From the NCBI RefSeq assembly GCF_017635265.1, contig NZ_JAGBLU010000063.1, forward strand, positions 1-60,647: a DNA stretch of 60,647 nt, read 5' to 3'. This document shows positions 1 through 60,647 of the stretch, in pieces. The notes beneath the pieces are model-generated. The model saw nothing but the letters and a program-made list of their open reading frames with translations, searched no databases and was not told the DNA's origin. Position 1 is the stretch's first letter; each line of letters starts with the position of its first letter. A program made the translations under genes and the position numbers. This DNA is from Butyrivibrio sp. (lineage in GTDB: Bacteria > Bacillota > Clostridia > Lachnospirales > Lachnospiraceae).

Positions 1-2
1 AC

Positions 3-110
3 GATAGGTATCAGGTGCAGCTACAAGGTATGGCACCAAATGAATACTATCACTATAAGGTAACCAATCAACTACCATCAGCATTGGCAATAAATACTGC
101 CAAAAAATAA
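3..110 (+). mobile_element. C-terminal remnant of an IS3-family transposase
   Basis: An open frame enters from the left edge and stops with TAA at 108-110, giving about 35 residues. It contains RYQVQLQGMAPNEY, which resembles the end of IS3-family OrfB integrases, where a conserved R-(Y/I)-Q-x-x-L-x-G-M-(T/A)-P-x-(E/Q)-Y stretch closes the protein. The sequence just after the stop, which includes TGTCCTTGACA, may be the outer end of the element. Only the tail is in the window, so intact IS and decayed fragment cannot be told apart. Confidence 0.55.
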
Positions 111-283
111 TGCGTGTGTCCTTGACATGGGGTTCACTTTACTCTTAAACACACTGCCTATATTACAAGAATATGAATGGTAGCAGAACAAAAGCTACTA
201 GAAAGTTCAATTGGAATATAATCAAGATAATTGACGAGGGCAGTAGTAAAACAGAAAGATTTCTTTTAAAGAGTAGATGGAGA

Positions 284-412
284 ATGAAAGCATATTCACA
301 TAAAGTTCAATATTACGAAACAGATAAGATGGGAATTACTCATCACTCCAACTATATCAGGTGGATAGAGCAGGCAAGGATAGATTTTTTCTCATTTGTG
401 ATTCAGAAATAA
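284..412 (+). pseudogene. Truncated acyl-CoA thioesterase (4HBT/YbgC-like) N-terminus
   Basis: From ATG 284, preceded by AGATGGAGA, the frame encodes the typical opening of a hotdog-fold thioesterase: a short strand, YYETDKMGITHHSNYIRW and EQARIDFF. This includes the D-x-M-G-x-x-H-H-x-N-Y motif with the catalytic Asp. The normal protein is about 130-145 residues; here the frame stops after 42 with an unrelated tail (SFVIQK). An 11-nt direct repeat, TGATTCAGAAA, occurs at 399-409 and 439-449 right at the break, consistent with a deletion or rearrangement. A longer frame opens at 173 but has no family resemblance before residue 38. Very likely non-functional. Confidence 0.6.
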
Positions 413-503
413 GAAATTTAAAAATATAAGCAATTTACTGATTCAGAAAGAGTAACTGCAAAGCTACATGTTTTTCTGATTGAAACCTACCGATAAACAA
501 TAG

Positions 504-528
504 CCCTCAGGTAATATACGCCTGAGGG
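504..528. repeat. Perfect 8-bp hairpin between thioesterase remnant and XRE gene
   Basis: CCCTCAGG (504-511) and CCTGAGGG (521-528) enclose a 9-nt loop. No T-run follows, so this is a stem-loop of unknown role rather than a convincing terminator. Apart from it and the inverted repeat at 603-660, the stretch 413-679 shows no gene. Confidence 0.5.
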
Positions 529-602
529 ATAAGTATTTGTTCTGTAACTACTTCTACGAAAAGTAGAGTGAGATATTGAGCAAAAATATTCTCTGTTCTC
601 CT

Positions 603-660
603 ATTGGTAGGGTTACAATATTAGTATGACCGTTTAACCTTATAAGTGTAACCAACCAAT
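603..660. promoter_or_regulatory. Inverted repeat upstream of the XRE regulator, probable operator
   Basis: ATTGGTAGGGTTACA (603-617) is mirrored by TGTAACCAACCAAT (647-660), a 13-bp match with a one-base bulge and a spacer of about 29 nt. It lies 20 nt before the start of the XRE gene, as expected for an autoregulatory operator. Binding by that protein is inferred. Confidence 0.45.
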
Positions 661-679
661 TTTCGGATAGGAGATTTTT

Positions 680-1441
680 ATGCTTGACCAGAAGAAAACA
701 GGAATGTTCATAAATGAAATGCGAAAGGAAAAGGGACTAACCCAAAAGCAATTGGCAGAAGAAATAGGTGTCAGTGATAAGGCAGTTTCCAAGTGGGAAA
801 ACGGAAGAGGTATGCCGGACACTTCGATTATTCCTGACCTTTGCAAGGTACTTGGCATTAACATAAATGAACTATTATCAGGTGAGCGCCTGTCTGAAGA
901 TGCTTATAACGGAAAGGCGGAAAACAATATGGTAGAACTGATAAAAGATAATGAAAAAACAAAACGTGAGAACACGGGGGCAGTAATTGGTACAATTATA
1001 GGTGGAGTGCTGCTTTGCCTGTTTATCTATGGCATTACAGTTATTTCCGGCGGCATGGCACAGATAATATGGTTTTTGGATGCGCCATCTCTGGTTGCTG
1101 TTCTTGGAATACAGTTTATTATTTTGGGAGCATCCGGGCAGTTTTACAACTATTTTAGAAGTTTCAGACTTGTTTTTGCGCCCAAAAGCTATAATCCTGA
1201 GGAACTTAAACTGCTTGCAGACAAATCCGAATATGCTGTTAGTTTTGGAATTAAAGCAATATTGTTGGCCGGGGCATTATCCAGTATCATAGGCTTTGTC
1301 ATGGTGGCCGGAACAATAGGTGATTTATCACTCCTTGGGCCAAGCCTCGCGGTCGCTGTACTGACGTTGTTCTATTCGGTCCTGATATCGCTTTTTATGT
1401 ATGTCATAAAAGGAAGAGTACACAGAATATATGAAGATTGA
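680..1441 (+). CDS. XRE-family regulator with C-terminal membrane domain
   Basis: This 253-aa protein has a classical XRE helix-turn-helix at residues 7-63 (MRKEKGLTQKQLAEEIGVS, KAVSKWENGRGMPD), a short linker, then hydrophobic segments at roughly 103-123, 130-150, 188-210 and 222-243 that should anchor it in the membrane. Such HTH-plus-membrane proteins are common in Clostridia and are thought to sense envelope conditions, but no ligand can be read here. The ATG at 680 follows GGATAGGAGATTTTT. It is a single gene closed by the shared terminator with putP. The inverted repeat just upstream suggests self-regulation. Confidence 0.8.
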   Translation: MLDQKKTGMFINEMRKEKGLTQKQLAEEIGVSDKAVSKWENGRGMPDTSIIPDLCKVLGININELLSGERLSEDAYNGKAENNMVELIKDNEKTKRENTGAVIGTIIGGVLLCLFIYGITVISGGMAQIIWFLDAPSLVAVLGIQFIILGASGQFYNYFRSFRLVFAPKSYNPEELKLLADKSEYAVSFGIKAILLAGALSSIIGFVMVAGTIGDLSLLGPSLAVAVLTLFYSVLISLFMYVIKGRVHRIYED

Positions 1442-1452
1442 AAGCTAAATAT

Positions 1453-1498
1453 AAAAAGGTCTCCGGGTGCGTGTGATATGTACCCAGAGACCTTTTTT
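1453..1498. terminator. Bidirectional terminator between XRE gene and putP
   Basis: AAAAAGGTCTC (1453-1463) pairs with GAGACCTTTTT, extended inwards by GGGT/ACCC. A-runs on one side and T-runs on the other serve both convergent genes. Confidence 0.85.
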
Positions 1499-1501
1499 GA
1501 T

Positions 1502-2989
1502 TCAATTCTTTTTTGTACAAAGGCTTACAACAACATTTACTGCAAGGGCAATCAAAAATGCCGGTAAAAGCTCATAGATTGCGAATCCACCGCCAAGTTT
1601 TGCGATTCCGTATTTCCAGATAAATACAAAGGCGCCACCGGTTATCATTCCGGCAAGAGCACCCTGAAGAGTCGATTTATTCCAGAAGAGGGACAAAAGA
1701 ACTACAGGACCAAATGCAGCTCCAAATCCGGCCCAGGCAAAGGAAACAATCTGGAAAACAGATGAATCAGGATCTCTTGCTATGAAGATGGCAACTATAG
1801 AGATGAGAACTACAGTAATCTTGGCAACTTTAACCTGAGTCTCGTCATCAAGTTTCTTTTTACCGAAAGCCTGTATAAGGTCGGATGAAATTGCAGAAGC
1901 AGAAGCCAAAAGCTGAGAGTCCGCAGTTGACATAGTTGCGGCTAGGATTCCTGAGAGAATGATACCGCCGACAACTGCAGGAAGTATTCCATAGTTGCTC
2001 ATAAGGTTTGTGATATAGATAATAACTCTCTCCGCATTTCCGCTGCCTTCGAGCACTGGGATCTTGCCATTTGCACTCATTGCAAGACCGATAACTCCAA
2101 TGGCAAGGGCAATGAACATGGCTATAACAACCCATACACTGGCAACTCTTCTTGAAATAGAGATTTTCTTCTCATCTTCGATAGCCATAAAACGCACTAA
2201 GATATGTGGCATTCCAAAGTAGCCAAGTCCCCAGGCCAGCATTGAGCATGCAGTCAGTGCGCCGTAAGGAGTTGAAGTTTTGGAAACGGGGTCATAAAGT
2301 TCGGATATACTTAAATAGCCGGGAAGAGATCTGGCATTATCTATAACGGCATTTAAACCGCCGGCCTGATTTATTCCAAAAAAGATAACGATAATGAGAG
2401 ACAAGGTCATTGCTATACTTTGAACCAGATCAGTCATACATACTGCCTTAAATCCACCAAGTGAGCAATACAGCGCAATTATAATAGCGCTTACTATCAT
2501 TGCAAAGGTGTAATCAATTCCAAACAGGGTATTAAAAAGCTTGCCGCAGGCAGCAAATCCGGATGCAACATAAGGAATGAAGAATACGACAATAACAAGA
2601 GCTGAGATAAGAGTAATTATTTTTTTCTCATCCTTATATCTGGCAGCAAAATATTCAGGAATCGTGATGGCCCCGAGCTTTTCCGTGGATTTTCTGATCC
2701 TTGAGGCAACTAAAAGCCAGTTGAGATATGTTCCAATGGCAAGGCCGATTATTGTCCATGTGGCATCGGCCATACCGGAGAGATAGGCAAGTCCGGGAAT
2801 TCCAAGAAGCAGCCAGCTACTCATATCTGAGGCTTCCGCACTCATGGCTGCAACCAAAGGACCTAGTTTTCTTCCTCCAAGATAGAAATCTCCGGCATCA
2901 TCATTTCCTTTAGAAAAAATAACACCTATAAGGATCATCATCGCCAGATACAGCACAATTACAATACCGATTACAAGTTGTGTTCCCAT
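1502..2989 (-). CDS. putP: Sodium/proline symporter (SSS family)
   Basis: A 495-aa polytopic membrane protein of the sodium:solute symporter family with about 13 hydrophobic helices. The N-terminus contains the family signature DFYLGGRKLGPLVAAMSAEASDMSSW, shown here only as position: it spans the first periplasmic loop and helix 2. Later segments such as GGFKAVCMTDLVQS and ADSQLLASAS match the PutP group, which imports L-proline with Na+. The frame can be extended to a GTG at 3001, but ATG 2989 has GGGAGG at the right distance and is preferred. It is transcribed alone from a TTGACT/TAACGT promoter. Proline specificity is by family resemblance only. Confidence 0.9.
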   Translation of the reverse strand: MGTQLVIGIVIVLYLAMMILIGVIFSKGNDDAGDFYLGGRKLGPLVAAMSAEASDMSSWLLLGIPGLAYLSGMADATWTIIGLAIGTYLNWLLVASRIRKSTEKLGAITIPEYFAARYKDEKKIITLISALVIVVFFIPYVASGFAACGKLFNTLFGIDYTFAMIVSAIIIALYCSLGGFKAVCMTDLVQSIAMTLSLIIVIFFGINQAGGLNAVIDNARSLPGYLSISELYDPVSKTSTPYGALTACSMLAWGLGYFGMPHILVRFMAIEDEKKISISRRVASVWVVIAMFIALAIGVIGLAMSANGKIPVLEGSGNAERVIIYITNLMSNYGILPAVVGGIILSGILAATMSTADSQLLASASAISSDLIQAFGKKKLDDETQVKVAKITVVLISIVAIFIARDPDSSVFQIVSFAWAGFGAAFGPVVLLSLFWNKSTLQGALAGMITGGAFVFIWKYGIAKLGGGFAIYELLPAFLIALAVNVVVSLCTKKN

Positions 2990-3022
2990 AAATCCTCCCA
3001 CATAATATTTTTCTTTTTTAAT

Positions 3023-3051
3023 ACGTTAGCACAGTAAAGTTACAGAGTCAA
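3023..3051 (-). promoter_or_regulatory. Probable putP promoter
   Basis: On the minus strand, TTGACT (3051-3046) and TAACGT (3028-3023) are separated by 17 bp, 34 nt upstream of the preferred ATG. Confidence 0.5.
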
Positions 3052-3134
3052 TGTATAAATGAACAGGGCCATGTGCCTGAAAACAGTAGAAACAGCACTT
3101 GGGACTGTGTAAAAAGCAGCATGGAAAAAATACA

Positions 3135-3163
3135 TTGTGTGCAAGGTAAAATAATGATAGAAT
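3135..3163 (+). promoter_or_regulatory. Probable promoter of the methionine sulfoxide reductase gene
   Basis: TTGTGT (3135-3140) and TAGAAT (3158-3163) are separated by 17 bp, about 60 nt before the start codon. Confidence 0.5.
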
Positions 3164-3223
3164 CGGCTTTGAGATGATGGAAGATGTTCCATTTAATAGA
3201 TAACAGCAATAAGGAGCACGGTT

Positions 3224-3694
3224 ATGACAGATTACAAGTTATTAGCACAGCAGATAAAGGTTCTTGCAGAGGATGAACCGAATTTCATGCCGGTATTTTC
3301 CAATGCGTCGGCACTTTTATATGAGAACATGGAAGATTTGAACTGGGCAGGCTTTTACCTTATGGACAAGGGATCTCTTTTGCTGGGACCTTTTCAGGGA
3401 AAGGTGGCATGTATAAGAATTGAGCTTGGAAAAGGAGTATGCGGTACTGCAGCCGGTAAGGACGAAACACAGCTGGTAAAAAATGTTCATGAATTCGCCG
3501 GACATATTGCCTGCGACAGCGCATCAAATTCTGAAATAGTTGTTCCGATTCACAAGGATGGAAAGGTTGTTGCAGTACTTGATATTGACAGCCCAAGCCT
3601 TAACAGATTTGACGAGGCAGATAAAGAGGGCCTTGAGACTTTCGTAAAAGCCCTTGAAGAAGTAGTGGATTTTAGTGAAATAACCTTTGCATAA
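3224..3694 (+). CDS. msrC: Free methionine-(R)-sulfoxide reductase (GAF domain)
   Basis: A 156-aa single GAF-domain protein of the fRMsr/YebR family, which reduces free L-methionine-(R)-sulfoxide in the cytoplasm using thiol cofactors. The conserved cysteines are present: C63 in KVACIRIELGKGVCGT, C73 in the same stretch, and C97 in HIACDSASNSEIVVP. These match the catalytic and resolving cysteines of the family. Length is typical. The ATG follows AAGGAGCACGGTT. The threonine aldolase gene starts 71 nt downstream in the same direction, so co-transcription is possible but not evident. Confidence 0.92.
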   Translation: MTDYKLLAQQIKVLAEDEPNFMPVFSNASALLYENMEDLNWAGFYLMDKGSLLLGPFQGKVACIRIELGKGVCGTAAGKDETQLVKNVHEFAGHIACDSASNSEIVVPIHKDGKVVAVLDIDSPSLNRFDEADKEGLETFVKALEEVVDFSEITFA

Positions 3695-3765
3695 AATTTT
3701 TATAAACGTATAATTGATAATTTATAATCATAAAATGCAAGAATAATGGAGGCAGATATACCGGC

Positions 3766-4851
3766 ATGAATCAGAAGATTTCTTTTTCCAGTGATTACAC
3801 AAAAGGCGCACATCCACTGATTTTGCAGCGTCTTACTGAAACAAATTTCGAGCAGATAGCAGGATACGGGACAGATGATTATTGCAAGAATGCTGCAGAT
3901 AAAATCAAGAAGAAATGCAATGCCCAGGATGCAGATGTCTTTTTTCTCGTAGGTGGTACTCAGACAAACCAAACGGTCATTGACATGTTGCTTGAGCCTT
4001 ATGAAGGAGTAGTGGCAGCGCAGACAGGACACGTTGCAGCCCATGAGGCAGGTGCCATTGAGTTTTCCGGTCATAAAGTTCTGACCCTTCCAAGTTTTCA
4101 GGAAGAGCCACAGTTCGAAGACAAGACAAAACCATGTTATTCAGATCAGGTGGGCAAAATAAAAGCTGAAGACATAAAAAAACTGATTGATAGTTTTTAT
4201 GTTGACGATAATCATGAGCACATGGTTTTCCCGGGGGCTGTTTATATTTCCCATCCCACTGAGTACGGAACTCTTTATTCAAAGGCTGAACTGGAAGAGA
4301 TTTCAGCGATTTGCAGACAGTATAAGATTCCTCTTTTCCTTGATGGTGCAAGGCTCGGATATGGTCTTAAAGCTAAAAGAACTGATGTCACATTGGAAGA
4401 CATAGCAAGGCTTGTTGACGTTTTCTATGTTGGAGGAACCAAAGTAGGAGCGATGTTTGGAGAAGCGGTTGTGTTCCCGGGGAAAGTCCCGGTAAAGCAT
4501 CCTGTTCCCATAATCAAGCAGCATGGAGCGCTTCTTGCGAAAGGATGGCTCTTGGGGCTTCAGTTCGATACGCTTTTCACAGATGACCTTTATATGAAGA
4601 TAAGCCAAAATGCTATTGATATGGCGGAACTTTTAAGAGAAGGACTTCAGAAAAAAGGCTATCAGCTCTATATCGATTCTCCAACCAATCAGCAATTTGT
4701 TGTAATGGAGGATGAGAAGTTAAAAGAGCTTTCAGAGCACGTAACATATGGATTCTGGGAAAAGCTTGATGATACTCATACTGTAGTGAGATTTGCTACG
4801 GACTGGGCAACCAAAAAAGAGGATATCGATACACTTTTGAAATATCTGTAA
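3766..4851 (+). CDS. ltaE: Low-specificity L-threonine aldolase-type PLP enzyme
   Basis: A 361-aa fold-type I PLP enzyme of the beta-eliminating lyase/threonine aldolase family, which cleaves L-threonine or L-allo-threonine to glycine and acetaldehyde. FLDGARLGYGL carries the aspartate that binds the PLP ring nitrogen, and VGGTKVGAMFGE contains the Schiff-base lysine (about K226). FLVGGTQTNQ near residue 65 is the usual cofactor phosphate region. The preferred ATG at 3766 follows AATGGAGGCAGATATACCGGC. Members of this family in Firmicutes are often annotated as low-specificity aldolases; the exact substrate cannot be read. Confidence 0.87.
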   Translation: MNQKISFSSDYTKGAHPLILQRLTETNFEQIAGYGTDDYCKNAADKIKKKCNAQDADVFFLVGGTQTNQTVIDMLLEPYEGVVAAQTGHVAAHEAGAIEFSGHKVLTLPSFQEEPQFEDKTKPCYSDQVGKIKAEDIKKLIDSFYVDDNHEHMVFPGAVYISHPTEYGTLYSKAELEEISAICRQYKIPLFLDGARLGYGLKAKRTDVTLEDIARLVDVFYVGGTKVGAMFGEAVVFPGKVPVKHPVPIIKQHGALLAKGWLLGLQFDTLFTDDLYMKISQNAIDMAELLREGLQKKGYQLYIDSPTNQQFVVMEDEKLKELSEHVTYGFWEKLDDTHTVVRFATDWATKKEDIDTLLKYL

Positions 4852-4866
4852 TAACCGTTTAAAAGA

Positions 4867-4949
4867 AAAAGCTTACCATATTTTAGATGAACGGCGGCTA
4901 CTGATCAGTAATGCCGCTTACATGCCAAAATAGGGTAAGCTTATTTTTT
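4867..4949. terminator. Large bidirectional terminator between ltaE and GH28 gene
   Basis: AAGCTTACC-A-TATTTT on the left mirrors AAAATAGGGTAAGCTT on the right, with an internal GCGGC/GCCGC stem and a T-run at 4943-4949. It serves convergent genes. Confidence 0.8.
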
Positions 4950-4962
4950 AATTATTATTTAA

Positions 4963-6519
4963 TCAAGAAACACTTTTTATGTTTTCAAATGATATATTTT
5001 CACAGTATTCCATATGGATGCTGTCGCTGTCATTTGACGGATTTTCCATTGTAATATCTTTAAAAGAAATATTTTTTATCTCGAAACCTGGTTCATCAAA
5101 ACCGCAAAGCAGGATCGATGGGCAGTTGTGCCATTCATTTTTTCCGGCATTATTGTCCAGATAGCGCCCTAAAAGATGCAGCCTTTCAAAGTGACAGAAG
5201 CCAAGCACAGGTGGCACTTTTGAACCTTCACCGTCGTCGTTGTAACCAACGGAATGCATCTGGATATGGGAGGCTGTAATGTCTCTTACGAGCACATTTT
5301 TTACATATCCGCCGCGCTTTTTGGTGGCTTTTATCTCAATTCCTGACCAGGTAGGCCCCATATCACAGTCCCATAGTCTTACATCTTCAACACCGCCTGA
5401 CATCTCACTTCCGATACAAAGACCATGACCGTAATGGCAGATGCTGTCAAAAACACGGATATGCTTTGTTGGTCTGTTAATGACGTTTCCCTCGGGATTT
5501 TTTCCCGATTTGATGGCGACTGAGTCGTCTTCTGTATAGAATTCGCAGGCATAGAGCGTTGAATTGGTAGAAGAATCCGGATCCCATCCATCGCCGTTCC
5601 ATACGCCTTCTGACTTGATAATACAATGATCGGTCACAATTCTATCGGAGTAGATAAAATGCAGGTTCCAGGATGGGCCATAGCCGAGAGTAAGACCATG
5701 AATCCAGATGTTTTGGCAATTACTCATATTTATCAGCCTGCCGCGAAATCTGCTGGCAATGGTTTCAGGCTTCTCATATTCTTTTATCTTATCGCCAAGA
5801 GAAGCGATGTAGTCCTTTAGTCTTTCTCCCTCAATTCTGGCAATGGCCTTGGCCAGAGTAGCTCCGCCGCCCATTATGCTTCCTTTTCCGTGAATAAGCA
5901 CATTTTCGCAGTTATAACCGCTATCATGATCAAGTTCGCCCAGATTAAGAAGGCTCCTGTAACATTCCATCTCGTAGCCTTCAAAGCGGCTTTTTATTTT
6001 GGGAAGATAATCAAAGGGCTCGTCAGTACCCTGTAAAAGAGCTCCCTCATCAAGGAATATTTCTGTATTTGAATGAACGTTCAATGCACCTGTCAAAAAA
6101 GTTCCTGCAGGAATATAGACTACTGAATTTTCATCACACGCATCCAGAGCAGACTGAATTACGTTAGTGTTTAGTGTTTTACCATCTCCTATGGCATTGT
6201 ATGGAGCCTTGGTGATGTCGATTTTTTCACGGGATTTTTTTGTTTTTATTTTTATGTCACCAAGCAGAAGTGGCTCGCCGGCATCTTTTCCTTCCACATT
6301 CGGGCTATATACTATATAAACTGAAACCTCGTAAGTTGTATCAGGAGTAAGATCTGATAAAGTGGCGTGAGTTTTGTTGGTTTTTATCGTATCCAGAGTA
6401 TTGGCATTAACAACCAGATATTCACAATCAGGAGTTGCATCAAGCGGAAGATCCCAAAAAATCTCTGCGAAGGTATCAGATACTCTGTAATCTAAAAGAA
6501 AATCAAAAATAACGCTCAT
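4963..6519 (-). CDS. Glycoside hydrolase family 28 (exo-polygalacturonase-like)
   Basis: A 518-aa protein with a fibronectin-III-like N-terminal domain (about residues 3-92) followed by a GH28 parallel beta-helix. The active-site signatures are visible: NGDGWDPDSS (308-317, the N/D-x-D pair), EDDSVAIKSG (D331-D332), HYGHGLCIG (G364-H365-G366) and GIEIKATK near residue 400, matching the RIK motif. GH28 enzymes hydrolyse galacturonan. There is no signal peptide, so this is probably a cytoplasmic enzyme that trims imported oligogalacturonates from an end, as in the FN3-GH28 exo group. ATG 6519 has GAGGATTTCTT upstream. No transporter is adjacent; the nearest sugar locus lies at 34-41 kb. Confidence 0.9.
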   Translation of the reverse strand: MSVIFDFLLDYRVSDTFAEIFWDLPLDATPDCEYLVVNANTLDTIKTNKTHATLSDLTPDTTYEVSVYIVYSPNVEGKDAGEPLLLGDIKIKTKKSREKIDITKAPYNAIGDGKTLNTNVIQSALDACDENSVVYIPAGTFLTGALNVHSNTEIFLDEGALLQGTDEPFDYLPKIKSRFEGYEMECYRSLLNLGELDHDSGYNCENVLIHGKGSIMGGGATLAKAIARIEGERLKDYIASLGDKIKEYEKPETIASRFRGRLINMSNCQNIWIHGLTLGYGPSWNLHFIYSDRIVTDHCIIKSEGVWNGDGWDPDSSTNSTLYACEFYTEDDSVAIKSGKNPEGNVINRPTKHIRVFDSICHYGHGLCIGSEMSGGVEDVRLWDCDMGPTWSGIEIKATKKRGGYVKNVLVRDITASHIQMHSVGYNDDGEGSKVPPVLGFCHFERLHLLGRYLDNNAGKNEWHNCPSILLCGFDEPGFEIKNISFKDITMENPSNDSDSIHMEYCENISFENIKSVS

Positions 6520-6675
6520 AAGAAATCCTCTTTTCTAATATATAAAACCATAATAAATTGTGAAAAAAAATGAATCTATCTGAAAATGACCTTAAATTAT
6601 GCAGTTTCAACCATGCGAAAAAACGTTAAATCCATATGGAATATCAGTGATGCCGGTAAGAGATTAATTTTTATC

Positions 6676-6704
6676 TTGCATGGTAAAAAAATAAGTAGTA
6701 TTAT
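6676..6704 (+). promoter_or_regulatory. Promoter of the ileS T-box transcript
   Basis: TTGCAT (6676-6681), a 17-bp spacer and TATTAT (6699-6704) place the transcript start near 6711, at the base of the leader RNA. Confidence 0.65.
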
Positions 6705-6710
6705 ATGAAC

Positions 6711-6979
6711 GTTATTAAGAATAAAAAAGCTGTGACGAAGACAGTAGGCAGTGTATGAAAGCTTTCAGAGAGCCGGCGGTTGGTGTGAGCCGGTGCGAGT
6801 AGACGCTATCGAAAATCACTTCTGAGCTGCAGGATTGAACCTATAGTAGATCCTGACGAGTATCCCTTCGTTAACGGGAAGCGTATTCAACCATTTTAAA
6901 TGGCGCGTATGTGTAAACAGGTGGTATAACGAGAGTGTAATTACAGCCTCGTCCTTTTTACAAGGACGGGGCTTTTGTT
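6711..6979 (+). promoter_or_regulatory. T-box riboswitch leader, isoleucine-specific
   Basis: This leader senses uncharged tRNA-Ile and allows read-through into ileS. Stem I is the GC-containing region from about 6725, including AGAGAGCCGG. The specifier region reads GAAAATCACTTCTGAGCTG, with AUC (Ile) at 6815-6817 just before the conserved C-rich/GAGCTG element; a second AUC at 6808-6810 is a less likely reading. The T-box sequence AGGTGGTATAACGAG (about 6919-6933) provides the TGGT that pairs with the tRNA 3' end. The competing terminator is GCCTCGTCC (6946-6954) with GGACGGGGC (6964-6972) and a T-run. The downstream ileS gene confirms the assignment. Confidence 0.9.
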
Positions 6980-6988
6980 TGAGCAGAG

Positions 6989-7061
6989 CACCTGGCGAGG
7001 TATTATCGAGCCTGGTGTGAGCCATGGGTGAACACTTAGCGAGACTATGTCGAGCTTAGTG
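6989..7061 (+). repeat. Two tandem related 29-nt hairpins between T-box terminator and ileS
   Basis: Copy 1 (6989-7017) has arms CACCTGGC and GCCTGGTG; copy 2 (7033-7061) has arms CACTTAGC and GCTTAGTG. Both have a 13-nt loop of form GAGnnTATnnCGA-like sequence and start 44 nt apart. Each stem has one internal mismatch. The substitutions in copy 2 are paired on both arms, so the stem itself is conserved. They lie after the T-box terminator and before the ileS ribosome binding site, within the read-through mRNA only. Role unknown. Confidence 0.6.
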
Positions 7062-7092
7062 AGAATCCCAGTAATGATGAAAGGAGCAAATT

Positions 7093-10000
7093 ATGTACAC
7101 AAAAGTCGAAACTGACATGAATTTCGTCGGCAGAGAGAAAAAGATTGAAGAATTCTGGAAAAAAGAAAACATCTTCCAGAAGAGTGTTGACACCAGAAGT
7201 AAGGGTGAAATGTATATGTTCTATGATGGCCCGCCAACAGCCAATGGTAAGCCACATATCGGACACGTTCTTACCCGTGCTATCAAGGATATGATCCCAA
7301 GATACCGTACAATGAAGGGATATACAGTTCCACGTAAGGCTGGTTGGGATACACACGGTCTTCCTGTTGAGCTCGAAGTCGAGAAGATGCTTGGTCTTGA
7401 TGGCAAAGAGCAGATCGAAGAGTACGGAATGGAGCCTTTCATCAAAAAATGTAAGGAATCTGTTTGGAAATACAAAGGAATGTGGGAAGATTTCTCCGGC
7501 ACAGTCGGATTCTGGGCTGATATGGAACACCCATATATCACATACGATGACAATTTCATTGAGTCTGAATGGTGGGCTCTTAATGAAATCTGGAAGAAAG
7601 GTCTTTTATACAAGGGCTTTAAGGTAGTTCCTTACTGTCCTCGTTGTGGCACACCTCTTTCATCACACGAGGTTGCACAGGGTTATAAGACACTAAAAGA
7701 GCGTTCAGCTATCGTTCGTTTCAAGGTTAAGGGCGAGGATGCTTACTTCCTTGCATGGACAACAACACCTTGGACACTTCCTTCAAACATCGGTCTTTGC
7801 GTAAATCCTGATGAGAAATACGTCAAGGTTAAGGCAGCAGATGGCAATGTATACTATCTTGCGCAGGCACTTGCAGATAACGTACTTGGAAGCCTTGCAA
7901 AAGAAGAAGGCGAAAAGGCTTATGAAGTTCTTGAGACATACGTTGGTACAGATCTTGAGTACAAAGAGTACGAGCCACTTTATCAGTGCGCAGCTGATGA
8001 GACAGAGAAACAGCACAAGAAGGCATTCTTTATCTACTGCGATACATATGTAACTATGACAGATGGTACAGGTATCGTACATATCGCTCCTGCATTCGGT
8101 GAAGACGACGCAAGAGTTGGTCGTAAGTATGATGCTCCTCTTGTTCAGATGGTTGATTCAGAGGGACGTCTTAAACCTGAAACTCCTTTTGCAGGTATGA
8201 GATGTAAGCCTACACAGAAGGAAATGGACGAGGGTGCTATTAGTGCAGATCCAGAGGTGTTAAAAGACCTTGATAAGAGAGGACTTCTCTTTGGTGCACC
8301 AAAGATGGAGCATGATTATCCTCACTGCTGGAGATGTGGAACACCACTTCTTTACTACGCTCGTTCATCATGGTTCATCAAAGTTACAGAAGTTAAGGAT
8401 GACCTTATCCGCAACAATAAAGAGATCAACTGGGTTCCTGAGTCAATCGGTAAGGGACGTTTTGGTGACTGGCTTGAGAATATCCAGGATTGGGGTATCT
8501 CACGTGACAGATATTGGGGAACACCTCTTAATATCTGGGAGTGCGATGACTGTGGACATCAGCTTTCTGTTGGTTCAAGAAAAGAACTCGCTGAGCTTTC
8601 AGGAGATCCTTCAGCAGAAACTTGTGAGCTTCACAGACCATATATTGATAAATTTGAGATCACATGTCCTAAGTGCGGCAAGAAGATGCACAGGGTAAAA
8701 GAAGTTATCGACTGCTGGTTCGATTCAGGAGCAATGCCATTTGCTCAGCTTCACTACCCATTTGAGAATAAAGAACTTTTCGAGAAGCAGTTCCCTGCTG
8801 AATTTATTTCAGAGGCTGTAGACCAGACAAGAGGATGGTTCTACTCACTTCACGCAGAGGCAACACTTCTTTTCAACAAACCTGCATTTAAAAATGTTAT
8901 AGTTCTGGGCCTTGTGCAGGATGAGAACGGACAGAAGATGAGTAAATCAAAGGGCAATGCAGTTGATCCTTTCGATGCACTTGAAAAATATGGCGCAGAT
9001 GCTATCAGATGGTACTTCTACACTAACAGTGCTCCATGGCTTCCTAGCAGATTCTCAGGTGATGCTGTTATGGAAGGACAGCGTAAGTTCCTGGGAACAC
9101 TTTGGAACACATATGCGTTCTTTACACTTTATGCAAACATCGATGGATTCGATGCTGCAAACTATAAGCTTGAGACAGATAAGCTCACAGTTATGGATAA
9201 GTGGCTTCTTTCAAAGCTTAACAGCTGCGTAAAGGCTGTAGATGAGAACCTTGCAAACTATCGTATTCCTGAAGCAGGCAAGGCACTTGATAGCTTTGTA
9301 GACGAGATGTCTAACTGGTATGTACGCCGCTCACGTGAAAGATTCTGGGCTAAGGGAATGGAGCAGGATAAGATTTCTGCTTACATGACTCTTTACACAG
9401 CACTTGTAACTGTATGTAAGGCAGCAGCTCCTATGGTTCCATTCATGACTGAGGAGATTTATCAGAACCTCGTAAGAAATAGCTTCAAGGATGCTCCTGA
9501 AAGTATTCACCTCTGCGATTTCCCTGAGGTTGATGAGAGCATGATCGATACAAAGCTTGAGAAAGATATGGAAGAAGTTCTTGATATCGTTGTTCTTGGA
9601 CGTGCAGCAAGAAATGCAGCAAACATCAAGAATCGTCAGCCTATCGGCCAGATGTATGTAAAGGCAGAAGAGACTGTTGGCGAGTTCTATACTGAGATTA
9701 TCAGAGAAGAGCTCAATGTTAAGAATGTAAGCTTTACAGATGATGTTCGTGACTTTACAAGCTACACATTCAAGCCACAGCTCAAGACTTTAGGACCAAA
9801 ATATGGCAAGAACATCGGAGCTATCAAGAGCTATCTTGAAGGACTTGATGGAAATGCCACAATGGATGAACTTAACAGAGGCGGAAGCATCAAGTTCACA
9901 GTAAATGACGTTGATGTTGAACTTGTTAAGGAGGATCTTCTTATAGAGATGGCTCAGAAGGAAGGCTTCATTTCTCAGGAGAACTGTGGTATCACAGTTG

Positions 10001-10284
10001 TTCTTGATACAAACCTTTCAGAAGAACTCTTAAATGAAGGTTTCGTACTTGAAGTAATCAGTAAGGTTCAGACAATGCGTAAGGATTCCGGATTTGAAGT
10101 TATGGATCATATCAAGGTTTCCTTAAATGGCAATGACAAACTTGCTGAGATCATCAAGGCTAATGAAAGCAGCATCTCAACAAAGGTTCTTGCTAATGAG
10201 ATCATCTATGGCTCTGATGTAGCAAATGCAAAAGAGTGGGATATCAACGGCGAGAAAGTTACAATCGGCGTAGAAAAGGTTTAA
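7093..10284 (+). CDS. ileS: Isoleucyl-tRNA synthetase
   Basis: A 1063-aa class Ia aminoacyl-tRNA synthetase that charges tRNA-Ile. Motifs include GPPTANGKPHIGHVL with HIGH at 55-58, the editing-domain segment TTTPWTLPSNIGL near residue 220, and QKMSKSKG with KMSKS at about 615-619. Cysteine pairs near residues 180 and in the middle domain (CDDCGH, CPKCGKK) suggest zinc sites. The length and HIGH-region sequence fit the longer IleS2-type enzymes, which are typically less sensitive to mupirocin. ATG 7093 follows AAAGGAGCAAATT. Expression is controlled by the upstream T-box. Codons look optimised, with fewer rare choices than the accessory genes that follow. Confidence 0.97.
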   Translation: MYTKVETDMNFVGREKKIEEFWKKENIFQKSVDTRSKGEMYMFYDGPPTANGKPHIGHVLTRAIKDMIPRYRTMKGYTVPRKAGWDTHGLPVELEVEKMLGLDGKEQIEEYGMEPFIKKCKESVWKYKGMWEDFSGTVGFWADMEHPYITYDDNFIESEWWALNEIWKKGLLYKGFKVVPYCPRCGTPLSSHEVAQGYKTLKERSAIVRFKVKGEDAYFLAWTTTPWTLPSNIGLCVNPDEKYVKVKAADGNVYYLAQALADNVLGSLAKEEGEKAYEVLETYVGTDLEYKEYEPLYQCAADETEKQHKKAFFIYCDTYVTMTDGTGIVHIAPAFGEDDARVGRKYDAPLVQMVDSEGRLKPETPFAGMRCKPTQKEMDEGAISADPEVLKDLDKRGLLFGAPKMEHDYPHCWRCGTPLLYYARSSWFIKVTEVKDDLIRNNKEINWVPESIGKGRFGDWLENIQDWGISRDRYWGTPLNIWECDDCGHQLSVGSRKELAELSGDPSAETCELHRPYIDKFEITCPKCGKKMHRVKEVIDCWFDSGAMPFAQLHYPFENKELFEKQFPAEFISEAVDQTRGWFYSLHAEATLLFNKPAFKNVIVLGLVQDENGQKMSKSKGNAVDPFDALEKYGADAIRWYFYTNSAPWLPSRFSGDAVMEGQRKFLGTLWNTYAFFTLYANIDGFDAANYKLETDKLTVMDKWLLSKLNSCVKAVDENLANYRIPEAGKALDSFVDEMSNWYVRRSRERFWAKGMEQDKISAYMTLYTALVTVCKAAAPMVPFMTEEIYQNLVRNSFKDAPESIHLCDFPEVDESMIDTKLEKDMEEVLDIVVLGRAARNAANIKNRQPIGQMYVKAEETVGEFYTEIIREELNVKNVSFTDDVRDFTSYTFKPQLKTLGPKYGKNIGAIKSYLEGLDGNATMDELNRGGSIKFTVNDVDVELVKEDLLIEMAQKEGFISQENCGITVVLDTNLSEELLNEGFVLEVISKVQTMRKDSGFEVMDHIKVSLNGNDKLAEIIKANESSISTKVLANEIIYGSDVANAKEWDINGEKVTIGVEKV

Positions 10285-10301
10285 TACAGAATAAATAATG
10301 T

Positions 10302-10328
10302 GGGCGGTGCTGCAGATGCAACACCGCC
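10302..10328. repeat. 27-nt hairpin repeat, copy 1 (ileS terminator position)
   Basis: The arms GGCGGTG and CACCGCC enclose CTGCAGATGCAA, preceded by one extra G. Exactly the same 27 nt recur at 11784-11810 and 13364-13390. Here the hairpin directly follows ileS and could act as its terminator, although the downstream T-run is weak (TATTTACAC). Confidence 0.85.
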
Positions 10329-10337
10329 TATTTACAC

Positions 10338-10393
10338 ATAACCACATTTTTGTCGGTAAATTCAACTTGAACAGCCGACAAAAATGTGGTTAT
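10338..10393 (+). promoter_or_regulatory. 19-bp perfect inverted repeat overlapping promoter of the HTH/kinase operon
   Basis: ATAACCACATTTTTGTCGG (10338-10356) is repeated in inverted orientation at 10375-10393, with an 18-nt spacer. A promoter TTGAAC (10367-10372), 18 bp, TATATT (10391-10396) is embedded, with the right arm between -35 and -10. This is the layout expected of an autoregulated antitoxin operator. The HTH protein encoded immediately downstream is the natural candidate binder (inference). Confidence 0.75.
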
Positions 10394-10416
10394 ATTAATT
10401 TATGGAGGAATAGTTT

Positions 10417-10959
10417 ATGGCAAAGTACGTAACTCCTACAGGAGTAACTGCAGAAGAAATAAAGCTTGTTAGAGAGATTTTGGGGATGACGCAAAAAGAA
10501 TTTGCGGAGTTTGTAAATGTTTCAAAGCGTACAGTTGAAAGATGGGAATCCACAGATGAACAGATAACAGGACCTATTACGGTGTTATTGGATTTAATAA
10601 TAAAGAATCATGGATTGGCGGAAGAGCTCTCAGTTCCACAGAAAAAATACAAAATGCGTTTGTGGTACATGTATCATGATTTTGTGTGCACAATAATTGA
10701 TGTTGACGAGATGGAAAAGAAGGTGTTAATACACAACTATATTTCCAATCCTTTGTATAGAGCATTTGGAGTTAATACGGAGCCTACATATGAAGAATAC
10801 GTAGAGTTTTTAAAATCCAGATGCTTTCCTGAGAGCAGAGATAAGCTGAAACTAGAGTTAAAAAGATTGGATATACCTTTTTATGATCCAATCATGATAA
10901 TTGAGAAAACTCAAGGCCGTATGGCTGACGATGACTTTTGGATAAAATTGGAGTGGTAA
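10417..10959 (+). CDS. HTH protein with extra C-terminal domain, partner of HipA-like kinase
   Basis: A 180-aa protein. Residues 12-64 form an XRE-like HTH (EIKLVREILGMTQKEFAEF, KRTVERWES). Residues 75-180 form a second domain with RLWYMYHDFVCTIIDV, CFPESRDKLKLEL and a C-terminal DDDFWIKLEW. HipB-type repressors normally consist of the HTH alone. The extra domain may replace the HipS/N-subdomain-1 piece missing from the kinase, but that rests on position and rough pattern, not on a demonstrated alignment. ATG 10417 has TGGAGGAATAGTTT upstream. The kinase gene starts 3 nt after the stop. Probably antitoxin and repressor of the pair. Confidence 0.65.
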   Translation: MAKYVTPTGVTAEEIKLVREILGMTQKEFAEFVNVSKRTVERWESTDEQITGPITVLLDLIIKNHGLAEELSVPQKKYKMRLWYMYHDFVCTIIDVDEMEKKVLIHNYISNPLYRAFGVNTEPTYEEYVEFLKSRCFPESRDKLKLELKRLDIPFYDPIMIIEKTQGRMADDDFWIKLEW

Positions 10960-10962
10960 AGC

Positions 10963-11769
10963 ATGGTAGAGCTTTTTGATAAAGATATAAAAACAGAAAA
11001 TCGAAAGTCTTCAAAAGGCAATCAGCTCAAATTTGAGAGAGAGGGAATATGGTACAAGGCTGACTATATGGGTTATGAAGGTTTGGCGGAATGCGTAATA
11101 TCAGCTCTTTTAACAAAATCATCCCTTGAAAAAGATGAGTATGTGAGCTATGACTTTGAGACAATAGGTTATAAGGGAAATACTTATAGAGGCTGTAAAA
11201 GCATTGATTTCACCGATGGTTGGAAATTGATTACTCTTGAAAGGCTTTTTGCAGATAATTTTGGAGAGTCGCTTAATAAGATGATATATCGAACTCAGAG
11301 CCATGAAGACAGACTAAAACTGATAGTTAATCAGACCGAGCGCATTACAGGGCTTACAGGTTTTGGGGCTTATATGAACAAATTGCTTACTATTGATGCG
11401 CTATTTCTTAATGAAGACAGACATACGCACAATATAGCAGTTTTGATGAATGATAAGCGAGATTTTAAGTTGTGTCCTATCTTTGATAATGGTGCAGGGC
11501 TTCTTTCCGATACTAAGATGGATTACCCTTTAGGAAGAGATGTTTTCTCACAGATAAATGATGTTAAGCCAAAAACATTTTCAACGTCGTTTGAGGAACA
11601 ACTTGAAATATCAGAAAAACTCTATGGACAGAATATTTCATTTCATTTTTCGCAAGAAGAGGTGGAGGATATATGTTTTACAGAGAACAATTACACAGAT
11701 AAAGAAAAAGAACGTGTTGTGGAAGTGATTCTGGAGATGAAAAGACGATATAAATATCTGTTTAAGTGA
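10963..11769 (+). CDS. HipA/CtkA-like minimal serine/threonine kinase
   Basis: A 268-aa HipA-superfamily kinase. SSKGNQLKF (16-24) fits the Gly-rich loop, K32 in YKADYMGYEG the ATP lysine, NEDRHTHN (150-157) the catalytic loop with D152 and N157, and PIFDNGAG (172-179) the metal-binding Asp D175. Full HipA is about 440 aa; this protein lacks the N-terminal subdomain and so resembles HipT or the Helicobacter CtkA kinase. Family members phosphorylate translation factors or aminoacyl-tRNA synthetases; the target here is unknown. It is translationally close-coupled to the HTH gene, supporting a toxin-antitoxin relation. It lies directly downstream of ileS in a hairpin-bounded segment. Confidence 0.72.
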   Translation: MVELFDKDIKTENRKSSKGNQLKFEREGIWYKADYMGYEGLAECVISALLTKSSLEKDEYVSYDFETIGYKGNTYRGCKSIDFTDGWKLITLERLFADNFGESLNKMIYRTQSHEDRLKLIVNQTERITGLTGFGAYMNKLLTIDALFLNEDRHTHNIAVLMNDKRDFKLCPIFDNGAGLLSDTKMDYPLGRDVFSQINDVKPKTFSTSFEEQLEISEKLYGQNISFHFSQEEVEDICFTENNYTDKEKERVVEVILEMKRRYKYLFK

Positions 11770-11783
11770 TTGGAATAAAAAAA

Positions 11784-11810
11784 GGGCGGTGCTGCAGATG
11801 CAACACCGCC
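11784..11810. repeat. 27-nt hairpin repeat, copy 2
   Basis: Identical to the copies at 10302 and 13364. It follows the kinase gene by 14 nt, is preceded by an A-run, and is followed by TATATTATTG. Likely acts as a terminator as well as a repeat. Confidence 0.85.
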
Positions 11811-11833
11811 TATATTATTGTAGGAGGTCATAT

Positions 11834-11884
11834 ATGAAAAGGAGAAACGTAGGTAAACTTAAATTACATGTCTACCTTTCTTGA
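11834..11884 (+). CDS. Possible 16-aa leader peptide or gene-start relic
   Basis: ATG 11834 with TAGGAGGTCATAT upstream opens a frame of 16 residues (MKRRNVGKLKLHVYLS). The ribosome binding site and first codons resemble those of the ATPase gene at 12020 (AGGAGGTCGT, MIRRTIEK), so this may be the decayed start of a second ATPase copy rather than a functional peptide. Confidence 0.3.
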   Translation: MKRRNVGKLKLHVYLS

Positions 11885-11911
11885 TTGCTACAATGTGACG
11901 CCAAAAAAATG

Positions 11912-11986
11912 GAAAAAGTGTATGATTTGTGAGTAAAATTCATAGAAAAAGTGTATAATATAAGAGCGGAGATTATAGAAAAAGTG
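11912..11986 (+). promoter_or_regulatory. Three GAAAAAGTG repeats at exact 33-bp spacing upstream of DUF4143 ATPase
   Basis: GAAAAAGTG occurs at 11912-11920, 11945-11953 and 11978-11986, each starting 33 bp after the last, so all lie on nearly the same face of the helix. The first two continue as TATGAT and TATAAT, so the second copy contains a perfect -10 hexamer. The third ends 33 nt before the ATPase ATG. Likely an operator array; the binding protein is unknown. Confidence 0.6.
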
Positions 11987-12019
11987 CTTTTTGTTCCGTA
12001 GGAATCTACAGGAGGTCGT

Positions 12020-13360
12020 ATGATAAGAAGAACGATTGAAAAAGAAATATCAAATTGGATAATGGGGGATCATAGGGCGCTGCTTATTGACGGAGCAAGA
12101 CAGGTTGGAAAAACTTATACTATAAGGCATTGTTTAAAAGAACAAAAATGTGATTATGTTGAAGTTAATCTGATAGATAATCAAGATGCTTTAAAGGCTT
12201 TAACGAAATCAGAATCTGTCGATGATCTGGTGATTAATCTATCTGCTTCAACGGGGCATAAATTCATAAAGAATAAAACTATAGTATTTATAGATGAAGT
12301 CCAGGAGCTAAAAGAACTTGTCACAAGAATAAAGTTTTGGGTTGATGATGCCAGCTTTCGGTACATTTTAAGTGGCTCATTACTTGGAGTAGAACTTAGA
12401 GCACTCAGATCGGCACCTGTTGGTTACATACACGAGCTTAAAATGTATCCGCTTACGTTTGAAGAATTTATGATTGCTAATGGCGTAACTGAAGAAGTGT
12501 TAAATCACTTAAGGGACTGTTTTGAAAATAAGAAAAAAGTAGGTGAGATAGTCCATAATAAGGTGATGAAACTGTTCAATAGATATCTTGTTGTTGGTGG
12601 AATGCCACAGTCGGTTCAAAAGCTGATAGATACAGGAAATATTGGTGAAATTGATGAGATACAGGGGGATATTATTTCTTTTTACAAACGAGATTATACA
12701 AAATATGAGGATGTAGACAAAAGACTTTTGCTAAATGACATATATGATTTGATTCCTGCTCAACTTCTAAAACAAAACAGAAGATTTAATTATGCAGATA
12801 TAAAAAAGGGATTACGTTTTGAAAAGGTGGAGAATTCTTTTATGTGGCTGTATAAAGCAGGAGTCGTGCTCCCATCTTTCAATGTTACAGAGCCCAAAAT
12901 TGCCTTGAAGTTAAATGAAAAGAGTAGTCTGGTAAAGCTTTACTATTCAGATGTCGGATTATTGACATTCTCATGTGGGGATTCAATGAGGCGTGGAATA
13001 CTATATGGAGAAGGAGTTCCCAATTTAGGAGGAGTGTATGAAAATGCAGTTATCCAAGAGTTAAGTGCTAATGGATTTGATGTTTATTATTATAATAGTA
13101 AAAAACTTGGTGAGCTGGATTTTGTCGTTGAGTATAATGGAAGAGTTTTACCAATCGAAGTAAAAAGCGGCAAAGACTATTATGTTCATTCTGCAATCAG
13201 CAATGTGGTAAACAATAATGAATTTGATATTGAAGAGGCATTTGTATTTTCAGGGCATGATGTCTCGGTAGATGGAAAAATTGTATATTATCCAATATAC
13301 ATGACAACATTTATGAAAAAAAAGCTGGAAATGCCAACACTTGAGAAAATTATAATTTAA
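12020..13360 (+). CDS. AAA ATPase with DUF4143 C-terminal domain
   Basis: A 446-aa member of the AAA_14/DUF4143 family. Walker A is GARQVGKT (25-32) and Walker B is VFIDEVQE (89-96); SGSLLG near residue 117 fits the sensor-1 region. The C-terminal DUF4143 part ends in ELDFVVEYNG...PIEVKSGK, with D367, E380 and K382 forming a PD-(D/E)xK-like pattern, so a nuclease-type fold is plausible. These proteins are widespread, patchy and often strain-specific; their biological role is unsettled. ATG 12020 has CAGGAGGTCGT upstream. The gene sits alone between hairpin copies 2 and 3, with the 33-bp repeat array in front. Confidence 0.85.
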   Translation: MIRRTIEKEISNWIMGDHRALLIDGARQVGKTYTIRHCLKEQKCDYVEVNLIDNQDALKALTKSESVDDLVINLSASTGHKFIKNKTIVFIDEVQELKELVTRIKFWVDDASFRYILSGSLLGVELRALRSAPVGYIHELKMYPLTFEEFMIANGVTEEVLNHLRDCFENKKKVGEIVHNKVMKLFNRYLVVGGMPQSVQKLIDTGNIGEIDEIQGDIISFYKRDYTKYEDVDKRLLLNDIYDLIPAQLLKQNRRFNYADIKKGLRFEKVENSFMWLYKAGVVLPSFNVTEPKIALKLNEKSSLVKLYYSDVGLLTFSCGDSMRRGILYGEGVPNLGGVYENAVIQELSANGFDVYYYNSKKLGELDFVVEYNGRVLPIEVKSGKDYYVHSAISNVVNNNEFDIEEAFVFSGHDVSVDGKIVYYPIYMTTFMKKKLEMPTLEKIII

Positions 13361-13363
13361 AAA

Positions 13364-13390
13364 GGGCGGTGCTGCAGATGCAACACCGCC
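13364..13390. repeat. 27-nt hairpin repeat, copy 3
   Basis: The third identical copy, placed between the ATPase gene and the convergent secreted-protein gene, with A-rich sequence before it and TATATTATAG after. Probably a bidirectional terminator here. Confidence 0.85.
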
Positions 13391-13413
13391 TATATTATAG
13401 AGAAAATTTTCAA

Positions 13414-14991
13414 TTAAAGTTCTGTTGAACCAAGGATTGACATAAGTCTTAAGAATCCACAATAGCCACCTTTATCAAGAAGTGAATTTACATCGTAACC
13501 GGCGGGAATAGTAACCTTAAGCTTTTTTCCACCATATGTGAATACAACGTTAACATCAATATCAGGACGTGCGGCAATTGCATCAATCATTTTTTTGTCA
13601 AAACAAGCTACTCTGTCAGTTTCAATGTTTAAAGCACCATCTTCTGGAGCTGCTGCTACGTTAGAAATAATTGATTCCTTATACTGAGCAGGCGTAACTT
13701 TAGCAATATCATAGCTTACCATACGAGCTGGCTTATCACCACTGATTGCAGCTGAAGCGGCAGCAGCATCTGCAGATGTAGAAGTGTTGGCTATAACAAT
13801 TGCACCTTCAGAAATCGGGCTCGTGCTAGACGCTGACTCTTCGTTAGATGGTTCATTTTCAACAATGTATGATGTAGAGCCGTCGCTGTTAGTAACAGGA
13901 ATAAGACGAACGTTAACATAGATTCCACCTTTGTTATTGGTAAGTGTTAATGCATAGGTTCCATCATCATTCTGTTTAACAGAAACGTTATCTCCAGCGT
14001 TTACTTCGTATCCCTCGGGAAGCGCGTTGTCTAACGCTACGATGAAAGAGTCATTTACATTGATTGTGTCATAATCACCTGTACCATGTTTTTCGATATC
14101 ATCTCCGCTTATATTAATTCCATATGTTTCATCAGATGCTGCATCTTTCTTAATAATGTAATTAATCGCTGAAAGCACAGTTTCTTTTACTTTAGAAACA
14201 ATGTCTTGAGATGTGGAGCTTGACATGACAGAGATAGGATTGTCGGTACCTGTTATCTCATAAATTGTAATATCAGGAATATCATTTAGCATGTCTTTTT
14301 CAGAAGAATATTCATTACCGCCATTATTCACGGAAGGGGAGTAAATTTCGATTCCCTGCTGTTTGTCATCGGAGATGGAAATCGTACCAGTTACAGTTAT
14401 GCTACCACTTTGGTCATCATCATCAGGATTAATTAGAATTCCTTCTTTAATTGTGTTTATATCTCCATTAATGGTGACATTGCCGTCGCCTTCAGAGCTT
14501 ATACCTCTGCTATTAACAGTCACGTATTCGTCTATTTTATTTCCATCATTATCATGTACTGTAACTGTTGTTTCTACTCCTGTAACATTGATGTTACCAT
14601 TAACTGTCACTGATGAATCTGAACTCATAGATATAGCTGAACCACCTGCAACAATATCATTATTTACAGTAACAGATGCCCCACTATTAGCAGAAACAGC
14701 AGCGCTTGCAGCAGTATAGGTATTGCCGTTAGATGTGGTATATTCATAGGTACCCTGCTGGTCAATATGACCATTCATTGTAACTTCAGTTTCTGAACCT
14801 GAAGCAGTAATTGCAGACGAGCCATCTGTAATTACAATATCCTTATCAATAGTAATTACTTCTCCAGAGTGAGCAGATTGGGTTTCAGTCAATACTTCAG
14901 AGTCTTCCGCAAATGCAGTAAGACTAGGTGCAACGAGCATTGAGAAAGCAGTTGCTGTTGCTGTTAAAGATACTAGAAATTTCTTTTGCAT
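13414..14991 (-). CDS. Secreted repetitive (beta-solenoid-like) protein
   Basis: A 525-aa exported protein. A signal peptide covers about residues 1-29 (MQKKFLVSLTATATAFSMLV, ending AFA-ED). The following 200 residues are Ser/Thr/Asn/Gly rich with recurrent VTVNGNINVTG, VTVNNDIVAGG and VTINGDINTI units, typical of parallel beta-helix surface proteins. The last 100 residues (from about ARMVSYDIAKVTP to the end) form a separate compact region with a single Cys in VACFDKK and one in GYCGFLRLM. There is no LPxTG motif or membrane anchor. The frame extends to 15024, but ATG 14991 has AGGAGGGAATTAGTGTT upstream. Divergent from an XRE gene. Function not recognised. Confidence 0.72.
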   Translation of the reverse strand: MQKKFLVSLTATATAFSMLVAPSLTAFAEDSEVLTETQSAHSGEVITIDKDIVITDGSSAITASGSETEVTMNGHIDQQGTYEYTTSNGNTYTAASAAVSANSGASVTVNNDIVAGGSAISMSSDSSVTVNGNINVTGVETTVTVHDNDGNKIDEYVTVNSRGISSEGDGNVTINGDINTIKEGILINPDDDDQSGSITVTGTISISDDKQQGIEIYSPSVNNGGNEYSSEKDMLNDIPDITIYEITGTDNPISVMSSSTSQDIVSKVKETVLSAINYIIKKDAASDETYGINISGDDIEKHGTGDYDTINVNDSFIVALDNALPEGYEVNAGDNVSVKQNDDGTYALTLTNNKGGIYVNVRLIPVTNSDGSTSYIVENEPSNEESASSTSPISEGAIVIANTSTSADAAAASAAISGDKPARMVSYDIAKVTPAQYKESIISNVAAAPEDGALNIETDRVACFDKKMIDAIAARPDIDVNVVFTYGGKKLKVTIPAGYDVNSLLDKGGYCGFLRLMSILGSTEL

Positions 14992-15024
14992 AACACTAAT
15001 TCCCTCCTTAGAATATGTGTACAT

Positions 15025-15352
15025 AGGTTAAGCGAAAAAATCGCCGATTGCATAAATGTTAGCACTTGCAAAAAGAAAAACAATCGAAAATTCGTTCGAA
15101 GGGGGCGGAGGATTCGCATAAATAGTAGGATTAAGCTTATATGTTAAATTACAATTAAGCAAAAATAATGGAATTATAAACCAAAATGTTGCGATAGAAG
15201 TGAGAGCAGGCACAATATATGAGTCGGAACAAAAGATAAATTATTTACCGTTTTTATAAAAGTGATAAAATATATTTCCGAGTATTACATTTTGATATTT
15301 CCTGGGCTAGCCTTAATTATAGAAAATTATCGAAATTTAAGCGGTTTAGGAG
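15025..15352. other. Intergenic region between secreted protein and XRE gene
   Basis: About 330 nt of AT-rich sequence between divergent genes. It should hold both promoters; ATATTTCC occurs twice (near 15275 and 15294) but no clear -35/-10 pair or palindrome stands out. A 61-codon minus-strand frame (15028-15213) has no ribosome binding site and is not called. Confidence 0.4.
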
Positions 15353-15358
15353 ATGAGC

Positions 15359-15844
15359 ATGTCAGATACACCATTAACAAAACAGCTTAGAATGTTAAGA
15401 AAACGTCATCATTATACACAGAAAAAAGTCTCAGACTATATTGGAACAACAAGAGCAAATTATTCACATTATGAGACCGGAATCACAATTCCTTCAAATG
15501 ATATATTGAACAAGCTTTCAATTCTATATAATGTTCCACTTATGAATCTTATAAAACTTTCAGCATTATCCAAAAAGGAAGAACTGGAAAAGATAAAGCC
15601 GGAGGGAAAAGCGGGATTTGACGGACTCTTTATAGATAATCCAAGTTCACCTTCGCTGGATCCGTTATATCTGGAATTTATTAATAACTGGTCTGAGATG
15701 AGTGACAAAGAGTTAAAGGAGTGGATGGAACCTGAAGATTTGGAACTGATTTATTACTATCATCAACTATCACCTGAGAATAAAAATCTGGCAACAGAGA
15801 TGGTCAGACTGTTTATAAAAAATGACAGAAATATAAAAAATTGA
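15359..15844 (+). CDS. XRE-family transcriptional regulator
   Basis: A 161-aa soluble regulator. An XRE HTH spans about residues 5-60 (KQLRMLRKRHHYTQKKVSDYI, TTRANYSHYETGITIPSND), followed by an acidic helical C-terminal part of unknown function ending in a helix with ENKNLATEMVRLFIKND. Two start codons are possible; ATG 15359 is preferred over 15353 because TTAGGAG lies 6 nt before it. It is transcribed away from the secreted-protein gene and may control it. A terminator follows. Confidence 0.8.
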   Translation: MSDTPLTKQLRMLRKRHHYTQKKVSDYIGTTRANYSHYETGITIPSNDILNKLSILYNVPLMNLIKLSALSKKEELEKIKPEGKAGFDGLFIDNPSSPSLDPLYLEFINNWSEMSDKELKEWMEPEDLELIYYYHQLSPENKNLATEMVRLFIKNDRNIKN

Positions 15845-15896
15845 ACTTTAATACATATTGGCGATAAAAGTTGTAACAAAACATAGGAATTTGTCC

Positions 15897-15930
15897 AAAA
15901 GCGTAGCGTAAAAAGCTGCGCTTTATTTTG
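15897..15930 (+). terminator. Terminator after XRE gene
   Basis: AAAGCGTAGC and GCTGCGCTTT form a stem with one mismatch, followed by TTTATTTT. Confidence 0.7.
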
Positions 15931-16309
15931 ATAATGTGATATAGAAAAAATGGGAGAGAGTCGCTATTACAAGGCTTTCCGGGAGGTAAAAAGGAAAAAT
16001 AAGAAACAGTTGTTTTGTAGATTATAGACAAAGTAATATAGAGTTTTTTTCAATAAGCAAGGATAATAACCAATGCGTACTGTCAGCCAATAAAAAGCTA
16101 ACAATTTAACGAACATTGCATGTGCTGGCAGAAATAAAGATAGATAAATATTTCACAAATTATACATAAAATTCAGTTAGCGCTGTTAAACAGTAATAGG
16201 TAATCGAAAAGCCGTCATACCAGTATCTGCCTTTATTTCATATATGTACAAAATAAAGTTTCAAAAGAATAAACATACAATGAAATTACACACCATAATT
16301 ATCACAAAT
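15931..16309. other. Non-coding stretch without a recognised gene
   Basis: About 380 nt of AT-rich sequence. CTGTCAGCC near 16079 and GCTGGCAG near 16123 form an imperfect distant inverted repeat. No supported reading frame or other element was seen; the upstream signals of the downstream RNA may lie at its right end. Confidence 0.4.
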
Positions 16310-16543
16310 GCGACACACTTTTTTGTGTAGTAGTGCTAATTGCATAGGAAAAACGACTGTGATAGAGTGTTTTCTGCGCTTTGGAGCGCGGGGAAACGTT
16401 TTTGGAAAGGCATATGTGGAAGTCATGAGAGTTCTTTCTTGGATGCTTGACTGTTTGCAGCCTGGCACAGTCGCATTACCACATAGAAAGCAAAAATACC
16501 AATAATAAAAAGACGGTCTTAGTTTGATATGTACCGTCTTTTT
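16310..16543 (+). ncRNA. Candidate structured non-coding RNA with its own terminator
   Basis: The segment folds by eye into a closed multi-stem structure. An outer stem CGACTGTG (16354-16361) / CACAGTCG (16466-16473) is prolonged by TAATTGC/GCATTA past a one-sided bulge. Inside are a strong hairpin, GTTTTC-T-GCGCT / AGCGC-GG-GGAAAC (16369-16397) with a TTGG tetraloop, and a weaker AGTCA/TGACT stem (16421-16425, 16448-16452). An intrinsic terminator of 11 perfect base pairs with a T-run (AAAAAGACGGT/ACCGTCTTTTT, 16507-16543) follows. A 65-codon frame at 16308-16505 has no ribosome binding site. The family was not identified; a 6S-like RNA is one possibility, since it is a long bulged stem, but no signature was recognised. 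Confidence 0.45.
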
Positions 16544-16691
16544 ATCGTTATACAAGGATTGGTTTGAAACGATATCCTGAATTCTGAGAATTGACGTTAT
16601 TGCAATAATGTACGAATATGCGGTAAAATTATTACGTGTACTGTATTTTGTTTGTGAGTGCAGATTAGAAAATGTTCTATGAGGAGGCAAC

Positions 16692-19163
16692 ATGAAGAAA
16701 AAGGCACTGAAGTTTGACAAAGATTTATTCAAGAGAAGTGTGCAGTATAACGTAAAAACTCTCTATAGAAAAACTATGGATGAGGCTACACCGCAGGAAA
16801 TGTATCAGGCATCAGCCTATGCAATCAAGGACGCGATAGTCGATCACTGGATGACAACACAGAAGGTTGCTTCAGAGCAGGATCCTAAGATTGTCTATTA
16901 TATGTCCATGGAATTCCTTATGGGAAGAGCTTTTGGAAATAACCTTATAAACCTTCAGGCTTATAAGCCGGTAAAAGAGGCTTTGGATGAGCTCGGGGTT
17001 GATGTAAACCTTGTTGAGGATCAGGAACCGGATCCGGCTCTTGGAAATGGAGGCCTTGGAAGACTTGCTGCCTGCTTTTTGGATTCTCTTTCAACGCTTG
17101 GATATATGGCTTATGGCTGTGGAATCCGTTATAAATACGGAATGTTCCGTCAGAAGATCAAGGATGGCTATCAGGTAGAAGTTCCGGATACATGGCTTGA
17201 GAACGGCAATCCATTTGAACTTAGAAGAAACGAATACGCCAAGGAAGTAAAGTTTGGCGGTTACGTAAATATGTATACCGATGAGCGTGGAAGAACTATG
17301 TTCAAGCAGGAAGGCTATCAGGTTGTGCGTGCTATTCCTTATGACCTTCCAATTGTAGGTTACGGAAACGGTGTGGTTAACACTCTTAGAATATGGGATG
17401 CTGAGCCGATTCAGTGCTTCCAGCTTGACTCTTTTGACAAGGGTGATTATCAGAAGGCTGTAGAGCAGGAGAATCTTGCAAGTCAGCTTTGTGAAGTGCT
17501 TTATCCCAATGACAATCACATTGCAGGAAAAGAACTAAGGCTTAAACAGCAGTATTTCTTTATATCTGCGTCAGTTCAGACTGCTCTTCAGAGATATTTA
17601 AAGACACATGATGATATCAAGAAGTTTTATGAAAAAGCAGTATTCCAGCTCAATGACACGCATCCTACGGTTGCAGTTGCAGAACTTATGAGGCTTCTCA
17701 TGGATGAGTATTATCTTTCATGGGATGAAGCCTGGGATGTTACAACCAAAACATGCTGCTATACCAACCATACAATAATGGCGGAAGCTCTTGAAAAGTG
17801 GCCTGTAGATTTGTTCCAGAGACTTCTTCCGAGAATTTATCAGATTGTAGATGAGATCAACAGAAGATTTGTTGACCAGATCATGCGCAAGTACACTGGT
17901 TCTGCGGGAATCGACGTTCAGGCCAAGATACGCAGCATGGCAATTCTTTATGATAATCAGGTTAAAATGGCTCATCTTGCTATTGTTGGCGGACATTCAG
18001 TAAATGGTGTTGCCAAGCTTCATACAGAGATTCTTGAAAAGAGGGAGCTTAAGGATTTCTATGAGATGATGCCTGAGAAATTCAACAATAAAACAAATGG
18101 TATCACTCAGAGAAGATTCCTTATGCATGCAAACCCACTCCTTGCCGACTGGGTAACGGAAAAGATCGGAGACGGATGGATCACAGACCTTTCTCAAATG
18201 GATAAACTGAAAGCTTTTGCTGATGACAAGAAGGCACAGGCAGAGTTTATGGATATTAAGCTTCAGAATAAAAAGCGTCTTGCAAAGTATATTTTGGAGC
18301 ACAACGGAGTAGAAGTCGATCCTAAGTCAATATTCGATGTACAGGTAAAGCGACTTCATGAGTATAAGAGACAGCTCCTTAATATCCTTCAGGTAATTCA
18401 TAAATACAATGATATCAAGACTCATCCTAATAAAGATTTCTATCCAAAGACATATATCTTTGGTGCTAAGGCTGCAGCCGGATACCTTACGGCAAAGCTT
18501 ACAATTAAGCTTATCAACTCGGTTGCAGATGTAATAAACAATGATCCCGATATCAATGGCAAGATCAAGGTTGTGTTTATTGAAGACTACAGAGTTTCAA
18601 ATGCTGAGCTTATATTTGCGGCAGCTGACGTTTCAGAGCAGATTTCAACAGCATCAAAAGAAGCATCGGGTACAGGTAATATGAAGATGATGCTCAACGG
18701 TGCAGTAACCCTTGGAACACTTGATGGTGCAAATGTTGAGATTGTAAACGAAGTTGGAGAAGAAAACGCATTCATATTTGGACTTACTTCACAGGAAGTA
18801 ATGGAGTATGAGAAAAATGGCGGATATAATCCGATGGATATCTATAACAACAACCCTAATGTCAAAGCGGTTCTTGATAAACTTGTTGATGGTACATTCT
18901 CAAGTGACAGAGAACTGTTCAGACCGCTTTATAACTGCCTTCTTAACACAGTTAATTCCAACAAGGCAGACCAGTACTTTATATTGAAAGATTTCGAGTC
19001 TTATCTGGAAGCACAAAAGAGAATATCCGATGCATATCAGGATAAGAAGCGCTGGGCAAAGATGGCTCTTTTGAACACAGCAAGCTGCGGAAAGTTCTCG
19101 TCAGACAGAACAATTCAGGAGTATGTTGACGAAGTATGGCATCTTGACAAGCTTGAAATGTAA
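16692..19163 (+). CDS. glgP: Glycogen/maltodextrin phosphorylase
   Basis: An 823-aa GT35 phosphorylase that releases glucose-1-phosphate from alpha-1,4-glucans using pyridoxal phosphate as cofactor. Conserved blocks include EPDPALGNGGLGRLAACFLDS-type sequence near residue 115, FQLNDTHPTVAVAELMR around 318 and EASGTGNMKMMLNG, whose lysine (about K665) binds PLP. Length is standard. ATG 16692 has GAGGAGGCAAC upstream. It is a single gene ended by its own terminator. A weak promoter TTGCAA (16600-16605), 18 bp, TAAAAT (16624-16629) lies upstream. It supplies glucose-1-phosphate for glycolysis and complements the galactose genes further on. Confidence 0.97.
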   Translation: MKKKALKFDKDLFKRSVQYNVKTLYRKTMDEATPQEMYQASAYAIKDAIVDHWMTTQKVASEQDPKIVYYMSMEFLMGRAFGNNLINLQAYKPVKEALDELGVDVNLVEDQEPDPALGNGGLGRLAACFLDSLSTLGYMAYGCGIRYKYGMFRQKIKDGYQVEVPDTWLENGNPFELRRNEYAKEVKFGGYVNMYTDERGRTMFKQEGYQVVRAIPYDLPIVGYGNGVVNTLRIWDAEPIQCFQLDSFDKGDYQKAVEQENLASQLCEVLYPNDNHIAGKELRLKQQYFFISASVQTALQRYLKTHDDIKKFYEKAVFQLNDTHPTVAVAELMRLLMDEYYLSWDEAWDVTTKTCCYTNHTIMAEALEKWPVDLFQRLLPRIYQIVDEINRRFVDQIMRKYTGSAGIDVQAKIRSMAILYDNQVKMAHLAIVGGHSVNGVAKLHTEILEKRELKDFYEMMPEKFNNKTNGITQRRFLMHANPLLADWVTEKIGDGWITDLSQMDKLKAFADDKKAQAEFMDIKLQNKKRLAKYILEHNGVEVDPKSIFDVQVKRLHEYKRQLLNILQVIHKYNDIKTHPNKDFYPKTYIFGAKAAAGYLTAKLTIKLINSVADVINNDPDINGKIKVVFIEDYRVSNAELIFAAADVSEQISTASKEASGTGNMKMMLNGAVTLGTLDGANVEIVNEVGEENAFIFGLTSQEVMEYEKNGGYNPMDIYNNNPNVKAVLDKLVDGTFSSDRELFRPLYNCLLNTVNSNKADQYFILKDFESYLEAQKRISDAYQDKKRWAKMALLNTASCGKFSSDRTIQEYVDEVWHLDKLEM

Positions 19164-19187
19164 AAATGTTATATTTATAAATATGAG

Positions 19188-19223
19188 GCAGTACCTTGGA
19201 ATAATCCCGGGTACTGCTTTTTT
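19188..19223 (+). terminator. glgP terminator
   Basis: GCAGTACC (19188-19195) pairs with GGTACTGC (19210-19217), followed by six T. Confidence 0.88.
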
Positions 19224-19270
19224 GACATTATACGGGGAAAGGATTTGCAATACCCGGTTTATTTACTCAC

Positions 19271-19299
19271 TTTAAATCATGAAAGCCTGCTGTTATAAT
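19271..19299 (+). promoter_or_regulatory. Probable promoter of the AraC-type regulator
   Basis: A perfect TATAAT (19294-19299) lies 17 bp after TTTAAA (19271-19276), shortly before the start codon. Confidence 0.5.
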
Positions 19300-19326
19300 G
19301 TTGGATAGTGAATGAAAGGAATGACC

Positions 19327-20241
19327 ATGGAAAAAGCATATAAACTTCTTTTTAGTACAGAAGAATCAGATGATTTGTATGTGTACTGTTGTGGGCTATC
19401 GCAGACGGAGGCACATCACAGCTTTGGACCGGCTCTTAAGCCGCATTTTATGATTCATTTTGTGATGAGCGGAAAAGGCAGATTTTCCATAGGCGGCAAT
19501 AACTATCCACTTAAAGAGGGCTACGGCTTTTTGATAGTTCCGGATGAACTGGCTTATTATGTGGCTGATGAAAAAGACCCTTGGACTTATGTATGGATCG
19601 GATTTGGCGGTAAAAGAGCTGAAAAAATTGTTTCACAGCTTGGTTTATCTCTTCAGCAGCCTATTTTTAAGAGTGATAAGTCAAAAACTATCTATAATCT
19701 TGTAAAAGATATGATGGAGCACAATACCTTTAGTGTGGAAGACGACCTTCGAAGAAATGGGCTTCTATCTATGTTTTTGTCGGTAATTGCATCGGGACTT
19801 TCGGTGACACCCAAAAGTGATTCAGGAACGGACAATGACTATGTGACAAGAGCACAGGCTTTTGTGCGCAGCAATTACTGCAACCCCATAAAGGTCACCG
19901 ATATAGCTGATTATGTCTGCATAAACAGGAGCTATCTGTACACATTGTTCCAAAATAGTCTTGGCATTTCGCCGCAGCAGTATCTTGCAAGCTATAGGAT
20001 TGCCAAGGCGACTGAGTTGTTGCAACTGACATCTCTGTCAATAGAGTCTGTAGCCATATCCTGCGGATATTCTGATCCACTTGTCTTTTCCAAGGCATTC
20101 AGGCAGGAAAAAGGTATGTCTCCGTCAAGGTATCGCAAGTCTTTGCCCAAAAGTGACAGTGAGATAAGTAGTAAAGAGCATTTAAAGCAGGTAGAGCAGC
20201 TTATAGAGGCAAGGCACATGAAGTCTAATGACCCTGATTAA
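19327..20241 (+). CDS. AraC-family transcriptional regulator
   Basis: A 304-aa regulator with an N-terminal cupin-like sensing domain (residues about 20-130, with PHFMIHFVMSGKGRFSIGG and GYGFLIVPDE) and a C-terminal pair of AraC HTH motifs (residues about 185-285: VTDIADYVCINRSYLYTLFQ, then IESVAISCGYSDPLVFSKAF and a closing KGMSPSRYRKS). This architecture is typical of regulators of sugar utilisation genes in Firmicutes. ATG 19327 is preferred over 19312 and 19321 because AAAGGA (19315-19320) is correctly spaced. The target is not evident; neighbours are glgP and xpaC-telA, and the GalKT genes lie 6 kb away. Confidence 0.87.
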   Translation: MEKAYKLLFSTEESDDLYVYCCGLSQTEAHHSFGPALKPHFMIHFVMSGKGRFSIGGNNYPLKEGYGFLIVPDELAYYVADEKDPWTYVWIGFGGKRAEKIVSQLGLSLQQPIFKSDKSKTIYNLVKDMMEHNTFSVEDDLRRNGLLSMFLSVIASGLSVTPKSDSGTDNDYVTRAQAFVRSNYCNPIKVTDIADYVCINRSYLYTLFQNSLGISPQQYLASYRIAKATELLQLTSLSIESVAISCGYSDPLVFSKAFRQEKGMSPSRYRKSLPKSDSEISSKEHLKQVEQLIEARHMKSNDPD

Positions 20242-20277
20242 AGCCAAATAAGGGGAGCTATTTCTCAGCAAATAAAG

Positions 20278-20306
20278 TTGATTGTAAAGCGCAATTACTG
20301 TAAAAT
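20278..20306 (+). promoter_or_regulatory. Promoter of xpaC-telA
   Basis: TTGATT (20278-20283), a 17-bp spacer and TAAAAT (20301-20306), 45 nt upstream of the preferred start. Confidence 0.6.
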
Positions 20307-20350
20307 TAACTTGCATTTTCGAACTATTTAACATGCATTTGGAGGCTGTT

Positions 20351-21529
20351 TTGGATAAGAACACACAGGAAGTTATAAGAGCCGGAGGAGAGATACTAAA
20401 AAGTGTTACGATGGCGATAGATACAAATGACTACAGCAAGCTGGCCGGAAATATTACAAATACCATTAAGTCAGTAAGTTTTGAGCCAAAAACCACATAT
20501 ACAAGTGGAAGAACATACAGCCAGAGTCAGCCGGGCGCTGCCGGAACAAAAGTGGAGAACCGGTCCGTATATCCGTTTTTTGCAAAAAAAGTCAGTAAGT
20601 ATCAAGGGCTATTGGAGGTAATCCTTAGTGGAACCGCGTTTATTTGCTTTTTGCCAATTGTGATGGCATCACTTTTTATTGGCGGCTGGTGGGGACTTCT
20701 CGGATTTGCAATTCTATGTACGGTTTGTGGCAGCTTTCTTGGAGTAGGCATCGGCAAGTTAAAAATGGCCAAACTTTTTCATTTGTATGGCAATGTGGTG
20801 AAGCAGAATGAATACTTTAAGATTTCAGATCTGGCAAAGGCTGTTCTTAAATCGGATGATGCAGTTCTTAAAGATATAAAAAAGATGATAAAAAAGGGGT
20901 ATCTTCCAAGAGCCAGAATGGATGCGACAGATACAACCTGCATGCTTACAGATGAAGCTTATGAGCTGTATCTTGGAGCCGAGAAGGACAGACTCGCAAG
21001 GGAAAAGAGAGAACTTGATCAGCAGAAAGCGGCTGTAAATGTGGAGAACAGGTCAAATAAAGGTCTCACAGGTGTTGATGCTATCATTGCAGACGGGCAG
21101 GAATATATAAGATACGTAAGGGCAACCAATGATATTATTCCGGATACAGAGGATATGTCCGGTAAGCTTTATAGGCTTGAGAGTATCATGAACAAGATTT
21201 TTGAGCAGGTGGAAAAGCACCCTCAGAGTGCGGATGATCTGCACAAGCTAATGAATTATTATCTTCCGACGACCAAGAAGCTTCTGGAAGCATATGTTGA
21301 GCTTGACAGACAGGTTTCTCCGGGAGAAAACGTTCAGCAGACCAAAAAAGAGATTGATTCTGCCATGGATACTATTAATGAAGCCTTCGAAAAGCTTTTG
21401 GACAGTATGTTTCAGGATATGGCATGGGATATATCGTCAGATATATCGGTTATGAAGTCAATGATGGCACAGGATGGACTTACAACTGGCGGCGGGATGG
21501 CAATGCAGAGCAGCCTTAAGTCAGAGTAA
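20351..21529 (+). CDS. xpaC: XpaC-like membrane protein (5-bromo-4-chloroindolyl phosphate hydrolysis family)
   Basis: A 392-aa protein with two hydrophobic segments near residues 84-104 and 110-128 (VILSGTAFICFLPIVMASLF, GLLGFAILCTVCGSFLGVGI), flanked by soluble N- and C-terminal parts. The C-terminal half is helical and rich in Lys, Glu and Gln and fits the XpaC family. An ATG exists at 20333, but GGAGG (20341-20345) lies downstream of it and 5 nt before TTG 20351, so the TTG start is favoured. It forms an operon with the telA-like gene, 35 nt away; this xpaC-telA (yceG-yceH) pairing is conserved in Firmicutes. Biochemical function is unknown. Confidence 0.78.
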   Translation: MDKNTQEVIRAGGEILKSVTMAIDTNDYSKLAGNITNTIKSVSFEPKTTYTSGRTYSQSQPGAAGTKVENRSVYPFFAKKVSKYQGLLEVILSGTAFICFLPIVMASLFIGGWWGLLGFAILCTVCGSFLGVGIGKLKMAKLFHLYGNVVKQNEYFKISDLAKAVLKSDDAVLKDIKKMIKKGYLPRARMDATDTTCMLTDEAYELYLGAEKDRLAREKRELDQQKAAVNVENRSNKGLTGVDAIIADGQEYIRYVRATNDIIPDTEDMSGKLYRLESIMNKIFEQVEKHPQSADDLHKLMNYYLPTTKKLLEAYVELDRQVSPGENVQQTKKEIDSAMDTINEAFEKLLDSMFQDMAWDISSDISVMKSMMAQDGLTTGGGMAMQSSLKSE

Positions 21530-21564
21530 TAATAAAGAAGTGTATGAGGAATCAGGAGGATAGT

Positions 21565-22728
21565 ATGGGAGTAGATTTAGAATTTGATGCAGCTCCGGCT
21601 GCACCTTCACTGTCATTTGGAGCCGAGGAGCAGGGGGCGACTGCACAGGCTGCCAAGGCACCTGAAGAAGAGAAAAAAGACAACGGTAATCTTGCCATGG
21701 AGGCACAGCTTTCTGAAGAAGAACTTAAGCAGGTGGAGGAGTTCAGCAAGCAGATTGATATTTCCAATTCCACAGGAATCATGAATTATGGAGTTGGTAC
21801 TCAGAAAAAGCTTGCAGATTTTTCTGAGAAGGCAATCGACAATGTTAAGACCAAGGACATGGGCGAAGTTGGGGATATGATCACTGATCTGGTCACACAG
21901 CTCAAGAACTTCGACGTTGAAGAGGAAGAAAAAGGACTACGGGCACTTTTCAAAAAAAGCGCCAACAAAATCGAGTCTTTAAAGGCTAAATACAGCAAGG
22001 TGGAGACAAATGTTCAGACAATAAGCAATGAGCTGGAAAAGCATCAGGTTATTCTTATGAAGGATGTTGAGCTTCTTGACAGAATGTATGACCTCAACCT
22101 TAATTACTTCAAAGAGCTTACAATGTACATTCTTGCAGGTAAAAAGAAACTTGAAGAAGAGAGAAATACAACTCTTGTAGAGCTTCAGAAAAAGGCAGAG
22201 GAGTCAGGGCTTCCTGAGGATGCTGAGAAAGCCAAGGATTTTGCCAATAAGTGCGATAGATTTGAGAAAAAAATTTATGATCTGGAACTTACCAGAACAA
22301 TTGCAATGCAGACCGGTCCACAGATTCGTATGGTACAGAGTTCAGACACTGTAATGGCTGAAAAGATCCAGTCAACTATCGTAAATACGATTCCTCTTTG
22401 GAAAAACCAAATGGTAATCGCTATCGGAATCGAACACGCTACTCAGGCTGCTCAGGCAGAGCGCGAAGTTAACGATATGACCAACAAGCTTCTCAGAAAG
22501 AACGCTGATGCACTTAAGACAGCAACTATCGAGAGCGCAAAAGAGGCTGAGAGAGGAATTGTTGATATAGAAACTCTTAAGCATACCAACGAGTCACTTA
22601 TCACAACTCTTGATGAAGTGCTTAAGATTCAGACAGAAGGCAAAACAAAGCGTCGTGAAGCAGAGGCTGAACTTGCTCAGATTGAGAATCAGCTTAAGGA
22701 CAAGCTTTTAGAAGCTGCCAAAAACTAA
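21565..22728 (+). CDS. telA: TelA-like toxic anion resistance family protein
   Basis: A 387-aa soluble, almost wholly alpha-helical protein of the TelA/YceH family. After an Ala/Glu-rich N-terminal tail (about 50 residues) come long coiled-coil segments, with the family core around FSKQIDISNSTGIMNYGVGTQ and the conserved GPQIRMVQSSDTVMAEKIQ region near residue 250. Family members are associated with tellurite or cell-envelope stress resistance, but the mechanism is not established. ATG 21565 has CAGGAGGATAGT upstream; the upstream ATG at 21544 lacks a site. Second gene of the xpaC-telA operon, closed by a terminator. Confidence 0.85.
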   Translation: MGVDLEFDAAPAAPSLSFGAEEQGATAQAAKAPEEEKKDNGNLAMEAQLSEEELKQVEEFSKQIDISNSTGIMNYGVGTQKKLADFSEKAIDNVKTKDMGEVGDMITDLVTQLKNFDVEEEEKGLRALFKKSANKIESLKAKYSKVETNVQTISNELEKHQVILMKDVELLDRMYDLNLNYFKELTMYILAGKKKLEEERNTTLVELQKKAEESGLPEDAEKAKDFANKCDRFEKKIYDLELTRTIAMQTGPQIRMVQSSDTVMAEKIQSTIVNTIPLWKNQMVIAIGIEHATQAAQAEREVNDMTNKLLRKNADALKTATIESAKEAERGIVDIETLKHTNESLITTLDEVLKIQTEGKTKRREAEAELAQIENQLKDKLLEAAKN

Positions 22729-22756
22729 GACAAAACATAATTGAATTATTACATGA

Positions 22757-22793
22757 GGGGCGTAGAACCATCAATGATTCTATGCTCCTTTTA
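22757..22793 (+). terminator. Terminator after telA
   Basis: GGGGCGTAGAA (22757-22767) pairs with TTCTATGCTCC (22778-22788), with G-U pairs, then TTTT. Confidence 0.7.
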
Positions 22794-22816
22794 ATTACAT
22801 GGGAAGGTAAGACAGG

Positions 22817-24667
22817 ATGATTGATGACATAAAGTTCCATGCTTTTATGAAGATGACCAGAGAAGCAGCCGGAGTATCTTTGGAGGAAGCCGGAAAAGGG
22901 CTATATACCAAGAGTATGATGGCGCAAATAGAGAAAGGAACAACTCTTCCCGATTACATGATGCGTAATCGTATAATGTCAAGATTAGGGATTTCTTCAG
23001 AAGGATATGAGGATTTTTTGCAGCCGGATGAATATAAAAGATACCTAAAGAGAATGGAGCTTATTAAGCTCATTGAAGCCCGACATTTTATTGAAGCAGA
23101 AGAGCAGATTGATCAGGTAATTTTACAGAATGATGAAAAACTGAATAAATTGGAGCTTCAGTTCTACTATGATATGAAGGGCAGGTGTTTACATTTTAGA
23201 AAGGCTTCTTGGGAAGAAATATTTGAAATGTACCAAAAAGCCTGCTCGTTAACAATGTTACTGGAAGAAGTGAACGAAAAAAGGTTCGGAGTCTGGGCAA
23301 CACTCGAATACTTTTTGCTGTTTAAAATGTTAGAGGCAAAGGCAGAGTGCTCGATTGTAAAAGAGGAGAGTAGTGAAATAGCTGATGTTTGCCTGGCTTT
23401 ACTAAATCATTTGGAAGTATCTACAATGGACGTTTTGGGTAAAGCGAAAGTATATACGGCAGGAGTTGTTGCTTTGGGGAAGATTGCCCATAAGAATGAT
23501 TATGCTCAGGTGGACAAAAAGACAGTTCTTGAGCAGTACGACAAGGCTTTGGACTACTTAAAGCAAAAGAGCAGGAGCTACTACATTGCTGAGATCCTTT
23601 CAGGAAAGATCAGCGTATTGGAAGAACTTGGTAATGAAGAGGAGCTTAAAAAGGCAAAAGAGATCTATGATCTGTTTGCAGAAGTCTATAGTGAATACGA
23701 TGTGGACTATTTTATGGATTATAACTGCTATATCTACAGAGATTCAGATATTTACTGCATCGGGGATGTTATTAAATCAAGAAGGCAGATGCTGAAGATA
23801 AGCAGAGAAGAACTTGCAGACAGGGTTAAATGTTCTTACAGAACATTGATGCGTATTGAGAATAGCGCCATTTCTGCTCAAAAAGCTGTTCTGCGCCCTA
23901 TTATGGATGAACTGAATATAAACTGTGACTATACTCGTTCGGATATAATTACTGATGATAGGGAAGTAGTGAATGAGTATTATTCGTTCGCAAATATGCT
24001 AAATAATTATGTGGCCGCAGATTACGAACAAATTTATACAGAATTGGAAAAAAGGATAGACTTTTCGTATACTTCCAATAAACAACTTTGGGACGCTATA
24101 AAACTGTATATTATCATGGGTGAAGGTAAGATAACAGAGAAACAATACACATCTAAACTGAAAGAAGATATGACTTTAACGCTACCTGTCCCTATTATGG
24201 AAATAGAGGATGGATACCTTAGTCACTCTGAATTAAATTTATTGATTGATATCGCGAAATTTTCTGAGGATAAAAAGGACAAAGAGCATCTGATGGAATA
24301 TTTGCAAGAATTTTGTAGTAAGCATGAATCAGGTGGCTACCCTGTGAATTACGGAACCTATGAAACAGTAATGATCTGGTTGGCAGATGAATATAGTGAT
24401 GTTGACAGAATAGAAAAAGTTGAAGAAATAGCAAGGGAATTACTAATATTAGAATTAAAAAGCCATCGACTTTTTGATCTTCATGGAGCACTATTTATGC
24501 TTCTTAGAAATAATGCGAAGATAGAAGAAAGAGATAATGAATATTATAAACAGAGCATTGATAAAATGATAAGGATATGCGATTTTATCAATAACTCTGT
24601 TCATAAAGAGTACTATACTTTAATCAAAGAAATGATTGAAAAAAAGGAAGATTGGAAACATTACTGA
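22817..24667 (+). CDS. Large regulator with two HTH regions and a helical-repeat body, RRNPP-like
   Basis: A 616-aa cytoplasmic protein. Residues about 8-60 form a divergent XRE HTH (FMKMTREAAGVSLEEAGKGL, SMMAQIEKGTTLPD). Residues 70-300 are helical and repeat-like (ARHFIEAEEQIDQVI, LELQFYYDMKGRCLHF), as in TPR sensor domains. A second, canonical HTH follows at about 314-370 (SRRQMLKISREELADRVKCS, YRTLMRIENS). The C-terminal 240 residues are again helical. RRNPP regulators (Rgg, PlcR, ComR) pair one HTH with a TPR domain that binds a secreted peptide; two HTHs in one chain is unusual. It overlaps tail-to-tail by 7 bp with a 72-aa exported peptide gene, which may encode its ligand. Confidence 0.75.
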   Translation: MIDDIKFHAFMKMTREAAGVSLEEAGKGLYTKSMMAQIEKGTTLPDYMMRNRIMSRLGISSEGYEDFLQPDEYKRYLKRMELIKLIEARHFIEAEEQIDQVILQNDEKLNKLELQFYYDMKGRCLHFRKASWEEIFEMYQKACSLTMLLEEVNEKRFGVWATLEYFLLFKMLEAKAECSIVKEESSEIADVCLALLNHLEVSTMDVLGKAKVYTAGVVALGKIAHKNDYAQVDKKTVLEQYDKALDYLKQKSRSYYIAEILSGKISVLEELGNEEELKKAKEIYDLFAEVYSEYDVDYFMDYNCYIYRDSDIYCIGDVIKSRRQMLKISREELADRVKCSYRTLMRIENSAISAQKAVLRPIMDELNINCDYTRSDIITDDREVVNEYYSFANMLNNYVAADYEQIYTELEKRIDFSYTSNKQLWDAIKLYIIMGEGKITEKQYTSKLKEDMTLTLPVPIMEIEDGYLSHSELNLLIDIAKFSEDKKDKEHLMEYLQEFCSKHESGGYPVNYGTYETVMIWLADEYSDVDRIEKVEEIARELLILELKSHRLFDLHGALFMLLRNNAKIEERDNEYYKQSIDKMIRICDFINNSVHKEYYTLIKEMIEKKEDWKHY

Positions 24668-24879
24668 TTAAAGAATGCAGTTCTTGGAAAGTGTGACTGA
24701 AGAGTAACGATGTTCTCCTCAGATACAGTTGTGTCACCAACTAAATCACTTACAGAAACAGTTGTTGTCTCAGTGTTTGTATTTGTATTGTCTGAAACAG
24801 TAACGAATGGAAATGAAATAGTAAATGTGAGATTAAAAATAACAAGTACAAGAACAAGTAAGCTACTAAATTTTTTCAT
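24661..24879 (-). CDS. Small exported peptide, candidate signal precursor
   Basis: A 72-aa precursor with a clear N-terminal export segment (KK followed by LLVLVLVIFNLTFTISFPF, residues 5-25), a Thr/Asn/Ser-rich spacer and the C-terminus IVTLQSHFPRTAFFNQ. The minus-strand ATG 24879 has GGGAGGATACTAAA upstream, a strong site that supports real translation. Its stop overlaps the convergent regulator gene by 7 bp. The size, export signal and position next to a TPR-type regulator suggest a pheromone whose C-terminal residues are released and re-imported, as in Rgg/ComR or PlcR systems. That role is an inference; it could also be a small wall-associated protein. Confidence 0.6.
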   Translation of the reverse strand: MKKFSSLLVLVLVIFNLTFTISFPFVTVSDNTNTNTETTTVSVSDLVGDTTVSEENIVTLQSHFPRTAFFNQ

Positions 24880-24942
24880 TTTAGTATCCTCCCAACAATA
24901 TTAGTTTTGTAAAATAAAATAAATCAAAAATGGCGCTATTTC

Positions 24943-24995
24943 AAGTGACAGAGTATTTTACTTTATCGTGTTTTTAGTATAATACTCTGTCACTT
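24943..24995. promoter_or_regulatory. 15-bp perfect inverted repeat between peptide and glycosyltransferase genes
   Basis: AAGTGACAGAGTATT (24943-24957) is mirrored by AATACTCTGTCACTT (24981-24995), 38 bp centre to centre. The right arm overlaps a perfect TATAAT (24978-24983) reading towards the glycosyltransferase. Its position between two divergent genes lets one regulator control both. The two-HTH protein next door is the obvious candidate (inference). Confidence 0.75.
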
Positions 24996-25066
24996 TTCTT
25001 TAACGCTGTGAAATTTTATCATGATATCAACGACAAAATTTTGACTTAATGAAGGGAGGCTATATC

Positions 25067-25942
25067 ATGATGAATGAAAAAAACATCAGTATAATTTTGC
25101 CGGTGTATAATGCGGAAAAGACAATAGCAAAATGCATAGATAATGCTTTACTTAGCCTTCGAGATGACGATGAACTTATAATTGTTGATGATGGATCAAC
25201 AGATGATACACCACGAATATGTATGGATTATGCCTGGAATTATTCCAATGTTTTTTTTAAACAACAGAAAAACAAGGGACTATTTCATGGGAAATTAGAG
25301 GGGATAAGAATTGCCAAGGGGGAGTACGTAAGCTTTATTGAAGCTGATGATGTCTGCGCGGAGAAAAGGTATAGTATTATGCATTCTGTCGTTTCAGTAA
25401 ATGATGCGGATATTATATTTTTTGGAGCAATAATTAAAAAGGACGGCTGCGATACAAAGGTATATGATCCCGATATGTTTCCCGGAAGATATTCCAAAAA
25501 GAAAATTATAGATACATTTGGAAAAAAGCTCTTTGGTAAGATTGAGAGTGATGACAATTCATATACCGGATATTTGTGGAATACATTGATAAAAAGAGAC
25601 GTTTTAAGCGGTATGGAGGAGTATGTAGACGAAAAAATCCGCTATTATGATGACGAGATAATAATGCTCCATGCTCTTATGAGGGCAAAAAAATGTGTTG
25701 TTTCTGAGAAAAAAATCTATCGATATGACTATGCCGGCTGTAAAACTAACAGAAAAAAGAAAAACTTTAGCCCTAAAAATTGGGAAAATATATTTGCTGT
25801 ATATAATTTAAAAAAAGGAATTGCAATTGAAAATGATATGTACAACAGTGAGATAGAGTTCCGACTTTCCTCTTTCTTGGGGCCAATTTCATTTATGCGT
25901 TTTATTATTGGACAGGATTATGCCCTGACAAAAACCATATAA
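25067..25942 (+). CDS. Family 2 glycosyltransferase
   Basis: A 291-aa GT-A fold transferase. ISIILPVYNAEKTIAKCID begins the nucleotide-binding fold, ELIIVDDGSTDDTP carries the DDG motif near residue 45, and YVSFIEADDVCAEKRY holds the metal-binding D-x-D-like EADD. The C-terminal 150 residues are basic with no membrane segment. Such enzymes add sugars to surface polysaccharides or lipids; donor and acceptor cannot be read. ATG 25067 (or 25070) is preferred, since AAGGGAGG ends 7 nt before it; the frame begins at 25049. It is divergent from the peptide gene and shares the inverted repeat, so peptide-regulated surface glycosylation is possible. Confidence 0.82.
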   Translation: MMNEKNISIILPVYNAEKTIAKCIDNALLSLRDDDELIIVDDGSTDDTPRICMDYAWNYSNVFFKQQKNKGLFHGKLEGIRIAKGEYVSFIEADDVCAEKRYSIMHSVVSVNDADIIFFGAIIKKDGCDTKVYDPDMFPGRYSKKKIIDTFGKKLFGKIESDDNSYTGYLWNTLIKRDVLSGMEEYVDEKIRYYDDEIIMLHALMRAKKCVVSEKKIYRYDYAGCKTNRKKKNFSPKNWENIFAVYNLKKGIAIENDMYNSEIEFRLSSFLGPISFMRFIIGQDYALTKTI

Positions 25943-25965
25943 GTTCTAAAATAATGACAGTAAAA

Positions 25966-25998
25966 AGCCTCAGTTCTGCAAAAGACAGATCTGAGGCT
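25966..25998. terminator. Hairpin terminator between glycosyltransferase and galT
   Basis: AGCCTCAG and CTGAGGCT flank a 17-nt loop, with an A-run on the left. It lies between convergent genes and can serve both. Confidence 0.75.
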
Positions 25999-26016
25999 AT
26001 GTTTATATCCGATGTA

Positions 26017-27552
26017 TTAAAGTGTATTCACAAAACGGTCAAAGGCTTCCTGACCTTCCGGAGTTCTTTTGTACACGCCGGCATCTTCAAGAACGTGCAT
26101 GAAAACTTCACCGATTTCCTTTTGGATTATCTCATCGATATTTTGTTCATCTATATGATTGTATTTATTTTTGAAAGCATCAACCCAATCAGCATGTTTT
26201 TCGAGAACTTCATCCTTTCTGATATCTTTGCCCTGAAGGATGGCTTCTTTCAAATCTGCCATTTCGGTCTTTAGTCTTGCGGGAAGTACGGCAAGCCCCA
26301 TAACTTCGATAAGTCCGATGTTCTCTTTTTTGATATGGTGCAATTCTGCATGAGGATGGTATACACCTAAAGGGTGTTCCTTGGTCGTAATGTTGTTTCT
26401 AAGAACCAGGTCAAGCTCGAAATTATCTCCGCGTTTTCTTGCAATAGGAGTAATAGTGTTGTGAGGTGTTCCATCGGTTTCGGCGTAGATGAATGCTGCT
26501 TCGTCAGTATACCCTCTCCATTTATTTAAAATAACATCAGCAAGAGCAATGACTCTTGATACGTCAGGAGCAGAAATTCTTATAACAGACATAGGCCATT
26601 TTACTATACCTGCACTTACATCTTCAAAGCCGTTAACTGTAAAGGTTCTTTCTACAGGAGCTTTTGCCATGGCAAAGGTATAATGTCCGCCCTGGAAATG
26701 GTCATGGCTTAAAATTGAACCACCTACAATAGGAAGATCGGCATTGGATCCTACAAAGTAGTGAGGGAACTGTTTAACAAAATCGAAAAGCTTACAAAAT
26801 GTATCATGTTCGATCTTCATAGGAATGTGTTTGGAATTAAACACAATGCAGTGCTCGTTATAGTAGACATATGGAGAGTATTGGAATCCCCATTTTGAGT
26901 TCTGGATCGTTACGGGAATGATTCTGTGATTTTCTCTGGCCGGGTGATCAACTCTTCCTGAATAACCTTCGTTTTCCCAACAAAGCTGACATTTGGGATA
27001 GCCGGACTGCTTGGCGTTTCTTGCAGCAGCTATTGCTTTAGGATCTTTTTCGGGCTTTGAGAGATTTATTGTTATATCCAGATCGCCATATTCAGTAGGA
27101 GCAATCCATTTCATATCCTTAGAAATACGGTATCTTCTAATATAATCCGTATTTTTTGAAAATTCATAGTAGAAATTGGTTGCTGACTCCGGGTTTTCTG
27201 CAAGCTTTTCATTGAATTTTCTGATTATGTTACTTGGTCTATCGGTAAGCTCACCCATGAGCTTTGTATCAAAAAGGTCTCTGTAGACAACGCTGTCATT
27301 TTCTATAAGACCATTTGCAGCGGCATAATCATCAAGTGATTTAAGAACATTTTCAAGGAATGTCCCTTTTTCTATTTCATCAGCCGGAAGTTCTTTGGCC
27401 AGAGCCTCTATATCGGCTGCTTCATAATCTGCAGAATCAATTCCAAGGTCTATAAGAATTGAATTTACTGCATAGATTATGTCTTCATTTTCTATAAGTC
27501 CCTGTTTCAGGGCATATGCCACAAGGTTATTGATTGCGTTTTGTATATCCAT
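26017..27552 (-). CDS. galT: Class II UDP-glucose--hexose-1-phosphate uridylyltransferase
   Basis: A 511-aa enzyme of the Firmicutes class II GalT family, exchanging UMP between UDP-glucose and galactose-1-phosphate in the Leloir pathway. Conserved segments include KCQLCWENEGYSGRVDHPAR near residue 190, SILSHDHFQGGHYTF around 275 (the His-rich nucleotide site) and HPHAELHHIKKENIGLIEVMG around 400. It is longer than the E. coli type (348 aa), as expected. ATG 27552 has CGAGGAGTTAAC upstream. Second gene of galK-galT; a perfect 13-bp hairpin separates them. Confidence 0.95.
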   Translation of the reverse strand: MDIQNAINNLVAYALKQGLIENEDIIYAVNSILIDLGIDSADYEAADIEALAKELPADEIEKGTFLENVLKSLDDYAAANGLIENDSVVYRDLFDTKLMGELTDRPSNIIRKFNEKLAENPESATNFYYEFSKNTDYIRRYRISKDMKWIAPTEYGDLDITINLSKPEKDPKAIAAARNAKQSGYPKCQLCWENEGYSGRVDHPARENHRIIPVTIQNSKWGFQYSPYVYYNEHCIVFNSKHIPMKIEHDTFCKLFDFVKQFPHYFVGSNADLPIVGGSILSHDHFQGGHYTFAMAKAPVERTFTVNGFEDVSAGIVKWPMSVIRISAPDVSRVIALADVILNKWRGYTDEAAFIYAETDGTPHNTITPIARKRGDNFELDLVLRNNITTKEHPLGVYHPHAELHHIKKENIGLIEVMGLAVLPARLKTEMADLKEAILQGKDIRKDEVLEKHADWVDAFKNKYNHIDEQNIDEIIQKEIGEVFMHVLEDAGVYKRTPEGQEAFDRFVNTL

Positions 27553-27575
27553 GTTAACTCCTCGTATTTACTGTA

Positions 27576-27606
27576 AAGGTGCCAAAAATATATTTTTTGG
27601 CACCTT
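27576..27606 (-). terminator. Intercistronic hairpin between galK and galT
   Basis: AAGGTGCCAAAAA and TTTTTGGCACCTT form a perfect 13-bp stem in the 66-nt gap. On the minus strand the second arm begins with a T-run, so partial termination or 3' end stabilisation of the galK message is likely. Confidence 0.6.
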
Positions 27607-27618
27607 AAAAACATTTGA

Positions 27619-28800
27619 TTAGATAACTTCAGGACCACCGCCGATTTCTACGGTATAGAATGTAGCTTCATATCCAATCTTGTTTTTGTAGTTCTCTCCA
27701 ACAGTCTTTTTGAAGTTTTCGATTGCCTCATCTTTTACGATGGAAACAGTACAGCCACCAAATCCGCCGCCGGTCATACGAGAACCGATAACCCCGGGAA
27801 CCTTCCATGCTTCTTCTGCAAGAGTGTCAAGTTCTACGCCGGTTACATCATAGTCATCACGAAGAGATTCATGTGATTGTCTCATTAATTCGCCGAAGTG
27901 ATTAAGATCACCATTCTTAAGAGCTTTAACAGCTTCAATAGTACGCTGGTTCTCATATACTGCATGTTTAGCTTTTTTCTGCATATCAGGATCTGTTAAA
28001 AGATCTTTGTTTGCTTCGAACTCTTCGATAGAAAGATCGCCGAGACCTTTAATATCAAGCTTTTTCTGAAGAATAGAAAGAGCTTCTTCGCACATGCTGC
28101 GACGGGCATTGTACTGGGAATCCGTGAGTTTATGCTTTTTATTGGTGTTTGTAACAATAATCTTGGCACCATCAAGCTTAATTGGTGCATATTCATATGA
28201 AAGATCTGCTGTATCAAGGAATATTGCACTGCTTTCTTTACCCATTGCTACTGCAAACTGATCCATGATTCCGCAGTTACAGCCGTTGAAGTTGTTCTCG
28301 GAGTACTGTCCGATAAGAGCAAGATCTGTATTTGAAACTTCAAATCCATAAAGGTCGCGGAGTACAAAACCTGTAAGCACTTCAAGGGAAGCTGATGAAG
28401 AAAGACCTGAACCGTTTGGAATATTTCCATAGATTACCATGTCAAAACCTGTATCAAGCTTCATGCCTCTTTTCTCAAAGGCCCATACAACTCCCATGGG
28501 ATAATTGGTCCATCCGGCTGCCTCTGAAGGAGCAATTACATCATCAAGGCAAAATGAAACAACACCGACGTTGTCCTGGTTTAAAGAGAAAAGCTGGATC
28601 ATTTTGTCATCTCTTTTGGCTGCTGCTGCGTAAGTTCCGATTGTGAGTGCACATGGGAAAACATGACCGCCGTTGTAGTCTGTGTGCTCTCCTATAAGAT
28701 TAACTCTGCCCGGAGCAAAGTATGCTTTTACATTTTCGTTTTTTCCATAAGCCTTCTCGAAGTTTTCAAGAACAGCTTTTTTCATTTCCTGATCGATCAT
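27619..28800 (-). CDS. galK: Galactokinase
   Basis: A 393-aa GHMP kinase that phosphorylates galactose to galactose-1-phosphate. Motif 1 is GRVNLIGEHTDYNGGHVF (galactokinase signature, about residues 28-45), motif 2 GSGLSSSASLEV (ATP-binding, about 130-141), and motif 3 GSRMTGGGFGGCTVS near 345. The ATG at 28800 has AAGGAGGTCAT. First gene of the galK-galT operon. No galE or mutarotase is in the window, so the pathway must be completed elsewhere. Confidence 0.96.
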   Translation of the reverse strand: MIDQEMKKAVLENFEKAYGKNENVKAYFAPGRVNLIGEHTDYNGGHVFPCALTIGTYAAAAKRDDKMIQLFSLNQDNVGVVSFCLDDVIAPSEAAGWTNYPMGVVWAFEKRGMKLDTGFDMVIYGNIPNGSGLSSSASLEVLTGFVLRDLYGFEVSNTDLALIGQYSENNFNGCNCGIMDQFAVAMGKESSAIFLDTADLSYEYAPIKLDGAKIIVTNTNKKHKLTDSQYNARRSMCEEALSILQKKLDIKGLGDLSIEEFEANKDLLTDPDMQKKAKHAVYENQRTIEAVKALKNGDLNHFGELMRQSHESLRDDYDVTGVELDTLAEEAWKVPGVIGSRMTGGGFGGCTVSIVKDEAIENFKKTVGENYKNKIGYEATFYTVEIGGGPEVI

Positions 28801-28915
28801 ATGACCTCCTTGGTATAAAGTAAGACAAATATGTTTTTTGTGAGTATATCTTACCCTTTAAGAAAACTATAATAAATATCTCTTTGTTTTATAAGCCTGT
28901 CAAAATGTTAAAAAT

Positions 28916-28944
28916 AAAGCCCTCCTGATAAAAAGGAGAGCTTT
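28916..28944 (-). terminator. Terminator of the 28955-29614 gene
   Basis: On the minus strand AAAGCTCTCCT and AGGAGGGCTTT form a stem with one mismatch, followed by ATTTTTAAC. Confidence 0.75.
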
Positions 28945-28954
28945 CGATTTATAA

Positions 28955-29614
28955 TTAAAAAGTTACCAGTGGAGCCTTTTTCTTCTCATTGGAGGTTTCA
29001 ACTCCGAGCATGGTCAGAATTTGATTTTTACTGAGTGAATTGAGATTCTTGGCAATTGGAATAAGTCCGTCTATCTTTTTTTGTATCTCTTCTTCATTAA
29101 GACCGAGCTTTGTTTTGTACATATCAACAAGAAGCCTATAGGTTCCGGAAATGTCGGTTCTGGTTTTTACGGCAAATTCCAAAACCTTTGTTGAGTCCTC
29201 AAAACGCCCTGCATTATAAAGGAGTTCGCCCCAGTTCTGAAGGGCTCTTACAAGAGTTGTGTAATTTTGATCATACTGGGTAAGAGCAGTAATATTGGCA
29301 GTTCCGTACTCAAGTTTAAGGTCGGTATTGCTGATTCCTGTGAAGTTGACTATTTTTTCAAACTGCATTGCTTTGAGTTCGTCTTCGGCCTTTTGCAAAG
29401 ATTCATTATCGCCTGCAGTATCGAAAGGAAGAAGATCAAATGGTATATGAACATATTCAAGGTTTTCCAGACTTTTGCGTCTTACACTATTGGACTGGCG
29501 CTCCTTTTCCCAAAAGTCAGCTTCCCTTTGTTCGATTTTTCTGGAGACCCTGCGCATACTGATGTTGAAAAAGATTGCAAGTATAACGAAACTTGCGAAA
29601 AAGGGTAATTTCAT
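28955..29614 (-). CDS. Membrane-anchored protein of unknown function
   Basis: A 219-aa protein not recognised as a named family. Residues 4-20 are hydrophobic (PFFASFVILAIFFNISM), giving one N-terminal membrane anchor, followed by a charged helical stretch (RKIEQREADFWEKERQ). The body, residues 80-200, is helical with a TPR-like look (LVRALQNWGELLYNAGRFED, STKVLEFAVKTRTD). The minus-strand ATG follows GAAAGGATATTATAG. It is divergent from vanW with only 68 nt between, so the promoters overlap, and is separated from galK by a terminator. Confidence 0.7.
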   Translation of the reverse strand: MKLPFFASFVILAIFFNISMRRVSRKIEQREADFWEKERQSNSVRRKSLENLEYVHIPFDLLPFDTAGDNESLQKAEDELKAMQFEKIVNFTGISNTDLKLEYGTANITALTQYDQNYTTLVRALQNWGELLYNAGRFEDSTKVLEFAVKTRTDISGTYRLLVDMYKTKLGLNEEEIQKKIDGLIPIAKNLNSLSKNQILTMLGVETSNEKKKAPLVTF

Positions 29615-29682
29615 CTATAATATCCTTTCAGTTAACCGTAAATATATTTTGCTTATTTTCATCATAGCACAGAGGAAGCATT

Positions 29683-31323
29683 ATGAAAAAATTTTTTGGA
29701 GGCTTGGTCCTCTTTTTGTCTTTTCTAGTATTCTTGCCAGGAACGCCGGTGGACGCTGCTGACTCTAAAAAAATTGCCAGTGGAGTATATATAGGTTCGG
29801 TGGATGTTTCGGGAATGACGGTGGATGAAGCTTCTAAGGCAGTTGAGGCTCTGGTGGAAAGCCAGAAAAGTACCGAGATTACACTTACAGTTGGTGAAGA
29901 TAAAAATATAAAAATATATGGCTCTGATTTGGGAATTACATGGCAGAATACAGATGTAGCTCAGGAGGCGTATTCTCTTGGACATCAGGGCAATGTGATT
30001 CAGAGATATAAAGCGTTAAAAGACCTTGAAAAAGGTGGCAGCGTTTTTGAAATAGAATATGGTTTTGACGACGAAGCGCTTAATTCCATCATGGATAGAT
30101 GCAGCAGCATGTTTGATCAGGAAAAAGTGAACTATAGCCTGAAAAAGACCGAAGATGGATTTGTGGTAACAGATGGTCAGACAGGATATGTCGTTGATAA
30201 GGATGCTTCTATTTCAGTCATAAAAGATTTTGTTCAAAATAATCTATCGCCGGAAAATTCAATAATAACACTTTCTGTAAAGGAAGATAAGCCACTTGGA
30301 AGTGCCGAGGAACTATCAAAAGTAAGTGATGTTCTGGGAACATTTACAACAAGTTATAAGTCTTCCGGAGCGGCCAGAAGTGCCAATGTGGCTAACGGAT
30401 GTTCTCTTATAAACGGAACTACTGTTTATCCCGGTGAGGAATTTTCGGTTCTTGATACTATTACACCTTTTACGGAAGCAAATGGATATTTTCCTGCAGG
30501 CTCTTACTTAAACGGACTTGTAGTTGAGAGTGTAGGCGGGGGAATATGTCAGGTTTCAACTACTCTTTACAATGCAGTTCTTTTGGCAGAGCTTGAGGTC
30601 ACAGAGCGTCACAATCATTCAATGATAGTTACCTATGTAGATCCTTCTGCTGATGCGGCAATCGCTGAGTCAGGCGGCAAAAACTTTAAGTTTGTCAACA
30701 GCACGGATTATCCTATATATATAGAGGGTTCTACCACATCCGACAAGCACATTACATTTACAATATACGGAGTGGAGACAAGGGACGCAGGACGAGAGGT
30801 AAGCTTTAAGAGCGAAGTTTTGGAGACAACACCGGCATCGGCAGATCAGTTTGTCTGCGATTCTTCTCATGCACTGGGGTATGTTGGAACTCAGTCCGCA
30901 CATCTTGGATATAAGGCTCAGCTGTGGAAGATAGTAACTGAAAATGGGAATGAAGTCAGCCGAGAGGTTATAAACAGCAGTAATTATAAAATGGTTCCCA
31001 AGATTGTAACGATAGGTACGGCAGGTGCTGATGAAAATGCGATGGCTCAGATAAACACTGCAATTGCTACAGGTGATGCGGCTACGGTTAAGTCAGTTGC
31101 AGGTGCTCTTGGAGCAGCAAGAAGCGCAGCCGGTACAGAAAACGAAGCAGCAGCGGCTCAGGCGGCAGCAGATGCAGTTAACGCAGCCAATGCTCAGCTT
31201 GCACAGCAGCAGGCAGAGGCAGCAGTACAAGCGGAGGCGGCAGCACAGGCACAGGAAGTATCCCAGCCTGAAGAAGCAGCTCAAGAGGTTGATACTTCCG
31301 AAATTATACAGACAGACAACTGA
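29683..31323 (+). CDS. VanW family protein with peptidoglycan-binding-4 domain
   Basis: A 546-aa exported protein. A signal peptide spans about residues 1-25 (ending VDA-AD). Residues 33-200 match the PG_binding_4 domain that precedes VanW in clostridial proteins (GVYIGSVDVSGMTVDEASKA). The VanW domain is at about 215-360, with GEEFSVLDTITPFTEANGY and GGGICQVSTTLYNAVLLAE and the conserved ERHNHS. The tail from about 470 is low-complexity Ala/Gln/Glu. VanW is named from vancomycin-resistance clusters, but its biochemical role is unknown and most copies are chromosomal. The AIR-synthase-like gene follows 14 nt later. Confidence 0.88.
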   Translation: MKKFFGGLVLFLSFLVFLPGTPVDAADSKKIASGVYIGSVDVSGMTVDEASKAVEALVESQKSTEITLTVGEDKNIKIYGSDLGITWQNTDVAQEAYSLGHQGNVIQRYKALKDLEKGGSVFEIEYGFDDEALNSIMDRCSSMFDQEKVNYSLKKTEDGFVVTDGQTGYVVDKDASISVIKDFVQNNLSPENSIITLSVKEDKPLGSAEELSKVSDVLGTFTTSYKSSGAARSANVANGCSLINGTTVYPGEEFSVLDTITPFTEANGYFPAGSYLNGLVVESVGGGICQVSTTLYNAVLLAELEVTERHNHSMIVTYVDPSADAAIAESGGKNFKFVNSTDYPIYIEGSTTSDKHITFTIYGVETRDAGREVSFKSEVLETTPASADQFVCDSSHALGYVGTQSAHLGYKAQLWKIVTENGNEVSREVINSSNYKMVPKIVTIGTAGADENAMAQINTAIATGDAATVKSVAGALGAARSAAGTENEAAAAQAAADAVNAANAQLAQQQAEAAVQAEAAAQAQEVSQPEEAAQEVDTSEIIQTDN

Positions 31324-31337
31324 TTATTGGCGGTTCT

Positions 31338-32303
31338 ATGAGAATTGGAAAATTGACAGAGAATGCATTAAAGCGTTCTGTATTAAAACTGATAAAAACA
31401 GAGTTTAAGGATAAAGTAAGCGCAGCTGTAGGGGCAGACTGCGCTTTTTCTGAATCTAAAAAAGTATATTCGGCAGTGGCAACTTATGCCATGGATGCAA
31501 GTGACATTGGGTATTATGCTGTTTTAAAAGCAGCTAACAGCCTGATAGCTCAAGGCATTACTCCGGACCATGCAGACGTGAGCATTTTGTTAAACGAGGA
31601 GACAGAGGAAAAACGTCTGAAGGAAATTGTACGAGACTGTATAGAAGGCTGTAAGGCGTCCGGAACCGTATATGCAGGAGGACACACGGAAGTAACGACA
31701 GCTGTTTCAAGACCGGTGATAACAGCTACATGTGTAGGTTATAAAGTTGAGGATATTATTGGCAAGCCTAAGGCAGGTCAGGCGCTTGTTATAAGTAAAT
31801 GGGTCGGACTTGAGGGAACAGCTCTTTTGGCAAAAGAAAAGAAGCAGGACCTTACAGGTAAGTATCCGGCATCATTCATAAATGACGCTATCGGATTCAA
31901 GGACTATATGAGAATTGAATCAGAGGCCGCAGTCGCCATTAAGTCCGGAGTCAGCGCAATCCATGATTTGTCGAATGGCGGAGTTTTTGCAGGCCTTTGG
32001 GAAATGGGAGAACGCGCGGGCTGTGGACTGAAAGTTGATTTGAAGAGTATACCTTTAAGGCAGGAAACTGTAGAAATATGTGAATTCTATGAAATCAATC
32101 CATATCAGCTTTTGTCAGGAGGAGCACTACTATTTGCTACAGATGATGGTGAGAAGCTGGTAGAGAACCTGAAGATGGCAGGGATTCCCGCAGCTCTAAT
32201 AGGTTTTTTGCAGGAAGGTAACAGAAAAGATATAATAAACGAAGATGAGTCAAGGTTTTTGGAGATGCCACAGGCAGATGAAATTCACAAAATCCTTGGA
32301 TAA
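31338..32303 (+). CDS. AIR synthase-related protein (HypE/ThiL-like fold)
   Basis: A 321-aa protein of the PurM/AIR-synthase-like superfamily, whose members bind ATP and phosphorylate or dehydrate small substrates (PurM, ThiL, SelD, HypE). Visible landmarks are VGADCAFSE near residue 33, AGGHTEVTTAVSRPVITATCVG around 115 and SAIHDLSNGGVFAGLWEMGE around 210, which matches the nucleotide-binding Gly-rich segment. The gene follows vanW and precedes an Lrp regulator. It differs from canonical HypE in lacking the cyano-group-carrying C-terminal Cys, so hydrogenase maturation is not supported. Substrate unknown. Confidence 0.8.
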   Translation: MRIGKLTENALKRSVLKLIKTEFKDKVSAAVGADCAFSESKKVYSAVATYAMDASDIGYYAVLKAANSLIAQGITPDHADVSILLNEETEEKRLKEIVRDCIEGCKASGTVYAGGHTEVTTAVSRPVITATCVGYKVEDIIGKPKAGQALVISKWVGLEGTALLAKEKKQDLTGKYPASFINDAIGFKDYMRIESEAAVAIKSGVSAIHDLSNGGVFAGLWEMGERAGCGLKVDLKSIPLRQETVEICEFYEINPYQLLSGGALLFATDDGEKLVENLKMAGIPAALIGFLQEGNRKDIINEDESRFLEMPQADEIHKILG

Positions 32304-32328
32304 ATAGAGTCGGAGGAGCTTATAGTTT

Positions 32329-32817
32329 ATGAATACCAGAGAAGAAATATTAAACATTATTGAAAAAAACAGCCGTATTGATGTGCATGAACTAAGTGTA
32401 CTTTTGGGTGCGGAAGAGATACTTGTGGCAGGTGAGCTTAAAGCTCTTGAAGAAGAAGGAGTGATTTGCGGATACCATACCATGATCGACTGGTCAAAGA
32501 CTAATATCGAAAAGGTAAATGCGCTTATAGAAGTTAAGGTAACACCCACAAGAGGGCAGGGATTCGACAATATTGCAGAGAGAATTTACAAATATCCTGA
32601 AGTCACAAGTGTGTACCTTATGAGTGGTGGCTTTGATCTTATGGTAATTCTTGAGGGGAAATCTCTTTTGGAGGTTGCCGGCTTTGTAAATAACAAGCTT
32701 GCGACTTTGGACAATGTGCTTAGTACAGCAACACATTTCATCCTTAAAAAATATAAGGATCATGGAACAATTTTGGCTAAAAAGTACGAAGACACAAGGG
32801 AGATAATCACACCATGA
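32329..32817 (+). CDS. Lrp/AsnC-family transcriptional regulator
   Basis: A 162-aa regulator with an N-terminal winged HTH (residues 5-60, EEILNIIEKNSRIDVHELSV) and a C-terminal RAM ligand domain (residues about 65-150, KVNALIEVKVTPTRGQGFD, VYLMSGGFDLMVILEG). Lrp proteins respond to amino acids. The ATG follows CGGAGGAGCTTATAGTTT. It overlaps the aminotransferase gene by 4 bp (ATGA), so the pair is translationally coupled and the regulator probably acts on amino acid metabolism, including its own operon. Confidence 0.93.
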   Translation: MNTREEILNIIEKNSRIDVHELSVLLGAEEILVAGELKALEEEGVICGYHTMIDWSKTNIEKVNALIEVKVTPTRGQGFDNIAERIYKYPEVTSVYLMSGGFDLMVILEGKSLLEVAGFVNNKLATLDNVLSTATHFILKKYKDHGTILAKKYEDTREIITP

Positions 32818-33971
32818 GAAATCCAATAGGAAAAAAGGTAGTAGACATCAAGCCTTCCGGAATCAGGAAGTTTTTTGATATTGTACAGGAAACAGAGGGT
32901 GCTATTTCGCTGGGCGTAGGTGAACCGGATTTTGACACTCCCTGGCATATAAGAGATGAGGGTATTTATTCTCTTGAAAAGGGCAGGACTTTCTATACAT
33001 CCAATTCCGGTCTTAAGGAACTCAGACAGGAAGTATCTAATTATATAAAAAGAACTCAGGGCATAACTTATGATCCGATAAAAGAAGTGTTCATTACGGT
33101 AGGTGGTTCAGAGGCTATTGATCTGGCTTTTAGAGCTATGATTGACCCTGGTGATGAGGTTCTTATTCCTCAGCCGAGCTATGTATCTTATGAGCCATGC
33201 GCTATTTTGGCGGATGCCGTTCCTGTGATCATAGAGTTGAAAGAGGAAAATCAGTTCAGACTGACAGCCAAAGAGGTTCTTGATAAAGTTACAGACAAGA
33301 CCAAGATACTGGTGCTTCCATTCCCAAACAATCCTACAGGCGCAGTAATGGGAAAAGAGGATCTGGAGGAAATTGCCAAGGTTGTCATCGAAAAGGATCT
33401 TTTTGTAGTATCGGATGAGATATACAGCGAGCTTACATATAACGGGAAACATGTTTCAATTGTTTCTCTTCCGGGAATGAAAGAGAGAACAATTCTTATA
33501 AACGGCTTTTCAAAAGCCTATGCCATGACGGGATGGAGACTTGGTTATGCCTGCGGTCCTGAAGATATTATGAAGCAGATGGTAAAAATCCATCAGTTTG
33601 CTATTATGTGTGCACCGACAACAAGTCAGTATGCTGCGGTTGAAGCTCTGAAAAACGGTGATGAAGATGTAAAGAGAATGCGAGAGGAGTACAACCACAG
33701 AAGAAGATATCTTTTAAATGAGTTTGAAAGGCTGGGACTTCCATGCTTTGAACCATTTGGAGCATTCTATGTATTCCCTTCCATCAAGAAGTTCGGTATG
33801 ACAAGTGATGAATTCTGTACAAGACTTCTTAAAGAGGAGAAGCTTGCAGTAGTACCGGGAACAGCATTTGGAGACTGCGGAGAAGGATTTATACGTATTT
33901 CCTATGCATATTCTTTAGATAATTTAAAAAAAGCCATGGAAAGACTTGAGCGTTTCCTAAAGAAAATTTGA
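32814..33971 (+). CDS. Class I/II PLP-dependent aminotransferase
   Basis: A 385-aa fold-type I aminotransferase. SLGVGEPDFDTP begins the fold, PNNPTGAVMG (about 165) and VVSDEIYSELTYNG (about 200) bind the cofactor, and INGFSKAYAMTGWRLGY carries the Schiff-base lysine (about K234). LRDNPGFIRISYAY-like sequence near the end carries the substrate Arg (GFIRISYA). It is closest in pattern to the aspartate/aromatic aminotransferases of subgroup I-gamma. Its fusion in one operon with an Lrp regulator suggests a role in amino acid degradation or synthesis; the substrate is not determined. Confidence 0.92.
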   Translation: MRNPIGKKVVDIKPSGIRKFFDIVQETEGAISLGVGEPDFDTPWHIRDEGIYSLEKGRTFYTSNSGLKELRQEVSNYIKRTQGITYDPIKEVFITVGGSEAIDLAFRAMIDPGDEVLIPQPSYVSYEPCAILADAVPVIIELKEENQFRLTAKEVLDKVTDKTKILVLPFPNNPTGAVMGKEDLEEIAKVVIEKDLFVVSDEIYSELTYNGKHVSIVSLPGMKERTILINGFSKAYAMTGWRLGYACGPEDIMKQMVKIHQFAIMCAPTTSQYAAVEALKNGDEDVKRMREEYNHRRRYLLNEFERLGLPCFEPFGAFYVFPSIKKFGMTSDEFCTRLLKEEKLAVVPGTAFGDCGEGFIRISYAYSLDNLKKAMERLERFLKKI

Positions 33972-33994
33972 CGTTATCTAAACTATTTCAATAA

Positions 33995-34060
33995 AATCTA
34001 AAATATTCGTTGACATGAATATGCTCAGACTCTACAATTAATATATTAAAATATTTTAAT
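33995..34060 (+). promoter_or_regulatory. Promoter and operator of the GH43 operon
   Basis: TTGACA (34010-34015), a 17-bp spacer and TACAAT (34033-34038) form a near-consensus promoter. The motif AATCTAAAATATTCGTTGAC (33995-34014) overlaps its -35 box and matches, at 17 of 20 positions, the sequence over the -35 box of the sugar ABC operon (41061-41080, minus strand). A 16-bp palindrome ATTAAAATATTTTAAT (34045-34060) follows just before the ribosome binding site. Confidence 0.75.
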
Positions 34061-34071
34061 TTGGAGTAAAC

Positions 34072-35040
34072 ATGAACAAAAATACTGAGTTAAAATACAA
34101 TGAACCATGGATTTTGCAGAGGGCAGATCCATACGTTTACAAGCATGTTGACGGAACCTATTATTTTACAGCATCAGTACCGGCTTATGACAAGATTGTC
34201 TTAAGAAAATCCAGCACATTGTCAGGGTTAAGGGATGCTGAAGAAATCGAAATATGGCATATGCACGAAAGCGGAGTGATGGGTGCCCATATCTGGGCAC
34301 CGGAACTCCATTATATTGATGGTGCGTGGTATATTTATTTTTCTGCAGGTAACAAGGAAGATAAATGGAAAATACGTCCATACATTCTACAGTGCAAGGA
34401 TGCCGATCCCATTACCGGAAAATGGAATGAACTTGGCAAGATACAAAGGGCTGAAGATGATGAGTTTTCATTTGAAGCCTTTTCTCTTGATGCGACTGTT
34501 TTTGAGAATAAGGGAGAATATTACTATGTCTGGGCTGAAAAGGTCGGTGTAGGTAAACAGATTAGTAACCTTTACATAGCCAAAATGGAAACTCCATGGA
34601 AGCTTAAAACAGTACAGGTAATGCTGACAACACCTGATTATGACTGGGAAAGAGTTGGATTTTGGGTTAATGAAGGCCCTGCCGTAATCAAGAGAAACGG
34701 CAAAATCTTTTTGACATATTCAGCCAGCGATACAGGCGAAGCGTATTGCATGGGTATGCTCAGCGCATCTGAAGATGATGACCTTCTTGATCCGAGAGTC
34801 TGGAAGAAGGAAAGATTTCCGATTCTTAAATCAGATGAGAGCAGAAGTATTTTTGGTCCCGGGCATAATAGCTTTACGGTTGATGACGAAGGAAGAGACA
34901 TTTGTGTATTCCATGCCAGAAATGAGAAGGTTATAGAGGGAGATCCTCTTTATAATCCCGGAAGGCATGCGCGTTTGATGCCGGTTGAGTGGAGTGAGGA
35001 AGGTAAACCTGTTTTTTCATATGAATATGGTGAGAAATAA
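34072..35040 (+). CDS. GH43 glycoside hydrolase, cytoplasmic (arabinofuranosidase-like)
   Basis: A 322-aa five-bladed beta-propeller enzyme without a signal peptide. The GH43 catalytic residues are visible: D19 in QRADPYVY (base), D140 in SLDATVF (pKa modulator) and E201 in NEGPAVIK (acid). GAHIWAPELHYIDG at 71-84 is the usual blade-2 signature. The overall pattern fits the exo-acting alpha-L-arabinofuranosidase branch, but substrate is inferred. ATG 34072 follows TTGGAGTAAAC. Its stop overlaps the start of the next GH43 gene (TAATG). First gene of the locus; acts on oligosaccharides imported by the divergent ABC transporter. Confidence 0.9.
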   Translation: MNKNTELKYNEPWILQRADPYVYKHVDGTYYFTASVPAYDKIVLRKSSTLSGLRDAEEIEIWHMHESGVMGAHIWAPELHYIDGAWYIYFSAGNKEDKWKIRPYILQCKDADPITGKWNELGKIQRAEDDEFSFEAFSLDATVFENKGEYYYVWAEKVGVGKQISNLYIAKMETPWKLKTVQVMLTTPDYDWERVGFWVNEGPAVIKRNGKIFLTYSASDTGEAYCMGMLSASEDDDLLDPRVWKKERFPILKSDESRSIFGPGHNSFTVDDEGRDICVFHARNEKVIEGDPLYNPGRHARLMPVEWSEEGKPVFSYEYGEK

Positions 35041-36593
35041 TGAATAAGTCAAAAATAAAACCTAAAGTTGCGATTATGATGGCTGTACTTGGGGTTATGT
35101 GCGTAGCCTGTGGTCAAGGAAAAGTAAAGGAGATTCCCGAAGAAATGTCTATAGAAAATATAAATACCGGCTCAGTAAATACCGGGGCTTCGCTTCATGA
35201 TCCGCAGATAATTATTTCGGAAGATGGAACCTATTACTGCTATGGAACCCATATGACGGCTGCAACATCTACGGACCTTGTAAAATGGGATTCCTGGGCT
35301 GATGGAGTAAGCGGAAGTAATAAGATATTTGACAATGTTATTGCAGAGCCCTATGATGCATTTTCTTTTGTTGGAAAAAATGATCAGAATGGCTATTCCG
35401 TATGGGCTCCGAGTGTGATCTATAACAAAACTCTGGGAAAATATATGATGTATTTTTGTACTACTTCATCCTATATCAAGTCCAATATTGTAATTGCAAC
35501 TGCAGATGAAATAGGCGGTCCATATCATTATGAAAAAACAATTGTCTATTCCGGATTTACAAAACCGGATCTGGAGCTGACAAATTTTCAGGAAATAATG
35601 GGGGATGATCTAACTACCAGAAATCGTTATATTTCAGGTGGAGCCTATAACAATCAGTTGTGGCCCAATGCCATTGACCCTGCCATGTTTTATGATGAAA
35701 ATGACAGAATGTGGATGGTTTATGGATCATGGTCGGGTGGAATATTCCTTTTGGAACTGGATAAAGAGACAGGAGATGTGATTCATCCTGAAACAGATGA
35801 TGACGCTGAAGTAGATGCTTATTTTGGTAAAAGACTTGTGGGCGGATTCCACCATCCTATTGAAGGTCCATATATTCATTACGACAGTTCATCAGGTTTT
35901 TATTATCTCTTTTTATCATATGGCAATCTTCAGACTGAAGGTGGCTATCAGATAAGGGTGTTCAGATCAGAAAATCCGGATGGACCATATGTTGATGCGA
36001 CAGGCTCAGGCCTTGGAATAAAGGGGGATTTGGATAACTACAGTAACTATGGCGTAAAGCTTATGGGCAACTATACTTTGCCAAGTCTTAATGTGACATA
36101 TATGGCTCCCGGAGGACAGTCTACTTTTGCTGATTCAGACGGTAAGCTTTATATTGTTTATCATCAGAGGTTTAAGGAAAGCGGCGAATACCACGCTGTA
36201 AGAGTTCATCAGATGGCTATGAATGAGGAAGGCTGGCCATGCATTTTCCCGTTTGCTACAAACGGGGAGTCCCTTTCCGAGGAAGGATACAGTATTGAAG
36301 ACGTTTCCGGAACTTTTTATGCACTGGATCATGGGCTTGATGTCAATAATATTGTGAACGAGCCGGTGGAATGTCAGTTCAAAGACGGGAATATAAGCGG
36401 CGGAATCACAGGAACTTATACGGTAAATGAAAAAACCAATTTCATTACAATTAAGACAGAAGATGTGACGTATCATGGTATAATGGTAAGGATGAGTGAT
36501 GAGGCAGGAAACGATACATTCTGCATCAGTGCAGTGGGGGATAACAACCACTCAATATGGTGCGTTCAGTATCTTGACGGCGCATCCGAGTAA
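35040..36593 (+). CDS. GH43 lipoprotein, probable endo-arabinanase
   Basis: A 517-aa exported GH43 enzyme. The N-terminus is lipoprotein-like: basic start, hydrophobic VAIMMAVLGVMCVAC and Cys24, with a somewhat atypical lipobox (C-V-A-C). The propeller residues appear as SLHDPQIIISEDG (base Asp), NAIDPAMFYDEND (Asp) and IEGPYIHYD (Glu). WAPSVIYNKT is the blade-2 signature. The C-terminal 130 residues match the small beta-sandwich found after the propeller in long endo-1,5-arabinanases. Together with the cytoplasmic GH43 this gives outside cleavage followed by inside trimming. It is transcribed with a regulator gene 21 nt downstream. Confidence 0.88.
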   Translation: MNKSKIKPKVAIMMAVLGVMCVACGQGKVKEIPEEMSIENINTGSVNTGASLHDPQIIISEDGTYYCYGTHMTAATSTDLVKWDSWADGVSGSNKIFDNVIAEPYDAFSFVGKNDQNGYSVWAPSVIYNKTLGKYMMYFCTTSSYIKSNIVIATADEIGGPYHYEKTIVYSGFTKPDLELTNFQEIMGDDLTTRNRYISGGAYNNQLWPNAIDPAMFYDENDRMWMVYGSWSGGIFLLELDKETGDVIHPETDDDAEVDAYFGKRLVGGFHHPIEGPYIHYDSSSGFYYLFLSYGNLQTEGGYQIRVFRSENPDGPYVDATGSGLGIKGDLDNYSNYGVKLMGNYTLPSLNVTYMAPGGQSTFADSDGKLYIVYHQRFKESGEYHAVRVHQMAMNEEGWPCIFPFATNGESLSEEGYSIEDVSGTFYALDHGLDVNNIVNEPVECQFKDGNISGGITGTYTVNEKTNFITIKTEDVTYHGIMVRMSDEAGNDTFCISAVGDNNHSIWCVQYLDGASE

Positions 36594-36614
36594 TCCGGAA
36601 AGAGAGCGTTTAAA

Positions 36615-37535
36615 ATGTTACAGATAAGATCAATTGACGAGGGCCTGGAGCTGTTTAAGGCCTTAGGATCAGATATCAGAGCAGAGATAATTAAGATTCT
36701 TTTAAAAGATGGCCCTTTGAATATGAATGATCTGGCCAGTAGGCTGGGTATTACAAACGGAGCCCTTACAAGTCATATAAAAAAGCTTGAGGAGTGCGGA
36801 GTTGTTACAGTATCTTCTGAAGCCCCCGGGCATGGTAATCAAAAGGTATGTTCGGTACAGCTTGATAAAATTCTTATTGAGCTGCAGGATAAACCGCTTA
36901 ATGAAAATATTTATACTACAGACATTAAAGTCGGTCTGTTTTCTGATTACTCTGTATATCCGACCTGTGGACTTGCCAATTCAAGCAGGCTTATAGGAGA
37001 GGTGGATGATACCAGATATTTTGCTCATCCCGACAGATTTGAAGCGGATATCCTGTGGTTTACCAAGGGATATGTGGAGTATCTGATTCCCAATTTTGTT
37101 CCTTCCAATCAGAAGATAGATGAAATATGTATTTCTGCTGAACTTAGTTCAGAGGCCCCCGGAGTTAATAATGTGTGGCCATCTGATATATATTTTTATC
37201 TTAACGATACGCTTTTGGGAACATGGACTTCTCCCGGTGATTTTGGAGATGTTAAGGGGATATTTACACCTGACTGGTGGTTCCCGAACTGGAATCAGTA
37301 TGGAATGCTGAAAATGCTTGTTATAAACCATAAAGGAACTTTTATAGATGGACTTAAGATTTCAGATGTGACTATAGATCAGTTCAAACTTACATCTAAG
37401 AGTCCGCTGAAGCTAAAGCTTGAAGTGCCTGATAATGCGGAGCATGTAGGCGGACTTACAATTTTTGGTAAGGGCTTTGGTAATTATAATCAGGATATTA
37501 ACGTTAAGCTTGCCTATAGCCCAATTGAACTGTAA
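36615..37535 (+). CDS. ArsR-type winged-HTH regulator of the arabinan locus
   Basis: A 306-aa regulator. Residues 8-90 form an ArsR-like winged helix (LFKALGSDIRAEIIKILLKD, MNDLASRLGITNGALTSHI, KKLEECGVV). The remaining 215 residues form a beta-rich domain with several Trp and Asp (WTSPGDFGDVKGIFTPDWWF) that likely senses a carbohydrate ligand. Such long ArsR proteins occur next to hemicellulase genes in Lachnospiraceae. It is the third gene of the GH43 operon and the likely binder of the shared promoter motif in front of its own operon and the ABC operon (inference). Confidence 0.78.
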   Translation: MLQIRSIDEGLELFKALGSDIRAEIIKILLKDGPLNMNDLASRLGITNGALTSHIKKLEECGVVTVSSEAPGHGNQKVCSVQLDKILIELQDKPLNENIYTTDIKVGLFSDYSVYPTCGLANSSRLIGEVDDTRYFAHPDRFEADILWFTKGYVEYLIPNFVPSNQKIDEICISAELSSEAPGVNNVWPSDIYFYLNDTLLGTWTSPGDFGDVKGIFTPDWWFPNWNQYGMLKMLVINHKGTFIDGLKISDVTIDQFKLTSKSPLKLKLEVPDNAEHVGGLTIFGKGFGNYNQDINVKLAYSPIEL

Positions 37536-37546
37536 TTACAGCAATT

Positions 37547-37587
37547 AAAAAAGATGCCGGCCATTTATGTGGCTTGGCATCTTTTTT
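37547..37587. terminator. Bidirectional terminator between regulator and ABC operon
   Basis: AAAAAAGATGCC (37547-37558) pairs with GGCATCTTTTTT (37576-37587) between convergent operons. Confidence 0.85.
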
Positions 37588-37598
37588 GTTGCTTTGTT

Positions 37599-38501
37599 TT
37601 ATTTGATTCCGCTGATTGCAATTGACTGGATGATCATTCTCTGGAACAGGAAGAATAGTACAAGTGTTGGTAACATTGCAATTACTGAAGCTGCCATGAT
37701 AAGTGCATAGTCACTTTGAATTGCGTAATATGAGTTGAATGATCTGATAACAACCTGTAATGTCCAGTTCTTTTCACTTCTAAGGAAAATTGTTGGAGCA
37801 AGATAATCGTTCCAGATTCCCATGAACCAAAGCATGAGCTGTGTTCCCAAAGCACCTTTCATAAGAGGCAGGAAAATTTTGTAATAAATTCGGAAGTAGT
37901 TACATCCGTCTATCTTTGCTGCATCCATCAGATCGGAAGGAATGCTGTAAAGATTCTGTCTTAAAAAGAAGATCATACTTACGTTTCCAAAGCATCCCGG
38001 AATGATGAGTGGAGCCAGAGAGTTGGTCCAATGCAGCTTGGTAAAGAGTACGTACTGTGGAATCATAACAACGGCAAAAGGAATCATTATCGTTGCCAAT
38101 AGGGCAAGGAATAGAATGTTTTTGCCTCTGAATTCCATTTTGGCAAATGCAAATGCAGCCAGAGATGAAGTGAACCCTCCGATGAGAAGTACAGGAACTT
38201 CTACCTTGATTGTATTAAGAATACCTGTAATAAACTGGCCTTTTTTTAGTACCTCAGAGTATTTACCGATCAGTATAGGATCAGGGAAAAGAGTAAGAGA
38301 TCCCGAAAGAATCTGATTCTTGGTCATAAATGATGTGGCGACCATATATACCAGAGGAAATACCATAGTCAAGGCAAAGAGGAACAGGATAATAAAAATC
38401 AGTATGTTGAAAATTCGTTCCTTTGGAGTTGTGACGCGGTCTGTCTGGTAGTCTTTTTTACTTGAAGGCTTTTTTAGTATTGCAGCTGTATCCATTTTCA
38501 C
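37599..38501 (-). CDS. Carbohydrate ABC transporter permease (MalG-like)
   Basis: A 300-aa inner-membrane permease with six helices. The cytoplasmic EAA loop appears as SDLMDAAKIDGCNYFRIYYKIFLPL, here described rather than quoted in full: its DAAKIDG core is at about residue 210, contacting an MsmX-type ATPase. Third gene of the operon, 6 nt after the MalF-like gene. No ATPase gene is present, as is usual for CUT1 systems sharing a multitask ATPase. Confidence 0.93.
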   Translation of the reverse strand: MKMDTAAILKKPSSKKDYQTDRVTTPKERIFNILIFIILFLFALTMVFPLVYMVATSFMTKNQILSGSLTLFPDPILIGKYSEVLKKGQFITGILNTIKVEVPVLLIGGFTSSLAAFAFAKMEFRGKNILFLALLATIMIPFAVVMIPQYVLFTKLHWTNSLAPLIIPGCFGNVSMIFFLRQNLYSIPSDLMDAAKIDGCNYFRIYYKIFLPLMKGALGTQLMLWFMGIWNDYLAPTIFLRSEKNWTLQVVIRSFNSYYAIQSDYALIMAASVIAMLPTLVLFFLFQRMIIQSIAISGIK

Positions 38502-38507
38502 ACCTCC

Positions 38508-39425
38508 TTAGTCTATAGTTTTTACCCATTTATCCTGGCCCCAGAAGTTGATGGCCGTGATAATGAATATGATGATCGCAAGAATTACTGCAACGGCACT
38601 ACCATAGCCAAGCTGTCCGTTTGTGAAGGCTTTTTCATACAGATAGAACACAACGGTTGCTGAGCTGTAGTTTGGTCCGCCGCTTGGAGTCATAACCTGA
38701 ACTTCTACAAATACCTGGAAACCACCGATAAGTGATGTGATAAGCACGTAGAAAGTAACTGGGGATAAAAGAGGAAGCGTGATATTCCTGAATTTTTCCC
38801 ATCCGTTTGCTCCGTCTATCATGGCAGCTTCATAGTAGTCTTGAGGGATATTCTGAAGCCCTGCGAGATAAAGGATGACTGTACCGCCAAGGCCTTTCCA
38901 GACCATGAAGATGATGAGGGATACTTTTACCATCTGTTCATCACCAAGCCAGTTTGGACCATGCATTCCGGTGAGCAATTTGTAGATTCCGTTAAGAAGG
39001 CCGTAGTCGTAATTGAATACCCAGGCCCAGAGAATCGAAACGGCAACCAAAGATGATACAACAGGTACATAGTACATTGTGGTGAGAAATCTTTTGCCGG
39101 GAATCTTTCTGTTAAGTCCCATTGCGATAAGGATTCCAAGTATCATTCCAATCGGAATTCCTATCATATAGATGATTGTTGTCCCCATTGATTTCCAGAA
39201 TTTAATATCTGAAAAGATCTTTATATAATTTTGAAGTCCTACTATATTGCCCCAAAGTGAATTGATTCCGGTCCATTTACTGGTACTTGCTATAATCGCA
39301 AAGACAATGGGGTAGGCCATAAAGAGCATAAAACCTATAAAAGGTGGGGCGATAAAGAGCCATGCCCATCGTTCTTCTCTTTTTGCCATTGCAGAACGTT
39401 GCACTTTAACTTTATTTTTTGACAT
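38508..39425 (-). CDS. Carbohydrate ABC transporter permease (MalF-like)
   Basis: A 305-aa permease with six predicted helices and the EAA loop YYEAAMIDGANGWEKFRNITLP at about residues 205-226. The first helix follows a basic N-terminus (KREERWAWLFIAPPFIGF). Partner of the MalG-like permease, with which it forms the channel of a CUT1 importer. The minus-strand start follows the intercistronic hairpin at 39449-39480, so its expression is probably lower than that of the binding protein. The locus and neighbouring GH43 enzymes suggest arabino-oligosaccharides as substrate. Confidence 0.93.
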   Translation of the reverse strand: MSKNKVKVQRSAMAKREERWAWLFIAPPFIGFMLFMAYPIVFAIIASTSKWTGINSLWGNIVGLQNYIKIFSDIKFWKSMGTTIIYMIGIPIGMILGILIAMGLNRKIPGKRFLTTMYYVPVVSSLVAVSILWAWVFNYDYGLLNGIYKLLTGMHGPNWLGDEQMVKVSLIIFMVWKGLGGTVILYLAGLQNIPQDYYEAAMIDGANGWEKFRNITLPLLSPVTFYVLITSLIGGFQVFVEVQVMTPSGGPNYSSATVVFYLYEKAFTNGQLGYGSAVAVILAIIIFIITAINFWGQDKWVKTID

Positions 39426-39448
39426 ACCTTTGCTCCGATTTGAAACTT

Positions 39449-39480
39449 AAAGCCCCTCAGCAAGTGCTTTGAGGGGCTTT
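39449..39480 (-). terminator. Intercistronic hairpin after the binding-protein gene
   Basis: AAAGCCCCTCA (39470-39480 mirrored at 39449-39459) forms a perfect 11-bp stem with a 10-nt loop. It sits between the binding protein and the permeases and likely limits read-through or stabilises the upstream message. Confidence 0.7.
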
Positions 39481-39509
39481 GTTTGATTGTTTATTGAGTA
39501 TTGCCCGTA

Positions 39510-40988
39510 TTATTTTGTTGCAGAATTCTGAAGCTCAATTGCTTCGTCAAGTGCTGCCTGCATCTCAGGCTCTACCTGATTCAGATAATCCTCAACAGAA
39601 ATGTCGCCGTTCTTGATGTTGAATACACCCGACCAGAAAGGAGTGAACCATTCTGCGTTGTATGTGTAGTCTGTTTCCTGAAGTGCTGCTTCATAGTGGT
39701 CGTTTCCATCAAAGTATCCGAAGATTACATCTACATTTGAAGCATATGGAACAGTTCCGTTGTTAACAGCATCTTTGAATTCGCCATAAGCAAGGTCAAC
39801 AATGTTAGGAAGCTGGATTGATGCGCCTGAAGTAATACCTGAAACTTCTCTCTGTCCATCAGGATCTGTTGAAAGCTTGGCAACAAGTTCTGCGCAAAGC
39901 TCAGGATACTTTGTTGTTGAAGATACGCAGTAACCAACAGAACCCATCCATGTGTGGCTCTTGCCATCGCCTGAAGGTCCAACAGGCCATCCGCAGAGAT
40001 TCCACTTATAAGGGAATGTTGCATCATCCATAAATGCAGCTACATCCCAAGTACCGCAAGCATAGAATGCAACCTGACCGTCAAGCCATCTCTGATATCC
40101 GCCAAGAGCTGTATCCTGCTCAACAGAAGGTGTAAGACCATTCTTTGTAAGGTCTGTGTAGAATGTAAGTGCCTCTGTAAGCTGAGGGTTGTTAGCTACA
40201 TTAACTTTTGTCATATCGTCGTTTAAGAATTTAACTCCGTTAGAGTAAAGATAAGGAGTCATACCGAACTGATCTGCATTTGCAACACCCCACTGATCAA
40301 TTTCACCGTCTCCGTCCTTATCAATTGTAAGAGCCTTGCAGACTTCGATGAACTCATCATATGTGTATGGGTTCTCCGGATCCGGATATTCAAGACCTGC
40401 TGCATCGAAAAGATCCTGATTGTACGCAAATGCGAAACATGAAAGATCCTTAGGGAATGCATAGAGTGAACCGCTTCCGATGTTGGTTCCGTCATATCTG
40501 TAAATCTCCTGAGTTGTTCCCCAAATGCTGCTTATTGTTGCTTCATCAACATAATCGTCGAGAGGAAGAACATATCCGTTGTCTACATAAGAACGGACTG
40601 AAGCAGGACCAACGTAGAATACGTCAGGCATATCGCCTGCTGTCATGTTGGCGATCATTTTCTGGTTGTATTCATCCTGAGTTGTTACTTCAAATACGAC
40701 TTCCTTTACCTGATCTTTGTGCTCTTCTACAAACTGGTCAATGAGTTTCTGGTAGATAGCTTTCTCATGCTCCTGCATGTAGAGGAATACATGAATAGTC
40801 TGATCTCCCTCACCTGTAACAGATTCTGTAGTGGATTCAGACTCAGTAGCTGTAGCTTCTGAACCGGCAGCAGTCTGTGTGTCGGCGGTAGCTTCACCAG
40901 CTTCTTCAACTGTGGTTGTGGAACATCCAGCAAGGACACCGGCGCCCATAAGGCCGGCTAAGATAATACTTAGAACTTTCTTTTTCAT
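39510..40988 (-). CDS. Sugar-binding lipoprotein of a CUT1 ABC importer
   Basis: A 492-aa extracellular solute-binding protein (family 1). The signal sequence (KKKVLSIILAGLMGAGVLAGC) is lipoprotein type with lipobox VLAGC, followed by a Ser/Thr/Glu-rich linker of about 40 residues. The mature part contains the hinge and sugar-site features of MalE-like proteins (IHVFLYMQEHEKAIYQKLID, DMPDVFYVGPASVRSYVDNG, WLDGQVAFYACGTWD). A frame continues to 41024, but ATG 40988 has TAGGAGGATTGACT upstream. First gene of the operon; its promoter motif is shared with the GH43 operon. Confidence 0.93.
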   Translation of the reverse strand: MKKKVLSIILAGLMGAGVLAGCSTTTVEEAGEATADTQTAAGSEATATESESTTESVTGEGDQTIHVFLYMQEHEKAIYQKLIDQFVEEHKDQVKEVVFEVTTQDEYNQKMIANMTAGDMPDVFYVGPASVRSYVDNGYVLPLDDYVDEATISSIWGTTQEIYRYDGTNIGSGSLYAFPKDLSCFAFAYNQDLFDAAGLEYPDPENPYTYDEFIEVCKALTIDKDGDGEIDQWGVANADQFGMTPYLYSNGVKFLNDDMTKVNVANNPQLTEALTFYTDLTKNGLTPSVEQDTALGGYQRWLDGQVAFYACGTWDVAAFMDDATFPYKWNLCGWPVGPSGDGKSHTWMGSVGYCVSSTTKYPELCAELVAKLSTDPDGQREVSGITSGASIQLPNIVDLAYGEFKDAVNNGTVPYASNVDVIFGYFDGNDHYEAALQETDYTYNAEWFTPFWSGVFNIKNGDISVEDYLNQVEPEMQAALDEAIELQNSATK

Positions 40989-41036
40989 AGTCAATCCTCC
41001 TAAAAAAATTGTACATACGAACATCTCTTTGTAACA

Positions 41037-41080
41037 ATTCTACAAAGCGGAGGATTGACAGTCAATAGATATTTTAGATT
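41037..41080 (-). promoter_or_regulatory. Promoter and operator of the sugar ABC operon
   Basis: On the minus strand TTGACT (41065-41060), 17 bp, TAGAAT (41042-41037). The motif AATCTAAAATATCTATTGAC (41080-41061) overlaps the -35 box and matches the GH43 promoter motif at 17 of 20 positions. Further AT-rich near-palindromic sequence follows upstream (41083-41105). Confidence 0.75.
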
Positions 41081-41154
41081 AATCTTAAATATTTTAAATA
41101 TTTGTCGTTTTATACAAAAAACTAAAGTTTTTTTTGTTAACCTATAAAAGATTA

Positions 41155-42099
41155 TTATTCCATTTTGGTTGAATAGATGTTGGATTCAAAGAATTTATTG
41201 AATCCCTGCCAGCCCGGAGTTGTGATGTTTCCGAGAATTTCGGTAAAGGTTTCCATCTTGGCATCGGTGTTATCTGCAAGGTTAAGGGCAACAGCCTCAA
41301 TAATAGCAGGCTTTTTGGGAGAACCGTATTCAAGCTCGCCGTGGTGAGCCAGAATGCAGTGAATAAGCTCCTGCTTAAGAATAAGGGGGAAACCGTTAAT
41401 TTCACGGATTCTGTCTCCGACCATTTCAGCGCCCATAACAATATGGCCAAGGAACTGACCTTCATCTGTATAGTCATTTACCGGATAAAGACTAAGCTCT
41501 TTTGTCTTACCGATGTCGTGGCAGATAGCTGCTGTTAAAAGCAGGTCTCTGTTGAGCGCAGGGTATGAAGTGCAGTAGAAGTTGCAAAGCTTGGTAACAC
41601 TGAGTGTATGTTCCAAAAGTCCGCCTATGAAGCTGTGATGAACAGTTTTAGCGGCGCTGGACTTCCTGAAGGCAGTAATAAATGCCTCATCATGAACAAA
41701 GAATTCTTCCAAAAGTTTTTTGAGATATGGATTCTCGATAGTTCCGATTATTCCAAGAAGCTCTTTGTACATAACATCTATGTCCTTGGATGAAACCGGA
41801 AGGTAAAGTGAAGGGTCGTATTCACCTTCGTGACATTTTCTCGCCCTTTTGACATTGATCTGGAGAGCGCCGTTAAAACTGGTTACTTCTCCGAAAACGT
41901 CAATGCAATCCGTATCATCAAATTCATCTATTCCGTCGCTGTTAGGCTCCCAGATCTTGGCATCAATTGTGCCGGTTTTGTCCTGGAGAGTTACAGAATA
42001 ATACTCTTTTCCGTTTTTGGTAGTTGCGCTGAGCTTGTGCTTGCACATGTAGATGTCCGCAACGCGGTCACCGGGGGTTAAATCCTTAATAAACTTCAT
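41155..42099 (-). CDS. yhaM: 3'-5' exoribonuclease YhaM family
   Basis: A 314-aa protein with an N-terminal OB-fold (residues about 15-95, YYSVTLQDKTGTIDAKIWE) and a C-terminal HD phosphohydrolase domain with HHSFIGGLLEHTLSVT (about 155) and AAICHDIGKTKEL (about 190). This arrangement is diagnostic of YhaM, an exonuclease acting on single-stranded RNA and DNA that helps degrade mRNA fragments in Gram-positive bacteria. Length matches the family. It is followed by the HtrA-like gene on the same strand, 26 nt away. Confidence 0.92.
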   Translation of the reverse strand: MKFIKDLTPGDRVADIYMCKHKLSATTKNGKEYYSVTLQDKTGTIDAKIWEPNSDGIDEFDDTDCIDVFGEVTSFNGALQINVKRARKCHEGEYDPSLYLPVSSKDIDVMYKELLGIIGTIENPYLKKLLEEFFVHDEAFITAFRKSSAAKTVHHSFIGGLLEHTLSVTKLCNFYCTSYPALNRDLLLTAAICHDIGKTKELSLYPVNDYTDEGQFLGHIVMGAEMVGDRIREINGFPLILKQELIHCILAHHGELEYGSPKKPAIIEAVALNLADNTDAKMETFTEILGNITTPGWQGFNKFFESNIYSTKME

Positions 42100-42125
42100 T
42101 AAAAAACCTCATTTCTATATTGCAT

Positions 42126-43475
42126 TTATTTTGTTGTAGAACTTGTCATAGTTGCTTCTATTTCAAGTTCGATATACTCGTCAGGAGCCTGTCTCATGAT
42201 CTTAATCGATACTATATCATCAGGCGAGCAGCCCGCAAGCCTTGTTATCAGATGGTCATAAGTGTTGATGTCGTATCCGTTAAAAGATGTGATGATATCG
42301 CCGCTTTGAAGACCTGCTTTCATGGCGGGGGATCCCATTTCGGTACTTGTAATGTACGCACCGGATGGGAGATTCTGTGTGTTTTGGATGTCCAAAGGAA
42401 CTGTGGCGCCATGGATTCCCAGATAAGGCCTTGGCCTTGCGTTAGAGAGATCTTCTATTAAAGGCTTCAGCTCTGTAATTCCTATTCCACAGATTTGATT
42501 TTGCATGTCTGTAGAGTTATGGGAAGTATCAATTATTCCGATAACCTGTCCCTTAAGATTTATCAGTACACCGGTGGCTTCGCTGCTTCCGTAAATATCC
42601 GTAGTAATGAGCTTGTAGGATGAATCCACAAGGTTTAGAGGGCTTTTTTCAGATGTGACTATGCCAACAGCGATAGAATCCTGAATTCCGATAGGGCTTC
42701 CGACTGCTATGACAGGGGAACCTGTAAGGCTTCCGAGACTTGAACTGCCAAGTTCTGCCGGGGATATGGTCTGTCTGGTATTTTCTGAAAGCTGTGATCT
42801 CTGAACGGTTAAGACACATTGACCGGTGATAGTATCAATAAGGCTGATTTCCGAGGTGGCTGTAGAACCATCGGAGAAAGTGATACCGATCGATTCAGCA
42901 TCGGCCACAGATGCCGAAGGAACTAAAATATATAGGTTAGTGCCATTATCCGCAACAATCAGTCCTGAAGTGGAACCTTTTGTCTCGTAAGAATCTGTAA
43001 ACCAGTTGGAATCGTTGGAAATTGCAGTTACCTTTACGATATGTTTTTCAACCTGTGCCGTGACATTCCTTAAGGATAGAATCATCTTTTCATAATCAGC
43101 AGAGTCAAAAGAATATGAAGCAATGGCCTGATCGATTTGGTCCTTTTGGCTTTCCTCCAGACTTAAAGCCTCGCTTGCGGCAATCTGGTTGTCATCTGCA
43201 AACATTTCCTCGGGAGTGAGCTCTTCGCTCGGAGTTTCCTCGGGAAAAGATACTGCTTCAGGTTCACTTTCCGGATAAAGTTTGTCGCTGAAAACAGGTT
43301 GAAGAATGAGAAATGTCAGACAAGCGACGATGCCAAAAACAACTGCCAGAGAGACTGTTATTAAAGTACGGCGAAGAAGCTTTTTTCTATTTATAGGACG
43401 CTGCTTTATCTTTTCACTGATAAAGTTCGTATCTGCAAGATTACTGTTTTTGTTATCTTCAGGATTAAGTGGCAT
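42126..43475 (-). CDS. Membrane-anchored HtrA/DegP homologue with no catalytic triad, PDZ domain
   Basis: A 449-aa protein: cytoplasmic basic N-terminus, one helix at about 35-60 (TLITVSLAVVFGIVACLTFL), Glu/Pro-rich linker, S1C trypsin-like domain (about 140-320) and PDZ (about 335-440, YLGIHGATVPLD, GSPAMKAGLQSGDIITSFNG). Aligned by eye to HtrA, the His-bearing NNHVV reads PSASV, the Asp-bearing TDLAVL reads TGQCVL, and the nucleophile motif GNSGGPL reads SSEATGVL. All three triad residues are changed (to Ala, Gly and Ala) while the surrounding fold is kept (AVGSPIG, NLKGQVIGI). Probably a binding or chaperone-like pseudoprotease. ATG 43475 follows GGGGGAATATACA; a TTG at 43496 is less likely. 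Confidence 0.82.
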   Translation of the reverse strand: MPLNPEDNKNSNLADTNFISEKIKQRPINRKKLLRRTLITVSLAVVFGIVACLTFLILQPVFSDKLYPESEPEAVSFPEETPSEELTPEEMFADDNQIAASEALSLEESQKDQIDQAIASYSFDSADYEKMILSLRNVTAQVEKHIVKVTAISNDSNWFTDSYETKGSTSGLIVADNGTNLYILVPSASVADAESIGITFSDGSTATSEISLIDTITGQCVLTVQRSQLSENTRQTISPAELGSSSLGSLTGSPVIAVGSPIGIQDSIAVGIVTSEKSPLNLVDSSYKLITTDIYGSSEATGVLINLKGQVIGIIDTSHNSTDMQNQICGIGITELKPLIEDLSNARPRPYLGIHGATVPLDIQNTQNLPSGAYITSTEMGSPAMKAGLQSGDIITSFNGYDINTYDHLITRLAGCSPDDIVSIKIMRQAPDEYIELEIEATMTSSTTK

Positions 43476-43610
43476 TGTATATTCCCCCAAAACCAAACAT
43501 TTAACTTATTATAGACGTTTTTATGGGTTAAATCTAGCCATTAGGGGGCATAAATGATAAACTGTACTTTGGATAATTATGTAAAAACATATGTTAAGGG
43601 CTGGATTTAT

Positions 43611-46004
43611 ATGAACACAAAAGCATTACGTGTACTTGAATATGACAAAATAATAGAAAGACTTTCAGAGCATGCAACATCGGAGCCGGGAAGGAAACTT
43701 TGCCGTGAGCTTGTCCCGTCTTCAGATATTAAAGAGATTCGAAATAATCAGAAAAAAACTGCCGATGCTATTTCAAGGATTTTAAAAAAGGGAGAGACCT
43801 CTTTTGGAGACAACAGAGATTTCGAATCTACTCTTAAGGCTCTTAAAATAGGCAGCGCTCTTGAGCCGGTATCTCTTTTGCGAATAGCTGCATTTCTTGA
43901 TAACGTTAACAGGGTAAAGACCTATGGAAGACCGGCAAGAGATGACGAAACGGGAGATTCTCTGACGGAATCATTTGAACTTCTTGAACCACTTACATTT
44001 GTGGCAGCTGAAATAAGAAGATGTATTGTTTCTGAAGATGAGATAAGTTCAGATGCAAGTCCCGCACTCAGGCATATTAGAAGAGGCATAATGCTCACTA
44101 ATGACAGGATACATGATCAGCTTGGGAAAATGCTGAACGGTTCCATGAGGACATACCTTCAGGATGCAGTTGTTACCATGAGAGACGGAAGATACTGTAT
44201 TCCTGTAAAGGCTGAGTACAAATCGCAGATCAGTGGTATGGTTCATGATCAGTCTTCATCGGGTTCAACTTTGTTTATAGAACCGGCGGCAGTTGTTGAA
44301 CTTAATAACAAGCTCAGGGAGATGGCACTTCAGGAAAGTGCTGAAATAGAGAAGATTCTTTTGGAACTGAGTCTTATGACCGCTGAGCACATAAATCCTA
44401 TCAAATATAATTCAGACATTATGACTGACCTGGATTTTATATTTGCAAAGGCTTCCTACGCACTTGAGATTGGCGGTACAACTCCGATCTTTAATGACAA
44501 TCACGCCTTTGATATCAGGAAAGGAAGACACCCGCTCATTGCCAAAGACAAGGTAGTTCCGATTGATGTCTATGCAGGTAAGGATTTTGATATGCTGATC
44601 ATCACGGGACCAAATACCGGCGGAAAAACTGTTACACTTAAGACGGTAGGTCTTTTGACACTTATGGGACAGGCAGGGCTGGCAATACCTGCGGGAGATA
44701 AGTCTGAGCTGTCGGTTTTTAATGAAGTATATGCTGATATCGGAGATGAGCAGAGCATTGAGCAGTCTCTTTCTACATTTTCTTCGCATATGACCAATAC
44801 GGTATCAATCCTTGAGAATGCAGATGAGAACTCGTTGTGTCTTTTTGATGAGCTTGGAGCAGGTACGGACCCTACGGAAGGGGCAGCTCTTGCAATATCA
44901 ATACTTAACGACCTTCATAGCAGGAAAATAAGGACATTGGCAACCACCCACTACAGTGAGCTTAAGGTATACGCCTTAAATACTCCGGGGATAAAAAATG
45001 CCAGCTGTGAGTTTGACGTGGAATCCTTAAAGCCAACCTATAAGCTTCTTATAGGTATTCCCGGAAAGAGTAACGCTTTTGCAATTTCTTCCAAGCTTGG
45101 ACTTCCGGACAGAATAATTGATGCTGCCAAAGAGCAGATAAGTACAGATGATAAAAAATTTGAGGATCTTTTGGCAGATCTTGAGAAAAGCAGAAAGATC
45201 ATTGAGAACGAAAGACTTGAGATTTCCGAATATAAAAAGGAAGTAGAGCAGCTAAAATCACAGCTGGAAGAAAAGAGATCAAAACTTGACAGTCAGAAGG
45301 ACGACATTTTAAGAGAGGCCAATGAAGAGGCCAGAGCTATTTTACAAGAAGCCAAGGATCTTGCGGACGAAACCATAAGAACATTCAGAAAAGCGGGACC
45401 AAATGCTTCGATGCAGGATCTTGAAAGAGCAAGAACAAGCGTCGGACAGAAAATATCAGACAAGAACAAGGCTATTTCCAAGAAAAAAGAGCAGTCTAAA
45501 GAAACCCATCCTATTTTGAAGGAGTCACAGCTAAAGCTTGGCGAATCGGTAAAAATAGTTTCAATGGGACTTAAAGGAACCATCAGCTCCAAGCCTGATA
45601 AGGATGGCAATCTCTATGTTCAGTGCGGAATAATGAGAACAAAGGCGAATATCAGAGACCTTGTTCTGATAGGCGATGATGATGCCAAGACTGCCATGAA
45701 GAAGTTTTACGGAAGAACAAGCGGAAGTTCCAAGATGGATCTATCCCGTTCCGCCAATATCAGAACAGAGATAAATCTTATAGGTAAGAACAGCGATGAT
45801 GCAATAGCAGCTCTTGATAAATACCTTGATGATGCTTATATGTCACATCTTAATAATGTCAGAGTTGTTCATGGTAAGGGATCAGGTATTCTGAGGCAGG
45901 CTGTTCATACATATTTAAAGGGTGTTCCTTATGTGAAATCCTTTAAGCTTGGCGAATTTGGAGAAGGTGACGCGGGCGTCACAATCGTAACTTTTATTAA
46001 ATAA
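43611..46004 (+). CDS. mutS2: MutS2-family ATPase/endonuclease
   Basis: A 797-aa MutS2 protein. Core helices occupy residues 1-300. The ABC-type ATPase has Walker A in GPNTGGKTVTLKT near residue 335 and the Walker B region LCLFDELGAGTDPTEGAAL around 405. A coiled coil (about 510-600) leads to a C-terminal Smr nuclease domain with INLIGKNSDDAIAALD and VRVVHGKGSGILR. MutS2 acts on recombination intermediates and, in some bacteria, on collided ribosomes. The frame opens at 43554, but MNTKALRVLEYDKI matches the usual family start, so ATG 43611 is used. It heads a run with a response regulator 11 nt downstream. Confidence 0.94.
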   Translation: MNTKALRVLEYDKIIERLSEHATSEPGRKLCRELVPSSDIKEIRNNQKKTADAISRILKKGETSFGDNRDFESTLKALKIGSALEPVSLLRIAAFLDNVNRVKTYGRPARDDETGDSLTESFELLEPLTFVAAEIRRCIVSEDEISSDASPALRHIRRGIMLTNDRIHDQLGKMLNGSMRTYLQDAVVTMRDGRYCIPVKAEYKSQISGMVHDQSSSGSTLFIEPAAVVELNNKLREMALQESAEIEKILLELSLMTAEHINPIKYNSDIMTDLDFIFAKASYALEIGGTTPIFNDNHAFDIRKGRHPLIAKDKVVPIDVYAGKDFDMLIITGPNTGGKTVTLKTVGLLTLMGQAGLAIPAGDKSELSVFNEVYADIGDEQSIEQSLSTFSSHMTNTVSILENADENSLCLFDELGAGTDPTEGAALAISILNDLHSRKIRTLATTHYSELKVYALNTPGIKNASCEFDVESLKPTYKLLIGIPGKSNAFAISSKLGLPDRIIDAAKEQISTDDKKFEDLLADLEKSRKIIENERLEISEYKKEVEQLKSQLEEKRSKLDSQKDDILREANEEARAILQEAKDLADETIRTFRKAGPNASMQDLERARTSVGQKISDKNKAISKKKEQSKETHPILKESQLKLGESVKIVSMGLKGTISSKPDKDGNLYVQCGIMRTKANIRDLVLIGDDDAKTAMKKFYGRTSGSSKMDLSRSANIRTEINLIGKNSDDAIAALDKYLDDAYMSHLNNVRVVHGKGSGILRQAVHTYLKGVPYVKSFKLGEFGEGDAGVTIVTFIK

Positions 46005-46015
46005 ACGGGGGAAAT

Positions 46016-46717
46016 ATGGTTACTAAACAGAAAATTCTTATTGTGGATGATGACAACAACATTGCAGAGCTCATATCTTTGTATCTGGTAAAAGAGTGCT
46101 TTGAGACAAAGATATGTAATGACGGTGAATCAGCAATCAATACTTTTGATACCTTTAAACCAAACCTTATATTACTTGACCTGATGCTTCCGGGCATCGA
46201 CGGTTATCAGGTTTGCAGGGAGATAAGAACCAAATCCCAGACACCTATAATCATGCTTTCGGCAAAGGGCGAGGTTTTTGATAAGGTTCTCGGTCTTGAG
46301 ATGGGGGCAGATGATTATATGGAAAAGCCCTTTGACTCCAAGGAACTGGTAGCACGAGTAAAAGCGGTTTTAAGGCGCTTTAAACCGCAGGTTCAGGAAG
46401 TGACTGAATCCAATGACAAGGTTGTCAGATATCCGGACCTTGAAATCAATATGACAAACTATTCAGTAAACTATATGGGAGAACGTGTGGATATGCCTCC
46501 GAAGGAATTGGAACTTCTATATTTCCTTGCTGCATCTCCGAACCATGTTTTTACCAGAGAACAGCTCCTTGACCAGATCTGGGGCTATGAATATGTGGGA
46601 GATACCAGAACTGTAGACGTTCATATCAAACGACTTCGTGAGAAATTAAGTGATCATGAGAATTGGCGTCTTGCTACAATCTGGGGAATAGGATATAAGT
46701 TCGAGGTAACAGAATAA
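46016..46717 (+). CDS. OmpR/PhoP-family response regulator
   Basis: A 233-aa regulator. The receiver domain has the acidic pocket DDDNN (11-15), phospho-acceptor D55 in LILLDLMLPG and the Lys in MEKPFDSKEL. The C-terminal winged helix (about 135-230) carries LELLYFLAASPNHVFTREQL and TRTVDVHIKRLREKL. The ATG follows GGGGGAAAT. It directly abuts its histidine kinase gene with no gap, and mutS2 lies 11 nt upstream, so all are probably one operon. The stimulus is unknown. Confidence 0.95.
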   Translation: MVTKQKILIVDDDNNIAELISLYLVKECFETKICNDGESAINTFDTFKPNLILLDLMLPGIDGYQVCREIRTKSQTPIIMLSAKGEVFDKVLGLEMGADDYMEKPFDSKELVARVKAVLRRFKPQVQEVTESNDKVVRYPDLEINMTNYSVNYMGERVDMPPKELELLYFLAASPNHVFTREQLLDQIWGYEYVGDTRTVDVHIKRLREKLSDHENWRLATIWGIGYKFEVTE

Positions 46718-48154
46718 ATGAAGAGGACTCTTTATCTGAAGTTTCTTCTTGCATATCTTCTGTTTGGCGTATTTGGATTTGTTGTAGTTGCGACATTTGT
46801 ATACAGCATGACCTATGAAAGACTTCGCAGGGACAAAACTGATAATATGTATCAGGTTGCAACACAGATAGCCAACACATATGCGGCAGACCTTTACAAC
46901 AGTGAAACTTCGCTGGAAGCAGTGCATACACAAATGGTTACTTTGTCCAAATATATGGATAATGAACCCATATGGATAATAAACCCATCAGGGAGGCTGG
47001 TTTTGGATTCTTCCAGAAAACTGGGCCCCGGAGATGAGATAGTTATTGAGGGCTTTGATCCTTCTGTACTTGGAGGCTCTTACTATACTACCGGCAACTT
47101 TTGGGGCTCTTTTAACGAAGAAGTGATAAGTGTATTTGCTCCGATAACTGCCAATTACAAGGTTCAGGCATATGTGGTAATACATGAGCCGGTATCTGAC
47201 CTGGTGGAATCAGCCAATGAGTTTTTGAACATCTCATATCTGATGCTGATAGTTCTTTTCCTGCTGTCGCTTATTATTCTTATCTTTTTTACAGAGCTTG
47301 TGTATATTCCGCTGCGTAAGATAACTAAAGCAACGGAGCAGTATGCGGCAGGAAATATGGGATATGAATTTTCTGTTGAATCAGAGGATGAAATGGGATA
47401 TCTTGCGGCATCTCTTTCCTATATGGCAGGAGAAATTGCCCGTTCGGAGGATGATCAAAAGAAGTTTATTGCAAATGTTTCACATGATTTCAGGTCTCCG
47501 CTTACATCTATCAGGGGCTATCTTGTGGCAATGCAGGATGGCACAATCCCGCAGGATATGCATGAAAGGTATCTTGGAATAGTAATAAATGAAACAGACA
47601 GATTAACCAAGCTTACCAATGAGCTATTGACCTTGAACAATCTTAATACGAAGGGCATGATGCTTAACAAGTCTGATTTCGATATTAATCAGACTATCAG
47701 AAAAGTTGCGGAGTCTTTTGAAGGAACCTGCAGGAATAAAAAGATTGCAATAGAACTGGTTCTGACGGATGAGAAAATGCTGGTAAACGCGGATGTGGAT
47801 AAGATTCAGCAGGTGCTCTACAATCTGGTGGACAATGCCATAAAGTTCAGTCATCATGATTCATCCATCAAAATTGAAACTACAGAGAAACACAGCAAGG
47901 TTTTCGTTTCAGTCAAGGATAGCGGAATTGGAATTCCCAAAGAGGATCAGAAGCTTATTTTTGACAGATTTTATAAGTCAGACTCGTCCAGAGGAAAGGA
48001 TAAGAAGGGCACAGGGCTTGGCCTTTCTATCGTAAAAGAAATAATTAAAGCCCACGAAGAAAATATTAATGTCATCAGCACGCCGGGCGTTGGAACCGAG
48101 TTTATTTTTTCTCTGCCAAAGTCTGCAGTAATGGATGCTGATGATGAGGAGTAA
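46718..48154 (+). CDS. Sensor histidine kinase (HAMP-HisKA-HATPase)
   Basis: A 478-aa membrane kinase: helix 1 at about 7-29, extracellular sensor of about 140 residues, helix 2 at about 172-194, HAMP domain 195-246, HisKA with phosphorylated His256 in ANVSHDFRSPLTSIRGYL, and HATPase with NLVDNAIKFS, DSGIGIPKED and GTGLGLSIVKE. It is the cognate partner of the response regulator immediately upstream. The pattern resembles the VicK/PhoR class. trmL begins 5 nt after its stop. Confidence 0.95.
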   Translation: MKRTLYLKFLLAYLLFGVFGFVVVATFVYSMTYERLRRDKTDNMYQVATQIANTYAADLYNSETSLEAVHTQMVTLSKYMDNEPIWIINPSGRLVLDSSRKLGPGDEIVIEGFDPSVLGGSYYTTGNFWGSFNEEVISVFAPITANYKVQAYVVIHEPVSDLVESANEFLNISYLMLIVLFLLSLIILIFFTELVYIPLRKITKATEQYAAGNMGYEFSVESEDEMGYLAASLSYMAGEIARSEDDQKKFIANVSHDFRSPLTSIRGYLVAMQDGTIPQDMHERYLGIVINETDRLTKLTNELLTLNNLNTKGMMLNKSDFDINQTIRKVAESFEGTCRNKKIAIELVLTDEKMLVNADVDKIQQVLYNLVDNAIKFSHHDSSIKIETTEKHSKVFVSVKDSGIGIPKEDQKLIFDRFYKSDSSRGKDKKGTGLGLSIVKEIIKAHEENINVISTPGVGTEFIFSLPKSAVMDADDEE

Positions 48155-48159
48155 TTGAA

Positions 48160-48654
48160 ATGCATATAGTTTTACATCAGCCGGAGATACCACAGAACAC
48201 AGGAAATATCGGAAGGACCTGCGTTGCCACAAACACAAGTCTTCATCTTATAGAGCCACTTGGCTTTAGTATCAATGAAAAGGCCCTTAAAAGAGCCGGA
48301 ATGGACTACTGGCCAAAGCTCGACGTTACCAAATATATTGACTACGAAGATTTCAAGGCAAAGCATCCGGGAGCAAAAATCTGGTATGCAACAACAAAGG
48401 CAAAACATTCATATACCGATGTTTCTTTTGGAATGGACGATTATATAATGTTCGGAAAAGAGAGCGCCGGGATTCCTGAGGAAATTCTTGTTGATAACGA
48501 AGAAAACTGTATTCGTATTCCTATGGGTGAAGACATAAGATCCTTGAATTTATCTAATTCAGTGGCGATAGTTTTATATGAAGCACTTAGACAAAATGAG
48601 TTTAAAGGCCTTGAGAGAGAAGGCGAACTTCACAGGCTTCATTGGAAAGAGTGA
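48160..48654 (+). CDS. trmL: tRNA (cytidine/uridine-34-2'-O)-methyltransferase
   Basis: A 164-aa SPOUT methyltransferase of the TrmL (YibK) family, methylating the ribose at tRNA wobble position 34. Motif 1 is QPEIPQNTGNIGRTC (8-22), followed by LIEPLGFSINEKALKRAGMDYW, and the knotted C-terminus has FGKESAGIPEEIL and IPMGEDIRSLNLSNSVAIVLYEA. Length is typical. It is probably co-transcribed with the two-component system; this linkage looks incidental. Confidence 0.95.
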   Translation: MHIVLHQPEIPQNTGNIGRTCVATNTSLHLIEPLGFSINEKALKRAGMDYWPKLDVTKYIDYEDFKAKHPGAKIWYATTKAKHSYTDVSFGMDDYIMFGKESAGIPEEILVDNEENCIRIPMGEDIRSLNLSNSVAIVLYEALRQNEFKGLEREGELHRLHWKE

Positions 48655-48758
48655 TTGTCTAAGGAATATCACTAAACTTAACGAAAAAAAGTGATTACCG
48701 GGATATTCAAATACAGTTCCTAAGGCAAGAGATTTTTGTGTAAAAGAATGGATAATGT

Positions 48759-50588
48759 ATGAGTAAGAAAATAAAGACAGATTGCAAATATCAAAAAGAT
48801 GATCTGCTTACAGTAGAAATAACAGACATAGGAAATGACGGAGAGGGCATAGGCAAGGTTGACGGCTATACCCTCTTTATTAAAGATGCGGTAATTGGTG
48901 ATAAAGTAAGTGCCAAGATAATGAAGGCAAAAAAGAACTATGCCTATGCCCATTTGGAAAAGGTTTTGGAGCCATCTGTTCACAGACAGGAAGCAAGATG
49001 TCCTATTGCGAGACAGTGCGGCGGATGCCAGCTTCAGAACATGACCTATGAGAGGCAGCTTGAGTTCAAGCAGAATAAAGTAAGGAATAATATTGTCCGA
49101 CTGGGCGGATTTGATGAGTCTTTTATCGACAGTATCATGGAGCCGATAATCGGTATGGAGGAGCCCTGGAGATACCGAAATAAAGCGCAGTATCCAATAG
49201 GGACAGATAAGAATGGAAAGCCTGTTGCCGGCTATTATGCAGGAAGAACTCATAGTATTATTCCTGTTGATGACTGCTTTATCGGAGTTGAGGAAAATAA
49301 AGAGATTCTGGATATTGTACTTGCGCACATGAAAAAGCATGGTATAGCTGCGTATGACGAGGCAACGGGCAAGGGGCTTATAAGGCATGTGCTTATTAGA
49401 AAAGGCTTTACCAGTGGGCAGATAATGGTGTGCCTTGTTATCAACTACAGAGGGAAAAATTCTAAGGAAAATACAGCATCTGCAAAGAGGCAAAATGAAC
49501 TTTCTAATGTGAAAGGTAGTGAAAATAATCTAAGGTTTAGTGACGGAAGTGGAGTAGAATTTATCGCGGCTCAGAATGAGCTTGTTAAGGCCTTACAGAG
49601 TATTAGTGGAATGACTAGTATCTCTGTCAATATAAATACTGAAAAGACAAACGTAATAATGGGCAGAGAAGTACATACTATCTGGGGAAAGGATACGATT
49701 TCAGATACTTTGTGTGGTCTTGAGTTTGAAATTTCACCTCTTTCTTTTTATCAGGTTAATCCCAAACAGGCTCAAAGGCTTTACGAGCAGGCAATTACCT
49801 ATGCCGATTTAACCGGGAATGAAACTGTATGGGATCTGTATTGCGGAATAGGAACAATATCTTTGGCTATGGCGAAGTCTGCAGGGAAAGTCTATGGAGT
49901 GGAGATTATTCCTGATGCAATAGAAGACGCCAAAAGAAATGCCTCTAGAAACGGCCTTGGTAATGCTGAATTTTTCTGCGGAAAGGCAGAGGAAGTGCTT
50001 CCGGAATTCTATGATAGAGAAAGTGCAAAGGCAGCAGGAAAAACGAGTGATGCTTCAGCTCTCCATCCGGATGTGATAGTTGTAGACCCGCCTCGCAAGG
50101 GCTGTGATGAGAAGTGTCTTGAGACAATGCTCAAGATGAGCCCTGACCGTATTGTATATGTCAGCTGTGATTCAGCAACCCTTGCCAGAGATCTGCGAAT
50201 CCTCGCAGATGGTGGCTATTCATTGGAAAAGATTCGTGCTTGCGATATGTTCAGTTGGTCCGGACATGTGGAGACTGTTGTGCTTTTGTCCCAACAAAAG
50301 CCAGATGATCATATTGAGATAGAGATTAATCTGGATGAGATTGATGCTACAAGTGCTGAGTCGAAGGCTACATACAAGGAAATTGAGGAATGGGTGCAGG
50401 AGCACTACGGATTTCATGTAACAAATCTGAACATTGCACAGGTTAAGCAAAAGCATGGAATTATAGAACGTGAAAACTATAATAAGCGAAAATCTGAGAA
50501 TAGCAGACAGCCTGGATGTCCGGAAGAAAAGGTTAAAGCAATAGAGGATGCTTTGAGACATTTTCAGATGATTTCTGATGAATTATAA
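48759..50588 (+). CDS. rlmD: 23S rRNA (uracil-C5)-methyltransferase with C-terminal extension
   Basis: A 609-aa RumA-family enzyme. An N-terminal TRAM domain (1-70) is followed by the iron-sulfur cysteines C81, C87 and C90 in RCPIARQCGGCQLQ, the SAM fold (WDLYCGIGTISLAMAKSAG), VVDPPRKGCDEKC and the catalytic Cys in YVSCDSATLARDL. RumA enzymes usually end soon after that motif; here about 105 more residues follow (from about 505), with QQKPDDHIEIEINLDEIDATSA and later KQKHGIIERENYNK. This tail is seen in several Lachnospiraceae homologues. Its first 40 codons recur as a separate fragment at 57462-57583. RumA-type genes are known integration targets of some streptococcal integrative elements. 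Confidence 0.93.
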   Translation: MSKKIKTDCKYQKDDLLTVEITDIGNDGEGIGKVDGYTLFIKDAVIGDKVSAKIMKAKKNYAYAHLEKVLEPSVHRQEARCPIARQCGGCQLQNMTYERQLEFKQNKVRNNIVRLGGFDESFIDSIMEPIIGMEEPWRYRNKAQYPIGTDKNGKPVAGYYAGRTHSIIPVDDCFIGVEENKEILDIVLAHMKKHGIAAYDEATGKGLIRHVLIRKGFTSGQIMVCLVINYRGKNSKENTASAKRQNELSNVKGSENNLRFSDGSGVEFIAAQNELVKALQSISGMTSISVNINTEKTNVIMGREVHTIWGKDTISDTLCGLEFEISPLSFYQVNPKQAQRLYEQAITYADLTGNETVWDLYCGIGTISLAMAKSAGKVYGVEIIPDAIEDAKRNASRNGLGNAEFFCGKAEEVLPEFYDRESAKAAGKTSDASALHPDVIVVDPPRKGCDEKCLETMLKMSPDRIVYVSCDSATLARDLRILADGGYSLEKIRACDMFSWSGHVETVVLLSQQKPDDHIEIEINLDEIDATSAESKATYKEIEEWVQEHYGFHVTNLNIAQVKQKHGIIERENYNKRKSENSRQPGCPEEKVKAIEDALRHFQMISDEL

Positions 50589-50618
50589 AATTATAATGTT
50601 CATGGAAAGGAGGAGCTT

Positions 50619-51332
50619 ATGAAATATAAGATTGCTGTTTGTGATGACAACAATGTGGATCAGGACTATGTCATAGGCTTCCTGAATACATGGGCACGTT
50701 TAAATGACAGATCTATTGAAATTCACACTTTTATCTCTGCAGAGGAATTTCTTTTTCAATATGCCGACGAAAAAGATTATCATGTTTTGATCCTTGATAT
50801 TGAAATGGGAAAAATGAATGGTGTGGAGCTTGCCAGAGAAATTCGGCTGGGTAACAGCGAGTTGCAAATCGTTTTTGTTACAGGTTTTCCTGATTTTATA
50901 GCAGAAGGATATGATGTTGACGCTATTCATTACTTAATGAAGCCATTGGAACGAGATAGATTCTATAAAGCTATGGATAAAGCAATAGAGCGTATAAGGT
51001 TGGTTGAACCTTATATCATATTGCAGGAAAAGGGCGAGACTCTCAGGCTAAATTTAAGAAATATATTATATGTTGAAGTGTTTTCGCATTCCTGCGTGAT
51101 TCATACAACAAGCGGTTTGATCGAACAAAAAGTATCCATAACTGAACTAGAGAAAAGTTTCGGAGAGCAGTTTGTTAGAGTGCATCGTTCTTATCTTGTC
51201 AATCTTGAAAGGGTTAAGCAAATCGGCAAAACAGAAATTGCTTTGGAAAACGATGAAATAGTGCCACTGTCCAGGCGAAAATATAACGAAGTGAATCTTG
51301 CATTTATCCGGTATTTTAAAGGAAAGATATAA
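50619..51332 (+). CDS. LytTR-family response regulator
   Basis: A 237-aa regulator with a receiver domain (residues 3-125; acidic D9-D10, phospho-acceptor about D60 in VLILDIEMGKMNG, Lys in MKPLERDRF) and a C-terminal LytTR DNA-binding domain (about 140-235; VEVFSHSCVIHTTSG, FVRVHRSYLVNLERVKQI). This AgrA/VirR type typically regulates bacteriocin, quorum or exporter genes. The start follows AAAGGAGGAGCTT. Six nucleotides separate it from the kinase gene, and the ABC exporter follows, so it probably regulates that exporter. Confidence 0.93.
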   Translation: MKYKIAVCDDNNVDQDYVIGFLNTWARLNDRSIEIHTFISAEEFLFQYADEKDYHVLILDIEMGKMNGVELAREIRLGNSELQIVFVTGFPDFIAEGYDVDAIHYLMKPLERDRFYKAMDKAIERIRLVEPYIILQEKGETLRLNLRNILYVEVFSHSCVIHTTSGLIEQKVSITELEKSFGEQFVRVHRSYLVNLERVKQIGKTEIALENDEIVPLSRRKYNEVNLAFIRYFKGKI

Positions 51333-51338
51333 AAGGCA

Positions 51339-52013
51339 ATGAGTTTATTTGATAGGCTATTTGGAAGAATGATAGACAGACGTATCGCTGAATATCAGTC
51401 TGACTTGATTGAAAAACACTGTGAAGAAGTTCAGCATATTTATAAAACTATGCGCGGTTGGAGACATGATTATCATAATCATATTCAGACTTTGCTCGCT
51501 TTGTGCGGGGATGAAGAGAAAACCAGGGAGTATCTATGGAATCTGAATGCTGATCTGACAACTGTAGATACAGTCATAAAGACCGGAAATGTAATGGTAG
51601 ATGCAATACTAAACAGTAAAATTTCTGTAATGAACTCAAAAGGTATAGAGGTTAATGCAAAAGCTATTGTTCCTGAAAAGCTTTCTGTTTCAGAGATAGA
51701 TTTATGTACAATCATCGGAAATCTTTTAGATAATGCAATGGAAGCAGTAATGCGTGAGGAACAGGATTCCAACAGATTTGTGAGAATATTTGTCGGTATC
51801 TTGAAAGAGCAGTTATACATATCTGTTTATAATTCTATGAACGGGAAACCCCAAAAGGGCAAAAAGAACCAGTATTTATCCACGAAGGGTGGAGATAATC
51901 ATGGATTTGGACTCTCACGTATTGATTATATAGTTGAAAAGAATAACGGATTTATAAATCGTCAGCATGAGGATGGTGTATTTGCTACAGAAATATTATT
52001 GCCTATGAATTAA
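51339..52013 (+). CDS. GHKL histidine kinase without membrane domain (AgrC-like)
   Basis: A 224-aa protein consisting only of the catalytic part of AgrC-type kinases: phospho-acceptor region RGWRHDYHNHIQTL with His43, N-box NLLDNAMEAV (about 130), and G-box GFGLSRIDYIVEKN (about 192). The usual N-terminal multi-helix receptor is absent, and with only 6 nt to the upstream stop there is no room for one. It may be soluble and sense through another membrane protein, such as the downstream ABC exporter. Partner of the LytTR regulator. Confidence 0.88.
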   Translation: MSLFDRLFGRMIDRRIAEYQSDLIEKHCEEVQHIYKTMRGWRHDYHNHIQTLLALCGDEEKTREYLWNLNADLTTVDTVIKTGNVMVDAILNSKISVMNSKGIEVNAKAIVPEKLSVSEIDLCTIIGNLLDNAMEAVMREEQDSNRFVRIFVGILKEQLYISVYNSMNGKPQKGKKNQYLSTKGGDNHGFGLSRIDYIVEKNNGFINRQHEDGVFATEILLPMN

Positions 52014-52037
52014 ATGCCATTCAGGTGCATATTACGA

Positions 52038-52068
52038 CCACTCGCGAAACAAACGTGAGTGGCTTTTT
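52038..52068 (+). terminator. Terminator between kinase gene and ABC exporter genes
   Basis: CCACTCGCG (52038-52046) pairs with CGTGAGTGG (52054-52062), followed by CTTTTTA. Confidence 0.75.
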
Positions 52069-52116
52069 ATTTGTGGTATATTGAGACAAGCATAAGAAAT
52101 TCGAAAGGACAAAGGG

Positions 52117-53949
52117 ATGAATCAAGATAAAAAGTATACAATCCTGCAAAATCTGGCCTACTGTGTGAAGGTTACAAAAGAAAAGTATCCTCCGCTTTTG
52201 GTATATTGCTCATGCATTATCGTGATAAATGCACTTATTCCGGTGATTACGGCTTTTTTGCCAAAAACAGTAATAGAAATGATTACTGGAAAAAGCCAAA
52301 TGATGAATCTGCTATTAGTGACGGCAGCATTTACATTATCTCTGGCTATATTAACAGGCCTGCAGAAGTATTTAGATAAACTGATCTATTGGAACAAGTT
52401 TACAATGAATGACTTTTTCCTGCAGATGGTTTCTCGAAAAGGACTTACGACAGATTACAGGAATCAGGAGAATGAGCATTTCAGAAAATTGCAGAGTGAA
52501 AGCTTTTCAAGCTGCAATGGCAATTTTTCATATTATGCACAGACCTATGATTCGGCAGTGTTATTTTTCTCAAATTTAGTAGGGTTTGTGGCATTTACAG
52601 GTATTCTGATGAGCCTGAATCCGCTACTGATTTTGTTTTTGTGTGCAACTACGCTTATAAGCTTTATCTTAAACAGAAGATTGTTAAAGTGGGTTGATAC
52701 AAATAACGAGGAAAAAGTCGGATATGAACAACGGATGCAGTATATCATCCGTGCATCAGACGATATTCAGGCAGCTAAGGATATCAGGCTTTACCATATG
52801 ACTGACTGGATGGATCGGATCTACAAAGAGAACATGACAGGACTTCTTTCCTGGTATCGCAGATACACAGCAAAATTATTTGGAGTATCTGCAGTAGACA
52901 GCGGCCTGACATTTATCAGAGAGGGAATAACCTATATAGTTTTGATCGGAATGATATGGAAAAATCAGATAACTGTAGCTGAGTTTGTTTTGTATTTCAA
53001 TCTGGTTGCCGGTTTTTCAGTGTGGCTTAGCAGTATTCTTGGACAGATGAATAATCTTAAAAGACTAAGCATGGCAATGAACCGTTTCCGTTCTTATCTG
53101 GAGTATCCTGAGTACTATAAAAGGGAAGATGGAATTCCTGTAGAGAAAACCGATGCTCCGGGAGTGATAACCTTTGAAAATGTTAGCTTTAGCTATACTG
53201 ATGACGGTGAAGCTATTATCAAGGATATGAACCTTAATATAAAAGCCGGAGAGCACCTTGCAATTGTTGGATTAAATGGTGCGGGAAAGACGACGCTTGC
53301 TAAGCTCATTTGTGGGCTGACAGACCCTACCAAAGGCCGGGTTTTGTACAATGGAACTGACGTAAAAGAACTTAACCGAATTCAGTACTATAAACTCTTT
53401 GGTGCTGTTTTTCAGGATTACTCTGTTTTGCCGGTAACAATTGAAGAAATTGTAGCGGAAGAGACGGAAGAAAAAGCAGATTCAGAACTGGTAGAAAAAT
53501 GTTTAAAACAGGCGGGGCTGTGGGAGAAGATATCGGCTCTGGATAATGGAATCAAGACCAAGTTTGACAGGGCATTTTGGGATGATGGTATCAATCTGTC
53601 CGGTGGAGAAAAGCAGAAGCTTTTGCTGGCTAGAGCACTGTATAAACAGACACCTGTTGTTATATTGGATGAGCCGACAGCAGCATTGGATCCCATAGCG
53701 GAGAATAGTTTATATGAGTCATACGATGAAATCATGAAGAATAAAACTACAGTGTTTATTTCTCACAGATTAGCATCTACACGATTCTGCAATCGTATTT
53801 TGCTTATAGAAAACGGAAAGATTGCGGAAGAAGGGACTCACGATCAGCTTCTTAAAAAAGGAGGCATATACAGCAAGCTGTTTGAAACTCAGGCTAAATA
53901 TTATAGAGAAGGAAAGGAGAGCACCGATGAAGATTCAAAAGAGAATTGA
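52117..53949 (+). CDS. ABC exporter half-transporter 1 (membrane plus ATPase)
   Basis: A 610-aa type IV ABC exporter: six helices in residues about 20-310, then an ATPase with Walker A GLNGAGKTT (about 386), Q-loop in AVFQDYSV, signature INLSGGEKQK, Walker B VVILDEPTAALD and H-loop ISHRLAS. It overlaps the second half-transporter by 23 bp. Together they form a heterodimer; both ATPase sites look intact. Such pairs export peptides or drugs. The LytTR/GHKL genes upstream suggest regulated export of a peptide or self-protection, but no substrate gene is visible. Confidence 0.93.
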   Translation: MNQDKKYTILQNLAYCVKVTKEKYPPLLVYCSCIIVINALIPVITAFLPKTVIEMITGKSQMMNLLLVTAAFTLSLAILTGLQKYLDKLIYWNKFTMNDFFLQMVSRKGLTTDYRNQENEHFRKLQSESFSSCNGNFSYYAQTYDSAVLFFSNLVGFVAFTGILMSLNPLLILFLCATTLISFILNRRLLKWVDTNNEEKVGYEQRMQYIIRASDDIQAAKDIRLYHMTDWMDRIYKENMTGLLSWYRRYTAKLFGVSAVDSGLTFIREGITYIVLIGMIWKNQITVAEFVLYFNLVAGFSVWLSSILGQMNNLKRLSMAMNRFRSYLEYPEYYKREDGIPVEKTDAPGVITFENVSFSYTDDGEAIIKDMNLNIKAGEHLAIVGLNGAGKTTLAKLICGLTDPTKGRVLYNGTDVKELNRIQYYKLFGAVFQDYSVLPVTIEEIVAEETEEKADSELVEKCLKQAGLWEKISALDNGIKTKFDRAFWDDGINLSGGEKQKLLLARALYKQTPVVILDEPTAALDPIAENSLYESYDEIMKNKTTVFISHRLASTRFCNRILLIENGKIAEEGTHDQLLKKGGIYSKLFETQAKYYREGKESTDEDSKEN

Positions 53950-55768
53950 GATAACCAAACGCGGTTATGCTCTTTTAAATAAATATGTACCGGGGCTTGT
54001 CAGGGCAAAAACAATCGCAGCTGTGCTCGAAACCCTTTCTCCGTTTGTAACAGTCTGGTTTTCTGCAAGAATTATAAATGAACTAATGAATGACAGAAGA
54101 CAGAATGTACTTGTCCTTTATGTAATTTTGGTAATAGGAATTCATTTGTTGTTCTCCATGATAAAGGACATAATGGATAAGATCGTCAATGACAAAGAAT
54201 CCGGAATGTGGAATTACTTTAATAAGATCTTCTCAGATAAACAAATGAGCATGGACTACGCCATTCTTGAAAATAAAGACATTCAGAAAATGAGGCAGAA
54301 AGCAGAAGAAAATCTGTTTATGTTTGGAAATGGGTTAGGGCAGCTCATCTGGGATACAACGAGCCTTGTAAAAGTAATAGTTGGAATTGTTGCTTCCATC
54401 TCATTGACAGCTTCTCTTTTTATGTCAAAGTCGGGGGACAGTATTACAGATTCTAAGCTTTGGGTACTGGGAATCATTATCGTGCTCGTCTTTTTTGGGT
54501 TTATTAACAACTACCTGACACACAAAGAAAATGTGGTTTTTGAGCAGTGGACCAAGGGAACGGTATGGTATAACAGAGCCTTTATGTTTTATGGACATGA
54601 GCTATATAACAGTACTGCAAGAGCGAAGGATGTACGAATTTATGACCAGGAAAAAATCGCTGACAGAGAAATGAAAAAAATGGAGGAGCATAACCGAAGT
54701 GATAATGCATTCATTAGAAAAATGAGTTTTTGTCAGGGACGGCTCTATTTTGCTCAGGGAATCTGTAACGCATTATGCTACTTGTTCGTGGTTGCCAAAG
54801 CTTCTACGGGAGCTTTTGATGTTGGAAGTATTGTGCAGTACGTAGGTGTACTTACTGAACTTGTGGGATGCGTGGGTTTGCTCACATGGATTTATTCTGA
54901 AAACCAAGTATATACAAGGCATTTGGAAAAACTGTTTGAATATCTTGATATTCCCAATAATAAGTATCAGGGAAAATTACCGGTTCCCAAAGACTATTTT
55001 TGTGACAATGGTGAGAATGATTATAGTATTGAATTTAAAAATGTTTCCTTCAAATATCCGGGAAGTGATACATATGCTTTAAAGAACATAAATACAAAAC
55101 TAAATATAGGGAAAAAGCAGGCGTTTGTAGGAACGAACGGAGCCGGCAAAACTACTTTTGTCAAACTGCTTTGCAGATTGTATGATCCGACGGAAGGAGA
55201 GATACTCCTAAACGGTATTGATATTAAGAAGTACGATTATGAAGAATACTTAAAACTCTTCTCATTTGTTTTTCAGGACTTTAAACTTTTTGCATTTACT
55301 TTGGGGCAGAATATCGCAGCGGATACAAGTTACGATAAAGAGAAGCTTGAAGAGTGTATGAAAAAAGTATCTTTTTACGAAAGATATCAGTCTATGGAGA
55401 ATGGACCTGATACATATTTGTATAAAGATATCTCGGAAAACGGAGTGGAAGTATCAGGAGGAGAAGCACAAAAGATTGCTTTGGCCAGAGCTCTTTACAA
55501 AGGTACGCCTATGATTATTCTTGATGAGCCTACGGCAGCACTTGATCCTTTGGCTGAGGCACAGGTTTATGAAGACTTCAGTAATATGGTCGAAAATAAA
55601 ACAGCCATATATATCAGTCATAGGTTGTCATCCTGTCAGTTCTGCGATGAAATAACAGTTTTTGATCAGGGACAAATCGTGCAAAAGGGTGCACACTCTA
55701 AGCTGGTAGAAGAAACAGATGGTCAGTATTTCAAACTTTGGAATGCACAGGCACAGTATTATGCATGA
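53927..55768 (+). CDS. ABC exporter half-transporter 2 (membrane plus ATPase)
   Basis: A 613-aa partner of the preceding gene. Six helices precede an ATPase with Walker A GTNGAGKTT (about 402), Q-loop FVFQDFKL, signature VEVSGGEAQK, Walker B MIILDEPTAALD and H-loop SHRLSS. A longer frame begins at 53822 inside the previous gene; the ATG at 53927, with AAGGAGAGCACCG upstream, gives a normal start (MKIQKRIEITKRGYALL) and a 23-bp overlap. A strong terminator follows, so the two genes end the transcript. Confidence 0.93.
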   Translation: MKIQKRIEITKRGYALLNKYVPGLVRAKTIAAVLETLSPFVTVWFSARIINELMNDRRQNVLVLYVILVIGIHLLFSMIKDIMDKIVNDKESGMWNYFNKIFSDKQMSMDYAILENKDIQKMRQKAEENLFMFGNGLGQLIWDTTSLVKVIVGIVASISLTASLFMSKSGDSITDSKLWVLGIIIVLVFFGFINNYLTHKENVVFEQWTKGTVWYNRAFMFYGHELYNSTARAKDVRIYDQEKIADREMKKMEEHNRSDNAFIRKMSFCQGRLYFAQGICNALCYLFVVAKASTGAFDVGSIVQYVGVLTELVGCVGLLTWIYSENQVYTRHLEKLFEYLDIPNNKYQGKLPVPKDYFCDNGENDYSIEFKNVSFKYPGSDTYALKNINTKLNIGKKQAFVGTNGAGKTTFVKLLCRLYDPTEGEILLNGIDIKKYDYEEYLKLFSFVFQDFKLFAFTLGQNIAADTSYDKEKLEECMKKVSFYERYQSMENGPDTYLYKDISENGVEVSGGEAQKIALARALYKGTPMIILDEPTAALDPLAEAQVYEDFSNMVENKTAIYISHRLSSCQFCDEITVFDQGQIVQKGAHSKLVEETDGQYFKLWNAQAQYYA

Positions 55769-55834
55769 TATGAGTGATTTACTGATGAAACGATGAATTA
55801 TATATTCATGAGAAACGTAGATAAAAAATATAAT

Positions 55835-55883
55835 GGCGCACTTCGGTACTTACTCGGCGGTAAGTATGAGTGCGCCTATTTTT
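55835..55883 (+). terminator. Terminator after ABC exporter
   Basis: GGCGCACT (55835-55842) pairs with AGTGCGCC (55869-55876), with an inner TACTTAC/GTAAGTA stem and a T-run. Its right arm, GTAAGTATGAGTGCGC, is closely matched at 59264-59277. Confidence 0.85.
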
Positions 55884-56005
55884 CAAAACCGTGGGTTAGG
55901 GGTGGAGCTCTTTTGCCGGGACGATTTGGGGCTAGATATTGAATATGTGCTATTCACATGATATTATATTCGTAGTTACGAAAAAGATAATTCGGAGAAA
56001 TGAAA

Positions 56006-56362
56006 ATGACGATTAGTGAAAGAATATTTATGTTAATTGAACGTGAGCAAATAACACAGAGTGAATTTTGTAGAAGAGTTGGTCTTAGACCGAGCACTGT
56101 CAGTGAGTGGAAAACTAAGAATCATACTCCAACTGCAGATAAAATAATGGATATATGTGCTGCACTTAATGTATCTCCTGAGCAACTTCTGACGGGAAAA
56201 GGTATAGATAGTGTAGAGGATTCAGTTGACTATCAGTTGGATTACCAAGGTAAGCAATTGATTATAGAGTACGAGGGGCTTAATGATGATGCTCAGAAGA
56301 GGTTGTTAGCTTATGCGAAGAAGCTAAGTGAGTTAGTCAAAATGGAAGAAATAAATAAATGA
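56006..56362 (+). CDS. XRE-family regulator, phage/ICE-type
   Basis: A 118-aa protein with an XRE HTH at about 2-60 (SERIFMLIEREQITQSEF, CRRVGLRPSTVSEWKTKN) and a helical tail (GLNDDAQKRLLAYAKKLSEL), typical of small repressors of prophages and integrative elements. ATG 56006 is 8 nt after GGAG, better than ATG 56000. It precedes a KilA-N gene, a common lysogeny-module arrangement. Confidence 0.85.
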   Translation: MTISERIFMLIEREQITQSEFCRRVGLRPSTVSEWKTKNHTPTADKIMDICAALNVSPEQLLTGKGIDSVEDSVDYQLDYQGKQLIIEYEGLNDDAQKRLLAYAKKLSELVKMEEINK

Positions 56363-56457
56363 AGTGAACTCGTATTGGGAATGTAATTGCATTGAATTCG
56401 GGGCAATAAAAATGAGACATTTTTATCTATTAGCAAATTAGAAGGAAAGTGATTGAA

Positions 56458-57327
56458 ATGGGAAAGAATAAAATAATAACAGTACAAGATATACCTATTA
56501 CGGTAAGTGTTGGTGATGTGGATGATTTTATATGTATTACAGACATGGCAGCTGCTAGAACAGGTGGTTCGCGAGCTTCCGACGTAATAAAGAATTGGAT
56601 TAGAAATAGATCGACACTTGAGTACTTAGGAACTTGGGAACAAATATATAATCCAAATTTTAAAGTGGTCGAATTCGACCACTTTAAAAAGCAAGCAGGA
56701 TTGCCACTGTTTACATTGAGTGTTTCAGATTGGGTTGAATCTACGGATGCAATTGGTATGTATGTAAAGAAAGGTAAATATGGTGGAACGTTTGCACACA
56801 AAGATATTGCCTTTGAGTTTGCTTCAGCTATAAGTCCTGTATTTAAATTATATTTGATAAAAGAGTTTCAGAGACTAAAAGAACAAGAAAATGATGTTAA
56901 GAAAATTGAATGGAATGCTAAAAGATTTCTCACAAAGAATAACTATCTTATTCAGACAGACGCCGTAAAGAATTATTTGATTCCGTCAGGAAATTATAGA
57001 GAGGACTTGCAGTGGATTAAATATGCTGAAGAAGCAGACTTGCTAAATGTTGCCTTATTTGGCTTTACAGCAAAGGCATGGAGAGAAGCAAATCCGGAAT
57101 TAGCTAAAAATAGTAATGTAAGAGATTATGCTTCGATTAATGAATTAACGGTTCTATCGAATTTAGAGACTCATAATGCGCAGATGATTCGAGAAGGAAA
57201 GGAAAAGAAGGATAGATTTGAAGAGTTACAGGATATTGCAAAGTATCAAATGGGTGTGTTAAATGAGGCTGCTCGTATTGAACAAAAGGGGGTTATAGAA
57301 ATTGAAACAACAGGAGATGAAGACTAA
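56458..57327 (+). CDS. KilA-N domain protein
   Basis: A 289-aa phage-type DNA-binding protein. The KilA-N core is at about 15-150 (FICITDMAAARTGGSRASDVI, WIRNRSTLEYLGTWE, GTFAHKDIAFEFASAISPVF). The C-terminal half resembles the linker and tail found in Lachnospiraceae copies (ANPELAKNSNVRDYASINELTVL). Exact function is unknown; KilA-N proteins are often antirepressors. The start follows GAAGGAAAGTGATTGAA. Its end overlaps a recombinase stub by 11 bp, and a 32-bp palindrome lies inside its frame. Confidence 0.85.
   Translation: MGKNKIITVQDIPITVSVGDVDDFICITDMAAARTGGSRASDVIKNWIRNRSTLEYLGTWEQIYNPNFKVVEFDHFKKQAGLPLFTLSVSDWVESTDAIGMYVKKGKYGGTFAHKDIAFEFASAISPVFKLYLIKEFQRLKEQENDVKKIEWNAKRFLTKNNYLIQTDAVKNYLIPSGNYREDLQWIKYAEEADLLNVALFGFTAKAWREANPELAKNSNVRDYASINELTVLSNLETHNAQMIREGKEKKDRFEELQDIAKYQMGVLNEAARIEQKGVIEIETTGDED
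56658..56689. repeat. 32-bp perfect palindrome inside the KilA-N gene
   Basis: TTTTAAAGTGGTCGAA followed immediately by its exact reverse complement, centred on an EcoRI-type GAATTC. It encodes NFKVVEFDHFK in frame, so coding constraint may explain part of the symmetry. Confidence 0.85.
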
Positions 57328-57463
57328 GGTATACATTTACACTCGTGTTTTCACCACAATGCAGATTGATGGTTTTTCACTTGAAGCGCAGAAAATTAGA
57401 ATTCAAGCTTCCTATCATCAAAAAGGAGATGAAAATTATTTTGGACAATCAAAGTCAAGTTGA
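57317..57463 (+). pseudogene. Serine recombinase N-terminal stub with catalytic Ser lost
   Basis: From ATG 57317 the frame begins KVYIYTRVFTTMQIDGFSLEAQK, matching the large serine recombinase start Y-x-R-V-S-T-x-x-Q-x-x-G-x-S-L-x-x-Q. The catalytic Ser is Phe here (TTC), and similarity ends after about 30 residues; the frame stops at 57463. The real gene would exceed 450 codons. Its 11-bp overlap with the KilA-N gene preserves the ancestral order. The sequence right after the stub is a copy of the rlmD tail. Confidence 0.75.
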
Positions 57464-57583
57464 GACTGTTGTTTGTCTGTCCCAACAAAAGCCGGATGAT
57501 CATATCGAGATAGAAATAAATCTTGATGAGATTGATGCTACAAGTGCTGAGACGAAGGCTACTTATCATGAATATGTCGAATG
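57462..57583 (+). pseudogene. Copy of the rlmD 3' tail (attachment-site scar)
   Basis: 122 nt align without gaps to rlmD 50271-50392, about 103 identical by eye. The stretch encodes SQQKPDDHIEIEINLDEIDA and TSAETKATY before the match fades and a stop follows at 57582-57584. It lacks the rest of the methyltransferase. Position right after a serine recombinase stub fits an attR-type remnant of an element that integrated into rlmD. Confidence 0.75.
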
Positions 57584-57674
57584 AGATCAAATGGATTGGG
57601 ACAGTACAGGGAATAAGTTGATTTTTTTGCCTTGGGGGATATACAATGTATATACAAAAAAGGAGGTATTGCTT

Positions 57675-57920
57675 ATGCAGGTTCAAGTTAAAGCATGGGG
57701 AAATAGTCAGGGAATTAGAATACCCAAAGAAGTGCTTCAGGAGGCAGCTGTTTCGGTTGATGATGTTCTCGATGTCAAGGTGTCTAAGGGCATGATAATG
57801 CTTGTTAAACCATTTAGACATAGAACACTGGAAGAACGTGCTGAAGAATATGGTGGGCAGCTCCATTTAGACGGTGAATTTGACTGGGGTGAACCGGTAG
57901 GAAGAGAGATATGGGAATGA
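57675..57920 (+). CDS. mazE: MazE-like antitoxin (AbrB/SpoVT fold)
   Basis: An 81-aa protein with the swapped-hairpin AbrB fold (VQVKAWGNSQGIRIPKEVLQ, residues 2-21), followed by an acidic tail (ERAEEYGG, EFDWGEPVGREIWE) that would wrap the toxin. ATG 57675 follows AAGGAGGTATTGCTT. The next gene begins within its stop region, so the pair is coupled. Typical antitoxin and operon repressor. Confidence 0.9.
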   Translation: MQVQVKAWGNSQGIRIPKEVLQEAAVSVDDVLDVKVSKGMIMLVKPFRHRTLEERAEEYGGQLHLDGEFDWGEPVGREIWE

Positions 57921-58222
57921 AGGAAGAATTGCATCAGGGGGATATACTTAAGATTGAACATATCAAGAAACCGGTTCTTATTGTGAGTAAGGATTTCTTT
58001 AATCAGACTTATGAGATAATCGGATGCCCTATTTTTGAAAAAGGGGAGGCAGGACCTTTACATATACATATCGAAACTGAAGACGTAGAAGGTTATGTTC
58101 AATGTGAAAAAATGGCACTCCTTGATTTGAATATCAGGGGTTATTCAAAGATTGATAGGATACATTATCCTGACATTATAAATATCACAGACGCTATCCA
58201 AGGAATCTTTGACTACATCTGA
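57917..58222 (+). CDS. mazF: MazF/PemK-like toxin endoribonuclease
   Basis: A 101-aa protein of the PemK/MazF family, which cleaves mRNA at short sequences. It has the family opening QGDILKIEHIKKPVLIVSKD and later GYVQCEKMALLDL, where the conserved beta-strand segment usually lies. An ATG at 57911 is possible, but 57917 overlaps the mazE stop as ATGA, the usual coupling. The canonical N-terminal RGDI reads QGDI here, so the catalytic Arg in that loop is replaced; activity is uncertain. Confidence 0.8.
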   Translation: MKEELHQGDILKIEHIKKPVLIVSKDFFNQTYEIIGCPIFEKGEAGPLHIHIETEDVEGYVQCEKMALLDLNIRGYSKIDRIHYPDIINITDAIQGIFDYI

Positions 58223-58270
58223 AAATGAATCAACATGGAGTCAGTGAGATTTCTTTAGTAGGAATATATT

Positions 58271-58310
58271 AGCAGTGTATGATTCGGATTATTGATTGTA
58301 CGCTGCTTTT
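58271..58310 (+). terminator. mazEF terminator
   Basis: AGCAGTGTA (58271-58279) pairs with TACGCTGCT (58299-58307) and is followed by TTTTGC. Confidence 0.65.
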
Positions 58311-58313
58311 GCT

Positions 58314-58463
58314 ATGTATAAAATAATATACGGCGAGCAGATATTCTGTAACTATTACATGGATCTTGATTATACAAAATACATTCCTAAAGAGTATTTA
58401 CTTGATGGATTTGATGCAACTACCGATTCAGATTATTATAAAAAGATGCTTGGGGACAAGTGA
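58314..58463 (+). CDS. 49-codon open frame, doubtful
   Basis: ATG 58314 opens MYKIIYGEQIFCNYYMDLDY and runs 49 codons to TGA 58463. No ribosome binding site precedes it, it overlaps the mazEF terminator tail, and it is not recognised. It may be the tail of a lost gene in this degraded stretch. Confidence 0.2.
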   Translation: MYKIIYGEQIFCNYYMDLDYTKYIPKEYLLDGFDATTDSDYYKKMLGDK

Positions 58464-58526
58464 GATATAATCAGAATTGAATTTTTTACGATATATCCAA
58501 ACGGAGTAAAATTTGATAGTATTTTG

Positions 58527-58694
58527 TTGACAGCTTTGTAACTATTGTAGTAGATTAACCTTATTCAGAGAGGAGGTGCTTCATTATGATGACAAGTGGA
58601 ATAAATACTATACCTGAATATCTCATGAAGACCTCGGTGATTTTTGCTTAGTTTGTTATGATTAGATGCCGTGGATATTTGCCACGGCTTTTTT
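58527..58694 (+). CDS. Compact transcription unit for a 21-aa peptide
   Basis: Promoter TTGACA (58527-58532) with TAGATT (58551-58556, 18-bp spacing), ribosome binding site GAGGAGG at about 58569-58575, coding sequence 58586-58651 (MMTSGINTIPEYLMKTSVIFA), and a strong terminator GCCGTGG/CCACGGC with six T (58668-58694). All parts of a minimal gene are present, so a short peptide or small RNA is likely made; its role is unknown. It could also be a leader for the GNAT gene that starts 82 nt after the terminator. Confidence 0.45.
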
Positions 58695-58775
58695 GCTGAA
58701 AAAAGTCATGGTTTTCGTAGATATTCATACAAGATCAAAGGAATCAGTGAACCAGAATATTTATGGAGGAAAACT

Positions 58776-59219
58776 ATGATTAGTTTGAAAGCAATTAACG
58801 AGGAAAATTTTGTAGATGCATTTAATCTCAAGTTAGCTAAAGGTCAAGAGGAGTATGTTTCTCATCCGGTACGAAGTCTAGCGCAGGCTTATGTATATAG
58901 GAATCAATGCCAACCCTTTGGGATATATGCTGATGAAAAGATGGTTGGGTATGTCATGGTGATATATGATTATGATGTACCTGAGTATGATATTTGGCAT
59001 ATGATGATTGATGAATCACAACAAGGCAAAGGTTATGGTAGAGCTGCGCTTAACCAAATTGTTGAATATATAAAAGCAAAACCATTCGGCGATTCCTGCA
59101 GAATTGCACTAACCTGCAATAAAAATAATTATGTAGCCAAAGAGCTATATGAAAATATTGGTTTTTCGGTTACGGGAGTTGAGGATGAAGATGAAATTGA
59201 ACTTGTTATGAATGTATAA
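58776..59219 (+). CDS. GNAT-family N-acetyltransferase
   Basis: A 147-aa GNAT enzyme. The acetyl-CoA-binding motif A is DIWHMMIDESQQGKGYGRAAL (Q-x-x-G-x-G/A region at about residues 82-90) and ENIGFSVTGVEDEDEIELVM closes the fold. The N-terminal part (QCQPFGIYADEKMVGYVMV) resembles polyamine acetyltransferases such as BltD and PaiA, but substrate is not certain. ATG 58776 follows TGGAGGAAAACT. It is preceded by the small unit at 58527-58694. Confidence 0.9.
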   Translation: MISLKAINEENFVDAFNLKLAKGQEEYVSHPVRSLAQAYVYRNQCQPFGIYADEKMVGYVMVIYDYDVPEYDIWHMMIDESQQGKGYGRAALNQIVEYIKAKPFGDSCRIALTCNKNNYVAKELYENIGFSVTGVEDEDEIELVMNV

Positions 59220-59239
59220 CAATCATTAGAAACTAAGGG

Positions 59240-59281
59240 CGCGCTCGTGCTTTACTTAACAGTAGGTATGAGTGCGCTTTT
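59240..59281 (+). terminator. Terminator after GNAT gene
   Basis: GCGCGCTC (59240-59247) pairs with GAGTGCGC (59270-59277), followed by TTTT. The right arm resembles that of the terminator at 55835-55883. Confidence 0.65.
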
Positions 59282-59479
59282 GCTATGCGGAAAAAAGATT
59301 GCGTCCAGGCACCTGGAAAGTTCGTGTGCCTTGTATTACTTTTTCTTTTTGCCGCGTCCACTTCCCTTGCCTAATAGAATTCGTGCCAAGAATGAACAGT
59401 TCGAAATTGTTGGAGTTATATTCGAAGAGGTCAGAAATGCTTTATTCAGGGCAGAGGACAGGTAAAAAGACGGCTGCAT
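59282..59479. other. Stretch without a supported gene
   Basis: About 200 nt. A plus-strand frame ends at 59465 with RAKNEQFEIVGVIFEEVRNA, which could be the tail of a lost gene, but no start or family could be assigned. Confidence 0.3.
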
Positions 59480-59546
59480 AAGTGTCAAGTATAAATTGAC
59501 ACTTTGGAGCCATGACATTATAATTGTGCCATAAGAATTTTGGCAC
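59480..59546 (+). promoter_or_regulatory. Consensus promoter inside a double inverted-repeat operator
   Basis: TTGACA (59496-59501), exactly 17 bp, TATAAT (59519-59524) is a perfect consensus promoter. The -35 box lies in a 9-bp inverted repeat AAGTGTCAA/TTGACACTT (59480-59488, 59496-59504). A second inverted repeat GTGCCA/TGGCAC (59526-59531, 59541-59546) covers the transcript start region. Such a strong promoter occluded by two operators is typical of tightly autoregulated modules. Confidence 0.8.
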
Positions 59547-59558
59547 GAAGGAGAGTAT

Positions 59559-59882
59559 ATGGCGATGACACTTGAAGATGCTTTGAAAAGAATATCGGAA
59601 CTTGAGGAGGAAAACGAAAAACTTAGGGAAGAACTTGCGTTTTATAAGAGCAAAAAGTATGCCGGCAGACAGAAGCATGACGAGCATTGGATGAAGTCAT
59701 ATAACGACTTTGTTGCGCTATATGAGGACGGCCTGACAATTATGGAAATTGTGGATCATGGAGCAATCAGTCGGCGCACAGCCTATAGATATAAAGCTTA
59801 TTATGATGGGCTAAAGAAAATGAATGGAATTGCTGAAGAAGATAAGAAAGAGAATAATGTTAAAGTTGGAAAAAGAAAGTAA
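59559..59882 (+). CDS. Coiled-coil HTH protein, candidate antitoxin/repressor
   Basis: A 107-aa protein. Residues 5-31 form a leucine-zipper-like coiled coil (LEDALKRISELEEENEKLRE) and residues 49-82 a resolvase-like HTH (NDFVALYEDGLTIMEIV, SRRTAYRYKAYY); the tail is basic. The arrangement suggests a dimeric DNA binder fitting the two inverted repeats upstream. ATG 59559 follows AAGGAGAGTAT. It overlaps the next gene by 26 bp. Not assigned to a named family. Confidence 0.65.
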   Translation: MAMTLEDALKRISELEEENEKLREELAFYKSKKYAGRQKHDEHWMKSYNDFVALYEDGLTIMEIVDHGAISRRTAYRYKAYYDGLKKMNGIAEEDKKENNVKVGKRK

Positions 59883-60420
59883 TTCAAGAAATGTTTCAGT
59901 AATCAAGGATGCACTGGGACATAATGTTGTAATGATTAACGATATTATTTTTCGTGGAAAGCGAGGGATAAAATGGATAGATGTTGAAGAATACCTCAGA
60001 CAGTATGTAGGGGAGTTTTACACGATTGCAGAGACAAATGAGGTAGTGTATATCGGTACAGATTTACCTGATGAGTATGCTCATTCGGAATATACACATA
60101 TTCTAAAAGGCACTAATGAAAAAGCAAAAGCCAATGCAGCTCAAGGTTTACCTGAGCTTATAATCATAGCTACTAACATGGAACATACAGATAATTCAAA
60201 GGCAAAGCATAAAAAGGATGCAAAGTACGGCTGGTATAAATACGAATCCCGATTTGCATTACCGGTATTTGCAAGTGATGGTGAAGTGGAAAGATACAAT
60301 GTCTTTCATGTGGCAATGATTCTAAGACATGATAAAGATGGGAAGAAGTACTTATACGATATTATGAACATAAAAAAAGAAACGAGCGACCTTTTCCAGT
60401 CCAAAGACCTTACTCAGTAA
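59857..60420 (+). CDS. BECR-fold nuclease-like protein, candidate toxin
   Basis: A 187-aa protein. Its C-terminal half (KYGWYKYESRFALPVFASDG, VFHVAMILRHDKDGKKYLYD, IMNIKKET) resembles the Barnase/EndoU/ColicinE5/RelE-like nuclease domains in phage polyvalent proteins and toxins; the match is by remembered pattern and not verified. The N-terminal part (IKWIDVEEYLRQYVGEFY) fits the linker that precedes them. ATG 59857 lies within the HTH gene, giving a 26-bp overlap and coupled translation; a frame also runs from 59824. Function as toxin is inferred from pairing and promoter layout. Confidence 0.5.
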   Translation: MLKLEKESNSRNVSVIKDALGHNVVMINDIIFRGKRGIKWIDVEEYLRQYVGEFYTIAETNEVVYIGTDLPDEYAHSEYTHILKGTNEKAKANAAQGLPELIIIATNMEHTDNSKAKHKKDAKYGWYKYESRFALPVFASDGEVERYNVFHVAMILRHDKDGKKYLYDIMNIKKETSDLFQSKDLTQ

Positions 60421-60549
60421 AAAACCCATTTCTTGATTCATATGTTAATGGTACAACAGGGGATTGTCAAGAGCGACTTAGTTCTCTTGGAATATAATTA
60501 TATTAGAGTGAATTGTAATACTAACTTCCACCCCTCTTAAGGCAAACAT

Positions 60550-60592
60550 GGAAGTTACTAATTCCAAACATTATGGTGGAATTTACTAATTC
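60550..60592. repeat. Two direct repeats at the right edge, possible IS end
   Basis: GGAAGTTACTAATTC (60550-60564) and GGAATTTACTAATTC (60578-60592) differ at one position and start 28 bp apart; ACTAACTTCC near 60523 is a partial inverted copy. Several terminal repeats of this kind are typical of IS21-family ends, but the transposase is outside the window. Between 60421 and 60549 only a small CAAGAG/CTCTTG hairpin (60468-60489) was seen. Confidence 0.4.
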
Positions 60593-60647
60593 ATAATGGT
60601 ATCATCCAGAAGTTCATCCACATATGCCACTCCGGCATAAAGGAGGA
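60586..60647 (-). CDS. Possible C-terminus of a minus-strand gene entering from the right
   Basis: Read on the minus strand from the edge, LLYAGVAYVDELLDDTIMN runs to a stop at 60588-60586. Twenty codons are too few for assignment; it overlaps the direct repeats, which makes it doubtful. Confidence 0.25.
   Translation of the reverse strand, partial: LLYAGVAYVDELLDDTIMN

Follow-up and report, generated by a model that had tools for sequence, protein, structure and literature searches.

The window analysed here, a stretch of 60,647 nucleotides from a Butyrivibrio sp. genome, carries a locus that probably encodes an RRNPP-kind cell-cell signalling circuit with a fused two-module receptor, working by the steps proposed below. 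The initial annotation had suggested a possible peptide-signalling circuit at this place; our analysis supports the circuit as such, and not the part in which two HTHs sit on two operator arms. The sequence shows a module duplication in the regulator, its PlcR-type relation, a recurrent convergent peptide gene, an inverted repeat between divergent genes, a hypervariable peptide end and a mosaic receptor block; we infer export, processing, import, binding, activation rather than repression, and a glycan output.

A fused two-module regulator

The regulator (22817..24667, + strand; 616 aa) had been described as having an HTH at each of two positions, and the reading frame and Pfam matches confirm this: HTH1 (residues 10-60; 22844..22996, +) matches HTH_31 and HTH2 (residues 319-371; 23771..23929, +) matches HTH_3. 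Each HTH is probably followed by helical repeats, in two modules of about 308 aa. Comparison of the N-half with the C-half using hhalign yielded a probability of 99.92 and an E-value of 1.1e-34, and by these alignments the protein is made of one PlcR-like module, an HTH with helical repeats, duplicated in tandem. The family profile aligns over positions 310-600 with residues 10-287 of the 293-residue PlcR chain (E 2.2e-23); PlcR-type homology spanning both the HTH and the repeats is found for the C-module only, through this profile.

In the Pfam scan, no TPR or RNPP_C model matched the 616-aa window regulator, and because no TPR model matches it, the helical-repeat description is carried over from its family. 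Among seven proteins scanned with RNPP_C, one, the sibling L102, lies above the cut-off (28.6 bits vs 26.5) and also passes a TPR model, and three lie near it. The C-terminal helical-repeat domain (residues 376-616; 23942..24664, +), which is the fastest-diverging part of the receptor and aligns with PlcR in the profile, is the proposed pheromone pocket. Two-gene and single-module relatives also exist, with reading frames of about 264-340 aa.

A recurrent convergent peptide gene

Tail-to-tail with the regulator lies a gene for a 72-aa exported-type peptide, the putative pro-pheromone (24661..24879, - strand), preceded by the Shine-Dalgarno motif GGGAGG (24888..24893, -). The peptide, its ribosome binding site and a 7-bp tail overlap had all been noted before and are upheld by the coordinates; the overlap (24661-24667) is the same in all three orthologues. 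The peptide begins with MKK followed by a long hydrophobic stretch, its signal-peptide call being based on a hydropathy rule only (charged, then hydrophobic N-terminus). An antisense ORF over the gene (24710-24904, +) is present in Butyrivibrio Su6, not listed in P18 and different in AE2015; it was not taken as a gene because of this inconsistency.

To score recurrence, we defined the peptide as a convergent, Shine-Dalgarno-led ORF of 45-77 aa with a charged, then hydrophobic N-terminus and a stop -40 to +60 nt from the receptor stop. Of 53 family loci, 32 have such an ORF abutting the receptor 3' end, as against one of 270 other genes from the same loci used as controls, the single control match being a family receptor in tandem. 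Its size is thus 72 aa in the window and 45-77 aa across the 32 loci, within the 10-100 aa of RRNPP pro-peptides, and it overlaps the receptor gene in 20 of the 32. Excluding the three window orthologues leaves the peptide in 29 of 50 loci. The remaining 21 of the 53 loci fall short of this definition: L037 has no downstream sequence, L080, L087 and L107 appear by eye to be peptide-bearing, and the majority of the rest show no peptide. Co-occurrence of peptide and regulator in related genomes, on which the initial annotation had staked its reading, therefore held when tested.

The family profile found matches in 49 of 397 sampled genomes of the Lachnospiraceae (E up to 1e-10, at most three candidates scored per genome), many of them partial or single-module. 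The family alignment leaves aside L037 (contig end), L039 and L079 (interrupted), L100 (502 aa), L109 (two-gene) and L110 (890 aa). The genome of the window encodes six SBP_bac_5 binding proteins, a peptide-importing class that is also present in 11 of 14 control genomes.

Orthologues and a mosaic block

The close orthologue set consists of four Butyrivibrio: the window, Su6, AE2015 and B. proteoclasticus P18. Among these, HTH1 is 95-100% identical, whereas the C-terminal helical-repeat domain has diverged to 56-76% identity. In the peptide, 57-62 of the 64 residues of leader and spacer are identical between orthologue pairs, as against only two to four of the last seven (RTAFFNQ in the window, codons 24664..24684, -), making this end hypervariable; for the window and P18 alone, one of six pairs, the C-terminal hypervariability is not significant (p 0.053). 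The peptide gene also has low synonymous divergence, which we counted against the signalling explanation. Further close orthologue sets were sought in two other genera, which had too few genomes (four and one).

The DNA of Su6 and AE2015 is 93-99% identical upstream to 23073 and 90% in the following bin; from 23173 it falls to 57-84% in bins of 100 columns, and it is again 96% in the peptide leader bin at 24770. The mosaic block (23173..24690) thus runs from the first helical domain of the receptor to the pheromone codons. Correspondingly, the TelA, GalT and glycosyltransferase (GT) sequences of the two are 99.0, 97.6 and 96.5% identical, as against 70.9% for the receptor. This pattern is as expected of an exchanged pherotype cassette. 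Between Su6 and P18, the divergence is not limited to receptor and pheromone, because the GT gene is also low past its start (71-83% per bin). The co-occurrence, the hypervariable C-terminus, the mosaic receptor block and the PlcR-like modules together support the earlier suggestion that the C-terminal part of the peptide is the signal.

The inverted repeat and its likely reader

Between the divergent genes, the inverted repeat AAGTGACAGAGTATT/AATACTCTGTCACTT was confirmed to be perfect over 15 bp, and it extends to 20 bp if one mismatch is allowed; its left arm (24943..24961) is the proposed peptide-side and its right arm (24977..24995) the proposed target-side activator box. The repeat is 19 bp and perfect in Su6 and AE2015, and 19 bp with one mismatch in P18. 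Across 79 genomes of the genus it is present, at up to three mismatches, once each in four, the same four that carry the regulator orthologue; a reversed control pattern had no match in these genomes. Across the family the operators are locus-specific inverted repeats with an arm spacing of 1 to 28 nt. In the 260 nt preceding the peptide start, 21 of 33 loci have a repeat scoring at least 15, as do 7 of 147 control genes (12 of the 33 loci lack one at this score); at a score of at least 12 the figures are 22 of 33 and 23 of 147.

Arm sequence follows HTH2. Over 21 hand-chosen loci, HTH2 similarity tracks arm similarity (rho 0.46, 0 of 2000 permutations), and it does so in an enlarged set of 27 loci that takes in six further repeats first left out (rho 0.33, 0 of 2000). 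For HTH1 the corresponding values are rho 0.11 (21 loci; 155 and 136 of 2000 permutations in two runs), rho 0.00 given the helical domains (997 of 2000, 21-locus run) and rho 0.15 (65 of 2000, 27 loci). HTH2 is, on this covariation, the likely reader of the inverted repeat. A single-chain receptor gripping one arm with each HTH, as the initial annotation had it, would match two HTHs to two arms and could draw on the value for HTH1 over 27 loci, but it is very improbable: both arms are copies of one sequence whereas the HTH1-side and HTH2-side modules have diverged into separate clades, the arm spacing differs between loci, and the arms track HTH2 and not HTH1 over the 21 loci. That the repeat is instead a transcription terminator or RNA hairpin, with the convergent ORF incidental, is almost certainly wrong; long repeats could fold in RNA, but no terminator-like site was found within 24600-25100, the arms follow HTH2, and the convergent ORF is much more frequent than among controls. 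We also considered the arms as internal palindromes (a pseudo-palindrome, one chain per arm), which was rejected because the sum over 23 arms was matched or exceeded in 442 of 1000 shuffles.

Elsewhere in the genome, a search for a wider regulon gave one further single-arm match with one mismatch, at C84:15275-15293, which looks like chance and falls within the coding sequence of a 522-aa protein, which we take to be a cardiolipin synthase. Six other matches have three mismatches each and are about as many as those of the reversed control.

The repeat had been placed over the -10 of the glycosyltransferase, which is probably not so: the TATAAT of the right arm is TAAAAT in three orthologues, and TATCAT (25017..25022, +; TATTAT in orthologues), 21 nt past the right arm, fits the family-wide -10 position and is the proposed -10. 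On the peptide side, a -35-like TTGAAA (24939-24944, -) is accompanied by a proposed -10, TATTTT (24916..24921, -), which matches at only 4/6, lies roughly at the family-wide -10 position and is too weak to enter the count that follows. A sigma-70 pattern scan of the window alone gave no more promoter matches than shuffles; across 18 loci, a set without the three orthologues and without L092, where repeat and Shine-Dalgarno overlap, -10-like hexamers cluster outside both arms (1 and 5 of 500 shuffles), which puts the repeat 5' of the likely -10 element on each side. Across the family, the arms would coincide with the -35 region of each divergent promoter, a placement that makes an activating autoloop the most likely arrangement. 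RRNPP regulators of both signs, activators and repressors, are known, and promoter-like hexamers also occur inside the repeat, as would suit a regulator that shuts off the two promoters until the peptide lifts the repression. We regard repression of this kind as unlikely, since on either side the hexamers are enriched beyond the arm and an operator upstream of the -10 elements is the geometry usual for activators.

Divergent neighbours

The proposed target gene in the window encodes a GT2 glycosyltransferase (25067..25942, +; PF00535, E 2.2e-26). Its start, earlier put at 25049, is more likely 25067 or 25070, following the Shine-Dalgarno sequence AAGGGAGG at 25052-25059, and the corrected start aligns with the position at which the AE2015 ORF has its first start codon. 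All four orthologues retain the divergent GT in the same place; surface glycosylation, the output named in the initial annotation, is a putative one for the window locus. Across the family, the divergent neighbours vary by locus, with radical SAM, ThiF and EAL proteins among them; 20 of 35 divergent first genes were scanned, and five of the 20 are radical SAM enzymes. Among 49 loci, 8 have a non-divergent first gene, and in 6 none was found.

These neighbours bear on whether the peptide might be a substrate and not a signal. In that reading it would be secreted, rich in Ser/Thr and modified by the adjacent GT2 to give a glycopeptide- or glycocin-like product, and the regulator would respond to a different cue. 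The spacer of the peptide is indeed Thr/Ser-rich and a GT2 adjoins it in the window and three orthologues; nonetheless, this is highly improbable, as the convergent peptide also occurs in loci with divergent genes for radical SAM (L032, L104, L105), EAL (L084, L109), ThiF (L102) and histidine-kinase (L088) proteins, and the receptor block and peptide C-terminus change together.

A proposed signalling circuit and its implications

In the preferred signalling circuit, the 72-aa pro-peptide would be exported through its own signal sequence, cut outside the cell to a short C-terminal peptide and re-imported via an oligopeptide permease. Its main binding site would be the C-terminal helical-repeat domain of the receptor, each 616-aa chain of which joins two PlcR-like modules. 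Once it carries the peptide, the receptor is predicted to use HTH2 to bind both arms of the inverted repeat, each lying immediately 5' of the -35 of its divergent promoter or overlapping it, and would thereby turn on both the peptide gene, as positive feedback, and the divergent target, in the window the GT2 glycosyltransferase.

A broader reading, which we hold as a whole to be evenly poised between right and wrong, is that the Lachnospiraceae hold a large uncatalogued peptide-signalling family whose receptor would be a ready-made dimer in one chain, the C-module reading both pheromone and DNA and the N-module serving as a fixed partner. Pherotypes would change through exchange of a single cassette, beginning in the receptor repeats and ending with the final pheromone codons; the tail-to-tail overlap would keep its parts close to each other on the DNA. 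Each copy would control the operon behind its divergent promoter (RiPPs, c-di-GMP, glycosyltransferase).

We found no publication in the open-licence literature on RRNPP in Butyrivibrio, or on tetratricopeptide-type RRNPP in Lachnospiraceae, and none in print on the fused two-module receptor family; RRNPP signalling in Lachnospiraceae thus seems unrecorded. The Lachnospiraceae are dominant bacteria of gut and rumen, and recurrence in many relatives suggests a little-recorded way in which gut bacteria may communicate. With a quarter of the scanned neighbours being radical SAM enzymes, adding a short synthetic peptide might induce silent products. Fused, two-gene and single-module forms together make a natural series in which to study the role of dimerisation in receptors of this class, and the swapped block would supply matched receptor and pheromone alleles for specificity mapping.

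Comparison with known systems

The closest likeness is to PlcR/PapR of the Bacillus cereus group, in which an exported pro-peptide encoded beside the receptor carries a C-terminal signal and pherotypes occur; the family C-module aligns with PlcR over nearly its full length (E 2.2e-23). PlcR is one module, however, whereas the window receptor is two fused modules, and the window peptide gene is convergent (mostly overlapping in the family), with operators that are locus-specific repeats. The N-module of the family profile matches chains 5w4m and 4yv6 (labelled "transcriptional regulator" in the database and presumably Rgg), and the second HTH of the profile matches ComR (6hu8 and 5fd4), in both cases with E-values of about 1e-6 to 1e-4. 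Rgg/SHP and ComR/ComS of streptococci likewise form autoactivating loops and control neighbouring RiPP genes, but Rgg and ComR have a single HTH and a single module where the window receptor has two of each, and SHP and ComS are shorter than the window-type peptide and take a different export route.

The systems catalogued with RRNPP_detector (PMC10075063) pair a small Sec-type propeptide with a TPR-type receptor beside it; the window locus likewise has a small propeptide, with a putative Sec signal, next to a receptor with putative helical repeats. The defaults described there for this main detection tool take receptors of 250-500 aa with TPR model matches, and the window receptor, at 616 aa and without a TPR match, therefore falls outside them and would be filtered out; each of its modules is about 308 aa. 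"Lachnospir" has no occurrence in the main text of that paper. Qsr/QssR of solventogenic Clostridium are likewise clostridial RRNPP-type receptor-peptide pairs, the opening lines of whose abstracts make no mention of fused two-module receptors (PMC7376267, PMC7206700). As in RRNPP systems, the receptor and pro-peptide genes adjoin each other in the window, in all three orthologues and in 32 of the 53 family loci.

Conserved gene order around the regulator

The regulator ORF (22817-24667, + strand) overlaps the convergent peptide ORF (24661-24879, - strand) by 7 bp, and the divergent GT2 gene probably starts at 25067 or 25070 and not at 25049. Orthologues of the regulator were found in three members of the same genus, Butyrivibrio sp. 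Su6 (82% identity), B. proteoclasticus P18 (82%) and Butyrivibrio sp. AE2015 (68%). The four genomes, of which that of the window comprises 151 contigs (4.15 Mb; completeness 88%), agree in gene order: a TelA-family gene, the regulator, the convergent peptide, the divergent glycosyltransferase (GT) and lastly a gene that we take to be galT-like. The inverted repeat between the peptide and GT genes (arms 24943-24961 and 24977-24995) is retained at all four loci and, among 79 genomes of the genus, is present in exactly these four. Elsewhere, the window holds a T-box leader at 6723-6959 (+ strand; RF00230, 104.8 bits).

A duplicated, PlcR-like receptor

Judged by its sequence, the 616-aa receptor is a tandem duplication: its conserved residues come back about every 308 positions (HTH 10-60 and 319-371; Q115/Q423, T146/T455, E164/E472), and profiles of its N- and C-halves, built from 47 sequences, match along 258 columns at a probability of 99.92 (E 1.1e-34). 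The C-half of the family profile matches PlcR (E 2.2e-23), with weaker matches of the family profile to ComR and to further chains, presumably Rgg; designed TPR proteins and the TPRs of kinesin light chain also score highly. The window receptor on its own matches HTH models only, and in a scan of seven siblings the RNPP_C cut-off is passed by L102 and approached to within 2 bits by L125, L128 and L132.

The convergent peptide across the family

A convergent ORF of 45-77 aa, with a Shine-Dalgarno (SD) sequence and a charged-then-hydrophobic N-terminus, accompanies the receptor at 32 of 53 family loci, a set that includes L037, which stops at a contig edge, as against 1 of 270 other genes of the same loci (Fisher p 6e-29, kinship ignored); leaving out the three orthologues gives 29/50. 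The peptide stop lies -22 to +9 nt from the receptor stop (at -3 in 12 of the 32 loci), and the two genes overlap in 20. Plausible peptides outside the rule were seen by eye at L080, L087 and L107. That of L080 (G180:C11) is a hydrophobic ORF of 23 aa, preceded by a strong SD and overlapping the receptor end, and is more like short hydrophobic peptides than Sec pro-peptides.

Putative pherotypes and a mosaic receptor block

Among the four orthologues the leader and spacer of the peptide keep 57-62 of 64 residues, whereas the ends before NQ read RTAFF, ISILR, RNVLF and THRVNV; five of the six pairwise tests of this contrast are significant (p 3e-5 to 0.009), and the sixth gives p 0.053. The Q of NQ is encoded where the peptide gene overlaps the receptor stop, and its constancy therefore means little. 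Between Su6 and AE2015, DNA bins are 93-99% identical up to 22973 and 90% at 23073, drop to 57-84% (bins 23173 to 24673), rise again to 96% at the leader bin (24770), and stand at 78% in the next bin (peptide start and intergenic region) and at 89-99% over the repeat and GT. Between Su6 and P18 the receptor bins from 23973 to 24473 are 70-77% identical as against 81-95% in the preceding ones; here the GT bins beyond 25169 (71-83%) and bin 22799 (71%) are also low, so that divergence is broader than receptor and pheromone. Both HTHs remain 94-100% identical among the four. The simplest reading of these sequences would be that a receptor-pheromone cassette has been exchanged and, mostly from one pair, that the C-terminal domain is a main specificity determinant. 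The dS of the peptide gene (24664-24879, - strand) is 0.12-0.25 in orthologue pairs, against 0.18-1.10 for TelA (0.9-1.1 in pairs with the window, 0.18-0.41 in others), possibly reflecting an overlapping function or homogenisation by recombination.

Fused, two-gene and single-module forms

Besides the fused receptors, there are eight loci at which two adjacent genes divide the receptor close to the module boundary (two-gene forms: L109, L124, L125, L126, L135, L137, L138 and L139) and 13 with single-module forms. A tree of 125 modules places all 56 N-modules in one clade (support 1.0). The 56 C-modules all fall together, joined by one single-module protein, L136, in a grouping at the root that carries no support value, inside a 62-leaf clade (support 0.969). 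The duplication is therefore old, and fused and split forms have it in common. Under midpoint rooting, and with the interrupted L039 counted as split, the two-gene state may be basal, with three changes. Unlike the two-gene splits, the receptor frames of L039 (G061) and L079 (G175:C144) are broken within a module. At L077 (G490:C44) a tandem pair of family receptors has a convergent peptide after the second only.

A peptide lies at the receptor end in four of the eight two-gene loci (L109, L125, L135, L137) and 115 nt off in L124; none was found there in L126, L138 and L139. Under a slightly looser rule, four of the 13 single-module loci (L127, L128, L136, L140) have one. A further single-module locus, L163, has one too; L128 and L163 have PAPSSDD in common at the peptide C-termini, with unlike leaders. 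Matches at 1e-20 occur in 21 of 79 genomes of the genus, and at 1e-25 in 7 of 391 of a class sample (at most three candidates scored per genome), three of the seven being one-module matches outside the family.

A proposed operator that tracks the second HTH

In the 260 nt preceding the peptide start, a repeat scoring at least 15 is present at 21 of 33 loci (the three orthologues included), compared with 7 of 147 control genes; when a score of at least 12 is accepted the counts are 22/33 and 23/147. Repeat cores such as GACAGAGTTGTC and ATGACGTTTT are common to different genera. The initial annotation had proposed one HTH for each operator arm. How similar two arms are goes with the identity of their HTH2 (rho 0.46 over 21 loci, 0.33 over 27; 0/2000 permutations in each), also once the helical domains are taken into account (0.42 and 0.32; 0/2000), and barely with that of HTH1 (0.11, 136/2000; 0.15, 65/2000). 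Internal palindromes were sought within the arms and not found. Over 18 loci, TATAAT-like hexamers (at least 5/6 positions) cluster outside the arms: 11 matches start 11-18 nt away on the peptide side (1/500 shuffles), and 9 start 14-21 nt away towards the target (5/500). The two -10 elements proposed for the window are each 21 nt away from an arm end; that on the peptide side matches at just 4/6. This geometry of repeat and -10 would look as expected of paired activator boxes.

A lone arm with one mismatch at about 1501-1519 of L021 (G000:C84:15275-15293) lies in the frame that encodes a 522-aa protein, and we take it as a chance match. On G172:C77 the paralogous systems L112 and L113 are separated by about 9 kb; their receptors share 78% identity and their operator arms are nearly the same, but their peptides clearly differ, and cross-talk between the two systems is possible.

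Divergent genes as putative targets

Pfam matches above cut-off were obtained for 12 of 20 divergent first genes: radical SAM (L032, L039, L104, L105, L106), EAL (L084, L109), ABC transporter (L095, L097), ThiF (L102), histidine kinase (L088) and Big_2 (L033). That of L078 matches under cut-off, and seven (L038, L075, L080, L082, L090, L091, L094) have no Pfam match at 1e-4. By the rule, L039, L095, L097 and L106 lack the peptide. The window neighbour is assigned to GT2 at the family level only. We infer that the receptor regulates these divergent genes.

The divergent side of L032 (G008) begins with an ORF of 44 aa that is rich in Cys and Gly, starts at GTG and has a Shine-Dalgarno; a radical SAM/SPASM gene and a gene resembling ABC transporters come after it, and the whole looks like a RiPP cluster under a switch of this kind. 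At L106 (G374:C3), a radical SAM gene, a transporter-like gene and a Cys-rich ORF (CSGCSGSCTGNCGNSC) follow one another within about 4.7 kb behind the receptor, for which no convergent peptide was detected.

Relation to known peptide-signalling systems

By default, RRNPP_detector takes receptors of 250-500 aa with TPR matches (PMC10075063). The portions consulted of PMC9765709 and PMC12700828 contain neither "Lachnospir" nor "two HTH", and those of a rumen survey deal with LuxS and AI-2 (PMC7035670). Our searches of open-licence papers found nothing on RRNPP in Butyrivibrio, on RRNPP and tetratricopeptide proteins in Lachnospiraceae or on quorum-sensing tetratricopeptide proteins with two HTH domains, and among the broader matches listed no title or abstract start names the present family; novelty in print is provisional because of that scope. 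As far as the sequences tell, the two-module receptor with its convergent peptide is a real and recurrent peptide-signalling architecture, and we provisionally regard it as RRNPP signalling in an unrecorded variant form.
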